From: an uncultured Dongia sp.
Lineage (GTDB): Bacteria > Pseudomonadota > Alphaproteobacteria > Dongiales > Dongiaceae
DNA: 64,000 nt
Assembly: GCF_936916975.1 (NCBI RefSeq)
Contig: NZ_CAKZGO010000020.1
Location: 62,001 to 126,000 of the forward strand
Direction of reading: 5' to 3'
Under the pieces are notes generated by a model. That model was not told the origin of the DNA, did no database searches, and was given only the letters and a program-made list of their open reading frames with translations. Each line of letters opens with the position of its first letter. The stretch's first letter is position 1. A program made the translations under genes and the position numbers. Positions 1 to 64,000 of the stretch are shown here, piece by piece.

Positions 1-172
1 GCTGATGGAGCGGGCGCCACGGCGCCGTCAGTGGGCGCCGGCACGGCGCCGAAAGTGCCATGATGTCGGGCGCATGAGCTGAAGGCGGGACTTACGGACT
101 TGCCCAAATCGGCCGCTTCGGGCCATGCTGCACCTAGACGGCCGGCCGACCCGCCTTCGAGGAGTTTCTAAG

Positions 173-1390
173 ATGCCCCGCAGCAGATATCTACTACCAT
201 TGGGCGCCATCCTGGCACTCGCAATGCCGGGTGCGGCTTGGGCAGTGGGCGAGCCGGCCGGCGTGGCCGGCGCCGTTTCCGGTGCGGTCGGGCTCGTCTC
301 GCCGGCAAAGCAGATCGCCTCGCCGGTCGCGGTCAATTCAGGGGACGGCATCGTCATGGGCGATGGCCTCTCGACCGGTGCGGATTCGCGGCTGCAGGTC
401 ATGCTGCTGGATGAATCAGCCATTACCTTGGGACCGGATGCGCAGATCACCATCGATGAATTCGTCTATGACCCAGCCAACACCAACACGAACGCCTTGA
501 GCGCCAGCCTGGCCAAGGGCGCCTTCCGCCTGGTGACCGGCGCCATTGCGCGCCAGAACCCAGAAGGCACGGCGCTCACCTTGCCAAATGCGGTGTTGAC
601 CATCCGTGGCACCACCGTGATCGGCGCCTGTGCCGCCACCTGTTTCGTGGCCCTGGCCGGCAGCGGCGATGCCAACACCGCGGGCAAGAAGCCCAGCGAA
701 GTGACGCTGAAATCGCCTAAGAACGAAGTCGTGCTGAAGCGCACCGGCTATTATGTCGAGATCGGCGCCGACGGTGTCATCAGCGAGCCGCGCAAACTGA
801 CCGATGACATCGACGCAAAATTCGCCAGCCTGTTCGTACCCGTCACGGGAGCGGTGGGCTCACCGGGGAGTTTCCGGCCCGACGGCAGCAGCATCCTGGG
901 CCAGACCGGGCAGCCGACGCAGGACGGCAACCCGCTCGCCATCAACCAGCGCACCTTTGAGAACGCCGACCAGCTCGACGGCAACGACACGTTCGAGGTG
1001 ACCAGCAACCTGCCCTCCGCCAAGATCGACTATGCCAGCGGCGCCATCGGCTTCGCCGGTGGCTCGGGCGATGGCGATTACTACATCAACTACACGCTCG
1101 ACCTCGCCGCGCGCAGTTTCGACGGCAGCCTGACCATCGACCATCAGGACGAAGGCTTCGTCAGCACCATTCCGCTGGCCGCCAATCCCTATGCCGGCAG
1201 TCTCAGTCTGGTCGATTCGGGCTCGGTGCCCGGCGCCTTGCTATCCAGCGCCGCCAATCCCAATGCGGTCTTCAACCTTAACTACACGATCAGCCAGAGC
1301 GGCATCGACACCAGCTTCCAGTATGACGAAGACGGTCCGCTGACTGCTCCACCCTCCACCGGTTCCGGTGTCGCACCAGCCGTTCCCTAA
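173..1390 (+). CDS. Exported FecR-domain protein
   Basis: A 405-residue protein. I start it at the ATG at 173 because GGAG at 161-164 lies upstream and the next residues form a normal Sec signal peptide (basic MPRSR, a hydrophobic stretch to about residue 24, and an AWA cleavage-like site). Residues of about 40-160 look like a FecR domain: GDGIVMGDGLSTGADSRLQV, followed by a hydrophobic beta-rich run and LTIRGTT. The C-terminal half is Gly/Asn/Asp-rich and has no domain I recognise. There is no FecI sigma factor or TonB receptor nearby, so this is not a classic iron-signalling FecR; it belongs with stand-alone periplasmic or surface FecR-domain proteins. Function unknown. Confidence 0.8.
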   Translation: MPRSRYLLPLGAILALAMPGAAWAVGEPAGVAGAVSGAVGLVSPAKQIASPVAVNSGDGIVMGDGLSTGADSRLQVMLLDESAITLGPDAQITIDEFVYDPANTNTNALSASLAKGAFRLVTGAIARQNPEGTALTLPNAVLTIRGTTVIGACAATCFVALAGSGDANTAGKKPSEVTLKSPKNEVVLKRTGYYVEIGADGVISEPRKLTDDIDAKFASLFVPVTGAVGSPGSFRPDGSSILGQTGQPTQDGNPLAINQRTFENADQLDGNDTFEVTSNLPSAKIDYASGAIGFAGGSGDGDYYINYTLDLAARSFDGSLTIDHQDEGFVSTIPLAANPYAGSLSLVDSGSVPGALLSSAANPNAVFNLNYTISQSGIDTSFQYDEDGPLTAPPSTGSGVAPAVP

Positions 1391-1407
1391 AACAATCAGG
1401 ATTGATC

Positions 1408-3003
1408 ATGCGTGATTTCCACCAGCCCGGCCGCTCGGCCATCTATGCGAGCGACGGTGCCGCTGCGACCTCCCACCCGCTGGCCACTGCCGCCGCCCTC
1501 GAATGTTTGAAAGCCGGCGGCAACGCGATCGATGCCGCGATCACGGCGTCTGCCGTGCTGGCGGTGGTGGAACCCGCCATGACCGGCATCGGCGGTGATT
1601 GCTTCGTGCTGCTCTCCAAGGGCGGCAGCGACGACATCATCGCCTATAACGGCAATGGTGCTGCTCCCCTGAAGGCCGAGCCCGGCTATTTCCAGGAACG
1701 GGGCCTGACCGAGATCGCGCCCGATTCCGTGCATGCGGTCACCATTCCCGGCGCCATCGAGGCCTGGTGCCGCCTGGCGGCCGATCACGGCACCTACGGC
1801 ATCGACCGCCTGCTGCGTCCGGCCATCCATTATGCCGAGGCAGGCTTCCCGGTGGCCCCCCGCGTCGCCCATGACTGGGTCCAGGAGGAAGAGAAGCTGC
1901 GGCGCGATCCGGCAGCGGCGGCCAGCTACCTCATCGGCGGCCAGGCGCCCAAGATCGGCGACAAGGTCCGTCTGCCTTTGCTGGCCCGGACCCTGCGCGA
2001 GATTGCGACCAAGGGTGCCGCCGGCTTCTACCAGGGCTGGGTGGCCGAAGACATGGCGTCGGCCATGGCGGCGCAGGGTGGTCTCCACACGCTGGAGGAC
2101 TTCGCGCGCCACAAGGGCGACTACGTGAAGCCGATTTCGACCACCTATCAGGACGTCAAATTGTGGGAATGCCCGCCTCCCGGACAGGGCCTCACAGCTC
2201 TGCAAATGCTTCGCATTCTCACAGAATTTGGCCTCGGAAAAGCCGGCTCGGATCCCCTCGGAGCGGACCGTTTTCACCTCCAATTGGAGGCCGCCAAACT
2301 CGCCTACCGCGAACGCAACGCCCACATCGCCGACCCCGCTTTCGCCAAGGTTTCGGTCGACGGCTTGCTGTCCGACTCTCATGCCAAAGCTTTGGCCGGG
2401 CTGATCAGGGCCGACAAAGCCCTCGATCTTGGCGCCGTCGGCCAGTTCCCCAAGCATCCAGACACCATCTATCTCACCGTCGTCGATCGCGATCGCAATG
2501 CCGTGAGCTTCATCAACTCGGTCTATTACGGCTTCGGCAGCGGCAGAATGGCCCCAAAATCCGGGATTCTGATGCAAAACCGCGGCGCCTGCTTCGTCAT
2601 TGATCCAAAACACCCCAATTGTATTGGGCCGGGGAAGCGGTCGATGCATACGATCATCCCGGCGATGGTGACCAAGGGCGGCAAGGCGGTGATGCCTTAT
2701 GGCGTGATGGGTGGGGATTACCAGCCGGTGGGGCAGGTGCATGTTCTGGGCAATATGCTGGATTACGGCATGGACCCGCAGGCGGCACTCGACGCCCCGC
2801 GCGCGTTTTATGATGAGGGGACGCTGTGGGTCGAAGCCGGCGTTCCGCAGAAGACGGTGGCTGCCCTCAGCGCCAGAGGTCACAACGTCCAGCCGGCGGT
2901 TGATCCGCTGGGGGGCGGTCAGGCGATCTGGATCGACTGGCAGCGCGGTGTCCTGATTGCGGGTTCCGACCCCCGCAAGGATGGCTGTGCCATGGGTTAC
3001 TAG
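1408..3003 (+). CDS. Gamma-glutamyltransferase family protein
   Basis: About 531 residues of the Ntn-hydrolase gamma-glutamyltransferase family, which cleaves or transfers gamma-glutamyl groups from glutathione-like substrates. The ATG at 1408 has AGG at 1398-1400; an in-frame TTG lies two codons upstream. N-terminal features are ATSHPLATAA and NAIDAAI, then GIGGDCFVL. The nucleophile region is about residue 353, DTIYLTVVDRDRNAVS, which aligns with the classic TTHYSVVD motif, so the threonine of DTIY is the predicted nucleophile and new N terminus after self-cleavage. I see no signal peptide, unlike periplasmic Ggt of E. coli, so a cytoplasmic enzyme is inferred. It starts 18 bases after the FecR gene stop. 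Confidence 0.9.
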   Translation: MRDFHQPGRSAIYASDGAAATSHPLATAAALECLKAGGNAIDAAITASAVLAVVEPAMTGIGGDCFVLLSKGGSDDIIAYNGNGAAPLKAEPGYFQERGLTEIAPDSVHAVTIPGAIEAWCRLAADHGTYGIDRLLRPAIHYAEAGFPVAPRVAHDWVQEEEKLRRDPAAAASYLIGGQAPKIGDKVRLPLLARTLREIATKGAAGFYQGWVAEDMASAMAAQGGLHTLEDFARHKGDYVKPISTTYQDVKLWECPPPGQGLTALQMLRILTEFGLGKAGSDPLGADRFHLQLEAAKLAYRERNAHIADPAFAKVSVDGLLSDSHAKALAGLIRADKALDLGAVGQFPKHPDTIYLTVVDRDRNAVSFINSVYYGFGSGRMAPKSGILMQNRGACFVIDPKHPNCIGPGKRSMHTIIPAMVTKGGKAVMPYGVMGGDYQPVGQVHVLGNMLDYGMDPQAALDAPRAFYDEGTLWVEAGVPQKTVAALSARGHNVQPAVDPLGGGQAIWIDWQRGVLIAGSDPRKDGCAMGY

Positions 3004-3004
3004 C

Positions 3005-3022
3005 GGATTCTCTAGCGAATCC
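3005..3022 (+). other. Small hairpin after the gamma-glutamyltransferase gene
   Basis: GGATTC (3005-3010) and GAATCC (3017-3022) form a perfect 6-bp inverted repeat with a 6-base loop, starting directly after the stop codon at 3001-3003. There is no T run, so it is at best a weak terminator or an mRNA 3'-end stabiliser. Confidence 0.35.
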
Positions 3023-3262
3023 AGCACGTTGCCGTGATTTCGGGAATTTTACTTTGCATTTGCGGTAAGCCTGTGTCAGCTTTGGGGCAGGCCAGGGGTC
3101 ACTCTCGGCCTGATTTCGGGGATAATGTTAACCATTGTGAGGAATAATCCGGCGGAGCCGGATATTGGCGTGGAGATCGTGGGGACGATTCGCGCCGGTC
3201 TTACCTAGCAACGCGATTTGGCTTCCGGAGGCATTCCGGGCGCCTAGGGAGATTGGAAAGAT

Positions 3263-3829
3263 ATGTCATCACGTCACCAAACGGCCGGATCCTTGGGCCG
3301 TCGCTCATTTCTCGGTCTTGGATTGGCGGGCGCCAGCGCCCTCACCTTTCTACCCCGCGCCGTCATGGCGAAGACCACGTCGAACGACAGCCGTACCCTC
3401 GGCTTCTTCAACACCCATACCAATGAAATCCTGAAGGCCACCTATTGGCAGAACGGCGCCTATGACCGCGCCGCGATCGACGACATCAACTACATCCTGC
3501 GCGATCATCGCAGCGGCGAAGTCTATACGATGGACAAGAAGCTGCTCGATCTGCTGGTGGCCCTTCACCGCCGCGTCGACAGCAAGAAGCCGTTCGAAGT
3601 CATTTCCGGCTATCGCAGCCCAAAATCCAACGCGACCCTCGCCTCAGCCAGCAACGGTGTTGCCAAGCGCAGCATGCATATGGACGGCAAGGCGATCGAC
3701 ATTCGCCTGCGCGATGTAAAGCTGGCTGACCTGCGGCTCGATGCCCTGGCGATGAAGGCCGGCGGCGTCGGCTTCTATCCCAAATCGGATTTTGTGCATG
3801 TCGATACCGGGCGCGTGCGCCACTGGTAA
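3263..3829 (+). CDS. Tat-exported DUF882 protein (YcbK/peptidase M15-like)
   Basis: 188 residues. The N terminus has a twin-arginine signal (GRRSFLGLG followed by a hydrophobic stretch, then FLPRAVMA), so export folded to the periplasm is predicted. The mature part matches DUF882/YcbK: FFNTHTNE, LVALHRRVDSKKPFEVISGYRS, then SMHMDGKAIDIRL and GGVGFYPKSDFVHVDTGRVRHW. The His/Asp/His set (MHMDGKAID and FVHVD) fits the zinc site of M15-type LD-carboxypeptidase or endopeptidase folds, so a role in peptidoglycan remodelling is likely. The ATG at 3263 follows a GGAAAG ribosome site. The gene stands alone and is followed by a strong terminator. Confidence 0.9.
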   Translation: MSSRHQTAGSLGRRSFLGLGLAGASALTFLPRAVMAKTTSNDSRTLGFFNTHTNEILKATYWQNGAYDRAAIDDINYILRDHRSGEVYTMDKKLLDLLVALHRRVDSKKPFEVISGYRSPKSNATLASASNGVAKRSMHMDGKAIDIRLRDVKLADLRLDALAMKAGGVGFYPKSDFVHVDTGRVRHW

Positions 3830-3862
3830 AGCTGCCAAAATCCTTTTTCCTCGACTTGAGCA

Positions 3863-3898
3863 GGCCCGCGCCACATCATTGGCGCGGGCCTTTCGTTT
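3863..3898 (+). terminator. Rho-independent terminator after the DUF882 gene
   Basis: A perfect 10-bp GC-rich stem (GGCCCGCGCC at 3863-3872, GGCGCGGGCC at 3881-3890) with an 8-base loop is followed by TTTCGTTT at 3891-3898. It lies 33 bases past the stop codon of the DUF882 gene. Confidence 0.8.
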
Positions 3899-3913
3899 GG
3901 GCGAGGACAGATC

Positions 3914-4729
3914 ATGGCAGACGACCTTGAAGAGCTTCGAGCACGCGTGGCGGCAGCGCGCGATCGTTTGACCAGCGACGTCGATTTCGCGCAGAAGGTC
4001 GAACTGCGCCTCAATGACCTGGCCCGCATCGTCGAAGGGTCGCTGGCACGGCAAAGCGCCGAGCTCGATGCAGCGCAGGCGCGTATCGCCACCCTCGACG
4101 TGGATCTCGAACGCGCGTTGGCGCGGGCCGAACAGGCCGCCGGCGATGCTGCCCGCAGCGATCGCCTGGCCAAGGAGAATGGCGATCTCAAGACCATGGT
4201 GATGACGCTCCTCGAAGTGATCGAAGGGCGGCAGAAATCCTCGCTTGCCACCGTCATGCAGAAGTTGGAGGAGAACGTCACCGCGCTGGTGATCACGGAA
4301 GCACTGCCGCTCGGGGTCGAGCTGGATGGGCCTGACGAGGTCGACACGCCTGGCGAGGTCGTCACGCCTGTCGAGGTCGACGTACCTGTCGAAGCCGACG
4401 CGCCGATTGAAACTGAAGCACCCGTCGAAGCTGAAGCACCCGCCGAACCTGAAACAGCGGTCGAACCCGAAGCATGGGACGAAATCCTGGAAACGCCGCC
4501 CACATCAGAGCCGGAGCAGAGCGAAGAAATTGCGCCGGCGGTCGATACGGAGCCCACGGAAGAGGTCGAGTTAGCGGAGCCGCAGGTGAATGCGGAAGAC
4601 GAGGCGATCGATGCTGCCCTCCGCGAGCCGGCGCCCAAAGCGCCGACGCCAGTCGAGGAGATCATCGAAGACCTGAGCGAGTTGGAGCTTTACGACGCCG
4701 CGGCGGAAGTGGTCGAGCCCGAGAAGTAA
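3914..4729 (+). CDS. Acidic coiled-coil protein with hexapeptide repeats
   Basis: 271 residues, not a family I recognise. Residues of about 3-125 look like a long helical coiled coil rich in Leu, Ala, Glu and Arg. From residue 142 to 189 the chain is built from eight copies of a six-residue unit of the form E-[VAPT]-[DEV]-x-P-x, coded by 18-bp repeats at 4337-4480. The remaining C terminus is very acidic. There is no signal peptide and no membrane segment. The ATG at 3914 follows GAGGA. The composition suggests an elongated cytoplasmic scaffold or a partner of a basic protein or membrane machine, but that is inference from composition only. Confidence 0.7.
   Translation: MADDLEELRARVAAARDRLTSDVDFAQKVELRLNDLARIVEGSLARQSAELDAAQARIATLDVDLERALARAEQAAGDAARSDRLAKENGDLKTMVMTLLEVIEGRQKSSLATVMQKLEENVTALVITEALPLGVELDGPDEVDTPGEVVTPVEVDVPVEADAPIETEAPVEAEAPAEPETAVEPEAWDEILETPPTSEPEQSEEIAPAVDTEPTEEVELAEPQVNAEDEAIDAALREPAPKAPTPVEEIIEDLSELELYDAAAEVVEPEK
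4337..4480 (+). repeat. 18-bp tandem repeat within a coding region (8 hexapeptide units)
   Basis: Eight degenerate 18-bp units code EVDTPG, EVVTPV, EVDVPV, EADAPI, ETEAPV, EAEAPA, EPETAV and EPEAWD. Identity between neighbouring units falls off toward the 3' end, as expected from slippage expansion followed by drift. Confidence 0.75.
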
Positions 4730-4987
4730 AGTCATTGTGGTGTAGAATAAAATGCCGAATGCACTGTCGTGCGGAAGCTTAGGACGCCGTCCGTCAGCGT
4801 TCCTCATGGCCTGAATCTCATACTTCCGGCCATGACGAACTGGCATACATTTTCGTCGCCAAACTGGCTCTTCCACAGGATCCTGTTTAAATCCAAATCT
4901 GTGCACTCAGTTGGAGCTTGGCTGAGGCCGTGCGTGCCTTTGTGAGGTGCCGCAGACATTGCTCTCCAGGATCATAAGAGGTCGCAG

Positions 4988-5638
4988 ATGTACGTTCCCC
5001 GTCATTTTGTGGAACCGCGTACTGAGGTTTTACATAATCTCATCAAGGAAAATCCGCTCGGTGTCCTGATCACCAATGGCGAAAGCGGCCTGGACGCGAA
5101 CCATATTCCGTTTGAACTGAGCAGTGACCAGGCGCCATTGGGCGTCTTGCATTGCCACGTCGCACGCGCAAACCCGGTGTGGCAGGACATCGCGACTGGA
5201 GATGAAGTCTTAGTCGTCTTCCGTGCCGCGCATGCCTACATCTCGCCAAATTGGTATCCAAGCAAACAAGAATTCCACAAGCAGGTCCCTACCTGGAATT
5301 ACATGGTTGCGCACGCACACGGGCGCGCCACGATCCGCGACGATGAGCGCTACGTCCGCACACTGGTTGCCCGGCTGACGCGGACACATGAGTCAAAGCA
5401 GCCAACTCCATGGAAGATGGGCGACAGTCCAAAGGAGTTCATTGACGCGATGGTCAAAGCCATCGTTGGTATCGAGATAGAGATCACCCGTCTGGTGGGC
5501 AAGTCAAAGCTCAGCCAGAACAAGGAAGAACGGGATATACGAAACGCCGGCGAGAAGCTGAATGAGAATGGCGAGCGTGTTCTTGGTGAAGCGATGCTCG
5601 TGGCCGCGGCCATCAAGACAGCGGGAAAGGCAGATTAG
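4988..5638 (+). CDS. PaiB-family FMN-binding protein, copy 1
   Basis: 216 residues matching the PaiB / FMN-binding negative transcriptional regulator family (split-barrel flavin fold). Recognisable stretches are MYVPRHF at the start, LDANHIPF, HCHVARANPVW, LVVFRAAHAYISPNWYPSK and VPTWNYMVAHAHG, followed by WKMGDSP and a C-terminal GIEIEITRLVGKSKLSQN. B. subtilis PaiB represses sporulation and protease genes, but most members have no proven target, so the regulatory role here is only a family label. An AGAGG ribosome site precedes the ATG. A second copy starts two bases after the stop. GC is clearly lower than in neighbouring genes (30 of 60 bases in 5221-5280 by hand count). Confidence 0.88.
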   Translation: MYVPRHFVEPRTEVLHNLIKENPLGVLITNGESGLDANHIPFELSSDQAPLGVLHCHVARANPVWQDIATGDEVLVVFRAAHAYISPNWYPSKQEFHKQVPTWNYMVAHAHGRATIRDDERYVRTLVARLTRTHESKQPTPWKMGDSPKEFIDAMVKAIVGIEIEITRLVGKSKLSQNKEERDIRNAGEKLNENGERVLGEAMLVAAAIKTAGKAD

Positions 5639-5640
5639 AT

Positions 5641-6285
5641 ATGTACGTTCCGGAGCATTTTGATGAATCGCGCGTTGAGGTTCTTCATGAGCTTATCGAC
5701 AAGAACGCGCTGGGCGTCTTGTTCACCCACGGCAAAAGCGGCCTCGATGCAAACCATCTTCCCTTCCACCTGAACAAGACGCAGGGGCAGTTTGGCACGC
5801 TCCAATGCCATGTCGCACGGCGGAACCCCCTATGGCAGGACATTGCCACTGGCGACGAAGTGCTCGTCGTGTTCCGAGCAGCCGATGCATATATCTCGCC
5901 CAACTGGTATCCGACCAAGCACGAGACGGGGAAACAAGTGCCGACCTGGAACTACATGGTCGCACACGCTTACGGACGAGCCACCATTCACGACGACGAA
6001 CGATATGTCCGTGCCATCGTCGCCCACCTCACAAGGAAGCACGAAGCCGCACAACCACAACCTTGGAAGATGGCGGACAGTCCCAGGGACTATATCGACA
6101 CTTTGGCGAAGGCGATCGTCGGCATCGAAATCCAGATTACGCGCCTGGTCGGCAAATCCAAGCTCGGTCAGGACGAGGTCTTGCGAGACGCTGCCGGCGC
6201 TGGCAAAGCGCTAGAGCAGCGGGGCGATGCAATGATAGGGGAAGCCATGTTGGCTGTCGCCGCTTCCAAATCGGATCGGATTTGA
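5641..6285 (+). CDS. PaiB-family FMN-binding protein, copy 2
   Basis: 214 residues, a close paralogue of the gene directly before it. Shared features include MYVP.HF, GLDANHLPFHL, QCHVARRNPLWQDIATGDEV, AYISPNWYP and VPTWNYMVAHAYGRATI. Nearly every motif is conserved in order and spacing, so this is a tandem duplication that has had time to diverge, mostly in the C-terminal 40 residues. The start is two bases after the previous stop with no strong ribosome site, so translation is probably coupled. Members of this fold dimerise, so a heterodimer with copy 1 is possible (inference). Confidence 0.88.
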   Translation: MYVPEHFDESRVEVLHELIDKNALGVLFTHGKSGLDANHLPFHLNKTQGQFGTLQCHVARRNPLWQDIATGDEVLVVFRAADAYISPNWYPTKHETGKQVPTWNYMVAHAYGRATIHDDERYVRAIVAHLTRKHEAAQPQPWKMADSPRDYIDTLAKAIVGIEIQITRLVGKSKLGQDEVLRDAAGAGKALEQRGDAMIGEAMLAVAASKSDRI

Positions 6286-6324
6286 CCTTGTGATCGCCAC
6301 CAACTGCCGTCGGTTGCCGGCTAT

Positions 6325-7005
6325 CTAGCAAGCCGTCAGAAGGGCGGTTTCAATGCGCGCAGCGGCAGACATTGCCTTCACTCCGGCAACGAACTCCTCA
6401 CTTGCCTGATGCAGCGCTTCAATCGGCATCGGACCAAGGCTCTCCAAGATGAACCACATTCTGCGCGCGCCAGGGTTCAGCCGCGTACGCACACCCTGCC
6501 GCCAGTTCCAACGGCGGCAGGTCACGCCTTGATCGTCGCGCCAAACAACTTCCCCACGATCGGGAGATTCTGTGATCGGGTTGCCATCCTTCATGGTGTC
6601 AAATGCCTCTGACCCGTCGGCAATGGTCAGTCTCGGCTGTCCGACATAGGCGTTCAGATTCTCTCCGCCAACAGGTACGGCATATCGCAGGCTAATGGCG
6701 TTGTAGAGATCGACGATCGGGTTCACGCGCGGCAGAGACCCATCGCGCAGGAACCGCTTGCGGAGGGCTTCCGCCGAACAGGGAGTCCGGTTCGGCTTGG
6801 CGCCGAACCTTTGAAAAACGACTGCCCAAGCAGCCATATGCTCCTGAGCCCAGCTCGGCTCATTCTGACCGACCGCACGATACGCGTCCGCCAGCGCCTT
6901 CTCGGCTATGGCCTCGATAAATGGCTCGCCAGCCTCGACAGTAATGCTCATCGCCCGAAAATCCGGCGCCAAGGCGGCAATGCGAGGGTCAATCGATGCA
7001 ATCAT
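6325..7005 (-). CDS. B3/B4 tRNA-binding-domain protein
   Basis: About 226 residues resembling the B3/B4 domain of the phenylalanyl-tRNA synthetase beta chain found as a free-standing protein. Diagnostic parts are AEALRKRFLRDGSLPRVNPIVDLYNAISLRYAVPVGGENL and the later VVWRDDQGVTCRRWNWRQG. Free-standing members are usually called tRNA-binding or editing-like proteins, but a substrate is seldom known. I prefer the ATG at 7005 because GGA lies eight bases upstream; 7014 is also possible. It is convergent with the PaiB pair and divergent from the MocR gene, so the regulator may control it through the shared intergenic region. Confidence 0.8.
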   Translation of the reverse strand: MIASIDPRIAALAPDFRAMSITVEAGEPFIEAIAEKALADAYRAVGQNEPSWAQEHMAAWAVVFQRFGAKPNRTPCSAEALRKRFLRDGSLPRVNPIVDLYNAISLRYAVPVGGENLNAYVGQPRLTIADGSEAFDTMKDGNPITESPDRGEVVWRDDQGVTCRRWNWRQGVRTRLNPGARRMWFILESLGPMPIEALHQASEEFVAGVKAMSAAARIETALLTAC

Positions 7006-7107
7006 GCCGAACATCCATACTGAAAAGAGTGCAAATTCTGCCGTGAAGCCACCAGGCATGAGCGAGGATCTCGGCTATCCACTTGGCATGCCCGCTTATT
7101 ACCGGCA

Positions 7108-7133
7108 AACTGGACTGTCATAAATATCCAGTT
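7108..7133. promoter_or_regulatory. Candidate MocR operator between divergent genes
   Basis: AACTGGA (7108-7114) and TCCAGTT (7127-7133) form a perfect 7-bp inverted repeat around an AT-rich 12-base spacer. It lies between the B3/B4-protein start and the MocR start at 7147. A further GTCCAG half-site overlaps the start of the regulator (7150-7155). Paired, spaced half-sites upstream of the regulator gene are usual for MocR/PdxR-type regulators. Confidence 0.5.
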
Positions 7134-7146
7134 ATGGGCATTCTTC

Positions 7147-8637
7147 ATGGTCCAGTCCAAAAAACCTCCGAAGATCGGCGTGTCATCAATGGGGGCACGG
7201 CAAATCTATGAAGCCCTGAAGGATCAGATCGTACGAGGGGTCTACGGGACGGATGGATTGCTGCCCTCCTCCCGCAGCCTTGCCGAGGAACTGAGCGTAT
7301 CCCGAACCACGGTAACGGTCGCATATGAGCAGTTGCTGGCAGAGGGCTTCATAGAGGTTCGTCAGGGGGCGAGGCCGCGCGTGTCGCCCACCGCAGTTGG
7401 CGATCGCAATCTAAAGAACGTCCACCGACAACATCCTGCCCATGTCTCAAGCTATGGTGAACGACTGAAGAGCATTCCCCTTCGTCCCACCGCACGCGGC
7501 CGCTTTGCGGTGGCGGATTTTCGCTATGGCGACTTGGCGCCGTCGGACTTCCCCATCCTCTCCTGGAAGCGAGCAGCCACCGCCGCAATGAGCCAGCGGC
7601 CTGAGCGGTTGGCATATGACGACCCAAGGGGCTCTCTACGATTGCGGACAGCTCTTCAAGGATATCTCTGGCGAGCACGAACGCTTCGCTGCGATCTCGA
7701 TCAGATCATTATCGTCAACGGATCGCAGCAAGGTCTTGATTTGTGCGCGAGGCTGCTCCTCGATCCAGGCGATCATTTCGTCGTCGAGAACCCTTGTTAT
7801 GCCATGGCCCGTCACATCTTCGCTGCGACGGGCGCCACCCCTATCTCGATTGGCGTCGACCAGGACGGGTTAAGGACGGAGGACCTCCCAGGCATAGTTG
7901 CCCGACTGGCCTATGTCACACCCTCCCATCAGTTCCCGCTGGGTGGTGTCATGACAATCGGACGGCGCCATCAATTGCTGGCTTGGGCACAACAATCCAA
8001 CGCATATGTTGTTGAGGACGATTACGACAGCGAGTATCGCTATGATATCGCGCCCGTCCCACCGCTTCACGGCCTGGACGACAAAGACAGGGTGATTTAC
8101 CTCGGGACGGTCTCCAAGACTTTGTCGCCGACAATGCGGATTGGCTATCTGGTGGTTCCCCCACAGCTACAGGACATAGTCACCACCGCGAAGCAACTCG
8201 TCGATAGACATACATCCATGTCCGACCAGACTGTGCTCGCCGCCATGATCGAAAGCGGCGTGTATGAAAGCCATGTACGGAAAATCCGGCGCCGCAACAA
8301 CGAGCGGAGAGAGACTCTTCTCAAACACCTTCATCAAGTGTTCGGCAGTGAAATCACTGTCGAGGGTGCGAACGCTGGGTTGCACGTCGTCATCTGGTTT
8401 CGCGAGGTGCCTTTGTCGGCGGAAGCCGTCCTGATTGGGAAGGCTCGAGAACTAGGTGTCGGCGTTCACTCCATTATGCCGCTCTACGACCCTGCCGTGG
8501 CTGAATCGTATCCCAGACACGTTGGTCTGGTCATTGGCTATGCTGCCTTGGATACGCGTCAGATTGAGCGCGGCGTTGCGCTCCTCAGGCAAGCGGTCGA
8601 TCAGGCTTCCGGCCATTTTGGCGCATCACCGAATTAG
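7147..8637 (+). CDS. MocR/PdxR-type regulator (GntR HTH fused to aminotransferase fold)
   Basis: 496 residues. The N-terminal winged helix (about 15-85) is GntR-like: IYEALKDQIVRGVYGTDGLLPSSRSLAEELSVSRTTVTVAYEQL. The rest is a fold-type I PLP aminotransferase: IIVNGSQQGLDLCARLLL, VVENPCYAMARHIF, VVEDDYDSEYRYD, and the PLP-lysine region LGTVSKTLSPTMRIGYLVVP. These regulators sense PLP or an amino-acid-like effector and usually control a divergent or nearby gene for vitamin B6, GABA, taurine or D-amino-acid metabolism. Here the candidates are the divergent B3/B4 gene and possibly the PaiB pair. Two stop-free alternative starts exist; I keep the ATG at 7147. Confidence 0.93.
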   Translation: MVQSKKPPKIGVSSMGARQIYEALKDQIVRGVYGTDGLLPSSRSLAEELSVSRTTVTVAYEQLLAEGFIEVRQGARPRVSPTAVGDRNLKNVHRQHPAHVSSYGERLKSIPLRPTARGRFAVADFRYGDLAPSDFPILSWKRAATAAMSQRPERLAYDDPRGSLRLRTALQGYLWRARTLRCDLDQIIIVNGSQQGLDLCARLLLDPGDHFVVENPCYAMARHIFAATGATPISIGVDQDGLRTEDLPGIVARLAYVTPSHQFPLGGVMTIGRRHQLLAWAQQSNAYVVEDDYDSEYRYDIAPVPPLHGLDDKDRVIYLGTVSKTLSPTMRIGYLVVPPQLQDIVTTAKQLVDRHTSMSDQTVLAAMIESGVYESHVRKIRRRNNERRETLLKHLHQVFGSEITVEGANAGLHVVIWFREVPLSAEAVLIGKARELGVGVHSIMPLYDPAVAESYPRHVGLVIGYAALDTRQIERGVALLRQAVDQASGHFGASPN

Positions 8638-8743
8638 AGCGCCGTAAGGAGAATAGCGAATTCAGAGCAAGGCGGGTTTGTTGCTTTGGTCACAATGGCG
8701 CAAGTGAGGCTCGCCTGACATGGCCGCCAACGACAGCAACGCT

Positions 8744-9751
8744 CTAAGGATTGAGCGCGCAGTAAACCTTCTTGGCCTTCAGCGCCGCGCAGATCTTCGC
8801 GAGATCGGCCTTGTCCCCGCCGGTGGCATAGAGGCGGATGATCGGCCCCTTCCCCGGCACATCGACGGCGACGTAAAGCGGCGACAGCGGATCGAGTTCG
8901 TCATAGTCGCCGAGGAGGATTTTCCAGCCACGCTTGGCAGCACTTTCGCCCTTATAGCTGGCAAGATGAACGGCAGTGCCCGGTGCGGGCAAGTCGCCCT
9001 TCGCGGTCGCAGCTGGCTTTGCTGCGGGCTTGGGCGCGGGCTCGGCGGGGGGCTCGACATGGGTATCGGCAGCCACCGGCCCCTCGGGCACGGCAGCCGG
9101 AACCACCGGTGCAGCTGCGGGCGGCACCAATTCAGCCGGCGCCTTGGCGGTCTTCTTCTCGGTCTTGGTGCCTTCATGTATCACGGGGGCAGTTTCATGC
9201 CTGGGCGCAGACGGCTGCGCCGCCGCGACGGTTTCACTGGGCAGGCGATGCAGCAATGTGTCGGCCTGCTCCAGGAGATAGAGGCCTTCCGGGCGTTGTT
9301 GCAGCAAGGTCGCCGGCTCACCCGCTTCCTGCGGCAGACGCAGATAGGTGGCGAAGGCCTTGCCGGCACAGATCACCGTCAGGCGATCCCATCTGCTGGT
9401 CGGCGCCCCCTTTAGGCCGGTTGCTGCGGCATCCACCTGGTCGGCTTCGAAAGCGGGCGTCACGCAACGCTGTCCGTTAACGTCGCTGACTTCATTGGAT
9501 CCGATCGCAAGCGCAGCACCCAGATGCGGATCGCCGGCACTGGCCTGTGCCGCGGCCGCCGGATAGACACCGCTCACATACCAGGTTCCGGAAAAGCCAA
9601 TACCGGGCAGTAGATCGGCAACGGGCGCCACCGCAGCAGTTGCCGGGACGGGCGGCGGCGTACTCGCTGCTGGTTCCACAGGCTTTGCGTTACTGCAGGC
9701 GGCCACTCCCAGCAACGCTGCCGCCGAGACGGTGAGACGGAGGTGTTTCAT
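8744..9751 (-). CDS. SPOR-domain-like lipoprotein
   Basis: 335 residues. It begins with a lipoprotein signal peptide ending in a lipobox (GVAAC, Cys19), so it is probably anchored in the outer or inner membrane. The middle, about 135-255, is low-complexity and rich in Ala, Pro and Lys. The last 75 residues resemble a SPOR domain (VHLASYKGESAAKRGWKILL through IRLYATGGDKADLAKICAALK), which binds denuded peptidoglycan glycan. The N-terminal 100 residues after the lipobox are not a domain I recognise. Convergent with the MocR gene; eleven bases downstream of the carbonic anhydrase stop, so possibly co-transcribed with it. Confidence 0.75.
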   Translation of the reverse strand: MKHLRLTVSAAALLGVAACSNAKPVEPAASTPPPVPATAAVAPVADLLPGIGFSGTWYVSGVYPAAAAQASAGDPHLGAALAIGSNEVSDVNGQRCVTPAFEADQVDAAATGLKGAPTSRWDRLTVICAGKAFATYLRLPQEAGEPATLLQQRPEGLYLLEQADTLLHRLPSETVAAAQPSAPRHETAPVIHEGTKTEKKTAKAPAELVPPAAAPVVPAAVPEGPVAADTHVEPPAEPAPKPAAKPAATAKGDLPAPGTAVHLASYKGESAAKRGWKILLGDYDELDPLSPLYVAVDVPGKGPIIRLYATGGDKADLAKICAALKAKKVYCALNP

Positions 9752-9762
9752 GCGCCCGCTCC

Positions 9763-10557
9763 TCAGAACAGATCCAGCGCGATGCCGCGCTGGAAACCGG
9801 ATTGCAGGGGGCGCGCGTTCATCGGAAACAGACGCGCAAACGTCTCCAACTGGCCGACCGCTGCCTCAACCGGCTCGCGGAACACGATCCAGCTGACGAT
9901 CTCGCTGCAGGGCGGCGTGGTCAGCGAGCCGGCGTAGCGATAGGTCGCCGCACTTTGGGGGAGGAAATGGGTCATGTCGATTGGGCTTGCCAGAGCGGCC
10001 TTCCCCTTGGTCCGCGGTGCCGCGGCCAGGACCGATCCCAGGGCGCCGTTCTCGCGGCCGGGGCGGAACAGGATGCCGGTGACGGCAAGGTCGCCAGCGT
10101 CGCTCTTGTGGACCATATGCACTTCGAGCGGCCAGCGGCCGCCGGCCACGGCGTGCTCGCTCGGGTGATGGAAATGGAATTGCAAGAATTTGTAGATCTT
10201 GCCACCCAAGGTGAGGGCGCTGGGGCCGTCGCCGGTCGGCGCGACCTGCAGAGTGTGGCCGTTATTTTCCACGGCAGCGGCAAAGGGCTGCCAATTCAGC
10301 GACAGATCGGGTCCGGCCTGCAACCCGGCATCGGCCAAATCGATGGGCGATTGGCGCTGTCCTGTGGCGCAGGCACCAAATTCCGGCGCCAATTTGCCCC
10401 ATTCCGCCGGCCCGCCATGGCCCTCATAGGTCCAATGCACATCTTCAGCCTGCGCCATATGGCGCCATGACGTCAGGCCGGCACCTACTGCAAGCGATCC
10501 CACCGTCATTTTCTGAAGCAGGCGGCGGCGGCTGACCGGACGACCCGTCATCGGCAT
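9763..10557 (-). CDS. Periplasmic alpha-type carbonic anhydrase
   Basis: Eukaryotic-type (alpha) carbonic anhydrase, which interconverts CO2 and bicarbonate. The protein (about 264 residues) starts with a twin-arginine-like signal (SRRRLLQKM, hydrophobic stretch, AQA), so it should be periplasmic. Zinc ligands are visible: two in LQFHFHHPSEH and the third in EVHMVHKSD. The family start WTYEGHGGPAEWGKL, the QRQSPIDL motif and the late TTPPCSEIVSWIVF motif are all present. Two ATGs (10557 and 10551) follow an AGAGGGGAA ribosome site; either is possible. The neighbour downstream is the SPOR lipoprotein and the divergent neighbour is a sensor kinase. Confidence 0.93.
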   Translation of the reverse strand: MPMTGRPVSRRRLLQKMTVGSLAVGAGLTSWRHMAQAEDVHWTYEGHGGPAEWGKLAPEFGACATGQRQSPIDLADAGLQAGPDLSLNWQPFAAAVENNGHTLQVAPTGDGPSALTLGGKIYKFLQFHFHHPSEHAVAGGRWPLEVHMVHKSDAGDLAVTGILFRPGRENGALGSVLAAAPRTKGKAALASPIDMTHFLPQSAATYRYAGSLTTPPCSEIVSWIVFREPVEAAVGQLETFARLFPMNARPLQSGFQRGIALDLF

Positions 10558-10758
10558 TTCCCCTCTTTCGGGGACAGTACCCAACAGGCTCGATTCGGCC
10601 CAAGTCCGGATTGCCGTCCGGATTGCCGCGCGGCAGCAGCGGCCATGTTGGCAGCCGCCTGTGGAAAACTATCGTTCAACTGTGAAAAATGCTGCGTTTC
10701 GCCACATGGCTCCGCAAAATACATACTCTGTTAACCGCGTTTGGAACATTCTCCCATC

Positions 10759-12780
10759 ATGGACAGACGCTGGCGAGGCTTCGGGCTGAAGACCAGGGTG
10801 GTGTTGGCTTTGGCCATCGTCATTCTGGCGATCCAGGCTGCCTATGTGGTGCTGGAAGACAGCCGCTTCGTCGAGCGCCAATCGGCCGCCCTACAGGACA
10901 GTGCCGACAATTTGGCGCTGCTCTATGCGGGTGCCGTCGCCAACGCGGTCTGGGAGTATGACCGCGAGGCCGCCAAGGGGCAGCTGCAGGCGATGCGCGT
11001 GATCGACGGTTTCGCGCGCGCGGTGATCCGCGAATCGAGCGGCCAGGATTTCGTGGCGGTCGACGCTGCGGACGACACCACCAGTTCGGCCCCCTTTGCC
11101 ACCCGCGCCACGGTGGAAGGCCAAGCCGACATCCAGATCGAGGGCCGGCCGGTCGGCAGCATCAACGTCACCCTCTCGAAAGCACCGCTCGAGATTGCGC
11201 GCGCCACTTATCTGCGGTCGCTGGTGGTCACCAATGGCGCGCTGGCCATCGTCCTCCTCGGCCTCACCTTGCTCGCCCTTCACCTGGTCAGCCGCCCGCT
11301 CGACCGCATGACGGCGCTGATGCAACGCTTCTCCGCTGGCAATCTCAATTCGCTGGTGCCGTTCACCGATCGCACCGACGAGATCGGCCGCATGGCCCGG
11401 GCACTCGAAGTGTTCCGCGGCAATGCCATTGAACGGCGCCTCGCCGAAGAGGCGCTGACCAAGCGCAGCCAGGAACTGGCGGTCCTCAACCAGGATCTCC
11501 GCAAGGCGCGCGACGTCGCCGATACTGCCAACCGCATCAAATCCGAATTCCTGGCCTCCATGAGCCATGAAATCCGCACGCCGATGAACGGTGTCATCGG
11601 CATGGTGCATATGCTGAAAAACACGCCGCTCAGCAGCGACCAGCAGGATCAGCTGCAGACGCTGGAAAGTTCGGCACGCGGCTTGCTCTCGATCCTCAAC
11701 GACATTCTCGATATCTCGAAGATCGAAGCCGGCCGGCTCGACCTCAATGTCGCGCCCTTCTCAGTCCGCGACATGATCGAGGATCTGGTGGCCCTGTGGC
11801 GCCCCTCGGCACTCTCGAAGAAACTCGATCTCACCTTCGATATCGGCGCCAACGTGCCTGAGGCGCTGGAAGGCGATTCCGCGCGCATCGCCCAGGTGCT
11901 GGCGAACTTCCTCGGCAATGCCGTGAAGTTCACGCATAAGGGCGGCATCCACGTGAAGGTCGATGCCTTCGCGCTCGGCGGCAAGGCGTGGGACCTTGAG
12001 ATCACCGTGCGGGACAGCGGGATCGGCATCGACAAAGAGGTGCAGACGCGCCTGTTTCAGAAATTCACCCAGGCCGATGCGTCGATGACGCGGCGCTATG
12101 GCGGCACGGGTCTCGGCCTTGCCATCTGCCGCGAGCTGATGCAGCTGATGGGCGGTGCCGTCGGCGTCAATTCGGTACCGGGTGAAGGGTCTGAGTTCTG
12201 GATGCGGCTGGAGGTCCGGCAAGCCGACACCCTGCCGGAAGCCGCCAGCCAGTTCCGCAGCAAGGACCAGGCGCTGCTCGATCATCCGGGCTCGCGCCGC
12301 CTCAAGCTGCTGGTCGCCGAGGACAATCTCATCAACCAGAAGGTCATCCGGGCCATGCTGGAAGCGGTCGGCCATGAGACGGCCCTCGCCGGCGATGGCG
12401 TCGAGGCAGTGACCGAGGTGCAGCGCGAATCCTTCGATGCGATCTTGATGGACGTGCAGATGCCGAACATGGACGGCATCATGGCGACCCGTGAGATCCG
12501 CAACCTCGGTGGCGATTTCAAGACTTTGCCGATTATCGCGCTCACCGCCAATGCCATGGCCGGCGATCGCGAGCGGTACCTCAGCGCCGGCATGAACGCC
12601 TATGTTTCAAAGCCGATCGATCCCAAACTGCTGTCGCTGGCCTTGCGCCAGACCTGCGGCAAGGATGTCGCCATCCTGCACAGCAACGAGATCGCCACAG
12701 CACAACCGATCGCGGCACCGAATGTCGCACCATCGGCCGCGCAAGAGGCCGCGCTGTCGGCGTTGTTGTCGAAGCTGTAG
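10759..12780 (+). CDS. Hybrid sensor histidine kinase with receiver domain
   Basis: 673 residues, inner-membrane sensor. Two transmembrane segments (about 9-30 and 152-176) enclose a periplasmic domain of about 120 residues, followed by HAMP (about 177-230), HisKA with His270 in LASMSHEIRTPMNG, an HATPase domain (N box FLGNAVKFTH, G boxes DSGIGI and GGTGLGL), and a C-terminal receiver with phospho-acceptor Asp565 in AILMDVQMPNMDG. There is no Hpt or output domain, so phosphate must pass to a partner coded elsewhere. An in-frame TTG at 10741 is ignored in favour of the ATG at 10759. The input signal is unknown; the carbonic anhydrase gene is divergent from it. Confidence 0.93.
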   Translation: MDRRWRGFGLKTRVVLALAIVILAIQAAYVVLEDSRFVERQSAALQDSADNLALLYAGAVANAVWEYDREAAKGQLQAMRVIDGFARAVIRESSGQDFVAVDAADDTTSSAPFATRATVEGQADIQIEGRPVGSINVTLSKAPLEIARATYLRSLVVTNGALAIVLLGLTLLALHLVSRPLDRMTALMQRFSAGNLNSLVPFTDRTDEIGRMARALEVFRGNAIERRLAEEALTKRSQELAVLNQDLRKARDVADTANRIKSEFLASMSHEIRTPMNGVIGMVHMLKNTPLSSDQQDQLQTLESSARGLLSILNDILDISKIEAGRLDLNVAPFSVRDMIEDLVALWRPSALSKKLDLTFDIGANVPEALEGDSARIAQVLANFLGNAVKFTHKGGIHVKVDAFALGGKAWDLEITVRDSGIGIDKEVQTRLFQKFTQADASMTRRYGGTGLGLAICRELMQLMGGAVGVNSVPGEGSEFWMRLEVRQADTLPEAASQFRSKDQALLDHPGSRRLKLLVAEDNLINQKVIRAMLEAVGHETALAGDGVEAVTEVQRESFDAILMDVQMPNMDGIMATREIRNLGGDFKTLPIIALTANAMAGDRERYLSAGMNAYVSKPIDPKLLSLALRQTCGKDVAILHSNEIATAQPIAAPNVAPSAAQEAALSALLSKL

Positions 12781-12836
12781 GCCATCCCCTTCGCCGACCA
12801 TGACGATTGAGGACGGGGGCGACCACGCGAATAGGA

Positions 12837-13358
12837 TCAGCACAAATCGCGCAAACGCAGATAAGCAATGCGGTGGACTTGATCGAGCGCCGTGCGGAAT
12901 TCGGTGGCGGGGGCGTTGTTGATGCGCGCCTCGAACGCCGCCAGGATCTCGGCCCGTGACTTGCCTTTCACGGCGAGGATGAACGGGAAGCCGAAGCGCT
13001 GCGTGTAGGCGGCGTTCAGTTCCTGGAAGCGTTGAAATTCGGTGGGCGAACATTGATCGAGGCCGGCACCTGCCTGCTCTCCGCGTGATTCATCCGTGAG
13101 TGCCCCTGCGACAGCGAGTTTGCCAGCGAGGTCGGGATGGGCGCGCAGCAAGGTCATCTGGCGTGTGGCGCCACCACCTTCGACAATGGAACGGAGAGCC
13201 GTTGCGAGGCCATCGAGACTGTCATGGTCGGGGGTGACGCCTGCGGTGAACAAAGCTTCGGCGATCCAGGGCGATTGTTCATAGACACGGCCGAAGGTCG
13301 TCACAAAGGCGGCGCGGTCGAGATCTCGGGGTTTTTGACGGAACTGCATCGCCGTCAT
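12837..13358 (-). CDS. uraD: OHCU decarboxylase
   Basis: 173 residues. Decarboxylates 2-oxo-4-hydroxy-4-carboxy-5-ureidoimidazoline to S-allantoin, the last step of urate breakdown to allantoin. Family features include FVTTFGRVYEQSPWIAEALF, the AHPDLAGKLA motif, LTDESRGEQAGAGLDQC, the FGFPFILAVKGKSR motif, and EFRTALDQVHRIAYLRL near the end. It is the last gene of the leftward purine operon and overlaps the puuD stop by four bases (ATGA), so the two are translationally coupled. Confidence 0.95.
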   Translation of the reverse strand: MTAMQFRQKPRDLDRAAFVTTFGRVYEQSPWIAEALFTAGVTPDHDSLDGLATALRSIVEGGGATRQMTLLRAHPDLAGKLAVAGALTDESRGEQAGAGLDQCSPTEFQRFQELNAAYTQRFGFPFILAVKGKSRAEILAAFEARINNAPATEFRTALDQVHRIAYLRLRDLC

Positions 13359-14563
13359 TCCGCCGAGCCATGGCCGTCATCCGCACTGCCGGCGATCCAG
13401 GCACCCAGAAGTGCGCGTTCTTCATCGGTCATGCCGGTCTGATTGCGGAGCGGCATCATTTTAGTTGCCACCGCAACACGCGCGATCATCGGCGCGTAGC
13501 GGCGGATCTCGGCGGCGCTGTCGAAGGCGATGCCCTTGGGCGGGGCCTTGAAGAAAGCATCTGTCGGCACCGCGGAATGACAGGTGATGCAGCGCTGCTG
13601 GATGATGGCGGCGGCTTCAACGAGATCGACCTTGCGGTCGATGGGTATGGCATTGGTCTTGAGGCCCGGAATGGCAGCGAGACAGAGGCCGAGGCCCAAG
13701 GCCAGTACCAGCAGATAGGTCACCTTGTCGCCGGAGACACCGGCATTCTTGGCGTTGGCATAGGCCCGCAGCAGAGCGCTCAGCAGCACAGCACCGATGA
13801 CGAACGCCCAGCGATAGGGGCTTTCATACATGATCGGGTAGTGGTTGCTGATCATCATGAGGACGACCGGCAAAGTGAGGTAGTTGTTGTGGAGCGAACG
13901 CTGTTTCGCCTGCTTGCCATAGGCGGGGTCCGGCTGTTCGCCGGCCAGCAGCGCCTTCACCACCTTCTTCTGATTGGGAATGATGATGTGAAAGACATTG
14001 GTCGCCATGATGGTACCGATGAAGGCGCCGACATGGAGATAGGCAGCGCGGCCGCTGAAAAGCTCGGTTGAGATATAGGCGGCGAGCGCCACCAGCAGGA
14101 AAACGCCGATCGCCAGCAAAGTGGTGTTGCGGCCGATGGGTGAGCGGCACAGCAGGTCATAGGCAACCCACCCGCCGAGCAGCAGACCGAGGCTGACCAG
14201 GATGGCGTAGTTGGCGGAGATGTCGCTGACTGAGGGATCGATCAGATTTTGCTCGGCGCCGTAGTAATAGATGAGAGCCAGCAGGAAGAAGCCGGAGAAC
14301 CAGGTGAAGTAGGCTTCGTATTTGAACCAATGCAGTTCCTTGGGCATCGTGCCCGGCGCCACCAGGAATTTTTCGACGGCATAGAAGCCGCCGCCATGAA
14401 CCAGCCAGCTTTCGCCGGCGATGCCGGGTTTGGGTGCCGCGTAATGGCGGAGGCTCGCATCGAGCCAGATGAAGAAGAAGGAGGTGCCGATCCACATGAT
14501 GCCGGTCATCACATGCACCCAGCGCAACGCAAGGCTGAGCCATTCAGCCAAGATCGGGTCCAT
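13355..14563 (-). CDS. puuD: Membrane urate hydroxylase with cytochrome c domain
   Basis: 402 residues. PuuD oxidises urate to 5-hydroxyisourate in the inner membrane and passes electrons to its own c-type haem, so it makes no peroxide. Several transmembrane helices occupy about residues 8-300 (WVHVMTGIMWIGTSFFFIW at the start, with likely haem-ligand histidines). The C-terminal cytochrome c domain has CITCH (Cys325-His329) and a Met-containing TKMMPLRNQTGMTDEER as the axial-ligand region. No soluble uricase or HpxO-type enzyme is in the window, so this is the predicted urate-oxidising step. It follows the ABC transporter genes and is coupled to uraD. Confidence 0.93.
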   Translation of the reverse strand: MDPILAEWLSLALRWVHVMTGIMWIGTSFFFIWLDASLRHYAAPKPGIAGESWLVHGGGFYAVEKFLVAPGTMPKELHWFKYEAYFTWFSGFFLLALIYYYGAEQNLIDPSVSDISANYAILVSLGLLLGGWVAYDLLCRSPIGRNTTLLAIGVFLLVALAAYISTELFSGRAAYLHVGAFIGTIMATNVFHIIIPNQKKVVKALLAGEQPDPAYGKQAKQRSLHNNYLTLPVVLMMISNHYPIMYESPYRWAFVIGAVLLSALLRAYANAKNAGVSGDKVTYLLVLALGLGLCLAAIPGLKTNAIPIDRKVDLVEAAAIIQQRCITCHSAVPTDAFFKAPPKGIAFDSAAEIRRYAPMIARVAVATKMMPLRNQTGMTDEERALLGAWIAGSADDGHGSAE

Positions 14564-14607
14564 CAGGGCGGCTCCTTCTCCCAGGCGACGTGGCCCCGGG
14601 GGGCGAA

Positions 14608-14649
14608 CCCGGAGAAGCCTTGCGCCAATCGGCGGGCGGCTTCTCCGGG
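14608..14649 (-). other. Strong hairpin between transporter and puuD genes
   Basis: A perfect 12-bp inverted repeat (CCCGGAGAAGCC at 14608-14619, GGCTTCTCCGGG at 14638-14649) with an 18-base loop sits ten bases after the solute-binding-protein stop and before puuD. There is no T tract on the minus strand, so it more likely protects the upstream mRNA 3' end or attenuates read-through than ends transcription fully. Confidence 0.6.
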
Positions 14650-14659
14650 GTAGACGGTC

Positions 14660-15742
14660 TTACTTCGGCAGATCGCCTTCGACACCTTCCGCGAGCCAGT
14701 TCATGCCGGCGATATCGCCGTCACCCAGGGTCGTGCCGTCGGCCACCTTCACGCTGCCGTCCTGGGCGTTGATCGGACCCTTGAAGATGGCGAGCTTGCC
14801 GGTCTTGATGGCTTCTTCCGTGTCCATCGCCAGCTTCTTCACATCGTCGGGCATGTTGGCATACTCCGCCATCTTGAGCATGCCGGTGTCGAGGCCCTTC
14901 CAGACGTCCTCGCTCTTCCATGTACCGTCCATCGCCGCCTTGACGCGCTCGGTGTAGTAGCCGTCCCAATGGTCGATCGAGGAGGTGAGCTGGGCATTGG
15001 GCGCGAACTTGATCATGTCGGACGCCTGGCCGAAGCCCTTCAAGCCGCGATCAGCCGCGACCTGCAACGGTGCCGGCGAATCCGTGTGCTGCGCCATGAG
15101 ATCGGCGCCCTGGTCGAGCAGCGCCTTGGCGGCATCGGCTTCCTTGCCGGGATCGTACCAGGAATTGATGAAGACCTGCTTCAGCTTGGCCTGCGGATTG
15201 ATGCTGCGCATGCCGAGGATGAAGGCGTTCATGCCCATGATGACTTCGGGGATCGGGATCGAGCCGATATAGCCGACGACGCCCGCCTTCGACATCTTGG
15301 CAGCGATGACGCCCTGGATGTAGCGGCCTTCATAGAAACGGATGTTGTAGGTCGCAACGTTGTCGGCACGCTTGTAGCCGGTGGCGTGTTCGAATTTTAC
15401 GTCCGGATAATCGCGCGCCACTTTCAGCGTCGCATCCATGAAGCCGAACGATGTGGTGAAGATGATGCCATGGCCGGTATCGGCCAGTTCGCGGATGACG
15501 CGTTCGGCATCGGCCCCCTCCGGCACCTTCTCGACATAGGTCGAGGTCGTGCCGAGCGCCTTGTCAGCGGCGAGGCGACCCTGATCGTGCTGGTAGGACC
15601 AGCCGAAATCGCCGATCGGACCGACATAGATATAGCCCGCCTTGAAATCGGCGGCGCGCGCCTTGCGGCCCAAGAGCGGCAATGTGCCAGCGGCAAGGCC
15701 GGCACCGGCGGCCTGGATGAAGGTTCTGCGTTTGATCGACAT
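14660..15742 (-). CDS. BMP-family ABC transporter solute-binding protein
   Basis: About 360 residues of the basic-membrane-protein (BMP/PnrA/Med) family, which binds purine nucleosides or related compounds in the periplasm. The start at 15742 has a full AGGAGG eight bases upstream. The signal is Tat-like (KRRTFIQAAGAG, then LGRKARA). Family stretches are YVGPIGDFGWSYQHDQGR, IIFTTSFGFMDATLKVA, EHATGYKRADNVATYNIRFYEG, GYIGSIPIPEVIMGMNAF and LMAQHTDSP. The gene is downstream of its own permeases and ATPase, and flanked by xdh and puuD/uraD, so a purine, purine nucleoside or urate-pathway substrate is inferred. Confidence 0.93.
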   Translation of the reverse strand: MSIKRRTFIQAAGAGLAAGTLPLLGRKARAADFKAGYIYVGPIGDFGWSYQHDQGRLAADKALGTTSTYVEKVPEGADAERVIRELADTGHGIIFTTSFGFMDATLKVARDYPDVKFEHATGYKRADNVATYNIRFYEGRYIQGVIAAKMSKAGVVGYIGSIPIPEVIMGMNAFILGMRSINPQAKLKQVFINSWYDPGKEADAAKALLDQGADLMAQHTDSPAPLQVAADRGLKGFGQASDMIKFAPNAQLTSSIDHWDGYYTERVKAAMDGTWKSEDVWKGLDTGMLKMAEYANMPDDVKKLAMDTEEAIKTGKLAIFKGPINAQDGSVKVADGTTLGDGDIAGMNWLAEGVEGDLPK

Positions 15743-15838
15743 GTGGGAAGCCTCCTGCTTTTTTGGATTGGCAAATTGTGGATCGAAATCGGTGGAGAAC
15801 ACCATCAAATTCCGCGTGATGCGCCTATCCGGTGCCCC

Positions 15839-16765
15839 CTATCCGCTGACATGGAACGGCCGGCCGAGACAGGCCGGGGCGTTGAGGCGGATCTTGGAGC
15901 GGTCGGTCGAGATCACCACCAGCACGACGATGGTGGCAAGGTAGGGGAGCATCGAGACCATCTGCGCCGGGATGCCGAGGCCCAGGGTCTGGACATGGAA
16001 TTGCAGGATGGTGATGCCGCCGAAAAGATAGGCACCGAGCAGCAGGCGCAAGGGCCGCCAGGTCGCGAACACCACCAGCGCCAGCGCGATCCAGCCGCGC
16101 CCGGCGGTCATGTCCTCGGCCCACATCGGCGTGTAGCTGAGCGAGAGATAGGCACCACCCAGGCCGCTCATCGCGCCGCCAAAGAGTGTCGCGCCATAGC
16201 GGATGGCAATCACCGGATAGCCGATGGCATGGGCCGCGTCATGGGAATCGCCGACCGCGCGCAGCACCAGGCCGGCATGGCTATGGAACAGGAACCAGAT
16301 CGTGCCGCCCAAGGCGATGAACGAGAAATAGACCAAGCCGTCCTGGCCGAAGAGGATGCGGCCGATGAGGGGGAGATCGGTGAGATAGGGAAGATCGAGC
16401 GCTGGCAGCTTGCCGACCGGCTGGCCCACAAAGCTTGCCCCCATCATGGCGGCAAGGCCAATGCCGAAGATGGTCAGCGCCAGGCCCGTTGCGACCTGAT
16501 TGGCAAGCAGCGTCAAGGTGAGGACGCTGAAGATGAGCGCCATCAGCGCGCCGCCCAGGGCAGCCGCGAGGATGCCGATGAAGGCATTGCCCGTGGTGAG
16601 CGTCACCGCAAAGCCGACCACGGCGCCGACCAGCATCATGCCCTCGACGCCGAGATTGAGGACGCCGGATTTCTCGGTCACCAGCTCGCCGGTGGCCGCC
16701 AGCAGCAGGGGCGTCGAGGCCGAGATGATCGAGAGGACGACCGAGGTGAAGACGACGCTGTCCAT
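15839..16765 (-). CDS. ABC transporter permease, BMP system (second permease)
   Basis: About 308 residues, a polytopic inner-membrane permease of the YufQ/BPD_transp_2 type. Helices run almost through the whole length; the family signature VTEKSGVLNLGVEGMMLVGA is near the N terminus, followed by a conserved GGAMSGLGGAYLSL. It starts at the ATG at 16765, whose A is the last base of the preceding permease stop (TGATG), so the two are translationally coupled. Together they form the membrane channel of the transporter. Confidence 0.92.
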   Translation of the reverse strand: MDSVVFTSVVLSIISASTPLLLAATGELVTEKSGVLNLGVEGMMLVGAVVGFAVTLTTGNAFIGILAAALGGALMALIFSVLTLTLLANQVATGLALTIFGIGLAAMMGASFVGQPVGKLPALDLPYLTDLPLIGRILFGQDGLVYFSFIALGGTIWFLFHSHAGLVLRAVGDSHDAAHAIGYPVIAIRYGATLFGGAMSGLGGAYLSLSYTPMWAEDMTAGRGWIALALVVFATWRPLRLLLGAYLFGGITILQFHVQTLGLGIPAQMVSMLPYLATIVVLVVISTDRSKIRLNAPACLGRPFHVSG

Positions 16766-17835
16766 CACGCGACCTTCCGCGTGGGGAGAGAGATGCGATA
16801 GCGGATGAGGAGATCACAGGCCAGCAGATAGAACAGCAGGATGCCCTGGTTGATCATGGTGACCGCGGCGGGCAGACCCAGCGCAATCTGCGCCTTCTCG
16901 CCGCCGAGATAGGAAAGGGCCAGCACCAGGCCGCCGAACAGCACGCCCACCGGATGCAGGCGGCCGAGGAAGGCGACGATGATCGCGGTGAAGCCGTAAC
17001 CGGTCGGCAGAGCCGGTGTCAGCTGGCCGATCGGCCCCGCGATCTCGAACATGCCGGCAAGACCCGCAAGGCCACCGCCCACCAGCAGCGAGAGCCAGGT
17101 GAGTGACTTGGTCGAGAAGCCGGCATAGGCAGCGGCGCGCGGTGCCTGCCCCGCCACTTTGAGCTTGAAGCCGAGCAAAGATTTCGAGAGCAGGAACCAG
17201 CCGATCGCCACCACAATCAGCGCTGCCACCACGCCGACATGGATGCGCGTGCCGGGAATGAGATGAGGCGAGCTCGCCGCCGAGGTCAGCAGGCGCGATT
17301 GCGGGAAGCCGTAGCCGTCGGGGTCTTTCCAGGGACCCACCACGAGATAGAGCAGCACCAGCTTGGCGACATAAGTCAGCATCAGGCTGGTGAGGATTTC
17401 GCTGGCATTGAAGCGCGTCTTCAACAGCGCCGGGATGGCGCCCCAGAACATGCCGCCCAGAATGCCGGCCGGGATCATCAGCAGCCAGATGGGGAAGCTC
17501 TCGACGTCATAGAAATAGAGGGCGACACCGGTCGCGAAAATGGCGCCCATAACATATTGGCCTTCGGCACCGATGTTCCAGATATTGGCGCGGAAGCCGA
17601 GCGACAGGCCGACGCCGATCATGATGAGGGGTGCCGCCTTGACGAAGAGCTCGGAGAAGCCGCGCTTGGTGAGCAGCGGATCGATCCACATGACGCGCAA
17701 AGCCTCGAGCGGTTCCTTGCCGAGCAGCAGGAAGATGATCAGCGTGGTGGCCAGGGTAAGAGCGATGGCAAGGAGCGGCGAGGCATAGGTCCAGACCTGC
17801 GATCTCGCGCCACGCGGGATGATTTCAAGGCGCAT
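16765..17835 (-). CDS. ABC transporter permease, BMP system (first permease)
   Basis: About 356 residues, polytopic permease of the YufP type. The family motif FRANIWNIGAEGQYVMGAI is in the first third, and SEILTSLMLTYVAKL in the middle. The start at 17835 (MRLEIIPRG) lies inside the end of the ATPase gene, an 11-base overlap, typical of a coupled ABC operon. It pairs with the permease that follows it. Confidence 0.92.
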   Translation of the reverse strand: MRLEIIPRGARSQVWTYASPLLAIALTLATTLIIFLLLGKEPLEALRVMWIDPLLTKRGFSELFVKAAPLIMIGVGLSLGFRANIWNIGAEGQYVMGAIFATGVALYFYDVESFPIWLLMIPAGILGGMFWGAIPALLKTRFNASEILTSLMLTYVAKLVLLYLVVGPWKDPDGYGFPQSRLLTSAASSPHLIPGTRIHVGVVAALIVVAIGWFLLSKSLLGFKLKVAGQAPRAAAYAGFSTKSLTWLSLLVGGGLAGLAGMFEIAGPIGQLTPALPTGYGFTAIIVAFLGRLHPVGVLFGGLVLALSYLGGEKAQIALGLPAAVTMINQGILLFYLLACDLLIRYRISLPTRKVA

Positions 17836-19399
17836 GTGCTGCCTCCAGCCCTGATTCAATGCCGCCACCCATCAGACGGCCGATGGTTTCGATCGTCGCG
17901 TCTGCGACCGGGATCGCCGGAGACAGGCGGCCACCGGCGATGACGGCGATGCGGTCGGCCAGCGCCATGATCTCATCGAGATCCTGGGAGATGATGACGA
18001 CGGCAGCACCTTGCGCTGCAAGATCAAGGAGCGCCTGGTGAATGGCTGATGCCGCACCGGCATCGACACCCCAGGTCGGCTGCGCCACCACAAGAACACC
18101 GGGCTTTTGCAGAATCTCGCGACCGACGATGAATTTCTGCAGATTGCCGCCGGAGAGCGAGCGCGCCTCTGCCTTCGGCCCGGTCGTGCGAACATCGAAG
18201 CCGCGGATCACCTCACCCGCGAAGCTCGTCGTGCGGCTGTCGTCGATGACGCCGATCTGCACCAGGCCACGGCGGCGATAGCCGGAGAGAAGCGCGTTCT
18301 CAGCCAAGGTCATGTCACGGACAGCGCCATGACCGTTGCGTTCTTCGGGCACAAAGCAGCCGCCAGAGGCGCGCCGTCCGTCCGGGCCCATTTTGCCGGC
18401 GGCAACGCCATCGAGGGTGATCGTGTCGGCCGCAGCGCTCAAGGTTTCGCCGGAGAGGGCCGCCATCAATTCATTCTGCCCATTGCCGGCGATACCGCCG
18501 ATGCCGAGGATCTCACCTGCCCGCACCTCAAAACCCACCTGTTTGAGGTCGGTACCGAATTGCTGGTCGGAGGTGAGCGAGAGGTTGCGCACGACAAGGC
18601 GTGTCGCAGCGCCCGCATCCGCCTGGCGGCCATGGATCGGCGCCTTCAGCGATGCGCCGATCATGAGTTCGGCGAGATGCCGCGCACTTTCCTGGCGCGG
18701 ATCGCATTCGGCCACCACGCGACCCAACCGCATGATGGTCGCCTTCTCGCACAGCGCGCGAATCTCGTCGAGCTTATGGCTGATATAAAGAATGGCGCAG
18801 CCTTCCGAGGCGAGCCGGCGCAGGGTCGCGAACAGCTTCTCCACTTCCTGCGGCGTCAGCACGGAGGTGGGCTCGTCCATGATGAGGAGCTTGGGGTCCT
18901 GCAGCAGGCAACGCACGATCTCGATCCGCTGCCTTTCGCCGACCGAGAGGTCATGGACCGCCCGGTTGGGGTCAAGCGGCAGGCCATAGGCCTCCGACAC
19001 CTCGACAATACGTGCGGTGAGATCCTTGCGCAGCTTCTTGTCGTTGATGCCAAGCGCGATGTTCTCGGCGACGGTCAAGGCTTCGAACAGCGAGAAATGC
19101 TGGAACACCATACCGATGCCGAGATTGCGCGCATGAGACGGGCTGTTGATATCAACAGCCTGACCGCGCCAGATGATTTCGCCTGCGTCCGGCTTCTGAA
19201 CGCCGTAGATGATCTTGACCAAAGTCGATTTGCCGGCGCCGTTTTCGCCGAGCAGGGCATGTATCTCGCCCGGCAGGATAGAAAGGTCGACATGATCATT
19301 GGCGAGGCAGCCGGGGAATTGCTTCACGATCCCCGAAAGGCGCAACAAAGGCTGCGCCGAAGGCGCGCCGCCGCTCCCGATCCCACCCGCCAACGCCAT
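17825..19399 (-). CDS. Double ABC ATPase of the BMP-type purine nucleoside transporter
   Basis: About 524 residues with two ABC domains. Domain 1 has Walker A GENGAGKS, signature LSVGERQRIEI and Walker B LLIMDEPTS. Domain 2 has a degenerate Walker A (GGIAGNGQNEL), signature LSGGNLQKFIVGR and a Walker B-like LVVAQPTWGVD, as is usual in the RbsA/YufO class. The start at 19399 is chosen because GGAGG lies seven bases upstream. The xdhC stop is 73 bases before, the largest gap within the operon upstream of the binding-protein genes, and may hold a minor promoter. It energises import by the two permeases. Confidence 0.93.
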   Translation of the reverse strand: MALAGGIGSGGAPSAQPLLRLSGIVKQFPGCLANDHVDLSILPGEIHALLGENGAGKSTLVKIIYGVQKPDAGEIIWRGQAVDINSPSHARNLGIGMVFQHFSLFEALTVAENIALGINDKKLRKDLTARIVEVSEAYGLPLDPNRAVHDLSVGERQRIEIVRCLLQDPKLLIMDEPTSVLTPQEVEKLFATLRRLASEGCAILYISHKLDEIRALCEKATIMRLGRVVAECDPRQESARHLAELMIGASLKAPIHGRQADAGAATRLVVRNLSLTSDQQFGTDLKQVGFEVRAGEILGIGGIAGNGQNELMAALSGETLSAAADTITLDGVAAGKMGPDGRRASGGCFVPEERNGHGAVRDMTLAENALLSGYRRRGLVQIGVIDDSRTTSFAGEVIRGFDVRTTGPKAEARSLSGGNLQKFIVGREILQKPGVLVVAQPTWGVDAGAASAIHQALLDLAAQGAAVVIISQDLDEIMALADRIAVIAGGRLSPAIPVADATIETIGRLMGGGIESGLEAAHAP

Positions 19400-19472
19400 C
19401 CCCAATCCTCCGCCCGATTCGCTCCAGGTTTCCACCCGGACCGGGTCTTTTCCGCCCCGATCTTATAGGCGA

Positions 19473-20462
19473 TCAGGCCGGCAATTGCACGCCTGGCACC
19501 GGCCGCAACAGCAGTTCCGCCACCACCGCAATGGCGATGGCAGCTGGTATCTTGCTCCTGATCCCGGCAAGGCCGATCGGGCATTGCAAACGTACAAGAT
19601 CGTCCGGCGCCACCCCCATTTCCGCCAAGCGCTGCAGGAACCGTGCCCGTTTGGTGTCGCTGCCGATGAGACCCAGACTTGCGAAGGAACCACGCCGCAA
19701 AATGGCTTCGACGATTTCATAGTCGAGGGCGTGGCTGTGGGTCATGACCAGAAAATGGGCATCCGCTGGCGCTGCTTTGATCATTTCGGCGTTCATGGCA
19801 CCGGCATCGGTCACGACATTGCCGGGAACCTTGTCCGGAAAGATATTGTCGCGACCGTCGCTCCAGATCACATGGAACGGGAGATCCCCCAGCAGATTGA
19901 CCAAGGCGCGGCCGACATGGCCGGCGCCGAAGAGAAAGATTTGTGGCCAGTGCGCGCCGGAGGTTTCGGTCAGGATCGTCCCGGTCTCGGTCTTGCGCAG
20001 TTTTGCCGTGCCGGGTTCCGAGGGTGCCTCATCCAGCAGGCGCAACTCGCGCATGACGCTCGGCTCGCCCAAGGCGAGACTGCCGGACCAGAATTGGCCG
20101 TCTTGTTCCCAAGCGATGGCTTGGCCGAGCCAGCCGGCAGCATCAGACAGGAGTGGCTCAAGTACGACATCAAGGGCGCCGCCGCAGCATTGGCGGAGAT
20201 CGGGGCCGAGAATGAAATGCTGCCGCGAACTCGCGCTGACACGTTGGGCGATCAGCGTGCGCGCACTGGCGATGATCTCGAATTCCAACTGGCCACCACC
20301 CACTGAGCCGACAATGGAATCGGCATCAACCAGCATGCGCGTGCCCGGTACGCGCGGGGTCGAGCCCCTGGCGGCGGCGATGGTGACCAATATGGCCGGC
20401 ACGCCATCTACTGCTCGGGTATGCGCGGCGGCGAGGACGGGATCGGCAGGACGGCCGGTCAT
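19473..20462 (-). CDS. xdhC: XdhC, molybdenum-cofactor insertion factor for xanthine dehydrogenase
   Basis: About 329 residues. XdhC binds molybdenum cofactor, keeps it for sulfuration, and inserts it into the XdhB subunit. N-terminal XdhC/CoxI motifs are AAARGSTPRVPGTRMLV and GSVGGGQLEFEII, then LGPDLRQCCGG, whose cysteines bind the cofactor. The C-terminal Rossmann part has LFGAGHVGRALVNLL and VVTDAGAM, then THSHALDYEIVEAIL and LIGSDTKRARF. The start at 20462 overlaps the xdhB stop (ATGA). Confidence 0.94.
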   Translation of the reverse strand: MTGRPADPVLAAAHTRAVDGVPAILVTIAAARGSTPRVPGTRMLVDADSIVGSVGGGQLEFEIIASARTLIAQRVSASSRQHFILGPDLRQCCGGALDVVLEPLLSDAAGWLGQAIAWEQDGQFWSGSLALGEPSVMRELRLLDEAPSEPGTAKLRKTETGTILTETSGAHWPQIFLFGAGHVGRALVNLLGDLPFHVIWSDGRDNIFPDKVPGNVVTDAGAMNAEMIKAAPADAHFLVMTHSHALDYEIVEAILRRGSFASLGLIGSDTKRARFLQRLAEMGVAPDDLVRLQCPIGLAGIRSKIPAAIAIAVVAELLLRPVPGVQLPA

Positions 20463-22780
20463 GAAATCCTCGCGCGCAATGCGTCGATCGAGGCCAGCAC
20501 GCGCTCCGGCGTGGCGGGCGCATCCAAGGCCGGCAGATGGCGATGATCGGCGATACTGGCGATGGCGTCGGAGAGTGCGCGGAAGACCGAGATCGCCAGC
20601 ATCAGCGGTGGTTCGCCCACGGCCTTGGAGCGATGGATCGAGTCCTCGATATTCTCGGCAAAATCCTGCAGCTTCACCCGGAAATCCGGCGGTCGGTCGC
20701 TCATGGTCGGGATCTTGTAGGTGCTGGGGGCGTGGGTTTTGAGCCGGCCCCGATCGTCCCACCACAATTCCTCGGTGGTCAGCCAGCCCATGCCCTGGAT
20801 AAAACCACCTTCCACCTGCCCCAGATCCACCGCCGGGTTGAGCGAGCGGCCGACATCGTGAAGGATATCGACCCGCGTCACCCGGTATTCGCCGGTCAGC
20901 GTATCCACCGCGACCTCGCTTACCGCGGCGCCATAGGCGAAGTAGTAGAACGGCCGGCCGGTCGAGGTGTTGCGGTCGTAGTGGATCTTCGGCGTCTTGT
21001 AGAAACCGGTCGCCGAGAGCTGCACGCGGTCGAGATAAGCAAGCTTTACCAGCGCATCGAAGCTGATCTCCTGATCGCCGGCGCGGATGCGGTTGGGCAG
21101 GAAGGCGACATCCGATCTGGCGACCTGGAAATGGTGCGCGGCGAACTCCACGAGACGATCCTTGAGCGTGGCAGCCGCCGCCTGCGCCGCCTTGCCGTTC
21201 ATGTCAGAGCCGGATGACGCCGCGGTAGCCGAGGTATTCGGCACCTTGCCGGTATGAGTCGCGGAAATCTTGATGCGGTCGAGATCGACCTGCAATTCCT
21301 CCGCCACCACCTGGGCCACCTTCTGGAACAGCCCCTGCCCCATCTCGGTGCCGCCGTGATTGAGATGGATGGAGCCGTCGTTGTAGATGTGAATGAGGGC
21401 GCCGGCCTGGTTGAGGAAGCTCGTCGTGAAGGAAATGCCGAACTTGACCGGTGTCAGCGCCAGGCCGCGCTTCACATAGGCGTTCGCGGCATTCAGCTTC
21501 GATATCTCGCGGCGACGCGCGCGATAGTCGCTGCTGGCTTCAAGTTCCGTCACCAATTCGCTGATGATGCTGTCTTCAACCACCATGTGATAGGGTGTGA
21601 CGTTGCGCGCGCCCTTGCCATAGAAATTGACCTTGCGCACATCGAGCGGGTCCATCTCCAGATGTCGCGCGATCGCATCGATCACTTCCTCGATGCCCAG
21701 CATGCCTTGCGGTCCGCCGAAGCCGCGGAAGGCGGTGTTGGAGACGGTGTGCGTCTTGCAGCGATGCGAGAGAATGTGCGCGTGGTCGAGATAGTAGGCG
21801 TTGTCGGCATGGAACATGGCACGATCGGCGATGGCACCGCTGAGATCGGCGGAGAAACCGGCCCGCGCCGCATGAACGAAATCAGCACCGCGGATGCGGC
21901 CCGTATCGTCGAAGCCGACTTGCCAGTCGATAATGAAATCATGCCGCTTGCCGGTCATGATCATGTCGTCATCGCGGTCGAGACGGAACTTGGCCGGCCG
22001 GCCGGTCTTGACGGCGACCAAAGCTGCCAGCGCCGCCCATTGCGTCGCCTGAGATTCCTTGCCGCCGAAGCCACCACCCATGCGCCGCACTTCGACGGTG
22101 ACCGCGTTGGCCGCCCTGCCCAATACCTGCGCCACATTCATCTGCACTTCGGTGGGATGCTGGGTCGAGCAATAGATATGCACATCGCCATCCTCGGTCG
22201 GGATGGCGAGCGAGACCTGACCCTCAAGATAAAAGTGATCCTGTCCGCCATGGCGGAAGCGGCCGGAGAGGCGATGGGGCGCCGCGGCAATGGCGGTCGC
22301 GGTATCGCCTTTGCGCAGGCGCTGGTCGTCCAGCACGAAGCTCTTCGCCGCCAGGGCATCTTCGATGGTGAGGATGGCCGGTAGGTCTTCGTAGGTTACC
22401 TCCGCCAGCGCAGCCGCCGCGCGTGCTTGTGCTGCGGTTTCGGCAGCGACGCAGAACAAGGGTTGCCCCCAGAACATGACCTCGCCGGCACAAAGCAGCG
22501 GATCGTCATGGGCATGGATCGGGCTGATATCGTTGACGCCCGGGATGTCGGCGGCGGTGAGCACACAGGCGACACCGGGTGCCGTGCGTACCCGCGTGAG
22601 ATCAAGCCTGGTCACGCGGGCATGGGCGCGCTGTGCCGGATAGGCATAGAGCTGCAGCGTGCGCGCAGGTTCCGGCAAGTCGTCGACATAGCGCGCGGTT
22701 CCGGTCACATGCTTCACAGCTGAATCATGCGGCTTCGCTTCACCTACATGGCCGGCGATCTTTGCCTTGCCGCTAGCCAT
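20459..22780 (-). CDS. xdhB: Xanthine dehydrogenase, molybdopterin-binding subunit
   Basis: About 773 residues. Large subunit that oxidises hypoxanthine and xanthine to urate at the molybdenum site. Motifs are AKPHDSAVKHVTGTARYVDDLPEP near the start, EVRRMGGGFGGKE, SNTAFRGFGGPQGMLGIEE (substrate arginine region), GGTEMGQGLFQKVAQVVAEEL and VGEPPLMLAISVF with the late catalytic glutamate. The ATG at 22780 overlaps the end of xdhA by eight bases; AGG lies seven bases upstream. An earlier TTG at 22798 is less likely. It works with XdhA (FeS/FAD) and is loaded by XdhC, its next gene. Confidence 0.96.
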   Translation of the reverse strand: MASGKAKIAGHVGEAKPHDSAVKHVTGTARYVDDLPEPARTLQLYAYPAQRAHARVTRLDLTRVRTAPGVACVLTAADIPGVNDISPIHAHDDPLLCAGEVMFWGQPLFCVAAETAAQARAAAALAEVTYEDLPAILTIEDALAAKSFVLDDQRLRKGDTATAIAAAPHRLSGRFRHGGQDHFYLEGQVSLAIPTEDGDVHIYCSTQHPTEVQMNVAQVLGRAANAVTVEVRRMGGGFGGKESQATQWAALAALVAVKTGRPAKFRLDRDDDMIMTGKRHDFIIDWQVGFDDTGRIRGADFVHAARAGFSADLSGAIADRAMFHADNAYYLDHAHILSHRCKTHTVSNTAFRGFGGPQGMLGIEEVIDAIARHLEMDPLDVRKVNFYGKGARNVTPYHMVVEDSIISELVTELEASSDYRARRREISKLNAANAYVKRGLALTPVKFGISFTTSFLNQAGALIHIYNDGSIHLNHGGTEMGQGLFQKVAQVVAEELQVDLDRIKISATHTGKVPNTSATAASSGSDMNGKAAQAAAATLKDRLVEFAAHHFQVARSDVAFLPNRIRAGDQEISFDALVKLAYLDRVQLSATGFYKTPKIHYDRNTSTGRPFYYFAYGAAVSEVAVDTLTGEYRVTRVDILHDVGRSLNPAVDLGQVEGGFIQGMGWLTTEELWWDDRGRLKTHAPSTYKIPTMSDRPPDFRVKLQDFAENIEDSIHRSKAVGEPPLMLAISVFRALSDAIASIADHRHLPALDAPATPERVLASIDALRARIS

Positions 22781-24212
22781 GGGTGCGCCTGCCGGCAAAG
22801 GCGACCCGCGTCTCGGTTACGGGATCGCTGAGTTCGATGAAGCATTTCTTCAACAGATTGGCGGCGACCTTGCCGCGATAAGCGGCACTGGCGCGCATGT
22901 CGCCGATCGGCTGGTAATCCTCCATGAAGAGTTTGGCCGCGATCTCGATTTGCGCGGCATTCCAGGGCTGGCCGCGCAAGGCATTCTCGACTGCCAGCGC
23001 CCGTTTTGGAATCGCCGCCATGCCACCGAAGGCAATTTGGATGTCGGCGACCTTCCCGCCGTCGATCCGAAGATGGAAGGCGCCAAGCAAGGCGGAGATA
23101 TCCTGGTCGAAGCGTTTCGAGATCTTATAGGCGCGGAACACCCAACCAGCTTTCGGTTTCGGCAGGAGAATGGTTTCCACGAATTCGCCAGCGCGGCGAT
23201 CCTGCTTGCCGTAACCGAGGAAAAAATCCTGCAACGCGATCTCGCGCCGCGCGTCACCCTGGCGCAGGACAATCCTGGCGCCCAAGGCGATCAGGCAAGG
23301 CGGCCCGTCGCCGATCGGCGAGCCGTTGGCGATGTTGCCGCCGATGGTGGCGACGTTGCGAATCTGCGCCGAGCCCAGGCGCCGCAGGATCTCGGCGAAA
23401 TCCGGCCACAACGGTGCAATGACCGGCAGCAATTGCGCATAGGTGACGCCGGCGCCGATAACGATGTCCGTGTCGGTCTCGCGAATCGTCTGGAGGTCCG
23501 CGATCTCGGCCAAGGAAATGACCGGGTCGAGTTTGCGATGCTGCTTGGTTACCCATAGGCCGACATCGGTGCCGCCGGCGACCAGGGTCGCAGCAGGGTG
23601 CGCCTGATAGAGCGAGGCCAGTTCGTTGCTGTTGCGTGGCGCGAAGTAACCGGGGTCATCTGCACCACCCTCGGATATCGCCCGCAACTGGGCGATGGTC
23701 TCTTGCGCACGAGCATCGAACTGATCGGGCACGCGGTCCTTCAAGGCCATCTCCGCCGCCGTCACGATCGGGCCATAGCCGGTGCAGCGGCAGAGATTGC
23801 CGGCCAACGCATCGGCCGTTTCCTGTGCGTCAAAACCTGCCGAGTTTCTGTATTGCGCAAACAGCGACATGACGATGCCGGGCGTGCAGAAGCCGCATTG
23901 CGAACCGTGCGCCGCGACCATCGCCTGTTGCACAGGATGCAGATCGTCATCTGCGAGATCTTCCACCGCGATGAGTTGCTTGCCATGCAGGGTGCCGACG
24001 AATTGAATGCAGGAATTTACCGCGCGGTAGCGCATGGCGCCGTTATGGAGGTCACCGATGACGACGGTGCAGGCACCGCAATCGCCCTCAGCGCAACCTT
24101 CCTTAGTGCCGGGACGGTGCTGTACGCCGCGGAGATGATCCAGCACGGTTTCGGTGGGCGATGCCGATTCCACCGATCGCAGCTCATGGCCGAGGAGATA
24201 GCGGATAGCCAT
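22773..24212 (-). CDS. xdhA: Xanthine dehydrogenase, FeS/FAD subunit
   Basis: 479 residues. The N-terminal 2Fe-2S domain has EGCAEGDCGACTVVIG and the second cluster cysteines QCGFCTPGIVMSL and NLCRCTGYGPI. The FAD domain follows, with LVAGGTDVGLWVTK and IRNVATIGGNIANGSPIGDGPP. The C-terminal CO-dehydrogenase-flavoprotein domain is complete. Electrons from purine oxidation by XdhB move through these centres to NAD. It begins nine bases after the uraH stop. Confidence 0.96.
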   Translation of the reverse strand: MAIRYLLGHELRSVESASPTETVLDHLRGVQHRPGTKEGCAEGDCGACTVVIGDLHNGAMRYRAVNSCIQFVGTLHGKQLIAVEDLADDDLHPVQQAMVAAHGSQCGFCTPGIVMSLFAQYRNSAGFDAQETADALAGNLCRCTGYGPIVTAAEMALKDRVPDQFDARAQETIAQLRAISEGGADDPGYFAPRNSNELASLYQAHPAATLVAGGTDVGLWVTKQHRKLDPVISLAEIADLQTIRETDTDIVIGAGVTYAQLLPVIAPLWPDFAEILRRLGSAQIRNVATIGGNIANGSPIGDGPPCLIALGARIVLRQGDARREIALQDFFLGYGKQDRRAGEFVETILLPKPKAGWVFRAYKISKRFDQDISALLGAFHLRIDGGKVADIQIAFGGMAAIPKRALAVENALRGQPWNAAQIEIAAKLFMEDYQPIGDMRASAAYRGKVAANLLKKCFIELSDPVTETRVAFAGRRTHG

Positions 24213-24221
24213 GCCGGCGCC

Positions 24222-24572
24222 TTATGACCCGCGATAGGTCGAGTAGGCGAAGGGCGAGACCAGCAAGGGCACATGATAATGCTGTGTTGGATCGCTCACT
24301 CCAAAGCGCAAGCTGACGATGTCGACGAAGCGCGGCTGCGGCAGGTTGAGACCACGTGCCGCGAAGTAATCGCCGGCATGGAAGATGAGTTCGTAACTGG
24401 CAGCCGTGAAAGCGTCGTCTTCCAGCAGCGGTCGGTCGCAGCGGCCGTCGGCATTGGTCGTGACCTGCGCCATCAGCACGCGCGCTGGCTCCAGCCGGTA
24501 GAGTTCGACGCGCATGGCCGCACCCGGCACGCCATGGGCCGTATCGAGGACGTGGGTGGTCAAACGTCCCAT
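24222..24572 (-). CDS. uraH: 5-hydroxyisourate hydrolase
   Basis: 116 residues, transthyretin-related protein. Hydrolyses 5-hydroxyisourate, the product of PuuD, to OHCU, the substrate of UraD. Signature regions are LTTHVLDTAHGVPGAAMRVELY (active-site His), ELIFHAGDYFAA, and the diagnostic C terminus ending YRGS. No signal peptide. It is the first gene of the leftward operon that runs through xdhABC and the transporter to puuD-uraD, about 11.7 kb. Confidence 0.96.
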   Translation of the reverse strand: MGRLTTHVLDTAHGVPGAAMRVELYRLEPARVLMAQVTTNADGRCDRPLLEDDAFTAASYELIFHAGDYFAARGLNLPQPRFVDIVSLRFGVSDPTQHYHVPLLVSPFAYSTYRGS

Positions 24573-24617
24573 GAATCACCGTCCGTGTTGCACCGCGCTG
24601 CCGAAGCAGCTTTGCAG

Positions 24618-24638
24618 CAACCTTATCAAGGAAGGTTG
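24618..24638. promoter_or_regulatory. Inverted repeat upstream of the purine operon
   Basis: CAACCTT (24618-24624) and AAGGTTG (24632-24638) are a perfect 7-bp inverted repeat 46 bases upstream of uraH. Just beyond it, TATTCGAA occurs twice at a 15-bp interval (24653-24660 and 24668-24675). Either could be a regulator site; no regulator gene adjoins the operon. Chance occurrence is not excluded. Confidence 0.35.
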
Positions 24639-24666
24639 GATAATCCCAAAGTTATTCGAAATGGGG

Positions 24667-24921
24667 CTATTCGAAGTGCCCGGGCACGACCACGCCGTCA
24701 ACCACCTTGGGCGGCACGTACTTGCCGGTGGGTGGTTCGCTGCCGGCAAGCCAGCCTGCACCGAGCGAAATGATCAGCAGCACGACACCGATCACGGCCA
24801 GCCAGGAGAGCGGCACTTCGCGCACGGTGACGCCACGACGTTCCTGGATGCGCAGATAGAGCCAATACAGCAGCGCGGGCAACGCCAGCGGTATGATCAC
24901 TTCCAGAATTGCGCGCATCAT
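24667..24921 (-). CDS. Small DUF6111-like membrane protein
   Basis: 84 residues with two predicted transmembrane segments (about 5-22 and 40-60), then a short hydrophilic tail ending GKYVPPKVVDGVVVPGHFE. The pattern and neighbourhood fit the DUF6111 family of alphaproteobacteria, function unknown. The start ATG at 24921 overlaps the stop of the CoA pyrophosphatase gene, so they are coupled. Confidence 0.7.
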   Translation of the reverse strand: MMRAILEVIIPLALPALLYWLYLRIQERRGVTVREVPLSWLAVIGVVLLIISLGAGWLAGSEPPTGKYVPPKVVDGVVVPGHFE

Positions 24922-25586
24922 GTCCCCTTCGAGGCCGGGACGAATGTCCCCTTCACGGGCGGACCATCACCGAGGATCTCGGCCAGATTGTTGAGCATGC
25001 CCGCCGTGGCGCCCCAGATGTAATAGTCACCATAGGGATAGACATAGAAATAGCGCGTGCGACCCTGCCAGATTCGGCTTTCCATCCGCCGGCTGTCTGG
25101 GGCGAGGAAGAAAGCGAGTGGCACCTCGAAAATCTCGGCCACTTCGAAGGTGTCGGCGTTGAGCGTGAAGCCGGGGCGGACGAGACCCACCACCGGCGTC
25201 ACCTCAAAACCGGTCCGCGTCACATAGATGTCGAGCTGGCCGATGAGGTCGATATGGGCGCGGTCGAGGCCCGTCTCCTCTTCCGTCTCGCGTAAGGCAG
25301 CAGCGATGGCATCGGCGTCTTCCGGATCGATGCGGCCGCCGGGAAAGCTGATCTGGCCGGCATGGTCGTGGAGATGGTCGGTGCGCTTGGTGAGGAGGAC
25401 CGTCATCCCCTCCGGCCGGTCGACCAGCGGCACCAGGACGGCGGCCTGTTTCAGCGGCTTGCCGCCGAGGTCAGGTTTCATGTCGGGGTTGAGGTCATCA
25501 TCGCCCCGTGCAGTAGCGCTTTGCGGGGCGAAGCGGCGGCCGGGCACCAGGCCGCGGAATCGTTCGATGACGAGGTCTCGCGGCAT
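24918..25586 (-). CDS. CoA pyrophosphatase (NUDIX, NudL-like)
   Basis: 222 residues. NUDIX hydrolases of this branch cleave CoA and derivatives to phosphopantetheine and adenosine 3',5'-bisphosphate. The extended N-terminal motif LLTKRTDHLHDHAGQISFPGG and the NUDIX box GGRIDPEDADAIAAALRETE, continuing into EETGLD, fit the CoA-specific UPF0035 signature. The start overlaps the DUF1285 stop (ATGA). In many alphaproteobacteria this gene sits between DUF1285 and a tRNA CCA-adding enzyme gene; here a DUF6111-like gene follows instead. Confidence 0.93.
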   Translation of the reverse strand: MPRDLVIERFRGLVPGRRFAPQSATARGDDDLNPDMKPDLGGKPLKQAAVLVPLVDRPEGMTVLLTKRTDHLHDHAGQISFPGGRIDPEDADAIAAALRETEEETGLDRAHIDLIGQLDIYVTRTGFEVTPVVGLVRPGFTLNADTFEVAEIFEVPLAFFLAPDSRRMESRIWQGRTRYFYVYPYGDYYIWGATAGMLNNLAEILGDGPPVKGTFVPASKGT

Positions 25587-26098
25587 CAGGCAGCCTCAGC
25601 AGCGCCGAGCGGGAAATAGCTGCCACTGCTCCAAATGCCAAGCTCCGATCCGCGCGTCTCGGCGAGATCGACCAGCTGGTAGAAGACCGACCGGCTGATC
25701 AGCGCATCCAGGGCACCGCGCACCCTTATATAGGGGGATGGTTCGTCGCCCTGCTTGTGCTCGATTCGGATCGGGTGGTCGGCGTCGGCCGTCACCCAAT
25801 CCTCGACATTTGTGCGAAAGGCCAGCTTCTGGGCGCCACCGGTGCCGGTCACGGTCATCTCCACAGCGACAAAGGGGGCATCATCGACGGTGATCCGGCC
25901 ACGCTCGACCGGGGTAACAAGCCAGTAGGATCCGTCATTTTCTCGCCGCAATACCGTGGAAAATAGGCGCACCAAGGGTTTACGGCCGATGGGCGAGCCG
26001 CGATAGAACCACGTCCCATCCCGGGCGATGCGAAAATCGAAATCGCCGCAGGAGGGCAACGTGCTGAAATCGGGTGGCGTGAAATCGTGGTTGGACAT
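25586..26098 (-). CDS. DUF1285 domain protein
   Basis: 170 residues, a single DUF1285 domain. Key stretches are CGDFDFRIARDGTWFYRGSPI, LVRLFSTVLRRENDGSYWLVTP and ERGRITVDDAPFVAVEM. Function unknown; structures in the family suggest a ligand- or nucleic-acid-binding fold, but nothing here decides it. It is the first gene of a leftward three-gene run with the CoA pyrophosphatase and DUF6111, divergent from moxR over a 72-base gap. Confidence 0.9.
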   Translation of the reverse strand: MSNHDFTPPDFSTLPSCGDFDFRIARDGTWFYRGSPIGRKPLVRLFSTVLRRENDGSYWLVTPVERGRITVDDAPFVAVEMTVTGTGGAQKLAFRTNVEDWVTADADHPIRIEHKQGDEPSPYIRVRGALDALISRSVFYQLVDLAETRGSELGIWSSGSYFPLGAAEAA

Positions 26099-26170
26099 CG
26101 CCCCTTGCCTGGCGCTACGCTTCTGAAATGTAAAGATAAGTCATAATCATACGAGTGCAAGGAGGCCGTC

Positions 26171-27214
26171 TTGGCAACCACTGAAACAGCACCCACCGGA
26201 TCTGCCGCAGGATTTCCGGCCGGCGCCCAGCCACAAGGTGGCGATCTGGGGGCGGAAATCGAGGGCCTGAGCAAGCGCTTAGGGCAGGTGAAGGCCAATA
26301 TCGGCCAGATCATTTTCGGCCAGGAAGAGACGGTCGAGCAGTCCCTCATCAGCATTCTCGCCGGCGGCCATGTGCTGCTGATCGGTGTGCCGGGCCTTGC
26401 CAAGACTCGGCTGGTGGATTGCCTGGGTAAGGTGCTGGGGCTGGATGCCAAGCGCGTGCAGTGCACACCGGACCTTATGCCGGCCGACATCATCGGCTCC
26501 GAGGTGCTGGAAGAAAGCGACAGCGGCAAGCGCGCCTTCCGCTTCATCAAGGGACCGGTGTTCAGCCAGCTGCTGATGGCCGATGAAATCAACCGCGCCA
26601 GTCCGCGCACGCAATCCGCGCTGCTGCAGGCGATGCAGGAACACAAGGTCTCGGTCGGCGGCCAGACGCATCCGCTGCCGCAACCGTTCCATGTGCTGGC
26701 GACGCAGAATCCGCTGGAACAGGAAGGCACCTATCCCCTGCCCGAAGCGCAGCTTGATCGGTTCCTGCTGCAGATCGACGTGCATTATCCGAGCATCGAG
26801 GCCGAGCGGCAGATGCTGATCGTCACGACGGGTTCATCTGACGCGGAAGCAGCAACGGTTTTGAGTGCCTCTGAACTCATGGCAGCGCAGCGATTGGTGC
26901 GGCGCATTCCCATCGGCGACAAGGTGGTCGAGGCGATCCTGCGCCTGGTGCGCGCCGGCCGGCCGGAGACGAGCGAGATCGACGAGGTGAAGAAGGCGCT
27001 GGCCTGGGGTCCGGGACCGCGCGCCGGCCAGGCGCTCATGCTGGCCAGCCGCGCGCGGGCCTTGCTGCAGGGTCGCTACAGCCCATCGATCGATGATGTG
27101 GCGGCACTTGCGCATCCGGTCCTGCGTCATCGCATCGCGCTCAATTACGGCGCGCGGGCGGAGGGCGTGACCTTGGGCAACATCATCGACCGCTTGATCG
27201 GGCAACTGGGCTGA
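26171..27214 (+). CDS. MoxR-family AAA ATPase
   Basis: 347 residues. A MoxR AAA+ ATPase, a chaperone-like machine that typically matures VWA/DUF58 partners. The start is a TTG at 26171 with GGAGG five bases upstream. Walker A is GVPGLAKT, Walker B LLMADEINRASPRTQSALLQ, and the sensor region VLATQNPLEQEGTYPLPEAQ is typical of the family. The N-terminal 35 residues are variable. It leads a four-gene rightward block with DUF58, a BatA-like protein and a large membrane protein. Confidence 0.94.
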   Translation: MATTETAPTGSAAGFPAGAQPQGGDLGAEIEGLSKRLGQVKANIGQIIFGQEETVEQSLISILAGGHVLLIGVPGLAKTRLVDCLGKVLGLDAKRVQCTPDLMPADIIGSEVLEESDSGKRAFRFIKGPVFSQLLMADEINRASPRTQSALLQAMQEHKVSVGGQTHPLPQPFHVLATQNPLEQEGTYPLPEAQLDRFLLQIDVHYPSIEAERQMLIVTTGSSDAEAATVLSASELMAAQRLVRRIPIGDKVVEAILRLVRAGRPETSEIDEVKKALAWGPGPRAGQALMLASRARALLQGRYSPSIDDVAALAHPVLRHRIALNYGARAEGVTLGNIIDRLIGQLG

Positions 27215-27222
27215 GCATCCGC

Positions 27223-28158
27223 GTGGCAACACCTGACATCGCCCAGAAACACATGGATGTGGCCGCCAGAGCCCCTGACCGCAACGCCGCGGAAGCGGCC
27301 GGTATCGCACAGCGTTTGCCGCCTTTGCTGCTGGCGGCGGAGCGGATTGCCGCCACCGTCGAGCAGGGCGTTCATGGCCGCCGGCGCACAGGACCGGGCG
27401 AAGTGTTCTGGCAGTACCGCACCTATTATCCGGGCGACGAGTTGAAGCGGCTCGACTGGCGGGCGTCGGCCAAGACTGATCGGCTCTATCTGCGGCAGTT
27501 GGAATGGTCGGCCTCGCAGAGCGTCTATCTGTGGTGCGATCTCTCGCCCTCGATGGTCTATGCCAGCCGCCGCGATCTGCCGACCAAGGCGGAACGTGCG
27601 CAGGTCCTGGGCCTGGCGCTTGCCAGTGTGCTCGCCCGGGCCGGCGAACGTGTCGGCTTGCTGGGGCATCCCGAACCGCCCAGCGCCGGGCGCAACGTCA
27701 CCGAACGCCTGGCCGAACGTCTGTTCGTCGATGCGCGCGATTCTGCGCATGCCACCAGCCTGCCACCACCCAGCGAATTGCCGTCGCATTCGCATGCGCT
27801 GCTGATCAGCGATTTCCTGTCGCCGCTTGAGGATTTGCAGAGCGTCATCGCTGGCTTTGCCGGGCGCAACATCCATGGCCATCTGCTGCAGGTGCTCGAC
27901 CCCGCCGAACAGGCGATGCCGTTCACCGGCCGCGTGCGCTTCCTGGGGCTGGAGCAGGAAGGCGACATGCTGATGAGCCGCGCGGAAGCGATCCGCGAAC
28001 AATATCTCGAGCGACTTGATGCGCATCAGCAGGCCTTGCGCGAGCTTGCGCGCCATGCCGGCTGGAGCATGACGGTGCATGTGACCGATGGCGCGCCGGC
28101 CTCCTCCGTGCTGGCACTCTATCAATGGCTGGCGGCCGATCGCAGGTTGCGGCGATGA
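27223..28158 (+). CDS. DUF58 domain protein
   Basis: 311 residues. The DUF58 signature is clear: VHGRRRTGPGEVFWQYRTYY, PGDELKRLDWRASAKTDRLY and VYLWCDLSPSM, the latter the start of a VWA-like fold with a partial MIDAS. Family members are partners of MoxR ATPases. The GTG start at 27223 is eight bases after the moxR stop. The stop overlaps the next start as ATGA. Confidence 0.93.
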   Translation: MATPDIAQKHMDVAARAPDRNAAEAAGIAQRLPPLLLAAERIAATVEQGVHGRRRTGPGEVFWQYRTYYPGDELKRLDWRASAKTDRLYLRQLEWSASQSVYLWCDLSPSMVYASRRDLPTKAERAQVLGLALASVLARAGERVGLLGHPEPPSAGRNVTERLAERLFVDARDSAHATSLPPPSELPSHSHALLISDFLSPLEDLQSVIAGFAGRNIHGHLLQVLDPAEQAMPFTGRVRFLGLEQEGDMLMSRAEAIREQYLERLDAHQQALRELARHAGWSMTVHVTDGAPASSVLALYQWLAADRRLRR

Positions 28159-30938
28159 ATTTCGGCAATCTCAGCATCCTCGTCCCGGCGCTGCTCGGTG
28201 CCTTTGTCGCCCTGCCGATCCTGTGGTGGTTGCTGCGCCTCACACCGCCCAGCCCCAAGCGCATCCATTTCCCGGCCATTCGCCTGCTGTTCGGCCTGAC
28301 GCCCAAGGAGGAGACGCCGCATCGGACGCCGTGGTGGCTGATCCTGCTGCGCGTCTCGATCGCCGCCCTGGTGATCGCTGCTCTTTCGCATCCGGTGTGG
28401 AATGCCGGTGAGAATCTGCGCAACGAAGGGCCGATGCTGCTGGTGATCGACAATGGTTGGGCTGCAGCACCGCATTGGAGCCAGACCACGGCGATGGCGG
28501 AGACCCTGATCGACCAGGCCGATCGCGAAGGCCGTTCTGTCTTGCTGGTGCCGAGCGCCCCGGCTTTGGGCCAGGCAGCACTTACCCCGCCCGACAGCCT
28601 TGCCCCGGCACAGGCCAAGGCGGCGCTCGCCAACCTTGTGCCGCAGCCCTGGGCGGCGCGGCGCGATCTCGTGGATGCCATGCTGGCGCAGATGGCCCAG
28701 AGCGGTGGCCTCTCCAAAGATCTCAACATTTCCTGGTTGAGCGATGGCGTTGCTGCGGCAGGCGACACCGATACGAAATTGTCGGCGCGACTGGAAGGCC
28801 TGGGCGGTCTCCATATCGTCGGCACGCGCGATCTTCCGGTGCTGCTCCGTCCGGCCAAGATCGAGGCCAGCGGTCTCAAACTGCGCGTTGAGCGCCCGTT
28901 TACCGGCGCTGCGCAAACGATCGGCCTGCGTATCCTCGACGGTGAAGGCCGCACGATCAGTCTTGCCAGCACGCGCTTCGCGGCTAATCAGAATGCGATC
29001 GATGCAAACATTCAATTGCCGCTGGAACTGCGTGGCCGCGTCGGCGCCGTGGCGCTGCAGCAGCCGGCGGATGCGGAATCCGGACAGGCCGGCGGCATCG
29101 TGCTGCTCGACGATGCGGCTGGATCGAAGCCGATCGGCGTCATCACGGATAATCCCACGGCAGCGCGTCAGCCGCTGCTGGGCGAGCTCTATTATGTCGA
29201 GCGGGCCTTGCAGCCGTTCAACGAACTTCGCGTTGGCAATGTGGGGACATTGGCCAAGCAGCCGCTGGCCGTGATGATCCTGCCCGATGGCAGCAATGTC
29301 AGCGACAGCGACCGGGCTACGCTGGCCGCCTGGGTCGAAGGCGGCGGCACGCTGATACGCTTCGCCGGCGAGCGCCTAGCGCAGAACGCGACCAATGACA
29401 ATCTGCTGCCGGTGCGCCTGCGCCAGGGCGACCGTGTGCTGGGTGGCGCCCTCAGCTGGTCGAAGCCAGCCAGCCTCGCCCCCTTCCCCACAGCCTCGCC
29501 CTTCGTCGGCCTTGAGCCGCCCAAGGATGTGTTCGTCGACCGCCAGGTGTTGGCGGAGCCTGATATCGACCTTGGCAGCCGGACTTGGGCGCGGCTCAGT
29601 GACGGCACGCCACTGGTGACCGGCGCCAAGCGCGGCGACGGCTATATCGTCCTCTTTCATGTCAGCGCCAACACGGCATGGTCGAACCTGGCGCTCTCCG
29701 GACTCTATGTCGACATGCTCAATCGCCTGCTGTTGCTGGCGGCGGGCGTACCGAGCGGCGCACAGGACAAAGCGACGCCCCTACCGCCCAGCCAATTGCT
29801 CGATGGCTATGGCCGCCTGATCGCGGCACCCACCAGCATCACCCCGCTCTCGCCCGACGATTTCAGGGCGCAGATTTCCGGTCCGCTGCATCCGCCGGGA
29901 CTCTATGGCGCCCCGCAGGCGCGCCGCGCGCTCAACCTCACCGCCAATTTGCCGGCAGTGACGCCTTTGGCATTGCCATTCGATCCGCTGAGCAAATCCA
30001 AGGCCATCGATTGGAAACCGTGGCTGCTGCTGCTGGCGGCCTTCCTGCTGGCGGCGGATTGCCTGATCGGCCTCTACATGCGCGGGCTGCTCAGCCGTGC
30101 CGGCAGAGGCGGTGCCTTGGGAACCCAGACCGCGGCCCTCTTTTGCCTGCTGGCCCTGGGTGGCTTGCTTGCCGTGGCGCCGCCGGCCCGTGCGCAGGAT
30201 GTCGTCCAGCCGATGAGCGATGAGGAGATCATTGCCGCAGCGGAGACCACGCATCTGGCCTATATCCGCACAGGCATTCCCGATGTCGATGCCACCAGCC
30301 GTGCCGGACTCTATGGCCTCACCAGCAAACTTCTGGAACGCACCTCGGCCGATATGGGTGAACCTGTCGGCGTCGATCTCAATGTCGATACGCTCGATTT
30401 CTATCCGATCCTCTATTGGCCGATTGCCGGATCGACCGGAACCTTGGGCGACCGCGCCATCGGCGAGATCAACCGCTACCTGGCCGGCGGCGGCATGATC
30501 CTGTTCGATACGGCGGATCAGAATGTCGTTGGCATCACCGGCGGGTTGGGGCCGGGTGCCATGCGCCTGCAGGAAATCACCGGTGGCATCGAGATTCCGC
30601 CGCTGGTGCCGGTGGCTGGTGATCATGTTCTGACGCGCACCTTCTATCTGCTGAAGGATTTTCCCGGCCGCTGGGTCGGCGGCACGGTCTGGATCGAGAA
30701 TTCGCGGGGCCGCGTCAATGACGGCGTCGCCTCGGTCATCATCGGCAGCAATGACTATGCCGCAGCCTGGGCGATGGACGATTACGGCCAGCCGCTGTTC
30801 CCGGTGACGCCGGGCGGCGAGCGGCAGCGCGAGATGGCTTATCGCTTCGGCATCAACCTGGTGATGTATGCGCTGACCGGCAAGTACAAGGAAGACCAGG
30901 TCCATGTCCCGGCCATCCTGGAAAGGCTGGGTCAATGA
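28155..30938 (+). CDS. BatA-N / DUF4159 membrane protein
   Basis: About 927 residues. The N terminus (1-90) matches the aerotolerance-regulator N-terminal domain: two transmembrane helices around LLRLTPPSPKRIHFPAIRLL. The central part is a large extracytoplasmic region with a GATase-like segment (AVMILPDGSNVSDSDRATLA, then GGGTLIRFAG). Helices at about 625-645 and 660-685 precede a C-terminal DUF4159 domain (AYIRTGIPDVDATSRAGLYG through YLAGGGMILFDTAD). This fused layout is usual in alphaproteobacterial MoxR-DUF58 blocks and is thought to serve envelope stress or surface protein assembly. The ATG at 28155 overlaps the DUF58 stop. Confidence 0.9.
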   Translation: MNFGNLSILVPALLGAFVALPILWWLLRLTPPSPKRIHFPAIRLLFGLTPKEETPHRTPWWLILLRVSIAALVIAALSHPVWNAGENLRNEGPMLLVIDNGWAAAPHWSQTTAMAETLIDQADREGRSVLLVPSAPALGQAALTPPDSLAPAQAKAALANLVPQPWAARRDLVDAMLAQMAQSGGLSKDLNISWLSDGVAAAGDTDTKLSARLEGLGGLHIVGTRDLPVLLRPAKIEASGLKLRVERPFTGAAQTIGLRILDGEGRTISLASTRFAANQNAIDANIQLPLELRGRVGAVALQQPADAESGQAGGIVLLDDAAGSKPIGVITDNPTAARQPLLGELYYVERALQPFNELRVGNVGTLAKQPLAVMILPDGSNVSDSDRATLAAWVEGGGTLIRFAGERLAQNATNDNLLPVRLRQGDRVLGGALSWSKPASLAPFPTASPFVGLEPPKDVFVDRQVLAEPDIDLGSRTWARLSDGTPLVTGAKRGDGYIVLFHVSANTAWSNLALSGLYVDMLNRLLLLAAGVPSGAQDKATPLPPSQLLDGYGRLIAAPTSITPLSPDDFRAQISGPLHPPGLYGAPQARRALNLTANLPAVTPLALPFDPLSKSKAIDWKPWLLLLAAFLLAADCLIGLYMRGLLSRAGRGGALGTQTAALFCLLALGGLLAVAPPARAQDVVQPMSDEEIIAAAETTHLAYIRTGIPDVDATSRAGLYGLTSKLLERTSADMGEPVGVDLNVDTLDFYPILYWPIAGSTGTLGDRAIGEINRYLAGGGMILFDTADQNVVGITGGLGPGAMRLQEITGGIEIPPLVPVAGDHVLTRTFYLLKDFPGRWVGGTVWIENSRGRVNDGVASVIIGSNDYAAAWAMDDYGQPLFPVTPGGERQREMAYRFGINLVMYALTGKYKEDQVHVPAILERLGQ

Positions 30939-33019
30939 TGCCGAACCTTTCCTGGGATGGCCTTTCCATCGTCCTCAATCCGCTGTTGCCGCAGGCGGTC
31001 ATGGTGGCCTTTGCCATTCTGTTCTTTGGCCTGTTTCTGCTGTCGGTGTGGCGGCGTGCGCGCGGGTCGTTGCTGCGCCTGCTGGCAGCACTCACCATTC
31101 TGGCGGCCTTGCTCGATCCCAGCATGGTGCAGGAGAAGCGGGCCTATCAGAAAGATATTGCGGTCATCCTTATCGACCATTCGCCGTCGCAGAAGATCGG
31201 CGAGCGGGATGCGCAAACCGCGCGGGGTCTCGCCATGCTGAAGACGGAGCTCGGCAAGCTCGATGATGTAGAGGTCAAGGTGATCGAGGGCGGCGCTGGC
31301 CCCGACACCGCGGAAAAAGGCACTGTGCTGTTTGAAGCCTTGCGGCGCGGTATGGCCGACCTGCCGCTGGCGCGGATCGCCGCCGTCGTGATCGTGTCGG
31401 ATGGGCAGGTCCACGATGCGCCGGTGGCACTTGCCGATCTTGGCATCGATGCGCCCATTCATCTGCTGCTGTCCGGTGATCCCAAGAAGGGTGATCGCCG
31501 TGTAGAGCTGGTCGAAGCGCCGAGTTTTGGCCTGGTCGGCAAGCCGGTCGAGGTCAAGCTGCGCGTTGACGATCTGGGCCGCAATCCCGGTGCCGCAACC
31601 TCGATCCGCATCAAGCGTGACGGCGTGGTCCTGCCGTCGGTACCGGTGGTGACCGGGCGCGAGACGACGCTGTCGCTGGGTCTGGAGCATGGCGGCCAGA
31701 CGGTGTTCGAGATCGAGGCCGATGACGGGCCGGAAGAGCTGACGCGGATCAACAATCGTGCCGTTCTGTCAGTCAACGGCGTGCGCGACGAGTTGCGGGT
31801 GTTGCTGATTTCCGGCGAGCCCTATCCCGGCGAACGGGCCTGGCGCAACCTTCTTAAATCGGACCCGTCCGTCAGCCTCATCCATTTCACCATCCTGCGG
31901 CCGCCCAACAAGCAGGATTCAACGCCGATCAACGAGCTGGCGCTGATCGCCTTTCCGATCGACGAGCTGTTCGACATCAAGCTCAAGGAATTCGACCTGA
32001 TCATCTTCGATCGGTTCGAGCATCTGGGCATCCTGCCCGACGAGTATTTCCAGCACATCGCTGATTACGTCAGCAATGGCGGCGCTGTCCTGGAAGCGGC
32101 GGGGCCGCGCTCGGCTGGCCAGTTCAGCCTCTATCGCACGCCGCTGGCGTCGATCTTCGCCGCGATGCCGACCGGCGAGATCCTCAACCAGGGCTTCAAG
32201 CCGACGATAAGCGAGATGGGCAAGCGCCATCCGGTGACGGCGGATCTGCTGGCCGATCCCAGCACGGCGCCCACCTGGGGCCGCTGGTTCCGGCAGCTGG
32301 TGGCGGTCAATCACGATGGCGAGGTGCTGATGAACGGCGCCAACGACCTGCCGCTCCTGGTCCTGCAGCGCATGGGCGAAGGCCGGGTGGCGCAGATATT
32401 CTCCGATCATCTGTGGCTGTGGTCGAAGGGCTTTGAAGGCGGCGGGCCGCAGGCGGAACTCGTGCGGCGCACGGCGCATTGGCTGATGCAGGAGCCGGAT
32501 CTCGAGGAAGAAGACCTGCGCGCCACGGCGATCGACGGCAAGCTGGAAATCGAGCGCCGCAGCCTCAAGCCGCAGGATATCGACGTCACCGTGACGCGGC
32601 CCGATGGGAGCGTCGAGACGATCCGCCTGCAGGATGCCGGCCGCGGTCGGGCGACCGCCACCATGGCAGCGGCGGACCAAGGCCTCTACCGCATCAGCGA
32701 CGGCAGCCGCGACGCCTTTGCGGCGCTGGGCGTCATCAACTCCAGGGAATTCAACGATCCACGCGCCAGCGCACAACCCCTGCAGCCGCTCCTTATGGCG
32801 TCGGGTGGTGGTCTCTCGGTCCTGCCGGGCAACGATCTCCCCGATCTGCGTCGTGTCGGCAAGAAGGGCGACCGGTCCGGGAACGGCTGGTTCGGCCTGA
32901 CGCGCAATGAGGATTACGTCGTCACCGGCGTCAGCCAAGCTCCCTTGATGCCGCCCTGGGTGGCACTCGTCATCGCCATCGGCTTCGTGCTCGCGGCCTG
33001 GCGGCGCGAGGGGCGTTAA
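30935..33019 (+). CDS. Large membrane protein of the MoxR block (GATase-like)
   Basis: 694 residues. Two N-terminal transmembrane helices (about 18-38 and 46-60) and one at the C terminus (VALVIAIGFVLAAW) bracket a large domain. This has a VWA-like part (IAVILIDHSPSQKIGERDAQ, then AAVVIVSDGQVHDAP) and a class I glutamine-amidotransferase-like part (DELRVLLISGEPYPGERAWR, then GGAVLEAAGPRSAGQ) with no catalytic Cys-His pair that I can see. It is always the last member of this block in related genomes as far as I know. It overlaps the BatA-like gene by four bases; its stop overlaps that of the convergent cupin gene within a TTAA. Confidence 0.85.
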   Translation: MMPNLSWDGLSIVLNPLLPQAVMVAFAILFFGLFLLSVWRRARGSLLRLLAALTILAALLDPSMVQEKRAYQKDIAVILIDHSPSQKIGERDAQTARGLAMLKTELGKLDDVEVKVIEGGAGPDTAEKGTVLFEALRRGMADLPLARIAAVVIVSDGQVHDAPVALADLGIDAPIHLLLSGDPKKGDRRVELVEAPSFGLVGKPVEVKLRVDDLGRNPGAATSIRIKRDGVVLPSVPVVTGRETTLSLGLEHGGQTVFEIEADDGPEELTRINNRAVLSVNGVRDELRVLLISGEPYPGERAWRNLLKSDPSVSLIHFTILRPPNKQDSTPINELALIAFPIDELFDIKLKEFDLIIFDRFEHLGILPDEYFQHIADYVSNGGAVLEAAGPRSAGQFSLYRTPLASIFAAMPTGEILNQGFKPTISEMGKRHPVTADLLADPSTAPTWGRWFRQLVAVNHDGEVLMNGANDLPLLVLQRMGEGRVAQIFSDHLWLWSKGFEGGGPQAELVRRTAHWLMQEPDLEEEDLRATAIDGKLEIERRSLKPQDIDVTVTRPDGSVETIRLQDAGRGRATATMAAADQGLYRISDGSRDAFAALGVINSREFNDPRASAQPLQPLLMASGGGLSVLPGNDLPDLRRVGKKGDRSGNGWFGLTRNEDYVVTGVSQAPLMPPWVALVIAIGFVLAAWRREGR

Positions 33020-33606
33020 GCTCTGGAGATGCTCGCCGCCGTCACGATCTCGCCGCGCCACAGATAGATGGCCGCGAGCGGCGCCCTGCCGCTCTCCATC
33101 GCATGCCCGCACATCGGCGGATGGTGAATGACGGCGCCAGCCGTTTGTTCGCACCACTCTTCGCCGGCGCGCCACCAGCGCCCCGGGCCGAGTGGCAGAT
33201 AAATCTCCTCTGCCGGATGGTGATGCGCTGGATAGAGCGTGCCCGGTCCCAGCAGCAACAGGCCAAGTCGCAGGCCGGTGACGCGGACAGGCGCCTCCGG
33301 TCCAGCGCATTCGAGATAGCCGTAATTGTCGAGAAAGTCGCTGCTGGGCGGATGGGCCCGGTAATTCGGGTTCTGCCGCCAGGCGGACCCAAGCGCCAGT
33401 TCCCATGCCGCCATTGATGCGCCCAGCGGATCGCTGGCACCGGCTGCCGGCCAGAAGCGCTGGACGGGCAACTTTTCCGGCGGGCCCGGTGTCGCCTCGG
33501 CCGAGGTGTGCAGCAGATCGGTGAGTTGCGGCAGAAAACCTGCGGCTTCCCCATGGCCAGCGAGCCGCGCCGCGATGCCTCCCAGAAGATCGCCCCACGC
33601 GGTCAT
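33016..33606 (-). CDS. DMSP-lyase-family cupin protein
   Basis: 196 residues. A C-terminal cupin (about 110-188) carries the metal site GTLYPAHHHPAEEIYLPLG (His128-130, Glu133/134, Tyr136) and the second motif VIHHPPMCGHAM (His161/162, His168). The arrangement, including the Tyr after the Glu and the DNYGYLEC segment before it, matches the dimethylsulfoniopropionate lyase cupin family (DddQ/DddL/DddK type), which splits DMSP to dimethyl sulfide and acrylate. Many family members outside marine taxa have not been shown to use DMSP, so the substrate is inferred. No acrylate or DMSP transport genes are in the window. Convergent with the MoxR block. Confidence 0.75.
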   Translation of the reverse strand: MTAWGDLLGGIAARLAGHGEAAGFLPQLTDLLHTSAEATPGPPEKLPVQRFWPAAGASDPLGASMAAWELALGSAWRQNPNYRAHPPSSDFLDNYGYLECAGPEAPVRVTGLRLGLLLLGPGTLYPAHHHPAEEIYLPLGPGRWWRAGEEWCEQTAGAVIHHPPMCGHAMESGRAPLAAIYLWRGEIVTAASISRA

Positions 33607-33768
33607 CGCCCTGTTTCCCTGAAACGGCCCAGACTCGTCGCGAGCATCATAGCCGGCCGCGCCGGTGTGTGAACACGGTCACAAACCATTCGCCCCTTCA
33701 TCACCACTAATGAATCAAGTCGTAGAGACGGCGTCCGCGGAAGCGGTGCCAAGATGTTGGAGCGTCAG

Positions 33769-34044
33769 ATGGCCAGTGCGATTGATTTCATGTCGGATCC
33801 CCGGGTGACACGGTGCAGCGCCGGCCCGGCACTTGCGGCCTCCCTGGCGGCCTTGCCGCCGGCGCCGAAGCGGAATTGGGTGCTGCGCTTTGCCGATCTT
33901 TTTATCGATGGCTGCGATGTGCGCCTGCTGCAGGGGGTCGATTGCCATACCCAGGCGGCCCTTCCCGATGGCAGCCTGGTCGATCTCGGGTCGATTTTCC
34001 GGGGCAACCAGCAGCCGGCCGAATTCGGCTTCGAATATCGCTAG
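33769..34044 (+). CDS. Small orphan protein
   Basis: About 91 residues, no family I recognise. The ATG at 33769 has GGAG six bases upstream; another in-frame ATG is at 33754. Codon usage is like that of its neighbours (third positions mostly G or C), which supports it being real. The middle reads as strand-rich (WVLRFADLFIDGCDVRLLQG), with no signal peptide or membrane segment. It ends 23 bases before the convergent Lrp gene stop. Confidence 0.55.
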   Translation: MASAIDFMSDPRVTRCSAGPALAASLAALPPAPKRNWVLRFADLFIDGCDVRLLQGVDCHTQAALPDGSLVDLGSIFRGNQQPAEFGFEYR

Positions 34045-34066
34045 ATATCTTCGCCTTTCGGCTCTT

Positions 34067-34573
34067 CTAGACGTCCTCGCCCTTTGGCTCCTCGCCGCCT
34101 TCGACATCGATCGGCACACCGGGCAGGTTCTTGCCGGTGCGAATGGCCAGCGCCGATTTGACGTGGCTGACATTGGGTGCCGCCGTCAGGGCCGTGGTGA
34201 GAAACCGCTGATAGGCATCCCAGTCATGCGCCACGATCTTCAGCAGGAAATCGGTCTCCCCCGCCAGCATGTGGCATTCGCGGACCTGTGGCCAGGTCGA
34301 GACCCGCGCCTCGAACGCCTTCAGATCCGCCTCCGCCTGGCTTGAAAGGCCGACCTGGGCGAAGATGGTGACACCAAAGCCCAGCGCCTCGGCATTGACG
34401 TCGGCATGGTAGCCTTTGAGGAAGCCGGCCTTTTCCAGGGCACGCACGCGGCGCAGGCAGGGCGGCGCCGAAATGCCGGCGCGCTTGGCGAGATCGACAT
34501 TGGTCATACGGCCATCGGCCTGCAGATCGGCCAGGATTTTCAGGTCGATCTTGTCGAGCTTTGCACGCCGCAT
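34067..34573 (-). CDS. Lrp/AsnC-family regulator
   Basis: About 168 residues. N-terminal helix-turn-helix (LDKIDLKILADLQADGRMTN, then DLAKRAGISAPPCLRRVRAL) and a C-terminal RAM ligand domain with VRECHMLAGETDFLLKIVAHD. Regulators of this kind form octamers and sense amino acids. The ATG at 34573 has GAGGGG upstream. The tail after residue 150 is acidic and longer than usual. Its target is not evident; the upstream arylamine acetyltransferase gene runs the same way, its stop 84 bases away. Confidence 0.93.
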   Translation of the reverse strand: MRRAKLDKIDLKILADLQADGRMTNVDLAKRAGISAPPCLRRVRALEKAGFLKGYHADVNAEALGFGVTIFAQVGLSSQAEADLKAFEARVSTWPQVRECHMLAGETDFLLKIVAHDWDAYQRFLTTALTAAPNVSHVKSALAIRTGKNLPGVPIDVEGGEEPKGEDV

Positions 34574-34656
34574 GTAATGATCCCCTCGATTCGAAACCGA
34601 ATGACGCAACTATATTGCAGGTCATTTTATTTCGCTAGTGCGGCGTAACTGGCTGT

Positions 34657-35499
34657 TCAGGCCGTCTCCGACCCGGATTTGGGGGCGAGCCGAGCCCAGA
34701 GGACATCAAGGTCAGCCTGGCCAAGGGCGAGGGAATAGCTTTCCAGGAGGGTTGCACGGAGGTCAGCCGGCCCTGTCAGCGTCGTGGTCTGCTCGCTGCG
34801 GTCGCGGGCCCGAACGGTGACCTTGCGATCCTGCAGCACATGTCGGCCGTCGGTAAAAGGGCGGGTCGCGATGATCGCCTCGGTGAAAAAGGATCCCGGA
34901 TGGGTGGAGACATACCAGTTGGCGACCTCGAAATCCGCCGGGGCGGCCGGTTGCGGCAGGAAGGAATAGACCGTCGCCCATTTCTCCTCGAGCCGTGCCT
35001 GCAAGGCCAGTTCGCCTGGCACGGCATCCGTCACCAGACGGTAGGTTTCATGGGACGTCGGCTGCTCGATTTCCATCCGCCAGGAGAGCGGCTGCACGGG
35101 CGTCAGCCCACCGAAGCCGACGTCGCAGAGATAGCTCCCGTCCGGGCAATCGACCCGCAGCAGCATATGCGACCGCGGCGGCACGCTCGCATCCTGGCGC
35201 GCCCACCAGACGCGGGCGGCAAAGGCCTCGGCGGTAAAGCCGATGGCACGCAGGACCGCGAGGAACAGGCCGTTCTGCTCGAAGCAGTAACCGCCCCGCC
35301 TGGCGGCCACCAGCTTCGCCGCAAGGGCCGGCGTGTCGAGCAGGATCGGCCGTCCCAGCAGCACATCGAGATTCTCGAACGGAATGCTGCTGACATGCAG
35401 CCAGTGCAGTTGCTGCAGTACGGCGGCATTGGCGGCGACCGCAGCCCGATAGCCGATGCGATCGAAGTAAGCTTGCAGATCCAATTCCCGATCGGGCAT
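34657..35499 (-). CDS. Arylamine N-acetyltransferase
   Basis: About 280 residues. Transfers acetyl from acetyl-CoA to arylamines or hydrazines. The catalytic triad is visible: Cys72 in RRGGYCFEQNGLF, His111 in SHMLLRV and Asp126 in CDVGFGG. With the start at 35499 (MPDRELDLQAYFDRIGY) the triad falls close to its usual place (Cys69, His107, Asp122 in enteric enzymes); an upstream ATG at 35538 would add 13 residues. The HVSSIPFENLDVLLGRPI motif is also typical. Neighbours: Lrp regulator downstream, UDG-family gene upstream. Confidence 0.93.
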   Translation of the reverse strand: MPDRELDLQAYFDRIGYRAAVAANAAVLQQLHWLHVSSIPFENLDVLLGRPILLDTPALAAKLVAARRGGYCFEQNGLFLAVLRAIGFTAEAFAARVWWARQDASVPPRSHMLLRVDCPDGSYLCDVGFGGLTPVQPLSWRMEIEQPTSHETYRLVTDAVPGELALQARLEEKWATVYSFLPQPAAPADFEVANWYVSTHPGSFFTEAIIATRPFTDGRHVLQDRKVTVRARDRSEQTTTLTGPADLRATLLESYSLALGQADLDVLWARLAPKSGSETA

Positions 35500-35598
35500 T
35501 CCAGATATTCTTTCCACGGAGAATGTCACATCACGCATAGCTGCGAGACCGGACGAATGCCAGAGCTTAAGTGGCGAGCGGCAAAGATGCGCGCGAGA

Positions 35599-36300
35599 TC
35601 AGCCGCAGGACCGCGCGCTCCTCGGCGGACAACGCGGTCGCGTGGTTTGCCGTCCGATCGCAGATAGCGAAATGAGGCGCTGCAGAACTGGCAACATCTC
35701 GCTTTCGAACCAAGGGTTTGTGCGGAGCCAGAGATTGTTATGCCAGCTCGGATGCGGCAGCGGCGCCACGCTAGGCAGCAGGTCCCGCCATCCGGCCACG
35801 GCGGCCGTGACGTTCTGGAAATCAGGAAGATAAGCGCGCTGCGCCAAGCCACCGATGAGGAGGGTGAGCGCCACGTTCGGCATCGCCTGCAGCATGCGCT
35901 GGTGCCAGGTGCGGCTGCAGACAGCATCGGGCAGCTTGTCGCCTTGGGCCGTCTTGCCGGGATAGCAAAAGCCCATCGGCATGATGGCAACCCTTGCGGC
36001 ATCGTAGAAAGTCGCCTCATCGAGCCCCAGCCATGTGCGCAAGCGGCGGCCGGATGCGTCGGAAAAAGGAATACCGGAATGATGCGCACGCGTGCCGGGG
36101 GCTTGGCTAATGATCAAGAGCCGCGCCGTCGCCGACCCGGCAAAGACCGGGCGCGGGCCCAGAGGCAGATGCGCCCAGCATAAGGTGCAGGAGCTGATCT
36201 CGGCGGCAAGATCGGTCCAGGAAATGTCCGTCAATTCAACGTCCTGTTGCGATTCGGGAACCGGCCCGTGTCGGCTGGGTTGCTGAAAGTTGGAGATCAC
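35599..36300 (-). CDS. Uracil-DNA glycosylase family protein
   Basis: About 234 residues of the UDG superfamily group whose members carry a CxxC (SSCTLCWAHLPLGPRPVF) near the N terminus and IISQAPGTRAHHSGIPFSD in place of the standard water-activating loop. MGFCYPGKTAQGDKLP and APLPHPSWHNNLWL (late His motif) complete the pattern. A uracil- or damaged-base-excision role is inferred from the family; biochemical activity of this subgroup is little known. The start is unclear (GTG at 36300 with AGG upstream, or TTG at 36315). It is divergent from ku over about 30 bases, so both DNA-repair genes share an intergenic region. Confidence 0.8.
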   Translation of the reverse strand: MISNFQQPSRHGPVPESQQDVELTDISWTDLAAEISSCTLCWAHLPLGPRPVFAGSATARLLIISQAPGTRAHHSGIPFSDASGRRLRTWLGLDEATFYDAARVAIMPMGFCYPGKTAQGDKLPDAVCSRTWHQRMLQAMPNVALTLLIGGLAQRAYLPDFQNVTAAVAGWRDLLPSVAPLPHPSWHNNLWLRTNPWFESEMLPVLQRLISLSAIGRQTTRPRCPPRSARSCG

Positions 36301-36329
36301 GACGCCTGTGAACAAGAGGTATCAAGACC

Positions 36330-37274
36330 ATGGCCGCACGGAAAACAGCTGCAAAGACGGGGAAATCGCGCGCGAAGAAGCCTGCCGCGAAATCGGCTAA
36401 GAAGGCCGCCGCCAAAGCTAAATCCCGCTGGAGCGGGAAGGTGTCGAAGTCTGTGGGCGGTGCGCGGCCGATCTGGAGCGGCAATCTGCGGCTTGCCCTC
36501 GTGATGATGCCGGTCAATGTCTACCCGGCGACGAAGTCAGGGGCCCGCATCAGCTTTCATCAGATCCACAAGCCATCCGGCAAGCGCATCCGCTATGAAA
36601 AGGTCGTGCCCGGCATGGGCGCCGTCGACACCGACGACATCGTCAAGGGCTTCGAGATCAGCAAGGGGCAGTATGTGCTGCTTGACCCTGATGAAGTCGA
36701 TGCGGTGAAGCTGGAAGCGAAGAAGACGCTCGACCTAATCCAGTTCGTGAAGCAGGGCGATATCGATCCGATCTGGTTCGACCGGCCCTATTACGTGGTG
36801 GCGGAAGACGGCCCGGCGGAAGAAGCCTATGGCGTGTTGCGCGACGCTTTGCGTGCCTCTGGACGGTTGGGCCTCGGGCAATTGGTGATGCGCGGGCGCG
36901 AATACATCGCGGCATTGAAGCCCTGCGGCAAGGGCTTGTTGATGGAGACATTGCGCTTTGCCGATGAGGTGAGTTCGGCCGCACCCTATTTCGCCGAGAT
37001 GGACACCGACAAGCCGGACAGCGAGCTGCTGAAGCTTGCGACCGAGCTCATCGACCGCAAGAGCGCACCGTTCGACCCGAAGAAGTTCGAGGACAAATAT
37101 ACCGAGGCGTTGCAGGACCTCATCGACCGCAAGCGCAAGGGCAAGGCGCCGCTGGAAATCGAGGAAGATGAGGCGGCACCTTCGGGTGGTGCCAAGGTGA
37201 TCGATCTGGTCGAGGTATTGAAGCGCAGTGTGCGGGGTGCGGAGAAAGCACCGGCACGCCGCAAGGCCAGCTGA
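36330..37274 (+). CDS. ku: Ku protein for non-homologous end joining
   Basis: 314 residues. Bacterial Ku forms a homodimeric ring on double-strand DNA ends and recruits LigD. The Ku core starts at about residue 48 (IWSGNLRLALVMMPVNVYPAT) and includes ISFHQIHKPSGKRIRYEKVVPG. Unusually, an extra N-terminal tail of about 40 residues is nearly all Lys and Ala (motifs KTAAKTGKSRAKK, KSAKKAAAKAK), like a histone H1 tail. Many bacterial Ku proteins have a basic tail at the C terminus; here the C terminus is also basic but shorter. ligD starts two bases after the stop. Confidence 0.96.
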   Translation: MAARKTAAKTGKSRAKKPAAKSAKKAAAKAKSRWSGKVSKSVGGARPIWSGNLRLALVMMPVNVYPATKSGARISFHQIHKPSGKRIRYEKVVPGMGAVDTDDIVKGFEISKGQYVLLDPDEVDAVKLEAKKTLDLIQFVKQGDIDPIWFDRPYYVVAEDGPAEEAYGVLRDALRASGRLGLGQLVMRGREYIAALKPCGKGLLMETLRFADEVSSAAPYFAEMDTDKPDSELLKLATELIDRKSAPFDPKKFEDKYTEALQDLIDRKRKGKAPLEIEEDEAAPSGGAKVIDLVEVLKRSVRGAEKAPARRKAS

Positions 37275-37276
37275 TC

Positions 37277-39790
37277 TTGGGTCGCACAGCCGACGACGCG
37301 CTCGCCACCTACAACGCCAAGCGGCGCTTCAACGATACGCCGGAACCGCGTGGCGGCAAGGTCAAGGCGAGCGCCAAGGCCGGCGGCGTTTATTCGATCC
37401 AGAAGCATGCTGCGACACGGCTGCATTACGATTTGCGGCTGGAGCTGGACGGTGTGCTGAAAAGCTGGGCCATCACCAAAGGTCCCAGCATGGACCCCGC
37501 GGTGAAACGCCTGGCGGTTCGCACCGAAGACCATCCAATGAATTACCTGACGTTCGAGGGTCGCATTCCGGACGGCAATTACGGCGCCGGCACTGTGCTG
37601 CTGTGGGATGAGGGCAGCTGGGAACCGATCGGCGATGCGCAGGCCGGCCTGGAGAAGGGCAAGCTCGCTTTCCATATCAAGGGTAAGCGGCTGAAGGGCC
37701 GCTGGGCGCTGGTGCGGATAAAGCCGCGACAGGGCGAGAAGCGCGAGAACTGGCTGCTGATCAAGGAACTCGACGACAAGGTCGACCGCGATCATCCGGA
37801 AATCACCGAGGACTTCCAGCGTAGCGTTGCGTCCGGCCGCGATCTGAAGCAGATCGCTGCGGCGCCCGAGGCCATCTGGGGCAAGAAGGGTGCGACGAAG
37901 ACAAAATCGGCGCCGCGTCGCAAATCGACGGCCAAACATGCAGCCTTGCCCAAATTTGCCGCGCCAGCATTGGCGACGCTCGTCGATGCCTTGCCGGCAT
38001 CTGGCGAGTGGCTGTTCGAGGTGAAGCTCGACGGCTACCGCGCCATCACCGCAGCGTCCGGCGACAAGGTGCGCGTCTTCACGCGCAATGGCCATGACTG
38101 GTCGGACCGTTTTGCGCCGCTGGCCGAGGCGATCGCCGACCTTGATCTCGACGGTGTGCTGTTGGACGGCGAGATCGTCGCCGTCGACCCGGAGGGAAAA
38201 TCGGATTTCGGTCTGTTGCAGCAGGCTATCAAGGGCCGCCATGTCGAGCTGTCCTATTTCGTCTTCGACCTGCCGACCGAGGGTGGCAAGGATCTGCGCG
38301 GCTTGCCGCTGACCGAGCGGAAGAAACGGCTGAAGAAGCTATTGGCGCACGCGCCGAAGAAGGGCCCGATTTTCTACAATGATCACCTGACCAAGGGTGG
38401 CCAGGCGATGCTGGATTCGCTCTGCGCCAAGGGCTTTGAAGGGATCATCGCCAAGCGCGCCGATGACAAATACCCGAAGGGCCGCGGCAAATCCTGGCTC
38501 AAGATCAAATGCGAGAAGTCGCAGGAATTCGTCATCGTCGGCTGGTCGCCATCGGCGCGGGGCCGCAGTTTCTCATCGGTTCTGCTCGGTGTTTATGAAG
38601 ATGGCAAGCTCCGCTACGCCGGGCGTGCGGGGTCGGGATTCGACACCACGGAACTCGGCGATCTTGCGGCCAAGTTCAAGACGCTGGCGCGCAAAGCGCC
38701 GGCGTTTGTTGGCGAGGTGCCGCCAGCTATTCGAAAAAGCGCGCAATGGCTGGACCCCAAGCTGGTGGCGCAGATCGAGTTTGCCGAGTTCACGCGCGAT
38801 GGGTTGGTGCGGCAGGCGCGCTTCATCGGCCTGCGCGAAGACAAGAAGCCCCGCGAGGTCACGCCCGAAATGCCCAAGCACACAGCGACAGTGACGAAGG
38901 ACGGCAAGATCGCCGGCATCAAACTCACCCATCCCGATAAGATCCTGTTCGCCGAGCAAGGCGTCACGAAGATCGATCTCGCGAGCTATCTCGAAAAAAT
39001 CGCACCCCGCATGCTGCCTTTTCTCAAGGATCATCTGGTCAGTCTGGTGCGCTGTCCGCAGGGGCGGGCGAAGCAGTGCTTCTTCCAGCGTCATGCGGGG
39101 GCCGGCATGGACGACGCCTTTCACGAGATGAAAGTGAAGGAGAAGGATGGCGGCTTCGACAACTATCTCTATCTGGATGGCGTCAGCGGCTTGATCGCCG
39201 CGGCACAGATCAGCGTGCTGGAATTCCATGTCTGGGGATCCGGCATCAAGGATATCGAGAAACCGGACCGGCTGGTGTTCGATCTCGATCCAGATCCCGC
39301 GGTCGAGTTCCCTGCCGTGCGACATGCTGCGTTACGCATCCGCGATGTGCTGGCAGCCCTCGGTCTCAAAAGCTATCCGCTCATCACCGGCGGCAAGGGC
39401 ATTCATGTCGTGGCGCCGATCAAACCACAGCATCCGTGGCCGGTGGCGAAGGCTTTTGCTCAGGCGCTGGCCGACCGGGTGGTCGAGGATGCGCCCGACG
39501 ACTACGTAGCGACCATGAGCAAGGCCAAGCGAAAGGGACGCATCTTCATCGACCATTTCCGCAACGAGCGCGGATCTACCGCCATCGCCCCCTATTCCCC
39601 CCGCGCGCGCGAAGGGGCGCCGGTGGCTTGGCCGTTCGCCTGGCGCGACCTTCCCAAGCTGGAAAGTGCCGCCGCGGTGACGCTCGCCAATTTCGGGCAG
39701 TGGCTGAAGAAAAAGGATGCCTGGGCGGATTACGACCGCAAGCAGGTCCTGAAACCTAGCGCGCTCAAGGCACTCGGCGTCGATTACTGA
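37277..39790 (+). CDS. ligD: Multifunctional DNA ligase D
   Basis: 837 residues with three domains in the order phosphoesterase, ligase, polymerase. The 3'-phosphoesterase (about 35-190) has ATRLHYDLRLELDGVLKSWA. The ATP-dependent ligase (about 225-530) has the nucleotidyl lysine in EVKLDGYRAI (Lys250). The primase-polymerase (about 550-830) has DKILFAEQGVTK, a metal-binding LVFDLDPD and GGKGIHVVAPIKPQH. It processes, fills and seals ends bound by Ku. The start is a TTG two bases after the ku stop; no other good start is seen before the conserved RFNDTPEP. No terminator is clear downstream. Confidence 0.96.
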   Translation: MGRTADDALATYNAKRRFNDTPEPRGGKVKASAKAGGVYSIQKHAATRLHYDLRLELDGVLKSWAITKGPSMDPAVKRLAVRTEDHPMNYLTFEGRIPDGNYGAGTVLLWDEGSWEPIGDAQAGLEKGKLAFHIKGKRLKGRWALVRIKPRQGEKRENWLLIKELDDKVDRDHPEITEDFQRSVASGRDLKQIAAAPEAIWGKKGATKTKSAPRRKSTAKHAALPKFAAPALATLVDALPASGEWLFEVKLDGYRAITAASGDKVRVFTRNGHDWSDRFAPLAEAIADLDLDGVLLDGEIVAVDPEGKSDFGLLQQAIKGRHVELSYFVFDLPTEGGKDLRGLPLTERKKRLKKLLAHAPKKGPIFYNDHLTKGGQAMLDSLCAKGFEGIIAKRADDKYPKGRGKSWLKIKCEKSQEFVIVGWSPSARGRSFSSVLLGVYEDGKLRYAGRAGSGFDTTELGDLAAKFKTLARKAPAFVGEVPPAIRKSAQWLDPKLVAQIEFAEFTRDGLVRQARFIGLREDKKPREVTPEMPKHTATVTKDGKIAGIKLTHPDKILFAEQGVTKIDLASYLEKIAPRMLPFLKDHLVSLVRCPQGRAKQCFFQRHAGAGMDDAFHEMKVKEKDGGFDNYLYLDGVSGLIAAAQISVLEFHVWGSGIKDIEKPDRLVFDLDPDPAVEFPAVRHAALRIRDVLAALGLKSYPLITGGKGIHVVAPIKPQHPWPVAKAFAQALADRVVEDAPDDYVATMSKAKRKGRIFIDHFRNERGSTAIAPYSPRAREGAPVAWPFAWRDLPKLESAAAVTLANFGQWLKKKDAWADYDRKQVLKPSALKALGVDY

Positions 39791-40024
39791 AATCGATAAA
39801 ATGCGCGCTATCCGACGCGGCCTTTAATGCCAATGACATAGCTCGATTCGAGCCAGATTTGGCGGGAACCGGGCGGCAATCGCGGGTATTTTTCCCCGCA
39901 TTCCGCAAATGCATGGCTTGGATTCAGGGGCAGCGCCCCCTATTCTTTAAGGAACGCCTCAACCGGGTCCGAGTCTGCTGCGATTTGGGCCGAAAATGGC
40001 TGTCTCCCAAGGAATTGCGCGCTC

Positions 40025-40993
40025 ATGACCCAGGAAATTCATACCAAGGCCCTCATCATCGGTTCCGGCCCGGCCGGCTATACCGCCGCGATCTATACCG
40101 CGCGCGCCAATCTGAAGCCGATCCTGGTCCAGGGCATCCAGCCGGGCGGACAGATGACCATCACCACCGATGTCGAAAATTATCCGGGCTTCGCCGACGT
40201 CATCCAGGGCCCGTGGCTGATGGAGCAGATGCAGAAACAGGCCGAGCATGTCGGCACGCGCACCATTTTCGACACGATCCTTGAGATCGATTTCAGCCGT
40301 CGGCCATTCCGGTGCACCGGTGATTCCGGCGATGTCTATGTGGCGGAGACCCTGATCATCGCGACCGGCGCCCAGGCGCGCTGGCTGGGGCTCGAGTCCG
40401 AGAAGAAATTCCAGGGCTTCGGCGTCTCTGCCTGCGCCACCTGCGACGGCTTCTTCTTCCGCGAAAAGGAAGTGGTGATCGTCGGCGGCGGCAATACCGC
40501 GGTCGAGGAAGCGATCTATCTCACCAACCATGCCACCAAGGTGACAATGGTCCATCGCCGCGATCATTTCCGCGCCGAGAAGATCATGCAGGACCGCCTG
40601 TTCCGCAATCCGAAGATTAACGTCGTGTGGAACAGCGTGGTCGAGGAAGTGCTGGGTGACACCGACCCCTTGGGCGTCACGGGCGTCAAGGTGAAGAACG
40701 TCCAGACCGGCGAGGTCACCACCATCCCCGCCGACGGCTTCTTCGTGGCCATCGGCCACAGCCCGGCGACCTCGCTCTTCAAGGGCAAGCTGGAGCTTGA
40801 TGCGGAAGGCTATCTCATCACCAAGCCGGACAGCACCGCCACCAACATTCCCGGCGTGTTTGCCGCCGGCGATGTGAAGGACAAGGTATTCCGCCAAGCC
40901 GTGACCGCCGCCGGCATGGGCTGCATGGCAGCGCTCGAAGCCGAGCGTTTCATCGCCGCCCATGAACACGATACCGCCCAGGCGGCCGAATAG
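40025..40993 (+). CDS. trxB: Thioredoxin reductase
   Basis: 322 residues. FAD/NADPH enzyme that reduces thioredoxin. FAD-binding LIIGSGPAGYTAAIY at the N terminus, the redox pair in SACATCDGFFFR (Cys137 and Cys140), the NADPH site IVGGGNTAVEEAIYL, and the C-terminal GVFAAGDVKDKVFRQAVTAA motif. All are in their usual spacing, and the length is typical. A LysR regulator gene follows in the same direction 85 bases on, a pairing common in alphaproteobacteria. Confidence 0.97.
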   Translation: MTQEIHTKALIIGSGPAGYTAAIYTARANLKPILVQGIQPGGQMTITTDVENYPGFADVIQGPWLMEQMQKQAEHVGTRTIFDTILEIDFSRRPFRCTGDSGDVYVAETLIIATGAQARWLGLESEKKFQGFGVSACATCDGFFFREKEVVIVGGGNTAVEEAIYLTNHATKVTMVHRRDHFRAEKIMQDRLFRNPKINVVWNSVVEEVLGDTDPLGVTGVKVKNVQTGEVTTIPADGFFVAIGHSPATSLFKGKLELDAEGYLITKPDSTATNIPGVFAAGDVKDKVFRQAVTAAGMGCMAALEAERFIAAHEHDTAQAAE

Positions 40994-41078
40994 GCTGCCG
41001 CCACGCGACGGCCGGGGGGCCGCCGCCACACATGAAGGGGACACCGGCTTCGCGGATAGCCGCCACCGGTGAAAAGTA

Positions 41079-41981
41079 ATGGCGATGGATTGGGACAAGC
41101 TCAGAATCTTCCACGCGGTGGCCGAAGCCGGCTCCTTCACCCATGCCGGTGAGGTGCTGAACCTCAGCCAGTCGGCAGTCTCGCGCCAGATCTCCTCACT
41201 GGAAGAAAGCCTCAACGTCGCCCTCTTTCACCGCCATGCCCGCGGCCTCATTCTGACCGAACAGGGCGAGCTGCTCTATCGCACCGCCCATGAGGTGTTC
41301 TCGAAGCTTGCCATGGCGGAAGCGCAGCTGGCGGAATCGAAGGACAGGCCGAAAGGCCAGCTGAAGGTGACAGCGACCCAGGCGTTCGGCTCGTCCTGGC
41401 TGACGCCGTGCCTCATCGAGTTCATCGACCTCTATCCCGATGTCGATGTCGATCTGGTGCTGGAGGACCGCGAGCTCGATCTCTCCATGCGTGAGGCCGA
41501 TGTCGCCATCCGCATGGCGCCACCGCGCCAGCCGGAACTGATCCAGCGCCATCTGATGACCGTGCATCTCAATATCTATGCAGCACCCAGCTATCTGAAG
41601 CGCCATGGCATTCCCAAGGTGCCGGAGGATATCGACCAGCACCGGGTCATCGTCTATGGCAACGACATGCGCCCGCCGGTCGAGGATATCGACTGGCTGT
41701 TGCGTGCCGGCACCAAGAAGGACAAGCCGCGCCGGCCGATCCTGCGCGTCAATTCCGTCTACGCCATCCAGCGCGCCGTGCAGAGCGGGCTGGGCCTCGC
41801 CAGCCTGCCGGAATTCATGGTGACGGAAGGCGCAAGCCTGGTGCGCGTCCTTCCTGAATTGCAGGGGCCGCGTATCGACGCCTATTTCGTCTATCCGGAA
41901 GAACTCCGGAATTCGAAACGCATCCAGGTGTTCCGCGACTTCCTGCTGCGCAAGGTCGCCGAAGGCAAGCTGCAGTCCTGA
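41079..41981 (+). CDS. LysR-family regulator next to trxB
   Basis: 300 residues. LysR winged-helix at 1-60 (LRIFHAVAEAGSFTHAGEVL, then NLSQSAVSRQISSLEE), followed by a two-lobed substrate-binding domain (TATQAFGSSWLTPCLIEFID). The effector is unknown. Its position directly after trxB suggests co-transcription or a link to redox control, but the sequence does not show which. A 9-bp-stem hairpin follows the stop. Confidence 0.93.
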   Translation: MAMDWDKLRIFHAVAEAGSFTHAGEVLNLSQSAVSRQISSLEESLNVALFHRHARGLILTEQGELLYRTAHEVFSKLAMAEAQLAESKDRPKGQLKVTATQAFGSSWLTPCLIEFIDLYPDVDVDLVLEDRELDLSMREADVAIRMAPPRQPELIQRHLMTVHLNIYAAPSYLKRHGIPKVPEDIDQHRVIVYGNDMRPPVEDIDWLLRAGTKKDKPRRPILRVNSVYAIQRAVQSGLGLASLPEFMVTEGASLVRVLPELQGPRIDAYFVYPEELRNSKRIQVFRDFLLRKVAEGKLQS

Positions 41982-41987
41982 AATTGA

Positions 41988-42016
41988 GCCGCGTCAGGGT
42001 CTGCCCATGACGCGGC
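41988..42016. terminator. Hairpin between convergent lysR and the YqaE-like gene
   Basis: GCCGCGTCA (41988-41996) and TGACGCGGC (42008-42016) pair perfectly over 9 bp with an 11-base loop. It lies six bases past the lysR stop and just beyond the convergent gene stop at 42031. T-rich sequence follows only weakly (CAATTTC on the minus strand). A two-way terminator is likely but not certain. Confidence 0.5.
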
Positions 42017-42030
42017 AGCTGGTCGCCGCC

Positions 42031-42282
42031 CTAGCGTGCCCGATCGGCGCCCGACGGGAGATTGGCGGTCCGGGCGCTCTTCTTGACATCGTTGATGACG
42101 AAGATGGCGTGGAGCGCTGCCACCAGCCACAGCACAAAGCCGGGCGAGCCGCCCAGGAATAGGCTGAAAACAAACACCACCCAGGCCAGCACATAGAGCA
42201 GCAGGTTGAAGATGGCCTGAAAGATCTTGCCATAAAGCAGCAGGGCCAGAGGCGGGAAGATCAGGGCAACGAGATAGATCAT
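42031..42282 (-). CDS. YqaE/Pmp3-like small membrane protein
   Basis: About 83 residues starting MIYLVALIFPPLALLLYGKI, with two transmembrane helices (about 3-25 and 27-48, the latter FNLLLYVLAWVVFVFSLFL), a hydrophobic region at 55-68 (FVLWLVAALHAIFVIND) and a basic tail. The arrangement is that of the Pmp3/YqaE (UPF0057) proteolipids, which affect membrane potential and salt stress in yeast and plants; the role in bacteria is unknown. The open frame extends upstream, but 42282 gives the family start. Confidence 0.75.
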   Translation of the reverse strand: MIYLVALIFPPLALLLYGKIFQAIFNLLLYVLAWVVFVFSLFLGGSPGFVLWLVAALHAIFVINDVKKSARTANLPSGADRAR

Positions 42283-42799
42283 GGCGGTGGAGAGCTCCCA
42301 AATGAGACTAGCCAATCTAAATAGGGCGGCGCCCGCGCCGTGCAACGGCTGACCTGCGGATTTGCGGAGGGCAGCTGCTGCCCATTTCAAAGGCGGTGCA
42401 GTGCAGCAAAATCAGGCATTTCTGCGCAGTCACGACATATGCGTCGCGAACCAAAAACCCTGCCGACTCGATAGAGAATTCATCCGTGCAACAGTGATCG
42501 CGCTGTCAGAGACCCGCGAAAGGTGCAATCGCAGGCCCTGCGACAGATTCGCACGATGCCGCCACAAGAGAGATGCTTGCAACTTAACCTACTGATATAT
42601 TTGCATTCTATCGGTATGCATATGATGCATGCCGCGTCTGTGAATTTGACTCTGGTGAGCCCCGGCAATTCCTCTATCCTCTGCCTGTGCCCAGCAGCCA
42701 CACTGTTGTAATTTAGCAACAGACGGAACGTTTCGGTTCTGGCGGGTTGTAATAGTCACGATGGCGCCATAATTGGCAGACAGAGTGATTTGGCAAACG
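42283..42799. other. Gene-poor intergenic stretch before the structured RNA
   Basis: About 500 bases with no convincing gene on either strand. It is more AT-rich than most of the window (42590-42650 especially, with ATGCATATGATGCAT at 42616-42630). An inverted repeat CTGTTG/CAACAG with loop TAATTTAG lies at 42703-42722. Promoters for the leftward YqaE-like gene and for the RNA below are expected here. Confidence 0.5.
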
Positions 42800-42926
42800 A
42801 GTTTCGAAGCGCAAGCTTCACACTGAATTCGGGCGCGACGCCCGGATGGGGTCTTCGGACCCTACGTCTCCCAGACGTAAAGCCTCCCTGTTTAACTTGC
42901 CGGGCCTTGTGCCCGGCAGTTTTTTT
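42800..42926 (+). ncRNA. Candidate structured small RNA with intrinsic terminator
   Basis: Four consecutive perfect hairpins precede a terminator. GAAGC-GCAA-GCTTC (806-819 of this kilobase, i.e. 42806-42819) has a GNRA loop. CGGGCG/CGCCCG is at 42830-42844 with a three-base loop. GGGTC-TTCG-GACCC (42849-42862) has a stable UUCG loop and extends by two pairs. ACGTCT-CCC-AGACGT (42864-42878) puts CCC in the loop. A 20-base linker with GCCTCCCTG follows, then GCCGGGC-CTTGT-GCCCGGC (42899-42917) and seven T (42920-42926). The C-rich CUCCC elements could pair with Shine-Dalgarno sequences. The 5' end is not determined. It could instead be a leader for the PAS gene at 43109. Confidence 0.65.
42899..42926 (+). 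terminator. Rho-independent terminator of the candidate RNA
   Basis: A perfect 7-bp stem (GCCGGGC, GCCCGGC) with a five-base loop, AG, then seven consecutive T at 42920-42926. No coding gene ends before it on the plus strand, so it must end a non-coding transcript or act as an attenuator for the gene at 43109. Confidence 0.85.
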
Positions 42927-43108
42927 ATGGGCCCCGACTCCTATCCCTCCATGGATCACGGTCGCGCCGAGGCGCTGGCCAGCGTGCCGCCCTTTCCCCC
43001 ATGTCGGTAATATATCCGTTGCTGGAGCGACCAATGCGGGCACAATTGCCCTGTCGGGTTGTTATGTTGGTATCGTGAGGCGCTGCGCGCGCGCAATAAG
43101 GCGTACCC

Positions 43109-45037
43109 ATGGCACAGCCATCAGATCAAACCTATTTCATTAATTTGCTGGGCGACGCCATAGCCCTGCGATCCACTGAGACCGTGATCATTACGGGGCC
43201 GGATATCGATGAAAAGATGGGTCCGACCATCCAGTTCGCGACCCAGGCGGTCGAGCGCACATCCGGTTACCCACCGCACGAACTCGTCGGCAAACGACTG
43301 GGCATGCTGTTCGCGCCTGAATTGTTTCCCCAAGTCATTGATACCCTGCGTACCGCGGCAGAATCCAAGGAACCGATTATCGTCGAGCAGGAGGCTCGCC
43401 ACCGCACCGGCCGGACTCAATGGTTGGAGTTGAGCACCTCGCCCATTTTTGACAAGAGCGGCGCGCTTGTTCATTTCGTTCGGATCGGCCGCGACATCAC
43501 TGCCCGCAAGTCGGCGGAGCAGAACCGCGAGACGACACAGCGCCTGCTGGCATCGGTATTCGGCGTGATCAATGAGCCGCTGGCCGTCGCGGACAATGCG
43601 GGCAAGGTCCTGATGGCGAACACCGCCGTCACGCGCAAACTGGGCTGGAGCATTTTCGACCTGATGGGCAAGCCGGTCCTGAATTGTATCGCCGACGACG
43701 ACCGGCCGCGCGTTTCCGAGATGATGACCGACGGTTCCGCGCTCGATCAGACCCGCCAGCTGAAATGCTTCCTGCTGGTCAAAGGCAAACCGCAGATCGC
43801 CGGCGAGGTCGAGTTGACCAGCCTGCGGCAGGGTGATGGCGAGACTTATCATGTGCTGACGTTGCGCATCAGCCTCGAGAAGGAAGCTGTCGAAAAGGAA
43901 TGGAGTTTTGAGCTGGCGGTACGCCAGGCGATGAAAGGTGACGCCAGCGACCCGGTCGTCGTCGCCGGCAAACTGCAGATGGTCGGCCTTGAGTCCGTCA
44001 AGGAGGCGTTAGGGGAAAAATGGCCCGCAGTTGCCGACCGCGCCCATGCCCTGGCGGAGCGAACCATCCAGCGCCATCTGCGCCCCGGCGATATCGTCCG
44101 GCGATCGTCGGATGATGGATACCTGGTTCTCTTCTCGCAGCTTTCGCCGACCGAGGCGCAATTCAAAGCCAACGCCATCGCCGACGAAATCAAGGAGAAG
44201 CTGACCGGCGAAGTTCCCGAACTTGCCGAAGCGCGCGTCGCCTCCTTTGCCAGCGCCGTTCCGGTCGATCAGGCGGCTGGCAAAAACGAAGAATCCATCG
44301 TCGAATCGATTGAACGCCGGCTGAAGGCGGAACGCAGCCGCGTCGAGAAGGAGGCCAAAGCGACCCTTTCAACCGGCCTCCGCTCATTGAAAGCCATCAA
44401 TAGCCCGGTGACGAATGCCGACGGCAAGGCGACGCCCATCACAGTCATCCGTCTACCTAAATCACTGCGTGAAGCCATGCAGTCGCTTCATTCCCTGGGC
44501 GAACTTGGCTTCGAACTGGAATCCGAGACGTTCCTGCTGGCCGGTGCTGCGGAACGGGTATTGGCAGGTATCAGCCATAGCACTGGCGAGATCGTCATCG
44601 CGCAGGTTCGCGTCAGAACCCTCACCAATGCGCGCGCGTCGGAAGCCTGGCTGCAGGTCGCCCGCACGCTGGGGGATGCTGCCAAGCGCCAGATCGTCAT
44701 CGAGCTGCGTGATATTCCGCCGGATGTCGCCGAAACGCGGTTGAGCGACCTGATGATGCGCCTTTCCTCGCTGTTCAAGTCAGTGGCCTTCGAACTGCCG
44801 TCGAGCGAGCCGGGCTTCCTCTCCAAGCTGCCGGCGTCGACCAAACTGACCACCATGTCCTTTGGGCGCATTCCCTGGACCAGTACCGGGGAACCGGCGC
44901 CCGCTTTCTGCAAGATGGTGAAAGCGCTCGAGGTGCGGCAAAGACGCCTCATCGTGCGCGATATGGGATCACCGACAAAGCGCATGGCGCTCGCAAAAGC
45001 CGGTGTTTCGCTCTTTGTGCCACCCCATGAAGGATAG
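43109..45037 (+). CDS. PAS-PAS protein with degenerate GGDEF-like domain
   Basis: 642 residues, cytoplasmic. PAS 1 at about 20-135 (QAVERTSGYPPHELVGKRL; ends VRIGRDITARKSAEQ) and PAS 2 at about 145-260 (VFGVINEPLAVADNAGKVLM). Residues 265-375 keep the outline of a GGDEF domain: the segment RTIQRHLRPGDIVRRSSDDGYLVLF lines up with the usual LRPGDxVxRxGGDEF, but the signature is SSDDG (333-337), so diguanylate cyclase activity is not expected. The last 210 residues may be a decayed EAL-like barrel (IVIELRDIP, then AKAGVSLFVPP), without catalytic residues that I can identify. A likely signal receptor or ligand-binding regulator. AAGG lies seven bases before the ATG. Confidence 0.7.
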   Translation: MAQPSDQTYFINLLGDAIALRSTETVIITGPDIDEKMGPTIQFATQAVERTSGYPPHELVGKRLGMLFAPELFPQVIDTLRTAAESKEPIIVEQEARHRTGRTQWLELSTSPIFDKSGALVHFVRIGRDITARKSAEQNRETTQRLLASVFGVINEPLAVADNAGKVLMANTAVTRKLGWSIFDLMGKPVLNCIADDDRPRVSEMMTDGSALDQTRQLKCFLLVKGKPQIAGEVELTSLRQGDGETYHVLTLRISLEKEAVEKEWSFELAVRQAMKGDASDPVVVAGKLQMVGLESVKEALGEKWPAVADRAHALAERTIQRHLRPGDIVRRSSDDGYLVLFSQLSPTEAQFKANAIADEIKEKLTGEVPELAEARVASFASAVPVDQAAGKNEESIVESIERRLKAERSRVEKEAKATLSTGLRSLKAINSPVTNADGKATPITVIRLPKSLREAMQSLHSLGELGFELESETFLLAGAAERVLAGISHSTGEIVIAQVRVRTLTNARASEAWLQVARTLGDAAKRQIVIELRDIPPDVAETRLSDLMMRLSSLFKSVAFELPSSEPGFLSKLPASTKLTTMSFGRIPWTSTGEPAPAFCKMVKALEVRQRRLIVRDMGSPTKRMALAKAGVSLFVPPHEG

Positions 45038-45110
45038 GCTGCGGGCCTAACCACAAAAGCAATATTGTCGCGATCCGCGGCGCCGCTTATCCTTTGCCCT
45101 GCGCCGAGAG

Positions 45111-45158
45111 GTGCTCCAAGGCGTGCTCTGGGGTGTGCTCTGGGGCGTGCTCTGGGGC
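45111..45158 (+). repeat. Four 12-bp tandem repeats before the DUF1194 gene
   Basis: Four adjacent 12-bp units: GTGCTCCAAGGC, GTGCTCTGGGGT, GTGCTCTGGGGC, GTGCTCTGGGGC. They end one base before the GGAGG ribosome site at 45159-45163. A change in copy number by slippage would alter the leader but not the reading frame of the gene, whose ATG is at 45169. Confidence 0.85.
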
Positions 45159-45168
45159 GGAGGCAGTC

Positions 45169-45936
45169 ATGGTGCTGTGGCAGCGCGTTCTTATCGGCCT
45201 GGTATTGATCCCGTGCAGCTGGGCGATCCTTGGCATGCCCGCACGCGCCCAGGAAAATGCCCCCGCCGCCCCGGTGGCGGTCGATCTGGCCCTGATCCTC
45301 GCCGTCGATGCATCGGGCAGTATCGACCCCGCCGAGTTTCAATTGCAGAAAGAAGGCATCGCCGCCGCGATCACCAATGACGAGGTGTTGCAGGCGATCG
45401 GCAGCGGGCGCCACGACCGCATCGCCATCGCCCTGGTCGAATGGGGCAGTCCCGGCGGTGCCGCCATCGTGGTGGCGTGGATGTTTGTCGAGGACCGCGC
45501 CAGCGCCGAAGCCTTTGCCGTCACCCTGCTGGCGGCACCGCGCTCCCGGCAGAGCTACAATGCGCTTGGCGATGCCATGCATCTGTCGACGGCCTTGTTC
45601 GGGACCTGTGCCTGCAAGGCAACCCGGCGTGTCATCGACATCTCCGGCGACAATCCCGACAATCGCAGCAATGTGCCGGCACCCTTGGCACGCGATGCCG
45701 CGGTGGCGGCCGGCATCACGGTGAACGCCCTTGCGATCCTCAACAACGACACCGTCGGCGCCAGCGGTCGACCCTATCTGGTCGAGGTCTATGAACGCGA
45801 TGTGATCGGCGGTTTCGGCGCCTTCGTCACCACGGCCAACAGCCGCGCTGATTTTGCCCGGGCGCTGCGGCAAAAAATGATCCTGGAAATCGCCGCCGCC
45901 CCGCCGCCGCCCGTGACGGAAGCCGGTGTCGACTAG
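45169..45936 (+). CDS. Exported DUF1194 protein (VWA-like)
   Basis: About 255 residues. The start at 45169 has GGAGG five bases upstream and gives a Sec signal peptide (LIGLVLIPCSWAILGMPARA). The mature part is a DUF1194 domain, VWA-like: LALILAVDASGSIDPAEFQLQ carries the DxSxS metal motif, and RRVIDISGDNPDNRSN is typical of the family. Members are periplasmic and of unknown function, perhaps adhesion or protein-protein contact. Two cysteines lie close together (FGTCACKATRR). The upstream open frame through the 12-bp repeats is not likely to be translated as part of the gene. Confidence 0.88.
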   Translation: MVLWQRVLIGLVLIPCSWAILGMPARAQENAPAAPVAVDLALILAVDASGSIDPAEFQLQKEGIAAAITNDEVLQAIGSGRHDRIAIALVEWGSPGGAAIVVAWMFVEDRASAEAFAVTLLAAPRSRQSYNALGDAMHLSTALFGTCACKATRRVIDISGDNPDNRSNVPAPLARDAAVAAGITVNALAILNNDTVGASGRPYLVEVYERDVIGGFGAFVTTANSRADFARALRQKMILEIAAAPPPPVTEAGVD

Positions 45937-45946
45937 AAGGATGCGG

Positions 45947-46765
45947 CTACTGCGCCTGCCAGGTCTGAATGGCTTCGGCGATGAGGCCCTTCATGACCTT
46001 GTCCTGGGCGAATTTGTTCATTGCCTGGGCGAGCTTGCCGCGCAGGGCGCCAGTGTTGCAGGCGGAACGATGCGAGAAGGTAAGATAGAGGTCTTCGTTG
46101 CTGATCGACTGGTCCGCTTCCTTGAGGTCGTTGATGCCGAGCTGGGCCGCAAAAGCGCGTGCCGGCGCGTCTTCATAAATCACGTAGTCGGCCCGCGCAT
46201 TGGCCAGCATCTTCAAGGCGTTCTCCAGCTTGGAGACTTCCTCGATCGCGAGGTTCTTCTCGGCGTAGCGATCGAAATCCTCGCCGAAGCTGTTGTTGAT
46301 CACGGTGAGGCCGCTATAGCCGACCAGATCCGACCGTTGGCGATAGTCGATGGGGCTGTCGGGTCGTGTAATCACGACCGAACGTGTGGTCGCGATGATC
46401 GGGCGAATGTAATCCATGTAGTCCAGGCGCTGGACGGTCAGGAATGCGCCGGCGATCAGGTCGATATTACCGGCCTTCATTTCCTCCTGTACGCGCGCCC
46501 AGGTACCGATATAGCGCACCTCGATGGGGATGTTGATTTCGGCCGACAGGCGCGCCATCAAGGCGGCATTGGCACCAATCATGTGGCTCTGATCCTGCGG
46601 ATCGCGCCACAGATAGGGTGGATAGTCCGGGTTGCCCGATGCCACCAGCAACTTGCAATCCTCGGCCTTCGCCATGTCCATGAATGGCACCAGCGCCGCC
46701 CAGAATCCGACAACAAGCCAAGCCGGAAAACGACCTAGCCGATGGGGCCAGACGCGCGCTGTCAT
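45947..46765 (-). CDS. Periplasmic amino-acid-type solute-binding protein
   Basis: About 272 residues. Start at 46765 with AGGAG five bases upstream, giving a signal peptide (LVVGFWAALVPFMDMAKA). The mature protein is an SBP_bac_3-like two-lobe domain: KLLVASGNPDYPPYLWRDP, NAALMARLSAEINIPIEVRY, NIDLIAGAFLTVQRLDYMDY and VVITRPDSPIDYRQRSDLVG. No permease or ATPase gene is adjacent, so it could be an orphan binding protein, a signalling module, or serve a transporter elsewhere. Convergent with the DUF1194 gene (10 bases apart). Confidence 0.88.
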   Translation of the reverse strand: MTARVWPHRLGRFPAWLVVGFWAALVPFMDMAKAEDCKLLVASGNPDYPPYLWRDPQDQSHMIGANAALMARLSAEINIPIEVRYIGTWARVQEEMKAGNIDLIAGAFLTVQRLDYMDYIRPIIATTRSVVITRPDSPIDYRQRSDLVGYSGLTVINNSFGEDFDRYAEKNLAIEEVSKLENALKMLANARADYVIYEDAPARAFAAQLGINDLKEADQSISNEDLYLTFSHRSACNTGALRGKLAQAMNKFAQDKVMKGLIAEAIQTWQAQ

Positions 46766-47051
46766 GCCATCTCCTCTTGCCGCCATTGCTGCAAAACGTG
46801 GCTGGAAGGATAGGAAATTCAACGCCAAGCAGCAAACGATGATTCACGGAAGGCGATAGCCCACCCCGGAGAACCGCTGGGATCGCGATGATTGATTGAA
46901 TAATCCAGCGTGTCGATACGGTCGGGGTAGCACTGCGTTCATTGCACTGGCCGGGCCATCCCGTTTCAGGCAGTGTGCCGGCCGTCGATCGCCACGCCTC
47001 ATACTGCAACAAGCGCGGCCACCATCGGACTTCAGGCTGCGGAGCGTTTGC

Positions 47052-48227
47052 GTGACCCAATCTCCCGAATCCCCCGACGCCGACGGCATCAACTGGCGCA
47101 ATCTGATAGCCGCCTGTGCGGCCGTCTGTGTGTTCGCCTTCTCGCTGGGCGAGATGTTTCCGCTGCTGTCGCTCAACATGGAAAGCTGGGGCGTCGGCGA
47201 GGGCATGATCGGCCTCAACACGGCCATGGCGCCGGTCGGCATTCTCATCGCCGGCCTGCTGATACCCCGGCTGTCGCACATCTTCGGTCCCAAGCGCCTG
47301 GCCATCTTCATGGCCGGTGCCACGGGCATTTTATTTCTGCTCTACCCCACCTTTCCCAGCCTGTGGGCCTGGTTTCCGTTGCGGCTGCTGCAGGGCATCT
47401 TCGTCGCTACGCTGTTTGCCCTCAGCGAGGCCTGGGTGTTGGGCAATGCCAAAGGCGCCTATCGCGGCCGCGTGGTCGGCATCTATGCCACCAGCATCTC
47501 GGCGACGTTCGGTGTGGGTGCCGCAGTAGTCGGCTGGACCGGCATTCACGGCTATCTGCCCTTTGTCATCGGTGCCGCCGTTCTGTTCGCCGCGATCCTG
47601 CCGATCAGCCTGGTTTCCGACGACGCATCGGGCAGTGAAGACCGTCCGCATGTCTCGATGCTGAGCTTCCTGCCCAAGGCGCCGCTGCTGCTGATGGCGA
47701 TCTGCGTCCACGCCATGTTCGATGGCGGCATGCTGGGCTTCCTGGCGATCTACGGCGTGCGTCATGGCATGAGCGATTCCACCGCGGCGCTCACCATCAC
47801 GGCGCTGTCGCTCGGCAACGTCTTTTTCCAGATCCCGATCGGGTGGATCGCCGACCGCACGTCGAAACGCAGCACGATGATCGGCTGCTTCCTGATTGCC
47901 TCGGTTTGCCTGGCGCTGTTTCCGCTTGCCATTGCGACCAATTGGATCTGGCCCTTGGTGCTGGTTGCCGGCGCTGCCGGGTTCGGCATCTACACCGTGG
48001 GCCTGGCCGAGCTTGGCGACCGCTTCAGCGGCCCCGACCTTATCGCCGGAACATCCGCCTTTTCGACCATGTGGGGGCTGGGGGCGTTGATCGGCGCTGC
48101 CATCTGCGGCAAGGCCATGGATGTCTTTGGCCCGCACGGCTTCCCCGGCGTGCTGCTGGCCGTCTTCGTCAGCTTCATCGCCGTGCAGGCGGTGCGCTTC
48201 TATCGTGCTGGGCGTGCTTCAGCCTAG
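47052..48227 (+). CDS. MFS transporter
   Basis: 391 residues, about twelve transmembrane helices. The GTG start at 47052 has GGAG seven bases upstream; a longer frame upstream lacks a membrane protein pattern. MFS features include [40 protein letters not shown] and the inter-domain loop before [20 protein letters not shown]. The second-half motif [19 protein letters not shown] is an A-like motif. The substrate is not evident (YcaD-like group). Divergent from the solute-binding protein over 286 bases; its stop overlaps that of the convergent chemotaxis gene (CTAG). Confidence 0.88.
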
Positions 48228-50332
48228 GCGCTTTTGACGCCTTCGAGGAAGTGCTGCACGTGACGGCGCAGCTCATCGGATTTGTCGGTGAGTTCGCGGG
48301 CGGCATCCAGCACCTGCTGTGCCGCAACACCGGTCTGGTCGGCCGCCTGGTTGACGCCGGAGATGTTCTCATTGACGAGGTTGGTGCCGTCGGCAGCTTC
48401 CTGGACGTTGCGGGCGATCTCCTGCGTGGCAGCACCCTGCTCCACCACGGCGGAGGCGATCGAGCCCACGATCTCGTTGATGCGTGACACCGTGCCGGCA
48501 ATGGTGCGGATAGCGGTGACGGCTTCGGAGGTTGCCGTCTGCACGGCCGCGATCTGGCCGGCGATCTCGTCGGTGGCGCTGCCGGTCTGAGTGGCGAGGT
48601 TCTTCACCTCGGACGCCACGATGGCAAAGCCGCGGCCGGCATCGCCGGCGCGGGCCGCCTCGATCGTGGCGTTGAGCGCCAGCAGGTTGGTCTGGCCGGC
48701 GATGTTATTGATCAACTGCACCACAGCGCCGATCTTGTCGGCGGCCGCATAGAGTCCCTCGACCAGTTCATTGGTCGAATTGGCCTGTTGCGCCGCTTCG
48801 CCGGCGATGCGTGCACATTCATTGACCTGGCGCGAGATTTCCGAGACGGAGGAATTGAGTTCCTCGGTCGCCGACGCCACCGTCTGGACGTTCGTTGTTG
48901 CCTCTGCCGAGGCGGTTGCCACCGCACCGGCCCTGTCGGCGGTATCGGTGGCCGTTTCGGTCATCGAATTGGCAGTGCCCTGCATGCGCTGGGTGGCGTT
49001 GGCAACCGTCTCCAACACCTCGCGCACAGCGGTCTCGAAATGATCGGTGAGGTTGTTGATCTTCTTGACGCGCGCTTCGCGGCGTTCCTGCGACGCCTTT
49101 TCCTTGGCGGCAAGGTCGCGTGCCTGGATCATGCCGTCCTTGAACACGCCGACGGCCTGGGCCATCGCGCCGATCTCGTTGCGGAGGTCGGTGTCCGGGA
49201 TCACCACTTCAAGATTGCCGCGCGACAGCTCGCCCATGACGCCTGTCATGCGGCCGATCGGGCGCGACGTGACGCGGATGATCCAGAAGGCGATGCCGAA
49301 GCCGGCACCGAGACCGATGGCCAGCAGCACGATCATGACCATCTGCAGATCCTTGGCAGCCGCAATGGCGCTTTCGCCGTCGCTGGCCAGCAGCAAGGCC
49401 TGCCGGTCGACCAAGCCGCCACGACGAACGCCATCTTCACCGCGCGGACCGCTCAGCAGATCGAGAATGGCATTGGCTTGCGGCGTCACCACACCATTGA
49501 GCTGCTCCTGCGCCAGATTCCAGCTGGGCGATTTGCGGATCTCGATCATCTGGCCCGGCAGCGGCGTGAACTTCTCATGCGTGATGGTCAGTGACTTATA
49601 GGCGGATTTCTGCCCGATGGTGAACAGGGCCGTCATCTTCTCCAGTGTCTTCAAGCGGCTGGTGGTCACCTTCCAGTTCTTGTCGAACTCCTTCCGGAAC
49701 TGTTCGTTGCCGGTCATCACCAAGGCACGCAAGCTGGCCTGAGCCAGCGAGAAGGCATTGCGCAGATCGGAAAGGGCGATCAGCAGTTCTTTGCGCTCCT
49801 CGGTCGCGTCCTGCGCGAACTCCTCGTTCATCATGCCGGAGACGCTTTTGAGGATGGTCGAGATCAGCTTCTCGCCCTGCTCGTTCAGCATCTGCAGGGC
49901 CGGCTGTTCCTCCTTGCTGTTGGCAAGCGCCTCGGCCTTGTCCTGCGCCGCGGCGAAAGTCGCCAGCAATTCCTTGATCCTGGCCCAATCGGCCAAGTCC
50001 TGCTGATCCTGCCATGCGGCCGCCAACGCATCGATCTGCTGGACATTGCCGCCGATCTGCGACCACACATCGGCGCGGTCCCGCTTGAAGCCGTCGCTGC
50101 CGCTCAGCATCCAGTCGCGCAGGGCCGTGAGTGAGCCTTGGACGTTGGCGACCAGGGCGTTGCCGGCGGTGGTCATCGGCAGCCGTTCGGCCACCATGCG
50201 CTGCGTGATGTCGGCATTGCTGCGCACCTGCCAGAAATTGACGGCGATCACCACGACCAGCAAAGCGGAGACGCTGCTGAAACCAACCAGCAGCCAAGTC
50301 TTGATACGGATATTCGCCAGCCAATCGAGCAT
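48224..50332 (-). CDS. Methyl-accepting chemotaxis protein
   Basis: About 702 residues. Transmembrane helix at about 11-30 ([20 protein letters not shown]), a long helical periplasmic domain of about 280 residues, a second transmembrane segment ([20 protein letters not shown]), HAMP ([20 protein letters not shown]) and a C-terminal signalling hairpin with the conserved tip [20 protein letters not shown] followed by [14 protein letters not shown]. The periplasmic part is longer than a standard four-helix bundle, perhaps a double four-helix (HBM-like) sensor. Start at 50332 (GAGG upstream); an ATG at 50371 is an alternative. It relays an unknown signal to CheA coded elsewhere. Confidence 0.94.
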
Positions 50333-50624
50333 CGACCTCAACCCCAGGTTTCGTGATCGCAAGAATGGCATGAGCGTAATGGGAAATTATTAACAGACTT
50401 CAGCATCCCCACATGCGCTGCCCCCTGGCGAAGGTGATTCAGAATTGGCGCATTCCGGGCGGCACTCTTGCCTGAAAGCGCCGTTAGCCAGCTGATTGGC
50501 CGACTCAGCTGTGCAGCAAGGTAAGCAAAATTCAGTATCAATATATAATGGTGTGTATGACAAAGCGATCCCACGGCAACTGCAGCTCGTATCGAGGTCA
50601 AGTTACGCACTGAAGGATCATGCC

Positions 50625-51137
50625 GTGTCCCCGACCGAATTTGCCCAGGCCGTCCGCCAGCATCGCGACATCCCGCTGACCGAGATCGGCCAATACCCCC
50701 ATCTCGCTGAAGCGTTGCAGGCCTGGCAGCAATCGGAAGGCCAGCGCGCGCCGCGCCAGGTTGACCCCCTGATCCTGCCCAAGGCGTTGTTGCCCTATGT
50801 GATGCTGCTGGACCTTGAAGACGCGCCGGCACGGCTGCGCGTGCGTCTTGCTGGAACCTATGTCTGCCAGAAATATGGCGGCGAGCTGAAGGGGCGGACG
50901 ACAGACGATTTCTTTTCACCGACGGATGCGCGTCATGTAGTCGATGCCGCGGTGAAGGTAGCAAACTACGGTATCCCGAGCCTGGCCGAGCGCACCTATG
51001 TCAATCTGGACGGCGGGTTGTGGTCTTATGTCCGGCTGATCGCGCCGCTGTCACGCAGCGGCACCAGGATCGACAGCTTCTTCAAGGTGCTCGACCCGGC
51101 GACGTTGCAGAATCAGACCGGCGAAAAAGCTGCGTAA
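50625..51137 (+). CDS. PAS_5-type PAS domain protein
   Basis: About 170 residues. The GTG at 50625 is chosen because AAGGA lies seven bases upstream; the open frame continues to a TTG at 50496. The protein matches the PAS_5 family of alphaproteobacteria, a single PAS-like domain: LPKALLPYVMLLDLEDAPARL followed by RVRLAGTYVCQKYGGELKGRTTDDFF and SLAERTYVNLDGGLWSYVRLIAPLS. Such proteins are often single-domain and of unknown role. It is divergent from the chemotaxis receptor, so a partnership is possible (inference). Confidence 0.8.
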   Translation: MSPTEFAQAVRQHRDIPLTEIGQYPHLAEALQAWQQSEGQRAPRQVDPLILPKALLPYVMLLDLEDAPARLRVRLAGTYVCQKYGGELKGRTTDDFFSPTDARHVVDAAVKVANYGIPSLAERTYVNLDGGLWSYVRLIAPLSRSGTRIDSFFKVLDPATLQNQTGEKAA

Positions 51138-51141
51138 CAGG

Positions 51142-51822
51142 CTATTTCGGCCCGTAACTGCGCAGGAAGACCTCGACGGCACCATCGACCACGGTGTTGG
51201 TGTCGAGCAGATCAGGATCGTCTTTCAAGTCGAGTAGAACCTTCATGTAGAGCGGACCGCGGACCATCGAGCAGAACTGCTCGGAAGCGAGACGCGGGTT
51301 GTCGATCTGCAGCAGGCCTTTCTCGACCGCTTCGGTGAGATATTTGGCGAGCAGGCGCTTGAAGGTGCGCGGGCCGGTCTCGTAATAGCCTTGTGCCAGA
51401 CCCGGAAAGCGCGGGCCCTCCGCTACGATTACCCGGTAGATCGCCATGGTGCGCGGCGCCATCAGAAATCCGGCAATGCTGTGCCCGATGCGCGTCAGGG
51501 CACTGCGCATATCCGGCGCATCGCGCACTTCCGGCATGGCATTCTCGGCATAAGACAGGCACGCCGCGCGCACGATGGCGACGAAGAGCTGTTCCTTGCT
51601 TTGGAAATGCGCATAGACCGTGGCCTTGGACACACCGGCAGCCTTGGCCACCTGATCCATGCTGACGGCACCAAAACCCTGTTCCGTGAACAGCTTGCTG
51701 CCCGCTTCCATGACCTGGGCGGCCTTGGCCGGCAATTCCTCGCCGGTTTCCGGATCGATCACATGGCCGAAGCAGCCGGCGCTGGGATCAGCAATTTCCA
51801 TTGATTTCAATTGATTATTCAT
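51142..51822 (-). CDS. TetR/AcrR-family repressor of the EmrAB-type pump
   Basis: 226 residues. The HTH at about 40-85 is AAQVMEAGSKLFTEQGFGAV, then SMDQVAKAAGVSKATVYAHFQSKEQLF. The C-terminal ligand domain (LARYLTEAVEKGLLQIDNPR-like segment, TetR_C) is complete. An N-terminal extension of about 30 residues precedes the HTH. It is divergent from the HlyD/DHA2 pair, and two palindromes lie in the shared 200 bases, so it very likely represses that pair and itself. Confidence 0.93.
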   Translation of the reverse strand: MNNQLKSMEIADPSAGCFGHVIDPETGEELPAKAAQVMEAGSKLFTEQGFGAVSMDQVAKAAGVSKATVYAHFQSKEQLFVAIVRAACLSYAENAMPEVRDAPDMRSALTRIGHSIAGFLMAPRTMAIYRVIVAEGPRFPGLAQGYYETGPRTFKRLLAKYLTEAVEKGLLQIDNPRLASEQFCSMVRGPLYMKVLLDLKDDPDLLDTNTVVDGAVEVFLRSYGPK

Positions 51823-51857
51823 GCGGTGCAGCCCATCCGGCGGTGCGTCATTATAAC

Positions 51858-51878
51858 TATACTGGTCGGTTCAGTTTA
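51858..51878. promoter_or_regulatory. Imperfect TetR operator, site 1
   Basis: A 21-bp imperfect palindrome centred on 51868, with outer arms TATACTG and CAGTTTA, close to the ACTGnnCGGTnCAGT pattern often bound by AcrR-like repressors. It lies three bases before a TTGACA (-35-like) at 51882-51887. Confidence 0.55.
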
Positions 51879-51881
51879 CCC

Positions 51882-51910
51882 TTGACATGTAGGGTCAGGC
51901 AAGCCAATTT
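51882..51910 (+). promoter_or_regulatory. Predicted promoter of the efflux genes
   Basis: A perfect TTGACA at 51882-51887 and CAATTT at 51905-51910, spaced 17 bp. The -10 match is only partial (4 of 6 to TATAAT at best). It falls between the two palindromes, where a TetR repressor would block polymerase. Confidence 0.45.
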
Positions 51911-51920
51911 CAACATCAAT

Positions 51921-51936
51921 TGAACTGTACAGTTCA
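51921..51936. promoter_or_regulatory. Perfect TetR operator, site 2
   Basis: TGAACTGT at 51921-51928 followed directly by ACAGTTCA at 51929-51936: a perfect 16-bp palindrome with no spacer. It lies just downstream of the predicted -10 and 89 bases before the HlyD gene start. The CAGTTCAGT end resembles the right arm of site 1. Confidence 0.65.
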
Positions 51937-52024
51937 GTCCAATCTGAGCGACCTCCCGCTGCAAACGATTGTCCTGCGCGACCGGCTCGGAATGGACCCA
52001 GAGATTAGAATGAGGAGTTATATC

Positions 52025-53116
52025 ATGCGCAAGATCATCCTGCGTTCCGTTGTCAGCGTTGCCGCCCTCGCTGCGGTATCCGGTGGCTGGTACTGGTGGC
52101 AGACGGCGCGCTTCCTGGAGACGACCGACAACGCCTATATCGAGGGCGACATCTCCATCATCAGCCCGCGCATCGAGGGCTATGTGGCCAATGTCGCGGT
52201 CGGCGACAACCAGGCGATTCGCGCCGGCGACGTGCTGATCACGATCGAGGATTCGGATTTCCGCGCCCATGTGGCGGAGGCCGCGGCCAATGTCGCCGGC
52301 ATGGAAGCGAGCCTCATCACCATCGACAGCCAGATCAATTATCAGAACGCCCGCATCGCGCAGATGGTCGCGTCGCAGCGCTCAGCCGAGGCCGAGCTCA
52401 ACCGCGCCAACCAGACCTTCAACCGCTACAAGAAGCTGGTCGCCGACAAGATCATCGGCACCCAGGAAATGGACGACGCCACCGCCGTGAAGCTGAAGGC
52501 TGAAGCCGAATCATCGCGCATCGCCGCCGAGCTGGTGGCCGAACGCGCACAGATCGGCGTGCTGGAAGCCAACCGCGCCGAAGCCACCGCCAAGGTCGCC
52601 GAAGCGAAGGCCGCCTTGATGCTGGCGCAGAACGACCTCGACAAGACCGTGATCCGGGCGCCGATCGACGGCGTCATCGGCAACCGTGCCGTCCGCGTCG
52701 GCCAGTTCGTGAGTCCCGGCACGCAGCTTCTCTCGCTGGTCCCCAACAATGTCCACGTCGTCGCCAATTTCAAGGAAACGCAGATCGGCCACATGCAGCC
52801 GGGCCAGAAGGTCGCGGTCGAGATCGACGCCTTCCCGGGCCAGATCCTGACCGGCACGCTGGATAGTTTCTCGCCAGCATCCGGCGCTGAGTTCAGCCTG
52901 CTGCCGGCCGAAAATGCCACCGGCAACTTCACCAAGATCGTGCAGCGCGTGCCAGTTCGTATCGCACTGCCCGCCAGCAGCCCGCTTCAGGGCCTGCTGC
53001 GACCGGGCCTCTCGGTCGAAGTTTCGGTCGATACCGCCTCGACCGCGGCACCGGCACTCGCCAATGCCGGCGGCTGGCTGTTCGGTGCCGCCAACGCGGC
53101 ACCTGACGCCAAGTAG
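52025..53116 (+). CDS. HlyD-family membrane fusion protein (EmrA-like)
   Basis: About 363 residues. Periplasmic adaptor that joins an inner-membrane drug pump to an outer-membrane channel. The start at 52025 has GAGGAG seven bases upstream. One N-terminal membrane anchor (ILRSVVSVAALAAVSGGWYW), a lipoyl half (TTDNAYIEGDISIISPRIEG), a helical hairpin (about 85-205) and the second half VIRAPIDGVIGNRAVRVGQF. It precedes the DHA2 pump by 77 bases and is divergent from the TetR gene. Confidence 0.93.
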   Translation: MRKIILRSVVSVAALAAVSGGWYWWQTARFLETTDNAYIEGDISIISPRIEGYVANVAVGDNQAIRAGDVLITIEDSDFRAHVAEAAANVAGMEASLITIDSQINYQNARIAQMVASQRSAEAELNRANQTFNRYKKLVADKIIGTQEMDDATAVKLKAEAESSRIAAELVAERAQIGVLEANRAEATAKVAEAKAALMLAQNDLDKTVIRAPIDGVIGNRAVRVGQFVSPGTQLLSLVPNNVHVVANFKETQIGHMQPGQKVAVEIDAFPGQILTGTLDSFSPASGAEFSLLPAENATGNFTKIVQRVPVRIALPASSPLQGLLRPGLSVEVSVDTASTAAPALANAGGWLFGAANAAPDAK

Positions 53117-53193
53117 GCCGCCCGCACCAGGCCGACACCAATATCTATCGGAAACGCGCAGCCGGTAACGGCCACGCGATAGGAGTGCTTGCC

Positions 53194-54735
53194 ATGCCCG
53201 AACGGGCGCTCACCAGTCGCGACTGGATCGGCTTCATGACCATGGTCGTGGGCATGTTCATGGCGATCCTGGACATCCAGATCGTCTCCAGCTCGATTAG
53301 CGACATTCAGGCGGGCTTGGCCGCCAGCGCCGATGAGGCGAGCTGGATCCAGACCTCCTATCTCATCGCCGAAGTGGTGATGATCCCGCTTTCCGGCTTC
53401 CTCACGCGCCTGCTGTCGACGCGGGTCCTGTTCACGCTCTCGGCCGCGGGCTTCACCTTGACCAGCGTGCTCTGTGCGCTGGCCTGGGACATCAATTCGA
53501 TGATCGTGTTCCGGGCACTCCAAGGCTTCATCGGCGGCGCGATGATCCCGACCGTGTTTGCGGCCGCCTATACCGTCTTCCCCGCCTCCAAGCGCAACAT
53601 GCTCTCCGTCCTGATGGGCCTGGTCGCTACCATGGCGCCGACCTTGGGGCCCACATTGGGCGGCTACATCACCGAGATTTCCAGCTGGCATTGGCTGTTC
53701 CTGGCCAATTTGCTGCCGGGCGCATTGGTCACCATCTCCGTCTGGCTGCTGGTCGATTTCGACAAGCCGGATTGGTCACTGCTGCCGGGCTTCGACTATA
53801 TGGGCCTTGCCTTCATGGCGCTGTTCCTCGGCTCGCTGGAATTCGTGCTGGAGGAAGGGCCGCGGGACGACTGGTTTGACGACCATACCATTTTCACCTT
53901 CGCCATCGTCGCAGGCGTCGCCGGTGTCGTTTTCCTGTGGCGTGTGCTGCGGTATCACCAGCCGATCGTCGATGTGCGCGCCTTTGCCAACCGCAATTTT
54001 CTCATCGGCTCGACCTTCAGCTTCATCATCGGCATCGGCCTCTATGGCTCGACTTACCTCATGCCGCTGTTCCTCGGCCGCGTACGTGGGTACAGCGCCC
54101 TCGACATCGGTACCGTGATGTTCGTGACCGGCGTCTTCCAGTTCATGTCGGCGCCGATTGCGGGGCGTCTTGCGAGCGTGCTCGATCCTCGGGTGATGCT
54201 GGGCTTCGGCCTCGCCTTGTTCGGCGCCGGCGCCTATGCGCAATCGTTGCTGACCTCGGAATGGGGCTTTGCCGAATTCTTCCTGCCGCAGGCGCTGCGC
54301 GGCTTTGCGCTGATGTTCCTGTTCATTCCGATCAATGCGGCGGCACTCGGTACCCTGCCGCCGGAGCGCATCAAGAATGCGAGCGGGCTCTATAACCTCA
54401 TGCGCAATCTGGGTGGCGCCATCGGCCTTGCCGCCATCAACACGGTGCTTAACGACCGCATGGCGCTCCATTGGACGCGCCTGGTCGAGAACATGCCGGC
54501 AGGCGACCCCGTCGTGCAGAGTTTCCTCGCCCAGGCTCGCGCCGGCATGTCGTCAGCCATGGGTGCCGCCAGCGACAACGCCGCCATCAAATTACTCGGC
54601 AACACCGTCTATAAGCAGGCGGAAGTGCTGACCATGGCGGATGCCCAGTTCCTGATGGGTGCCATCTTCATCTGTGGCCTGCTGCTGGTGCCCTTCCTTC
54701 GCAAACCGCGCGCCGCCGTCGTCGCGGATCACTGA
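53194..54735 (+). CDS. DHA2-family MFS multidrug exporter (EmrB-like)
   Basis: About 513 residues, fourteen predicted transmembrane helices, the DHA2 number. Family motifs: GMFMAILDIQIVSSSISDIQ (start), ADEASWIQTSYLIAEVVMIP, FRALQGFIGGAMIPTVFAAA, ATMAPTLGPTLGGYI (motif C, antiporter) and LYNLMRNLGGAIGLAAINTV near the end. The start at 53194 has AGGAG eight bases upstream. It works with the HlyD protein directly upstream; the substrate is unknown. The stop overlaps that of the convergent guaD by seven bases. Confidence 0.94.
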   Translation: MPERALTSRDWIGFMTMVVGMFMAILDIQIVSSSISDIQAGLAASADEASWIQTSYLIAEVVMIPLSGFLTRLLSTRVLFTLSAAGFTLTSVLCALAWDINSMIVFRALQGFIGGAMIPTVFAAAYTVFPASKRNMLSVLMGLVATMAPTLGPTLGGYITEISSWHWLFLANLLPGALVTISVWLLVDFDKPDWSLLPGFDYMGLAFMALFLGSLEFVLEEGPRDDWFDDHTIFTFAIVAGVAGVVFLWRVLRYHQPIVDVRAFANRNFLIGSTFSFIIGIGLYGSTYLMPLFLGRVRGYSALDIGTVMFVTGVFQFMSAPIAGRLASVLDPRVMLGFGLALFGAGAYAQSLLTSEWGFAEFFLPQALRGFALMFLFIPINAAALGTLPPERIKNASGLYNLMRNLGGAIGLAAINTVLNDRMALHWTRLVENMPAGDPVVQSFLAQARAGMSSAMGAASDNAAIKLLGNTVYKQAEVLTMADAQFLMGAIFICGLLLVPFLRKPRAAVVADH

Positions 54736-56030
54736 GCGCGCTGATAGGCCGGCTGCCCCATCACATAGGTGGCCGCCACGGCGCGATCGTCGCCCAGCAT
54801 CATCAAGGCGAACAGGCGTTCCGCGAAATCCCGCGAGACCTCCGTGCGGTGTTTGAGGAGCGGGGTCGCGGCGAAATCCAGCACCGTGAAATCGGCTTCC
54901 TTGCCGGGCAGCAGATTGCCGATCTTGTCTTCGAGATAGAGCGCCTCGGCGCCGCCCAGGGTCGCGAGATAAAATCCGCGCCAGGGGTTGAGGTTTTGGC
55001 GCCGAAGCTGCAGTACCTTGTAGCCCTCCGCCATGATCTGCAGCATCGAGAGCGAGGTGCCGCCGCCGACGTCGCTGGCCAATCCCACGCGGATGCCGGC
55101 CGCCTTGGCCTGCTCCAGATCAAAGAGGCCGGAGCCGATGAAGAGGTTGGAGCTGGGACAGAACGCGATGGCTGCGCCGGTTGCTGCCATGCGCGCGCGG
55201 TCGGCATCGTCGATATGGATCGCGTGGCCATAGATCGCGCGTTTGCCCAGCAGGCCATAGTGATCGTAGACGTCGAGATAGGAGCGCTGGTCGGGGAACA
55301 GCTCACGCACCCATTTGATCTCATCCGCATTCTCGGCGAGATGGGATTGGAGGGCGAGGCCCGGGATTTCGCGGAACAACCGCCCGGTCATTTCCAGCTG
55401 TGCAGCGCTTGAGGTCGGCGCGAAACGCGGTGTCAGCGCGTAAGAGAGGCGCCCCTTGCCATGCCAGCGCGCGATGAGATCCCGGTTGTCCGCCTCTGCT
55501 GAGACCACATCATCGCGCAGATAATCGGGCGCGTGCCGGTCCATCATCACCTTGCCGGCGATCATGCGAAGATTGCGCGCCGCCGCGGCGGCAAAGACAG
55601 TGTCCACCGATTGTTTGTGCACCGTGGGATAGACCGCGGCCGTCGTCGTGCCGCTGGCAAGCAGGCGGTCGAGAAACATCTCAGCCATCAACGCGCCGTG
55701 CTCGGCGCTTTCGAATTTGCGCTCGGCCGGAAAGGTGTATCTGGTGAGCCAATCAAGCAGCTGCGTGCCATAGGATGCGATCACGTCGAGCTGGGCCGAA
55801 TGCACATGGGCATCGACGAAGCCGGGGATGATCAGCTTGCCGCGATGATCGACAATCTCGGTACCAGCCGGGAGGTCGCGCTGCAAAGTGGTGGCGTCAC
55901 CCACGTCCACGACATGGCCATCTTCGACCAGCAGCGCGCCATCGTCGAAAAATTGCCAGGCAGTCGCATCCGGTTCGGGTCCGGGATCGCGCAGGAAATG
56001 GAGGATGGTGCCACGGAACAGCGAGCGCAT
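54729..56030 (-). CDS. guaD: Guanine deaminase
   Basis: About 433 residues. Deaminates guanine to xanthine, which feeds XdhABC coded at 20-24 kb. M38/amidohydrolase metal motif FVDAHVHSAQLD (His75, His77), then SGTTTAAVYPTVHKQSVDT, LQSHLAENADEIKWV (metal His and catalytic Glu), GHAIHIDDAD and GLASDVGGGTSLSML (metal Asp). The start at 56030 has GAAGG four bases upstream; it overlaps the DUF2272 gene tail region by none (stop at 56038, gap of seven bases). It is separate from the purine operon. Confidence 0.94.
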   Translation of the reverse strand: MRSLFRGTILHFLRDPGPEPDATAWQFFDDGALLVEDGHVVDVGDATTLQRDLPAGTEIVDHRGKLIIPGFVDAHVHSAQLDVIASYGTQLLDWLTRYTFPAERKFESAEHGALMAEMFLDRLLASGTTTAAVYPTVHKQSVDTVFAAAAARNLRMIAGKVMMDRHAPDYLRDDVVSAEADNRDLIARWHGKGRLSYALTPRFAPTSSAAQLEMTGRLFREIPGLALQSHLAENADEIKWVRELFPDQRSYLDVYDHYGLLGKRAIYGHAIHIDDADRARMAATGAAIAFCPSSNLFIGSGLFDLEQAKAAGIRVGLASDVGGGTSLSMLQIMAEGYKVLQLRRQNLNPWRGFYLATLGGAEALYLEDKIGNLLPGKEADFTVLDFAATPLLKHRTEVSRDFAERLFALMMLGDDRAVAATYVMGQPAYQRAQ

Positions 56031-56037
56031 GCGGCCT

Positions 56038-56733
56038 TCAGGGATAGAGGTTTTCCAGCACGAGGAACCATTGCCGGTCGGCATTGCCCGACAACCTGCC
56101 GTCGGGACCCAGCCGGCGTTCCGAGCGGGTCACCGAGTTGCGCACATTGCCACCGATCGAGTCCAGCAATCCGTCGGCGACCGTCACGACGATGTCGCAA
56201 TGCAGTGTGGCACCTGAGGGAACATCATCGAAGCGCGTGATCTGCTGCCCCGCCCGCGTGGCGCAGATGAGGTCGCCCGGCCGCGGCGCGTAGGCATCCG
56301 GCGGATAGGCGCGCCAGTGTTGCCCGGACCCAGCGATGGCGGCACGGAGATAGCCGGCATGGGTGGCCGAAGCCGGCATCTCTTCGCCGGACACACCGGC
56401 TTCGGCCATGACCCAGGAGATGAACGCCGCCGACCAGGGCTTATCGCCATCGAGCCCGGTCCAATCCTGGCCGATGCTGCGCCAGTACTTCGCAACCAGG
56501 GCGGAGCCCTTGCGCTCATCCTCCCACACGCCGACCGGGTCGATGATTTCATGCCGGTCGCTGGCGCGGCGCACGATCTGACCGCCGAAGGCACGCCATT
56601 CCTGATCCGCGAGACGCAGGATGCTGGCACGCACGGTTTCCGGTGCCGCGATCTGGCGCGGCGGCAGCGACGTGGCGCAGGCCGCCAGCGTCAGCGTGAG
56701 AAACAGGCGTGGCAGAAATCGGAATATTTGCAT
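56038..56733 (-). CDS. DUF2272 lipoprotein
   Basis: About 231 residues. Lipoprotein signal with lipobox LAAC (Cys19). The DUF2272 domain is recognised from DWTGLDGDKPWSAAFISWVM and SATHAGYLRAAI, then YAPRPGDLICATR and ATLHCDIVVTVADG. It resembles NlpC/CHAP-like folds with a His in LHCDIV, but the catalytic Cys is not clear. A possible cell-wall role is inferred. guaD starts seven bases later. Confidence 0.82.
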   Translation of the reverse strand: MQIFRFLPRLFLTLTLAACATSLPPRQIAAPETVRASILRLADQEWRAFGGQIVRRASDRHEIIDPVGVWEDERKGSALVAKYWRSIGQDWTGLDGDKPWSAAFISWVMAEAGVSGEEMPASATHAGYLRAAIAGSGQHWRAYPPDAYAPRPGDLICATRAGQQITRFDDVPSGATLHCDIVVTVADGLLDSIGGNVRNSVTRSERRLGPDGRLSGNADRQWFLVLENLYP

Positions 56734-56846
56734 TTGGTGAGCTTCTGCTAGGACCTGGCATAGTGAGCGTGGCCCTGGGCATTGAGCTTCGCCCAGTACG
56801 GATGCACTATAGCGCGTCGTCACAGCGCGAGAAGCCCGACTCCCTC

Positions 56847-57317
56847 ATGAAAATTCGTATTATCGCCCTCGGCCGTGCCAAAGCAGGCCCTGAGAAGTCG
56901 CTGGTCGAGACCTATGCCAAGCGCCTCAGCTGGACCTGCAGCATCGTCGAGCTGGAAGCGAAGAAGGGCATCAGCGGTGCCGAGCTGATGGCGGCGGAGG
57001 CTGAGCTGATCGAGAAGGCGCTGGGTACCAAGGCCAGTGCCAAACGCGTCATCATCGCCCTCGACGAGCGCGGGCAGAGCCTGCCCAGCCGCGACTTCGC
57101 CAAGCGCATCACTGCTCTCGGTAATCAGGGCTATAGCGAGTTGGTCTTCATCATCGGCGGTGCCGATGGGCTGGCATCCGCCATCCGCGACCGCGCCGGG
57201 CTGCTGCTCTCCTTCGGGGCGATGACCTGGCCGCATATGCTGGTCCGGGTCCTCCTGATGGAACAGCTCTACCGCGCCCAGACCATCATTGCCGGCCATC
57301 CCTATCATCGGGATTAG
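56847..57317 (+). CDS. rlmH: 23S rRNA pseudouridine-1915 N3-methyltransferase
   Basis: 156 residues, the normal RlmH length. SPOUT methyltransferase that acts on helix 69 of 23S rRNA in the 70S ribosome. Start MKIRIIALGRAKAGPEK at 56847; LDERGQSLPSRDFAKRI and the SAM-binding knot FIIGGADGL, then LSFGAMTWPHMLVRVLLMEQ, LYRAQTIIAGHPYH. The open frame extends upstream, but the family start is clear. It precedes gpmI by 150 bases, an order common in proteobacteria. Confidence 0.96.
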   Translation: MKIRIIALGRAKAGPEKSLVETYAKRLSWTCSIVELEAKKGISGAELMAAEAELIEKALGTKASAKRVIIALDERGQSLPSRDFAKRITALGNQGYSELVFIIGGADGLASAIRDRAGLLLSFGAMTWPHMLVRVLLMEQLYRAQTIIAGHPYHRD

Positions 57318-57467
57318 CGTAACAGGCTGTAACAATTAGAGAAAAATCGCGGGCAAACCATCGCTGCAGCACGCCCAAGACTCTAGCGCGTGAGGCCGGA
57401 TCGGGTTAAATCTTGCGGGAGCGTTTCATCCCATGCCGAACAGCCCAGATTAGGCGAGCCCAGCCAT

Positions 57468-59057
57468 ATGACCTCAGTTCCCGTTCTCCGTGCCCGCCCC
57501 AAGCCCGTCGTGCTGTGCATTCTGGATGGCTGGGGCCATCGCCATGAGAGCGACGATAATGCCGTGCTCCTTGCCAAGACGCCGAATTGGGACAGCCTGA
57601 CCGCCGAGAATCCGTGGAGCCTGGTCGACGCGTCCGAGCTTTATGTCGGCCTGCCCGAGGGACAGATGGGAAATTCCGAGGTCGGCCATATGAATATCGG
57701 CGCCGGCCGGGTGGTGATGCAGGATTTGCCGCGCATCGACCGCGCCATCGCCGACGGCACTATCGCCAAGTTGCCGGAATTGGAGACCTTCGTCGCCAAG
57801 ATGCGCGCCAGCAAGGGCGATGTGCAGTTGCTGGGCTTGCTGTCGCCGGGGGGCGTGCATTCGCACCAGGACCACATGGTGGCTCTGGCAAAAATTCTAT
57901 CTGCGGCCGGCATCGGCGTCGTCATCCACGGCTTTCTCGACGGGCGCGACACGCCGCCACAAAGCGCCAAGGGGTTCGTGGCCGATTTCGAGGCCAAGAT
58001 TGCGAATCTGCCCAATGTGCGCATCGGCACGTTGGGCGGCCGCTATTACGCGATGGACCGCGACAAGCGCTGGGAGCGCGTGACGCTGGCTTATGACGCC
58101 TTTCATGGCGATGCGCCGCGTGTGCCCACGGCGCAAGCCGCGATCGACGAAGGCTATGCCCGCGGCGAGAATGACGAATTCATCAAGCCGACCCTCATCG
58201 GCAATTTCCCGGGCTTTCGCAATGGCGACGGATTGCTGATGGCGAATTTCCGTGCCGATCGGGCGCGGCAATTACTCACCACGCTGATCGATCCCACGTT
58301 CAAGGAGTTTCCGCGCAAGAAGGTCACGAGCTTTGCCGGAATCCTCGGCATGGTCGAATATTCGTCGGCGCTGGCGAAGCTGATGCCGTGCCTGTTTCCG
58401 CCGGTGGAACTGACCCGCACGCTGGGCGAGATCGTCTCCGACCATGGCATGAAGCAGCTGCGCATGGCGGAGACCGAGAAATACGCCCATGTCACCTTCT
58501 TCTTCAATGGTGGCGAGGAGAACCTCTTCCCCGGCGAAGAGCGCATCATGGTGCCGAGCCCCAAGGTCGCGACCTATGATCTGATGCCGGAAATGTCGGC
58601 CTATGAACTCACCGACAAGCTGGTGGGCGCCATCCAGTCCGATGCCTTCGACCTCATCGTCGTCAACTACGCCAATGGCGACATGGTCGGCCATAGCGGC
58701 AATCTCGCTGCCGCTGTGAAGGCGGTCGAGGTGATCGACGATTGCCTCGGCAAGGTGCGGACAGCCATTGAGCAACAGGGCGGCGCACTCCTCATCACCG
58801 CGGATCACGGTAATTGCGAGATGATGAAGGACCCCATCACCGGCGAGCCGCACACGGCGCATACGCTCAACCGCGTGCCGTTCATCCTGGTGAATGCGCC
58901 GGCCTGGGCGCACAAGCTGCATGACGGTCGTCTGGCCGACGTGGCGCCAACGATTCTGGCGCTGCTCGGCATCACGCAGCCCACGGAGATGACCGGCCAA
59001 TCGCTGGTGACGGATGATCAGGTCCTGCCGCGCGATGTCGGTGTTGTCTCGGCGTGA
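57468..59057 (+). CDS. gpmI: Cofactor-independent phosphoglycerate mutase
   Basis: 529 residues. Interconverts 3- and 2-phosphoglycerate using two Mn ions. Start at 57468 by the family start (VVLCILDGWG follows, with Asp20 a metal ligand). The nucleophile Ser70 is in EGQMGNSEVGHMNIGAG. Later motifs include GRDTPPQSAKGF, RADRARQL, NYANGDMVGHSGN and ITADHGNCEMM. It is the first gene of a five-gene run. The next start overlaps its stop (GTGA). Confidence 0.97.
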   Translation: MTSVPVLRARPKPVVLCILDGWGHRHESDDNAVLLAKTPNWDSLTAENPWSLVDASELYVGLPEGQMGNSEVGHMNIGAGRVVMQDLPRIDRAIADGTIAKLPELETFVAKMRASKGDVQLLGLLSPGGVHSHQDHMVALAKILSAAGIGVVIHGFLDGRDTPPQSAKGFVADFEAKIANLPNVRIGTLGGRYYAMDRDKRWERVTLAYDAFHGDAPRVPTAQAAIDEGYARGENDEFIKPTLIGNFPGFRNGDGLLMANFRADRARQLLTTLIDPTFKEFPRKKVTSFAGILGMVEYSSALAKLMPCLFPPVELTRTLGEIVSDHGMKQLRMAETEKYAHVTFFFNGGEENLFPGEERIMVPSPKVATYDLMPEMSAYELTDKLVGAIQSDAFDLIVVNYANGDMVGHSGNLAAAVKAVEVIDDCLGKVRTAIEQQGGALLITADHGNCEMMKDPITGEPHTAHTLNRVPFILVNAPAWAHKLHDGRLADVAPTILALLGITQPTEMTGQSLVTDDQVLPRDVGVVSA

Positions 59058-60337
59058 CAGCCAGCGTCCTGATCCGATCCTTCTGCTCGGCCGTCTTGCT
59101 GTTAGCCCTTGCCTGGGGCAATGACGGCTTTGCGCAGACGGCGAGCGATCTGGAAAATGTGCAGCAGGAACTGCAATCGGGCCAGAAAAAGGCGGCAGAG
59201 CTGGCCGATCAGGCGGCGGCACTGAGCCGCGAGGTCGCCGATCTGCAGACCGCGCTGATTTCGGCGGCCGCAGATGTGCAACGGCGCGAACGCGAGGTGA
59301 CCGAGATCGAAAACACCCTGGCGACATTGAGCGATTCAGAGAGCGACAAGGAAGCGGCCCTGCTGCGCGGGCGCAAGGAGTTGGCGTCAACCCTGGTGGC
59401 ACTGCAGCGCCTGTCCGCCTTGCCGCGCCAGGCCTTGCTGTTCGGTCCGGAATCGCCCATCGACATGGCACGCTCGGCGCGGCTCCTTGGCATCGTAACG
59501 CCCGTGCTGGATGGCCGCGCGCGGGCGCTGCAGAGCGAGCTCAACGAAATCAAGGAACTGCGCCAGGAAATGGCAAGGCGGCGCGACGACCTCACCGCGG
59601 CCCTGGCCAAGCTGGCCGGAGAAAATCAGCGCCTGGCCGATCTCGTTGCCAAAAAGTCCGGATTGCAGAAATCGACCCTGGCCGAAACCGAGGCTACCAA
59701 ACAGCGTTTGGGTCGGCTGGCCGACCAGGCCAAGAACCTCCAGGACCTCATTTCCCGGCTGGAACAGACCGAAACGGAGAATCCCACTGCCGAGGACGAG
59801 ACTCCGGCGGATGACGAGCAGGTGGCGTCGCTGGAGCCAGATCAGCCAAAAAAGCCGGTTAGAATGAAAAAACCGGCGGATCTCCGCGCTTTTCCCGAGG
59901 ATATCACCGCGCTCACCGCCCCGGTGAGCGGCGAGATGGTGAAGAAGTTCGGCTCCAAGACCGAGACCGCCGGCACGATGAAGGGGGCCGAGATTGAAAC
60001 TCGCCCCGGCGCCCAAATTGTGGCCACATTTGATGGTCAGATTGTGTTCGAAGGTCCCTTTCGCGGGTATGGCCAAATATTGATCATCGAGCATACGGGT
60101 GGGTATCATACGATCCTGGCGGGCCTCGACCGGGTGGCGGTCGATGTCGGCCAGTGGCTCAAGGCCGGCGAGCCCATCGGTCGCATGGGCGCGTCCGCCA
60201 AATTGGAGACCAGTCAGCCGGAATCAGATTCTGGTGGCGCAGCAGGAAACAATCGGCCCAGACTCTATGTAGAAATGCGCCATGACGGCCAGCCCTTCGA
60301 TCCGGCCCCGATATTCGACACCAGCAACAGCAACTAA
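59054..60337 (+). CDS. envC: EnvC-like murein hydrolase activator
   Basis: 427 residues. Periplasmic activator of cell-division amidases. GTG start overlapping the gpmI stop; signal peptide to about residue 28 (LLLALAWGNDGFAQ). A long coiled coil fills about 28-245. The C-terminal LytM domain (about 295-425) lacks the usual zinc residues: the H-x-x-x-D position reads GAEIETRPGAQ and the final HxH position reads RLYVEMRHDG. That is the degenerate pattern of EnvC/NlpD-type activators, not of active endopeptidases. Followed after six bases by ctpA. Confidence 0.9.
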   Translation: MTASVLIRSFCSAVLLLALAWGNDGFAQTASDLENVQQELQSGQKKAAELADQAAALSREVADLQTALISAAADVQRREREVTEIENTLATLSDSESDKEAALLRGRKELASTLVALQRLSALPRQALLFGPESPIDMARSARLLGIVTPVLDGRARALQSELNEIKELRQEMARRRDDLTAALAKLAGENQRLADLVAKKSGLQKSTLAETEATKQRLGRLADQAKNLQDLISRLEQTETENPTAEDETPADDEQVASLEPDQPKKPVRMKKPADLRAFPEDITALTAPVSGEMVKKFGSKTETAGTMKGAEIETRPGAQIVATFDGQIVFEGPFRGYGQILIIEHTGGYHTILAGLDRVAVDVGQWLKAGEPIGRMGASAKLETSQPESDSGGAAGNNRPRLYVEMRHDGQPFDPAPIFDTSNSN

Positions 60338-60352
60338 AGGTCAGTGATTCAC

Positions 60353-61756
60353 ATGTTCCGCCAATCGCTCCTCGTCGCCACCGCCCTTGCCGCCGGCATG
60401 GTCATCGGCACGGTCGCCTTCCATCCGGGCCTCTCGCAGGCTGAATCGACCGCCGCCACCGACGCGCCGCCGGTCAACACCTATGAGCAGCTCAACCTGT
60501 TCGGCGAGGTGTTCGAGCGTGTGCGCGCTGCCTATGTCGAGCCGACCAAAGACGATCAGCTCGTCGAAGCCGCCATCAACGGCATGCTGACCTCGCTGGA
60601 CCCGCATTCGAGCTATATGAATGCGAAGGAATACCAGGACATGCAGGTGCAGACCAAAGGCGAGTTCGGCGGTCTCGGCATCGAAGTGACCATGGAAGAC
60701 GGCCTCATCAAGGTCGTCACGCCGATGGACGATACGCCCGCCGCCAAGGCCGGCATGGAGCCAGGCGACCTCATCGCCCAGATCGACGGGCAGCCGGTAC
60801 AGGGCCTGACGCTCAACGAAGCCGTCGAGAAGATGCGCGGCGAGATCGGCAGCAGCGTCACCCTCACCGTGCTCCGCGGCGACCAGGATCCGTTCGAGGT
60901 CACCTTGAAGCGCGACGTCATTCAGTTGAAGTCGGTACGTTGGGAGCTGGAAGACGGCAATATCGGCTATGTCCGCATTACCTCGTTCAGCGAGAAGACG
61001 GATTCGGGCCTGCGCGCCGCCGTCGACGAATTGAAGAAAGCGACCAAGGGCGAGTTGTCCGGCATCGTGCTCGACATGCGCAACAATCCGGGCGGCCTGC
61101 TCGACCAGGCAATCGCCGTTTCCGACGACTTCCTCGGCAAGGGCGAGATTGTCTCGACCCGCGGCCGCGATCCCAATGACGCACAGCGCTGGAACGCCGA
61201 AGCCGGCGACATCATCGACGGCAAGCCGATGATCGTGCTGATCAATGGCGGTTCGGCCTCGGCCTCGGAAATCGTCGCCGGCGCCCTGCAGGATCACAGC
61301 CGAGCGGTGCTGATCGGCACCAAGTCGTTCGGCAAGGGCTCGGTGCAGTCGATCATGGCCATTCCGGGCCATGGTGCCATGCGCCTCACCACTGCGCGCT
61401 ATTACACGCCGTCCGGCCGTTCGATCCAGGCGACCGGCATCGATCCCGACATCATGGTCGAACAGGCCAAGATCGAGAAGCTCGGCGCCGATAAGCGACC
61501 GCATGAAGCCGACCTCAAGGGCGCGCTTACCAATGGCGAGGCCGAGCCGAAGGCGGAGCCGGAAGCGGCACCTGCCGCGGAACCGGAAGCCAATGCCGCC
61601 GATCCCAAGAAGGACGAGAAGAAGGAAGAGGCCGTGCCCTTCGTCGGCTCCGAACGCATCCAGATCGCCAAGCCGGATGACGACTTCCAGCTGGCGCGTG
61701 CCATCGATCTGCTGCGCGGCTTGTCGCTGATCCAGGGCAAGTCGGCCGCCAACTGA
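60353..61756 (+). CDS. ctpA: C-terminal processing protease (S41)
   Basis: About 467 residues. Periplasmic serine protease. Signal or anchor at the N terminus, PDZ at about 100-185 (FGGLGIEVTMEDGLIKVVTP), then the S41 catalytic domain with Ser303 in INGGSASASEIV, Lys328 and Gln332 in SFGKGSVQ (numbered from 60353), whose spacing fits the known Ser-Lys-Gln triad. An Ala/Glu/Pro-rich tail (about 385-435) follows. An in-frame GTG at 60344 is an alternative start. It may cut or help regulate cell-wall enzymes such as those served by the EnvC-like protein before it. Confidence 0.94.
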   Translation: MFRQSLLVATALAAGMVIGTVAFHPGLSQAESTAATDAPPVNTYEQLNLFGEVFERVRAAYVEPTKDDQLVEAAINGMLTSLDPHSSYMNAKEYQDMQVQTKGEFGGLGIEVTMEDGLIKVVTPMDDTPAAKAGMEPGDLIAQIDGQPVQGLTLNEAVEKMRGEIGSSVTLTVLRGDQDPFEVTLKRDVIQLKSVRWELEDGNIGYVRITSFSEKTDSGLRAAVDELKKATKGELSGIVLDMRNNPGGLLDQAIAVSDDFLGKGEIVSTRGRDPNDAQRWNAEAGDIIDGKPMIVLINGGSASASEIVAGALQDHSRAVLIGTKSFGKGSVQSIMAIPGHGAMRLTTARYYTPSGRSIQATGIDPDIMVEQAKIEKLGADKRPHEADLKGALTNGEAEPKAEPEAAPAAEPEANAADPKKDEKKEEAVPFVGSERIQIAKPDDDFQLARAIDLLRGLSLIQGKSAAN

Positions 61757-61773
61757 CGCGCGTCACCGTTTCG

Positions 61774-62880
61774 ATGCGCGACGACAGATTACCGGACGCC
61801 ATCGACCCGCTGCGGCCTGTTACAAGCAGGCGCGGCAGCTGGGTCGGTGGCCCGGGCTTCATCTTTTTCCTCCTGCTGCTCCTGATCTTCGCTGGCACGG
61901 CGCTCTATCTGCAGGCGACCGGCCGGCTGGAGGGGCTTCTTGCGACCGGCCAGCTGGTGGATCTCGGCTCGCCACCGACAGCCATATCTTCAGACGGACC
62001 GACCGCCGGCTCGCCCGATCTGCAGCCGATGTCGGCGATGGGCACCGAGACCGCATCGGCGCCGGCCAAGCAGCTGGTGCTGACGCCGCTGGGACCACAG
62101 GAATTGCTGGCGGCACGCCCGGCACCGCAATCGATGCGCCTGGTGCCGGGTGAATTCGATCTGCCGCCGGTGCAGCGCTTTGCCAGGCCCGCCTTGTTTC
62201 TGGGCACCAAGCCGCGCATCGGTGTGGTCGTCGTTGGGCTCGGCCTCAACCGGGGTGTGACCGGTGCCGCCATCGCCGATCTGCCGCCGGAAATCACCTT
62301 GAGCTTCAGCCCCTATGCGCCGGATCTTGCCGCCTGGATCGACGCCGCCCATGCATATGGCCATGAGGTGATGATCGATCTGCCGCTGGAGCCGCGCAAT
62401 TATCCGCAGGACGATCCGGGGCCGCTCGGCCTGCTCACCGCCCTCAACGCTGCCGAGAATTTGCGGCGGTTGGATCAGCTGCTGGGCCTGGGCGAAGGCG
62501 TCGTCGGTGTTGCAACACCGTTCGGTGACCGCTTTCTTGGCGACAGCACGGCGCTGAAACCGATCCTCTCCGAGCTTGGCCAGCGCGGTCTCGGCTTCAT
62601 TGCCACCAGTGCCGGCAGCGTTGAGACGGCCAGTGCAGGCCTTGCCGATGCGCCGCTGCGCAGCGTCGCCGACATTGCCATCCCGCAGGATGAATCGCGT
62701 CTGGCATTGGCCGGCCGGATCGATGCCGTGCTGGCCCAGGCGCGCGACAAGCAGCGCGTTCTTGTGGTGGTGCAGCCCTATCCGCTCAGCATCGCGGCCT
62801 TGACGAGCCTGGCGCCGGCCGCCAAGGATCGCGGCCTCGTACTGGTGCCTGCCAGTTCGTTTTTGACCAAGGACAAGTGA
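61774..62880 (+). CDS. Divergent polysaccharide deacetylase (YibQ-like)
   Basis: 368 residues. One N-terminal transmembrane helix ([18 protein letters not shown]), a linker of about 100 residues rich in Ala and Pro, then a divergent polysaccharide deacetylase domain (about 140-365): [53 protein letters not shown]-like [12 protein letters not shown] and [15 protein letters not shown]. YibQ-type proteins go with envC and gpmI in enterobacteria as well. Catalytic activity is uncertain. The last codon overlaps the start of rppH. Confidence 0.9.
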
Positions 62881-63371
62881 TGACGCGCAAGCCTACCGAT
62901 GCGGAGATTGACGCACTACCCTATCGCCGCGGTGTCGGCATCGTGCTGCTCAATCCCGCCAACCAGGTGTTCGTGGCACAACGTATCGACAGCGCGGAAC
63001 CGGCCTGGCAAATGCCGCAAGGCGGCATCGACAAGGGCGAGGAACCGCTGGCGGCCGCTTGGCGCGAACTTCATGAGGAAACCGGCGTCAAATCCGCGGA
63101 GCTGCTGGCTGAGACACCCGGATGGCTGCGCTATGACCTGCCCCGCACGCTGGTGCCCAATATCTGGAAGGGCCGCTACCGCGGGCAGGAGCAGAAATGG
63201 TACGCGTTCCGCTTCACCGGCGATGACAGCGAGATCGTCATCGATGGCGAACATGCGGAGTTCAGCGAATGGCGCTGGGCGGATCTGTTGCAGGCACCGC
63301 AATTCATCGTCGGGTTCAAGCGTCCGCTTTATGAGGATGTGGTGAAGGCGTTCGCGTATCTGGTGCGCTGA
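62880..63371 (+). CDS. rppH: RNA pyrophosphohydrolase
   Basis: 163 residues. NUDIX enzyme that removes pyrophosphate from 5'-triphosphorylated mRNA, starting decay. [20 protein letters not shown] followed by the NUDIX box [20 protein letters not shown] and TGV, and later [15 protein letters not shown], which is typical of RppH rather than ApaH-like NUDIX. Start ATG at 62880 shares its A with the previous stop (TGATG); a GTG at 62877 is also possible. Last gene of the gpmI run. Confidence 0.95.
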
Positions 63372-63401
63372 GAGGTACCCGTCCGCGATTAAGACAAACA
63401 C

Positions 63402-63494
63402 CGTCATGCCCGGACTTGATCCGGGCATCCACGCTCTCAACTGCCGCAGTGGATCCCCGGGCCCGCTTGATTCAAGGCTGGGCCCGGGGATGAC
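63402..63494. repeat. Dispersed palindromic repeat element
   Basis: About 93 bases bounded by an inverted pair CGTCATGCCCGG (63402-63413) and CCGGGGATGACG (63483-63494), one mismatch. Inside, GCCCGGA/TCCGGGC (63408-63414 and 63419-63425) and a CCCGGGCCC/GGGCCCGGG pair (63456-63464 and 63479-63487) make further hairpins. The opening sequence is of the kind repeated in intergenic regions of many alphaproteobacteria (RPE-like). It may end both convergent transcripts, rppH and acs. Confidence 0.75.
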
Positions 63495-63513
63495 GACAAC
63501 AAGATTACCCGCC

Positions 63514-64000
63514 CTACTTGTTCATCCGGTTATCAACCAGATCGGTCACCACATTCGGATCGGCCAAGGTCGACGTGTCGCCGAGGCTGCCGAATTCGTT
63601 CTCGGCGATCTTGCGCAAGATGCGGCGCATGATCTTGCCGGAGCGGGTCTTGGGCAGGCCCGGCGCCCATTGGATAAGGTCGGGGGCGGCGATCGGGCCG
63701 ATCTCCTTGCGGACCCAGACCACCAATTCCTTGCGCAGTTCTTCGCTGGCCGTGATGCCGGTCTTCAAGGTGACATAGGCGTAGATGCCCTGGCCCTTGA
63801 TGTCGTGGGGATAGCCGACCACCGCAGCCTCGGCCACATGAGGATGCGCCACCAAGGCACTCTCCACCTCGGCCGTGCCCATGCGATGGCCGGAGACGTT
63901 GATGACGTCATCGACGCGGCCGGTGATCCAGTAATAGCCGTCTTCATCGCGGCGGCAGCCATCGCCGGTGAAGTACTTGCCGGGATAGGCGCTGAAATAG
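63514..64000 (-). CDS. acs: Acetyl-CoA synthetase, C-terminal part (cut by the window edge)
   Basis: The frame is open from its stop at 63514 to the window edge, about 162 residues of the C-terminal domain. Before the first in-window Met the frame reads through [20 protein letters not shown] and [20 protein letters not shown], the A8-A10 hinge region of the ANL superfamily; then [19 protein letters not shown] contains the catalytic, acetylatable lysine (PKTRSGK). The best match is Acs, which makes acetyl-CoA from acetate, CoA and ATP; a propionyl-CoA synthetase is less likely. The start lies outside the window. Confidence 0.93.

Follow-up and report, generated by a model that had tools for sequence, protein, structure and literature searches.

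A candidate AbcR1-like small RNA beside the gene of an LsrB/VtlR-type regulator in an uncultured Dongia species

The small RNA locus and its neighbouring genes

The analysed stretch of 64,000 nucleotides from an uncultured Dongia sp. (the window) very probably carries a small RNA gene at 42806-42926 on the plus strand, next to the gene of a LysR-type regulator. The features of the locus, including the predicted promoter and transcript, are as follows.

40025-40993, plus strand: trxB, thioredoxin reductase, first gene of the trxB-lysR-sRNA order (NCBIfam TIGR01292, 415.9 bits, cut-off 343.45)
41079-41981, plus strand: LysR-type regulator, LsrB/VtlR orthologue (Pfam HTH_1 and LysR_substrate; identity to 9HH1)
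42031-42390, minus strand: 119-aa ORF in the gap from lysR to the sRNA (no match in Pfam or NCBIfam)
42616-42630, plus strand: ATGC-N7-GCAT dyad (LysR box, T-N11-A), predicted LsrB site with its centre at about -64 (from the spacers of relatives)
42675-42680, plus strand: -10-like element TATCCT, at +52 counted from the centre of the dyad (TANNNT peak in relatives)
42687-42928, plus strand: predicted full sRNA transcript of ~240 nt (start placed from the -10 element, end from the terminator)
42703-42722, plus strand: 5' hairpin CUGUUG...CAACAG (from the sequence; mostly kept in same-genus loci)
42806-42819, plus strand: hairpin 1, GAAGC-GCAA-GCUUC, GCAA loop (sequence and fold)
42827-42847, plus strand: hairpin 2, AUUCGGGCG-CGA-CGCCCGGAU, CGA loop (sequence and fold)
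42849-42862, plus strand: hairpin 3, GGGUC-UUCG-GACCC, UUCG loop (sequence and fold)
42864-42878, plus strand: hairpin 4, ACGUCU-CCC-AGACGU, CCC loop (sequence and fold)
42868-42873, plus strand: M1 motif CUCCCA at the loop of hairpin 4 (sequence)
42879-42898, plus strand: unpaired linker AAAGCCUCCCUGUUUAACUU, predicted main seed at the M2 position (from its invariance and target pairing)
42899-42926, plus strand: intrinsic terminator, G+C-rich (stem 42899-42917, run of seven T at 42920-42926)

The sRNA occupies a 718-base gap between the minus-strand ORF and a PAS-domain gene (43109-45037). The ORF list and the Pfam analysis of the window give no likely coding gene through this stretch, and we know of no support for the ORFs listed across it, in agreement with the preliminary description of this DNA, which had seen no coding gene ending here on the sRNA strand. 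The four perfect hairpins, C-rich linker and textbook terminator reported there were confirmed by direct reading and by the fold: the region 42795-42930 folds with -56.3 kcal/mol, compared to -41.5 ± 3.7 kcal/mol for dinucleotide shuffles (z -4.04, none of 200 as stable), and the ensemble centroid includes all four hairpins, the linker and the terminator. A terminator scan of 42300-43200 returned one site, at 42899-42926. Since shuffles of this region average 0.8 sites, chance could account for the terminator taken by itself, but not for the conservation of the sRNA locus.

The LysR protein, probably the activator of the sRNA, is identical in 150 of 293 residues (51%) to PDB entry 9HH1, its best solved relative (341.5 bits, the next 135), which was deposited as A. 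tumefaciens LsrB (PMC11975290). Between lysR and the sRNA lie ~860 nt in the window, with the opposing ORF in between; within the genus this gap ranges from ~0.4 to 2.8 kb, and in most relatives it is short (126-320 nt). The published order in A. tumefaciens is trxB-vtlR-abcR1-abcR2 (PMC7486931). The genome also contains hfq (111 bits).

For LsrB, the redox cysteines C144, C236, C244 and C273 were described (PMC11975290). The window protein lacks all four; its single cysteine is at position 111. Among 106 distinct orthologues (at least 270 aa aligned and at least 45% identical to the window protein), none has a cysteine at the place of C273, 10 have one at that of C144, and in 79 the aligned part is free of cysteine. 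In the same paper LsrB was called unique to Rhizobiales on a few reference species (PMC11975290), with which the orthologues found here, as judged by sequence similarity, disagree.

Conservation, promoter and distribution

A DNA search with 42600-43110 gave matches in 31 of 61 genomes, the own genome included, which extended most broadly over hairpin 4, the linker and the terminator. The core was present in 30 of 30 BLAST loci, of which 29 entered alignment A1 (L018, missed by the pattern, was left out) and 25 entered alignment A2 (four near-duplicates were dropped, as was L017 with its odd terminator). Across the sequences of A2 the CCTCCCTGT columns are invariant, and GTCTCCCAGACGT is invariant or nearly so. 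Within the genus, identity across five loci is 1.00 over 42840-42899 and 0.92 over 42640-42659, with one locus (L006) ending short upstream and depressing the upstream values, and it falls to 0.46 or less in three 20-base blocks after 42940. The L006 locus (G005) carries extra copies of a GAAGC-GCAA-GCUUC-type hairpin in the variable 5' part upstream of its sRNA.

The preliminary description had asked for stems conserved with compensatory changes in relatives. Such changes are seen in hairpins 1 and 2 and in the terminator; there is hardly any variation in hairpins 3 and 4. In a family alignment (A3), whose structure was taken from the window's own fold, three of the four outer pairs of hairpin 1 and four of the nine pairs of hairpin 2 have changed on both sides; four of the five pairs of hairpin 3 are constant and all six of hairpin 4 invariant in 14 family loci. 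Four measures on A3 beat all 500 shuffles, and a fifth, 'further pair types', did not (375 of 500 shuffles reached it). For the terminator, six of seven stem pairs covary in 66 sequences, in an alignment that was fitted to the model and leans towards it; its 65 sources were hand-picked, many of them via the exact core pattern, and it is no test of hairpin 4. RNAalifold on A2 recovered hairpin 4 only, with almost no covariation term, because this hairpin scarcely varies and the terminators are misaligned by MAFFT.

The conserved unit begins upstream of 42800 as read from the sequence, with the dyad at 42616-42630 and the extra hairpin at 42703-42722. To characterize the promoter, 115 lysR-sRNA spacers (less than 600 nt from the end of the LysR match to the core) were reduced to 101 distinct ones, which include close relatives and are not independent; the window's longer spacer is not among them. 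The dyad occurs exactly in 81 of these 101 spacers, where Markov resamples led to an expectation of 0.47, and with up to one mismatch in 97 (11.4 expected from Markov resamples). In the 97 relatives a TANNNT hexamer is most frequent 52 nt (22 cases) and 53 nt (16 cases) past the dyad centre, with all other offsets at 7 or fewer, and a hairpin comparable to 42703-42722 under a loose pattern is found in 58, at a median of +72 from the dyad. ATGC-N7-GCAT is not rare across the genome (three in the window, six in 400 kb sampled outside it), so that a single copy is no proof by itself, whereas the constant position of the dyad is.

With TATCCT at exactly +52 from the window's dyad, transcription probably starts near 42687, which places the dyad at about -64, and the transcript would then probably be ~240 nt long and take in the 5' hairpin. 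The start at 42800 given in the preliminary description is therefore replaced by one predicted ~110 nt earlier from the dyad and the -10 element. A site at about -64 is the usual position for a LysR activator. No good -35 element was found for TATCCT, and a plain sigma-70 scan gave no site on the sRNA strand. The S. meliloti promoter PabcR1 is reported to contain T-N11-A motifs and an LsrB box, GCAT-N3-TG-N3-T, at -61 to -49, whose removal cut reporter activity more than 22-fold (PMC8844928). The right half-site of the window's dyad lies at about -60. The full published box is not present in the dyad region of the window; it occurs in 19 of the 101 spacers compared to 2.7 expected from base shuffles, a modest excess, and the dyad explains far more.

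Across the class, a covariance model that we built from 25 sequences (R1) matched 143 of 289 genomes, the own genome included, and 162 of the 289 have a LysR orthologue by protein search (E up to 1e-75). The linkage was counted among the matches listed, which cover 119 of the 143 genomes with the RNA and 150 of the 162 with LysR, with 107 in both lists. In 93 of these 107 genomes the RNA lies downstream of LysR, on the same strand and no more than 8 kb away, at a median distance of 204 nt, and the closest LysR-RNA pair is never on opposite strands among the matches listed. The linkage is absent in the other 14, with the two on separate contigs in 13 and ~3 Mb apart in one. Among the matches listed, 43 of the 150 LysR genomes have no R1 match. 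The stretch downstream of LysR in 39 of these 43 contains weaker R1 relatives (E < 1e-3) in five cases and the exact dyad in 12; some of these stretches have CUCCC hairpins and many have nothing.

The exact core pattern occurs at no fewer than 119 loci; among 119 of them a LysR gene lies upstream on the same strand in 90 and is missing in 29, some of these for want of sequence. Records with pattern loci (at least 119 in all) are named Azospirillum, Kiloniella, Nisaea, Pelagibius, Reyranella, Skermanella and Thalassobaculum, among others. Of the 63 loci that allowed a test, 46 have trxB no more than 1 kb upstream of LysR and 17 lack it. As the AbcR1 region has already been described as syntenic across alphaproteobacteria (PMC8844928), the linkage of LysR and RNA is not new; new here are its extent and the divergent RNA. 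Among the matches listed, a literature search found no description of the RNA in Rhodospirillales, and in the available text of an Azospirillum brasilense sRNA survey AbcR1 appears in the reference list only (PMC7685610).

Family placement and predicted targets

The preliminary description had left the RNA without a known family. At gathering scores this holds, since Rfam then gave no match anywhere in the window; a permissive search, in contrast, returned SorX below its cut-off as the best model (43.8 bits, cut-off 46.6, E 2.6e-9) at 42858-42924, including CUCCCUGUU, followed by SorY with 24.6 and suhB/mmgR with 22.7 bits (suhB cut-off 41). Membership of SorX or of alpha-r8 was rejected by these families' own cut-offs. 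With the sub-cut-off SorX match on one side and synteny and promoter, which tie the RNA to AbcR1, on the other, we no longer regard it as unassignable. The SorX model matches 91 of the 289 class genomes at E up to 0.001 and exceeds its cut-off in four. In one genome, G038, SorX copies above the cut-off occur elsewhere, and a further, sub-cut-off copy follows the LysR gene at a distance of 120 nt. This points to a possible common superfamily with SorX and the AbcR-like RNAs as its branches.

The AbcR1 family model, ar15 (RF02345, cut-off 40), is not listed for the window at E up to 10, although the clan rule might hide a score below the 22.7 bits of suhB, itself far under 40. This model matched 0 of the 289 genomes and likewise none of the controls, and is thus uninformative on absence. 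The ar35 model (RF02346) matched 14 of the 289 genomes, none over the cut-off, and is irrelevant to the RNA; one such match, at G000:C4:624984-625128 (L063), reaches 37.5 bits compared to a cut-off of 45.

From its sequence features the RNA most likely corresponds to AbcR1 of rhizobia, an sRNA that depends on Hfq (alpha-r15; Agrobacterium, Sinorhizobium, Brucella). It shares with AbcR1 the gene order trxB-lsrB/vtlR-sRNA, as in A. tumefaciens, a LysR box (T-N11-A, with a GCAT half-site near -61 in AbcR1) at about the same promoter distance, CUCCCA (M1) in a hairpin with a second C-rich unpaired motif before the terminator, and ABC-transporter mRNAs as predicted targets. For Brucella AbcR, the regulation of target mRNAs is reported to need M1, which lies in the first hairpin, and M2 (GUUCCC), which lies between hairpins (PMC5461406). 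In the RNA described here, the M1 hairpin is instead the fourth or fifth, and the M2 position is taken by CCUCCCUGUU. Further differences are the predicted length of ~240 nt compared to 114-121 nt in S. meliloti, a single copy beside lysR in place of the abcR1-abcR2 tandem, and a LysR protein without the redox cysteines. The RNA would function like AbcR1 and lies where AbcR1 lies, yet it is not filed in the ar15 family, because GUUCCC is absent and ar15 unmatched.

Other known RNAs resemble it in part. The SmelC671 model has a conserved single-stranded CUCCCUGU between variable hairpins and the terminator, Rhizobiales-wide (PMC3927594), and may belong with the RNA in one superfamily, as compared by description only. 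The analogy drawn previously with CUCCUCCC-loop RNAs turned out to be the poorer one, as a CUCCC-type loop is confined to hairpin 4 and the other CUCCC is part of the linker. Small RNAs of the SmelA075/A099 type, with several CCUCCUCCC-loop hairpins, were rejected as a match, the loops here being GCAA, CGA, UUCG and CCC.

Pairing of the RNA with translation starts was evaluated on 23 binding-protein genes of the window's own genome (13 SBP_bac_5 and 10 Peripla_BP_6) in comparison with 365 control genes called in 20 stretches and the window. The comparison covers one genome and uses simple start-codon rules, which are not the same for both sets of genes; a few starts among the 23 seem to be incorrect. 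With these limits, the linker forms duplexes with the binding-protein start regions at a median of -14.7 kcal/mol, compared to -10.5 for all controls (p 3.6e-6), -11.0 for the 172 controls with a Shine-Dalgarno score of at least 4 (p 2.9e-5) and -12.5 for the 54 controls with a score of at least 5 (p 0.007). The strongest duplexes, -23.3 (L204) and -22.5 kcal/mol (L202), lie over the Shine-Dalgarno region. When the flanks were shuffled around an unchanged CCUCCC core, none of 100 such seeds matched the result of the linker; their median p of ~0.02 shows that part of the signal is plain Shine-Dalgarno pairing. On a subset of 13 of the 23 genes, p was 1.1e-4 for the linker; of 40 fully shuffled linkers, the best three reached 0.0008, 0.0014 and 0.0047. 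The M1 loop alone was weaker (p 0.002 for all controls, 0.017 and 0.35 for scores of at least 4 and 5). The unpaired linker is hence predicted to pair unusually well with start sites of ABC-transporter binding proteins. An independent, terminator-ended RNA with exposed CUCCC segments, as first proposed, is supported by these data, and its predicted action in trans at ribosome-binding sites is probably right as well.

Proposed function and alternative explanations

Taken together, we consider it quite likely that the locus encodes an AbcR1-type, Hfq-dependent, trans-acting sRNA that is activated by the LysR protein and blocks the mRNAs of ABC-transporter binding proteins. The LsrB/VtlR-type regulator would bind the ATGC-N7-GCAT dyad ~64 nt upstream of the start and activate the promoter with the -10 element at 42675, from which an RNA of ~240 nt ending at 42926 would be made. 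Its linker, perhaps aided by the CUCCCA loop of hairpin 4, would pair over the Shine-Dalgarno region of mRNAs for substrate-binding proteins of ABC transporters, which would remain untranslated and be degraded. Gene order, promoter anatomy, the conserved seed, structure, terminator, hfq and the excess complementarity to transporter starts are read from the sequence; transcription, control by LsrB, binding of Hfq and repression we infer from them.

A different origin of the mature RNA is conceivable. In a stress sRNA of the SorX/SorY type, the functional form would be the 3' part, ~42858-42926, cut out by RNase E and directed at a polyamine transporter or another single transporter under oxidative stress. 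The best-scoring Rfam model covers this part, with its CUCCCUGUU linker and terminator as in SorX (RF02784) of Rhodobacter sphaeroides, hairpins 1 and 2 vary and hairpins 3 and 4 and the linker are fixed, and SorX itself is reported as a 116-nt precursor that RNase E processes to 75 nt (PMC9438474). The score, however, does not reach the gathering threshold, SorX belongs to the 3' UTR of an OmpR-type gene (PMC9438474), whereas the RNA follows lysR with its own conserved predicted promoter and has trxB, lysR, the minus-strand ORF and the PAS gene as neighbours, and in G038 SorX and the LysR-linked RNA seem to coexist. We therefore regard this reading as improbable. Still less probable is an alpha-r8 sRNA (MmgR, SisA-D; suhB, RF00519) governing carbon storage. 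Both RNAs have a CCUCCCU seed between a hairpin and the terminator (PMC12559287), and the suhB/mmgR model does give the RNA its 22.7 bits, but this falls far short of 41; the alpha-r8 10-mer UUUCCUCCCU is absent, the RNA having AAGCCUCCCU, and the linked alpha-r8 copy is described as adjoining a formylglutamate amidohydrolase gene, not lysR (PMC12559287).

The hairpins and terminator could also be just the 3' end and 3' UTR of a longer upstream transcript, without activity in trans, for which the short gaps between lysR and the sRNA in most relatives would permit read-through. In the window, however, the nearest upstream ORF is on the opposite strand, the seed and the promoter dyad are conserved class-wide while the hairpins between them vary, and the seed is complementary to binding-protein start sites, which makes this explanation very unlikely.

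LsrB and its sRNA could form an ancient alphaproteobacterial module that predates the thiol switch of rhizobial LsrB. In such a module, an LsrB lacking the redox cysteines would, throughout the class, drive an AbcR-like RNA with a different seed from one promoter layout and thereby the whole ABC-uptake programme, and LsrB would first have sensed something other than peroxide, perhaps a metabolite; we hold the arguments for and against this proposal to be evenly balanced. AbcR RNAs and LsrB/VtlR have so far been studied in rhizobia, Agrobacterium and Brucella. In Rhodospirillales and further alphaproteobacteria, the data place an AbcR-like RNA together with trxB and an LsrB orthologue, and the promoters share one layout. 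This raises the question of what LsrB senses where the redox cysteines are absent, and it offers a simple, testable unit of one regulator, one box, one sRNA and one target class, for example in Azospirillum, which is harmless and can be grown in the laboratory. It also points to a widespread alphaproteobacterial sRNA that the Rfam cut-offs missed in the window.

The genome contains a second, weaker R1 match of 33 bits (L067, G000:C22:159773-159864, minus strand). It has a UCUCC loop and a CCUCCCUGUCUAACUU linker, and the exact ATGC-N7-GCAT dyad is absent from the 400 bases upstream; it is a probable sibling sRNA under other control. Four other genomes (G249, G259, G224 and G182) have four to six R1 matches each, some of them close together.
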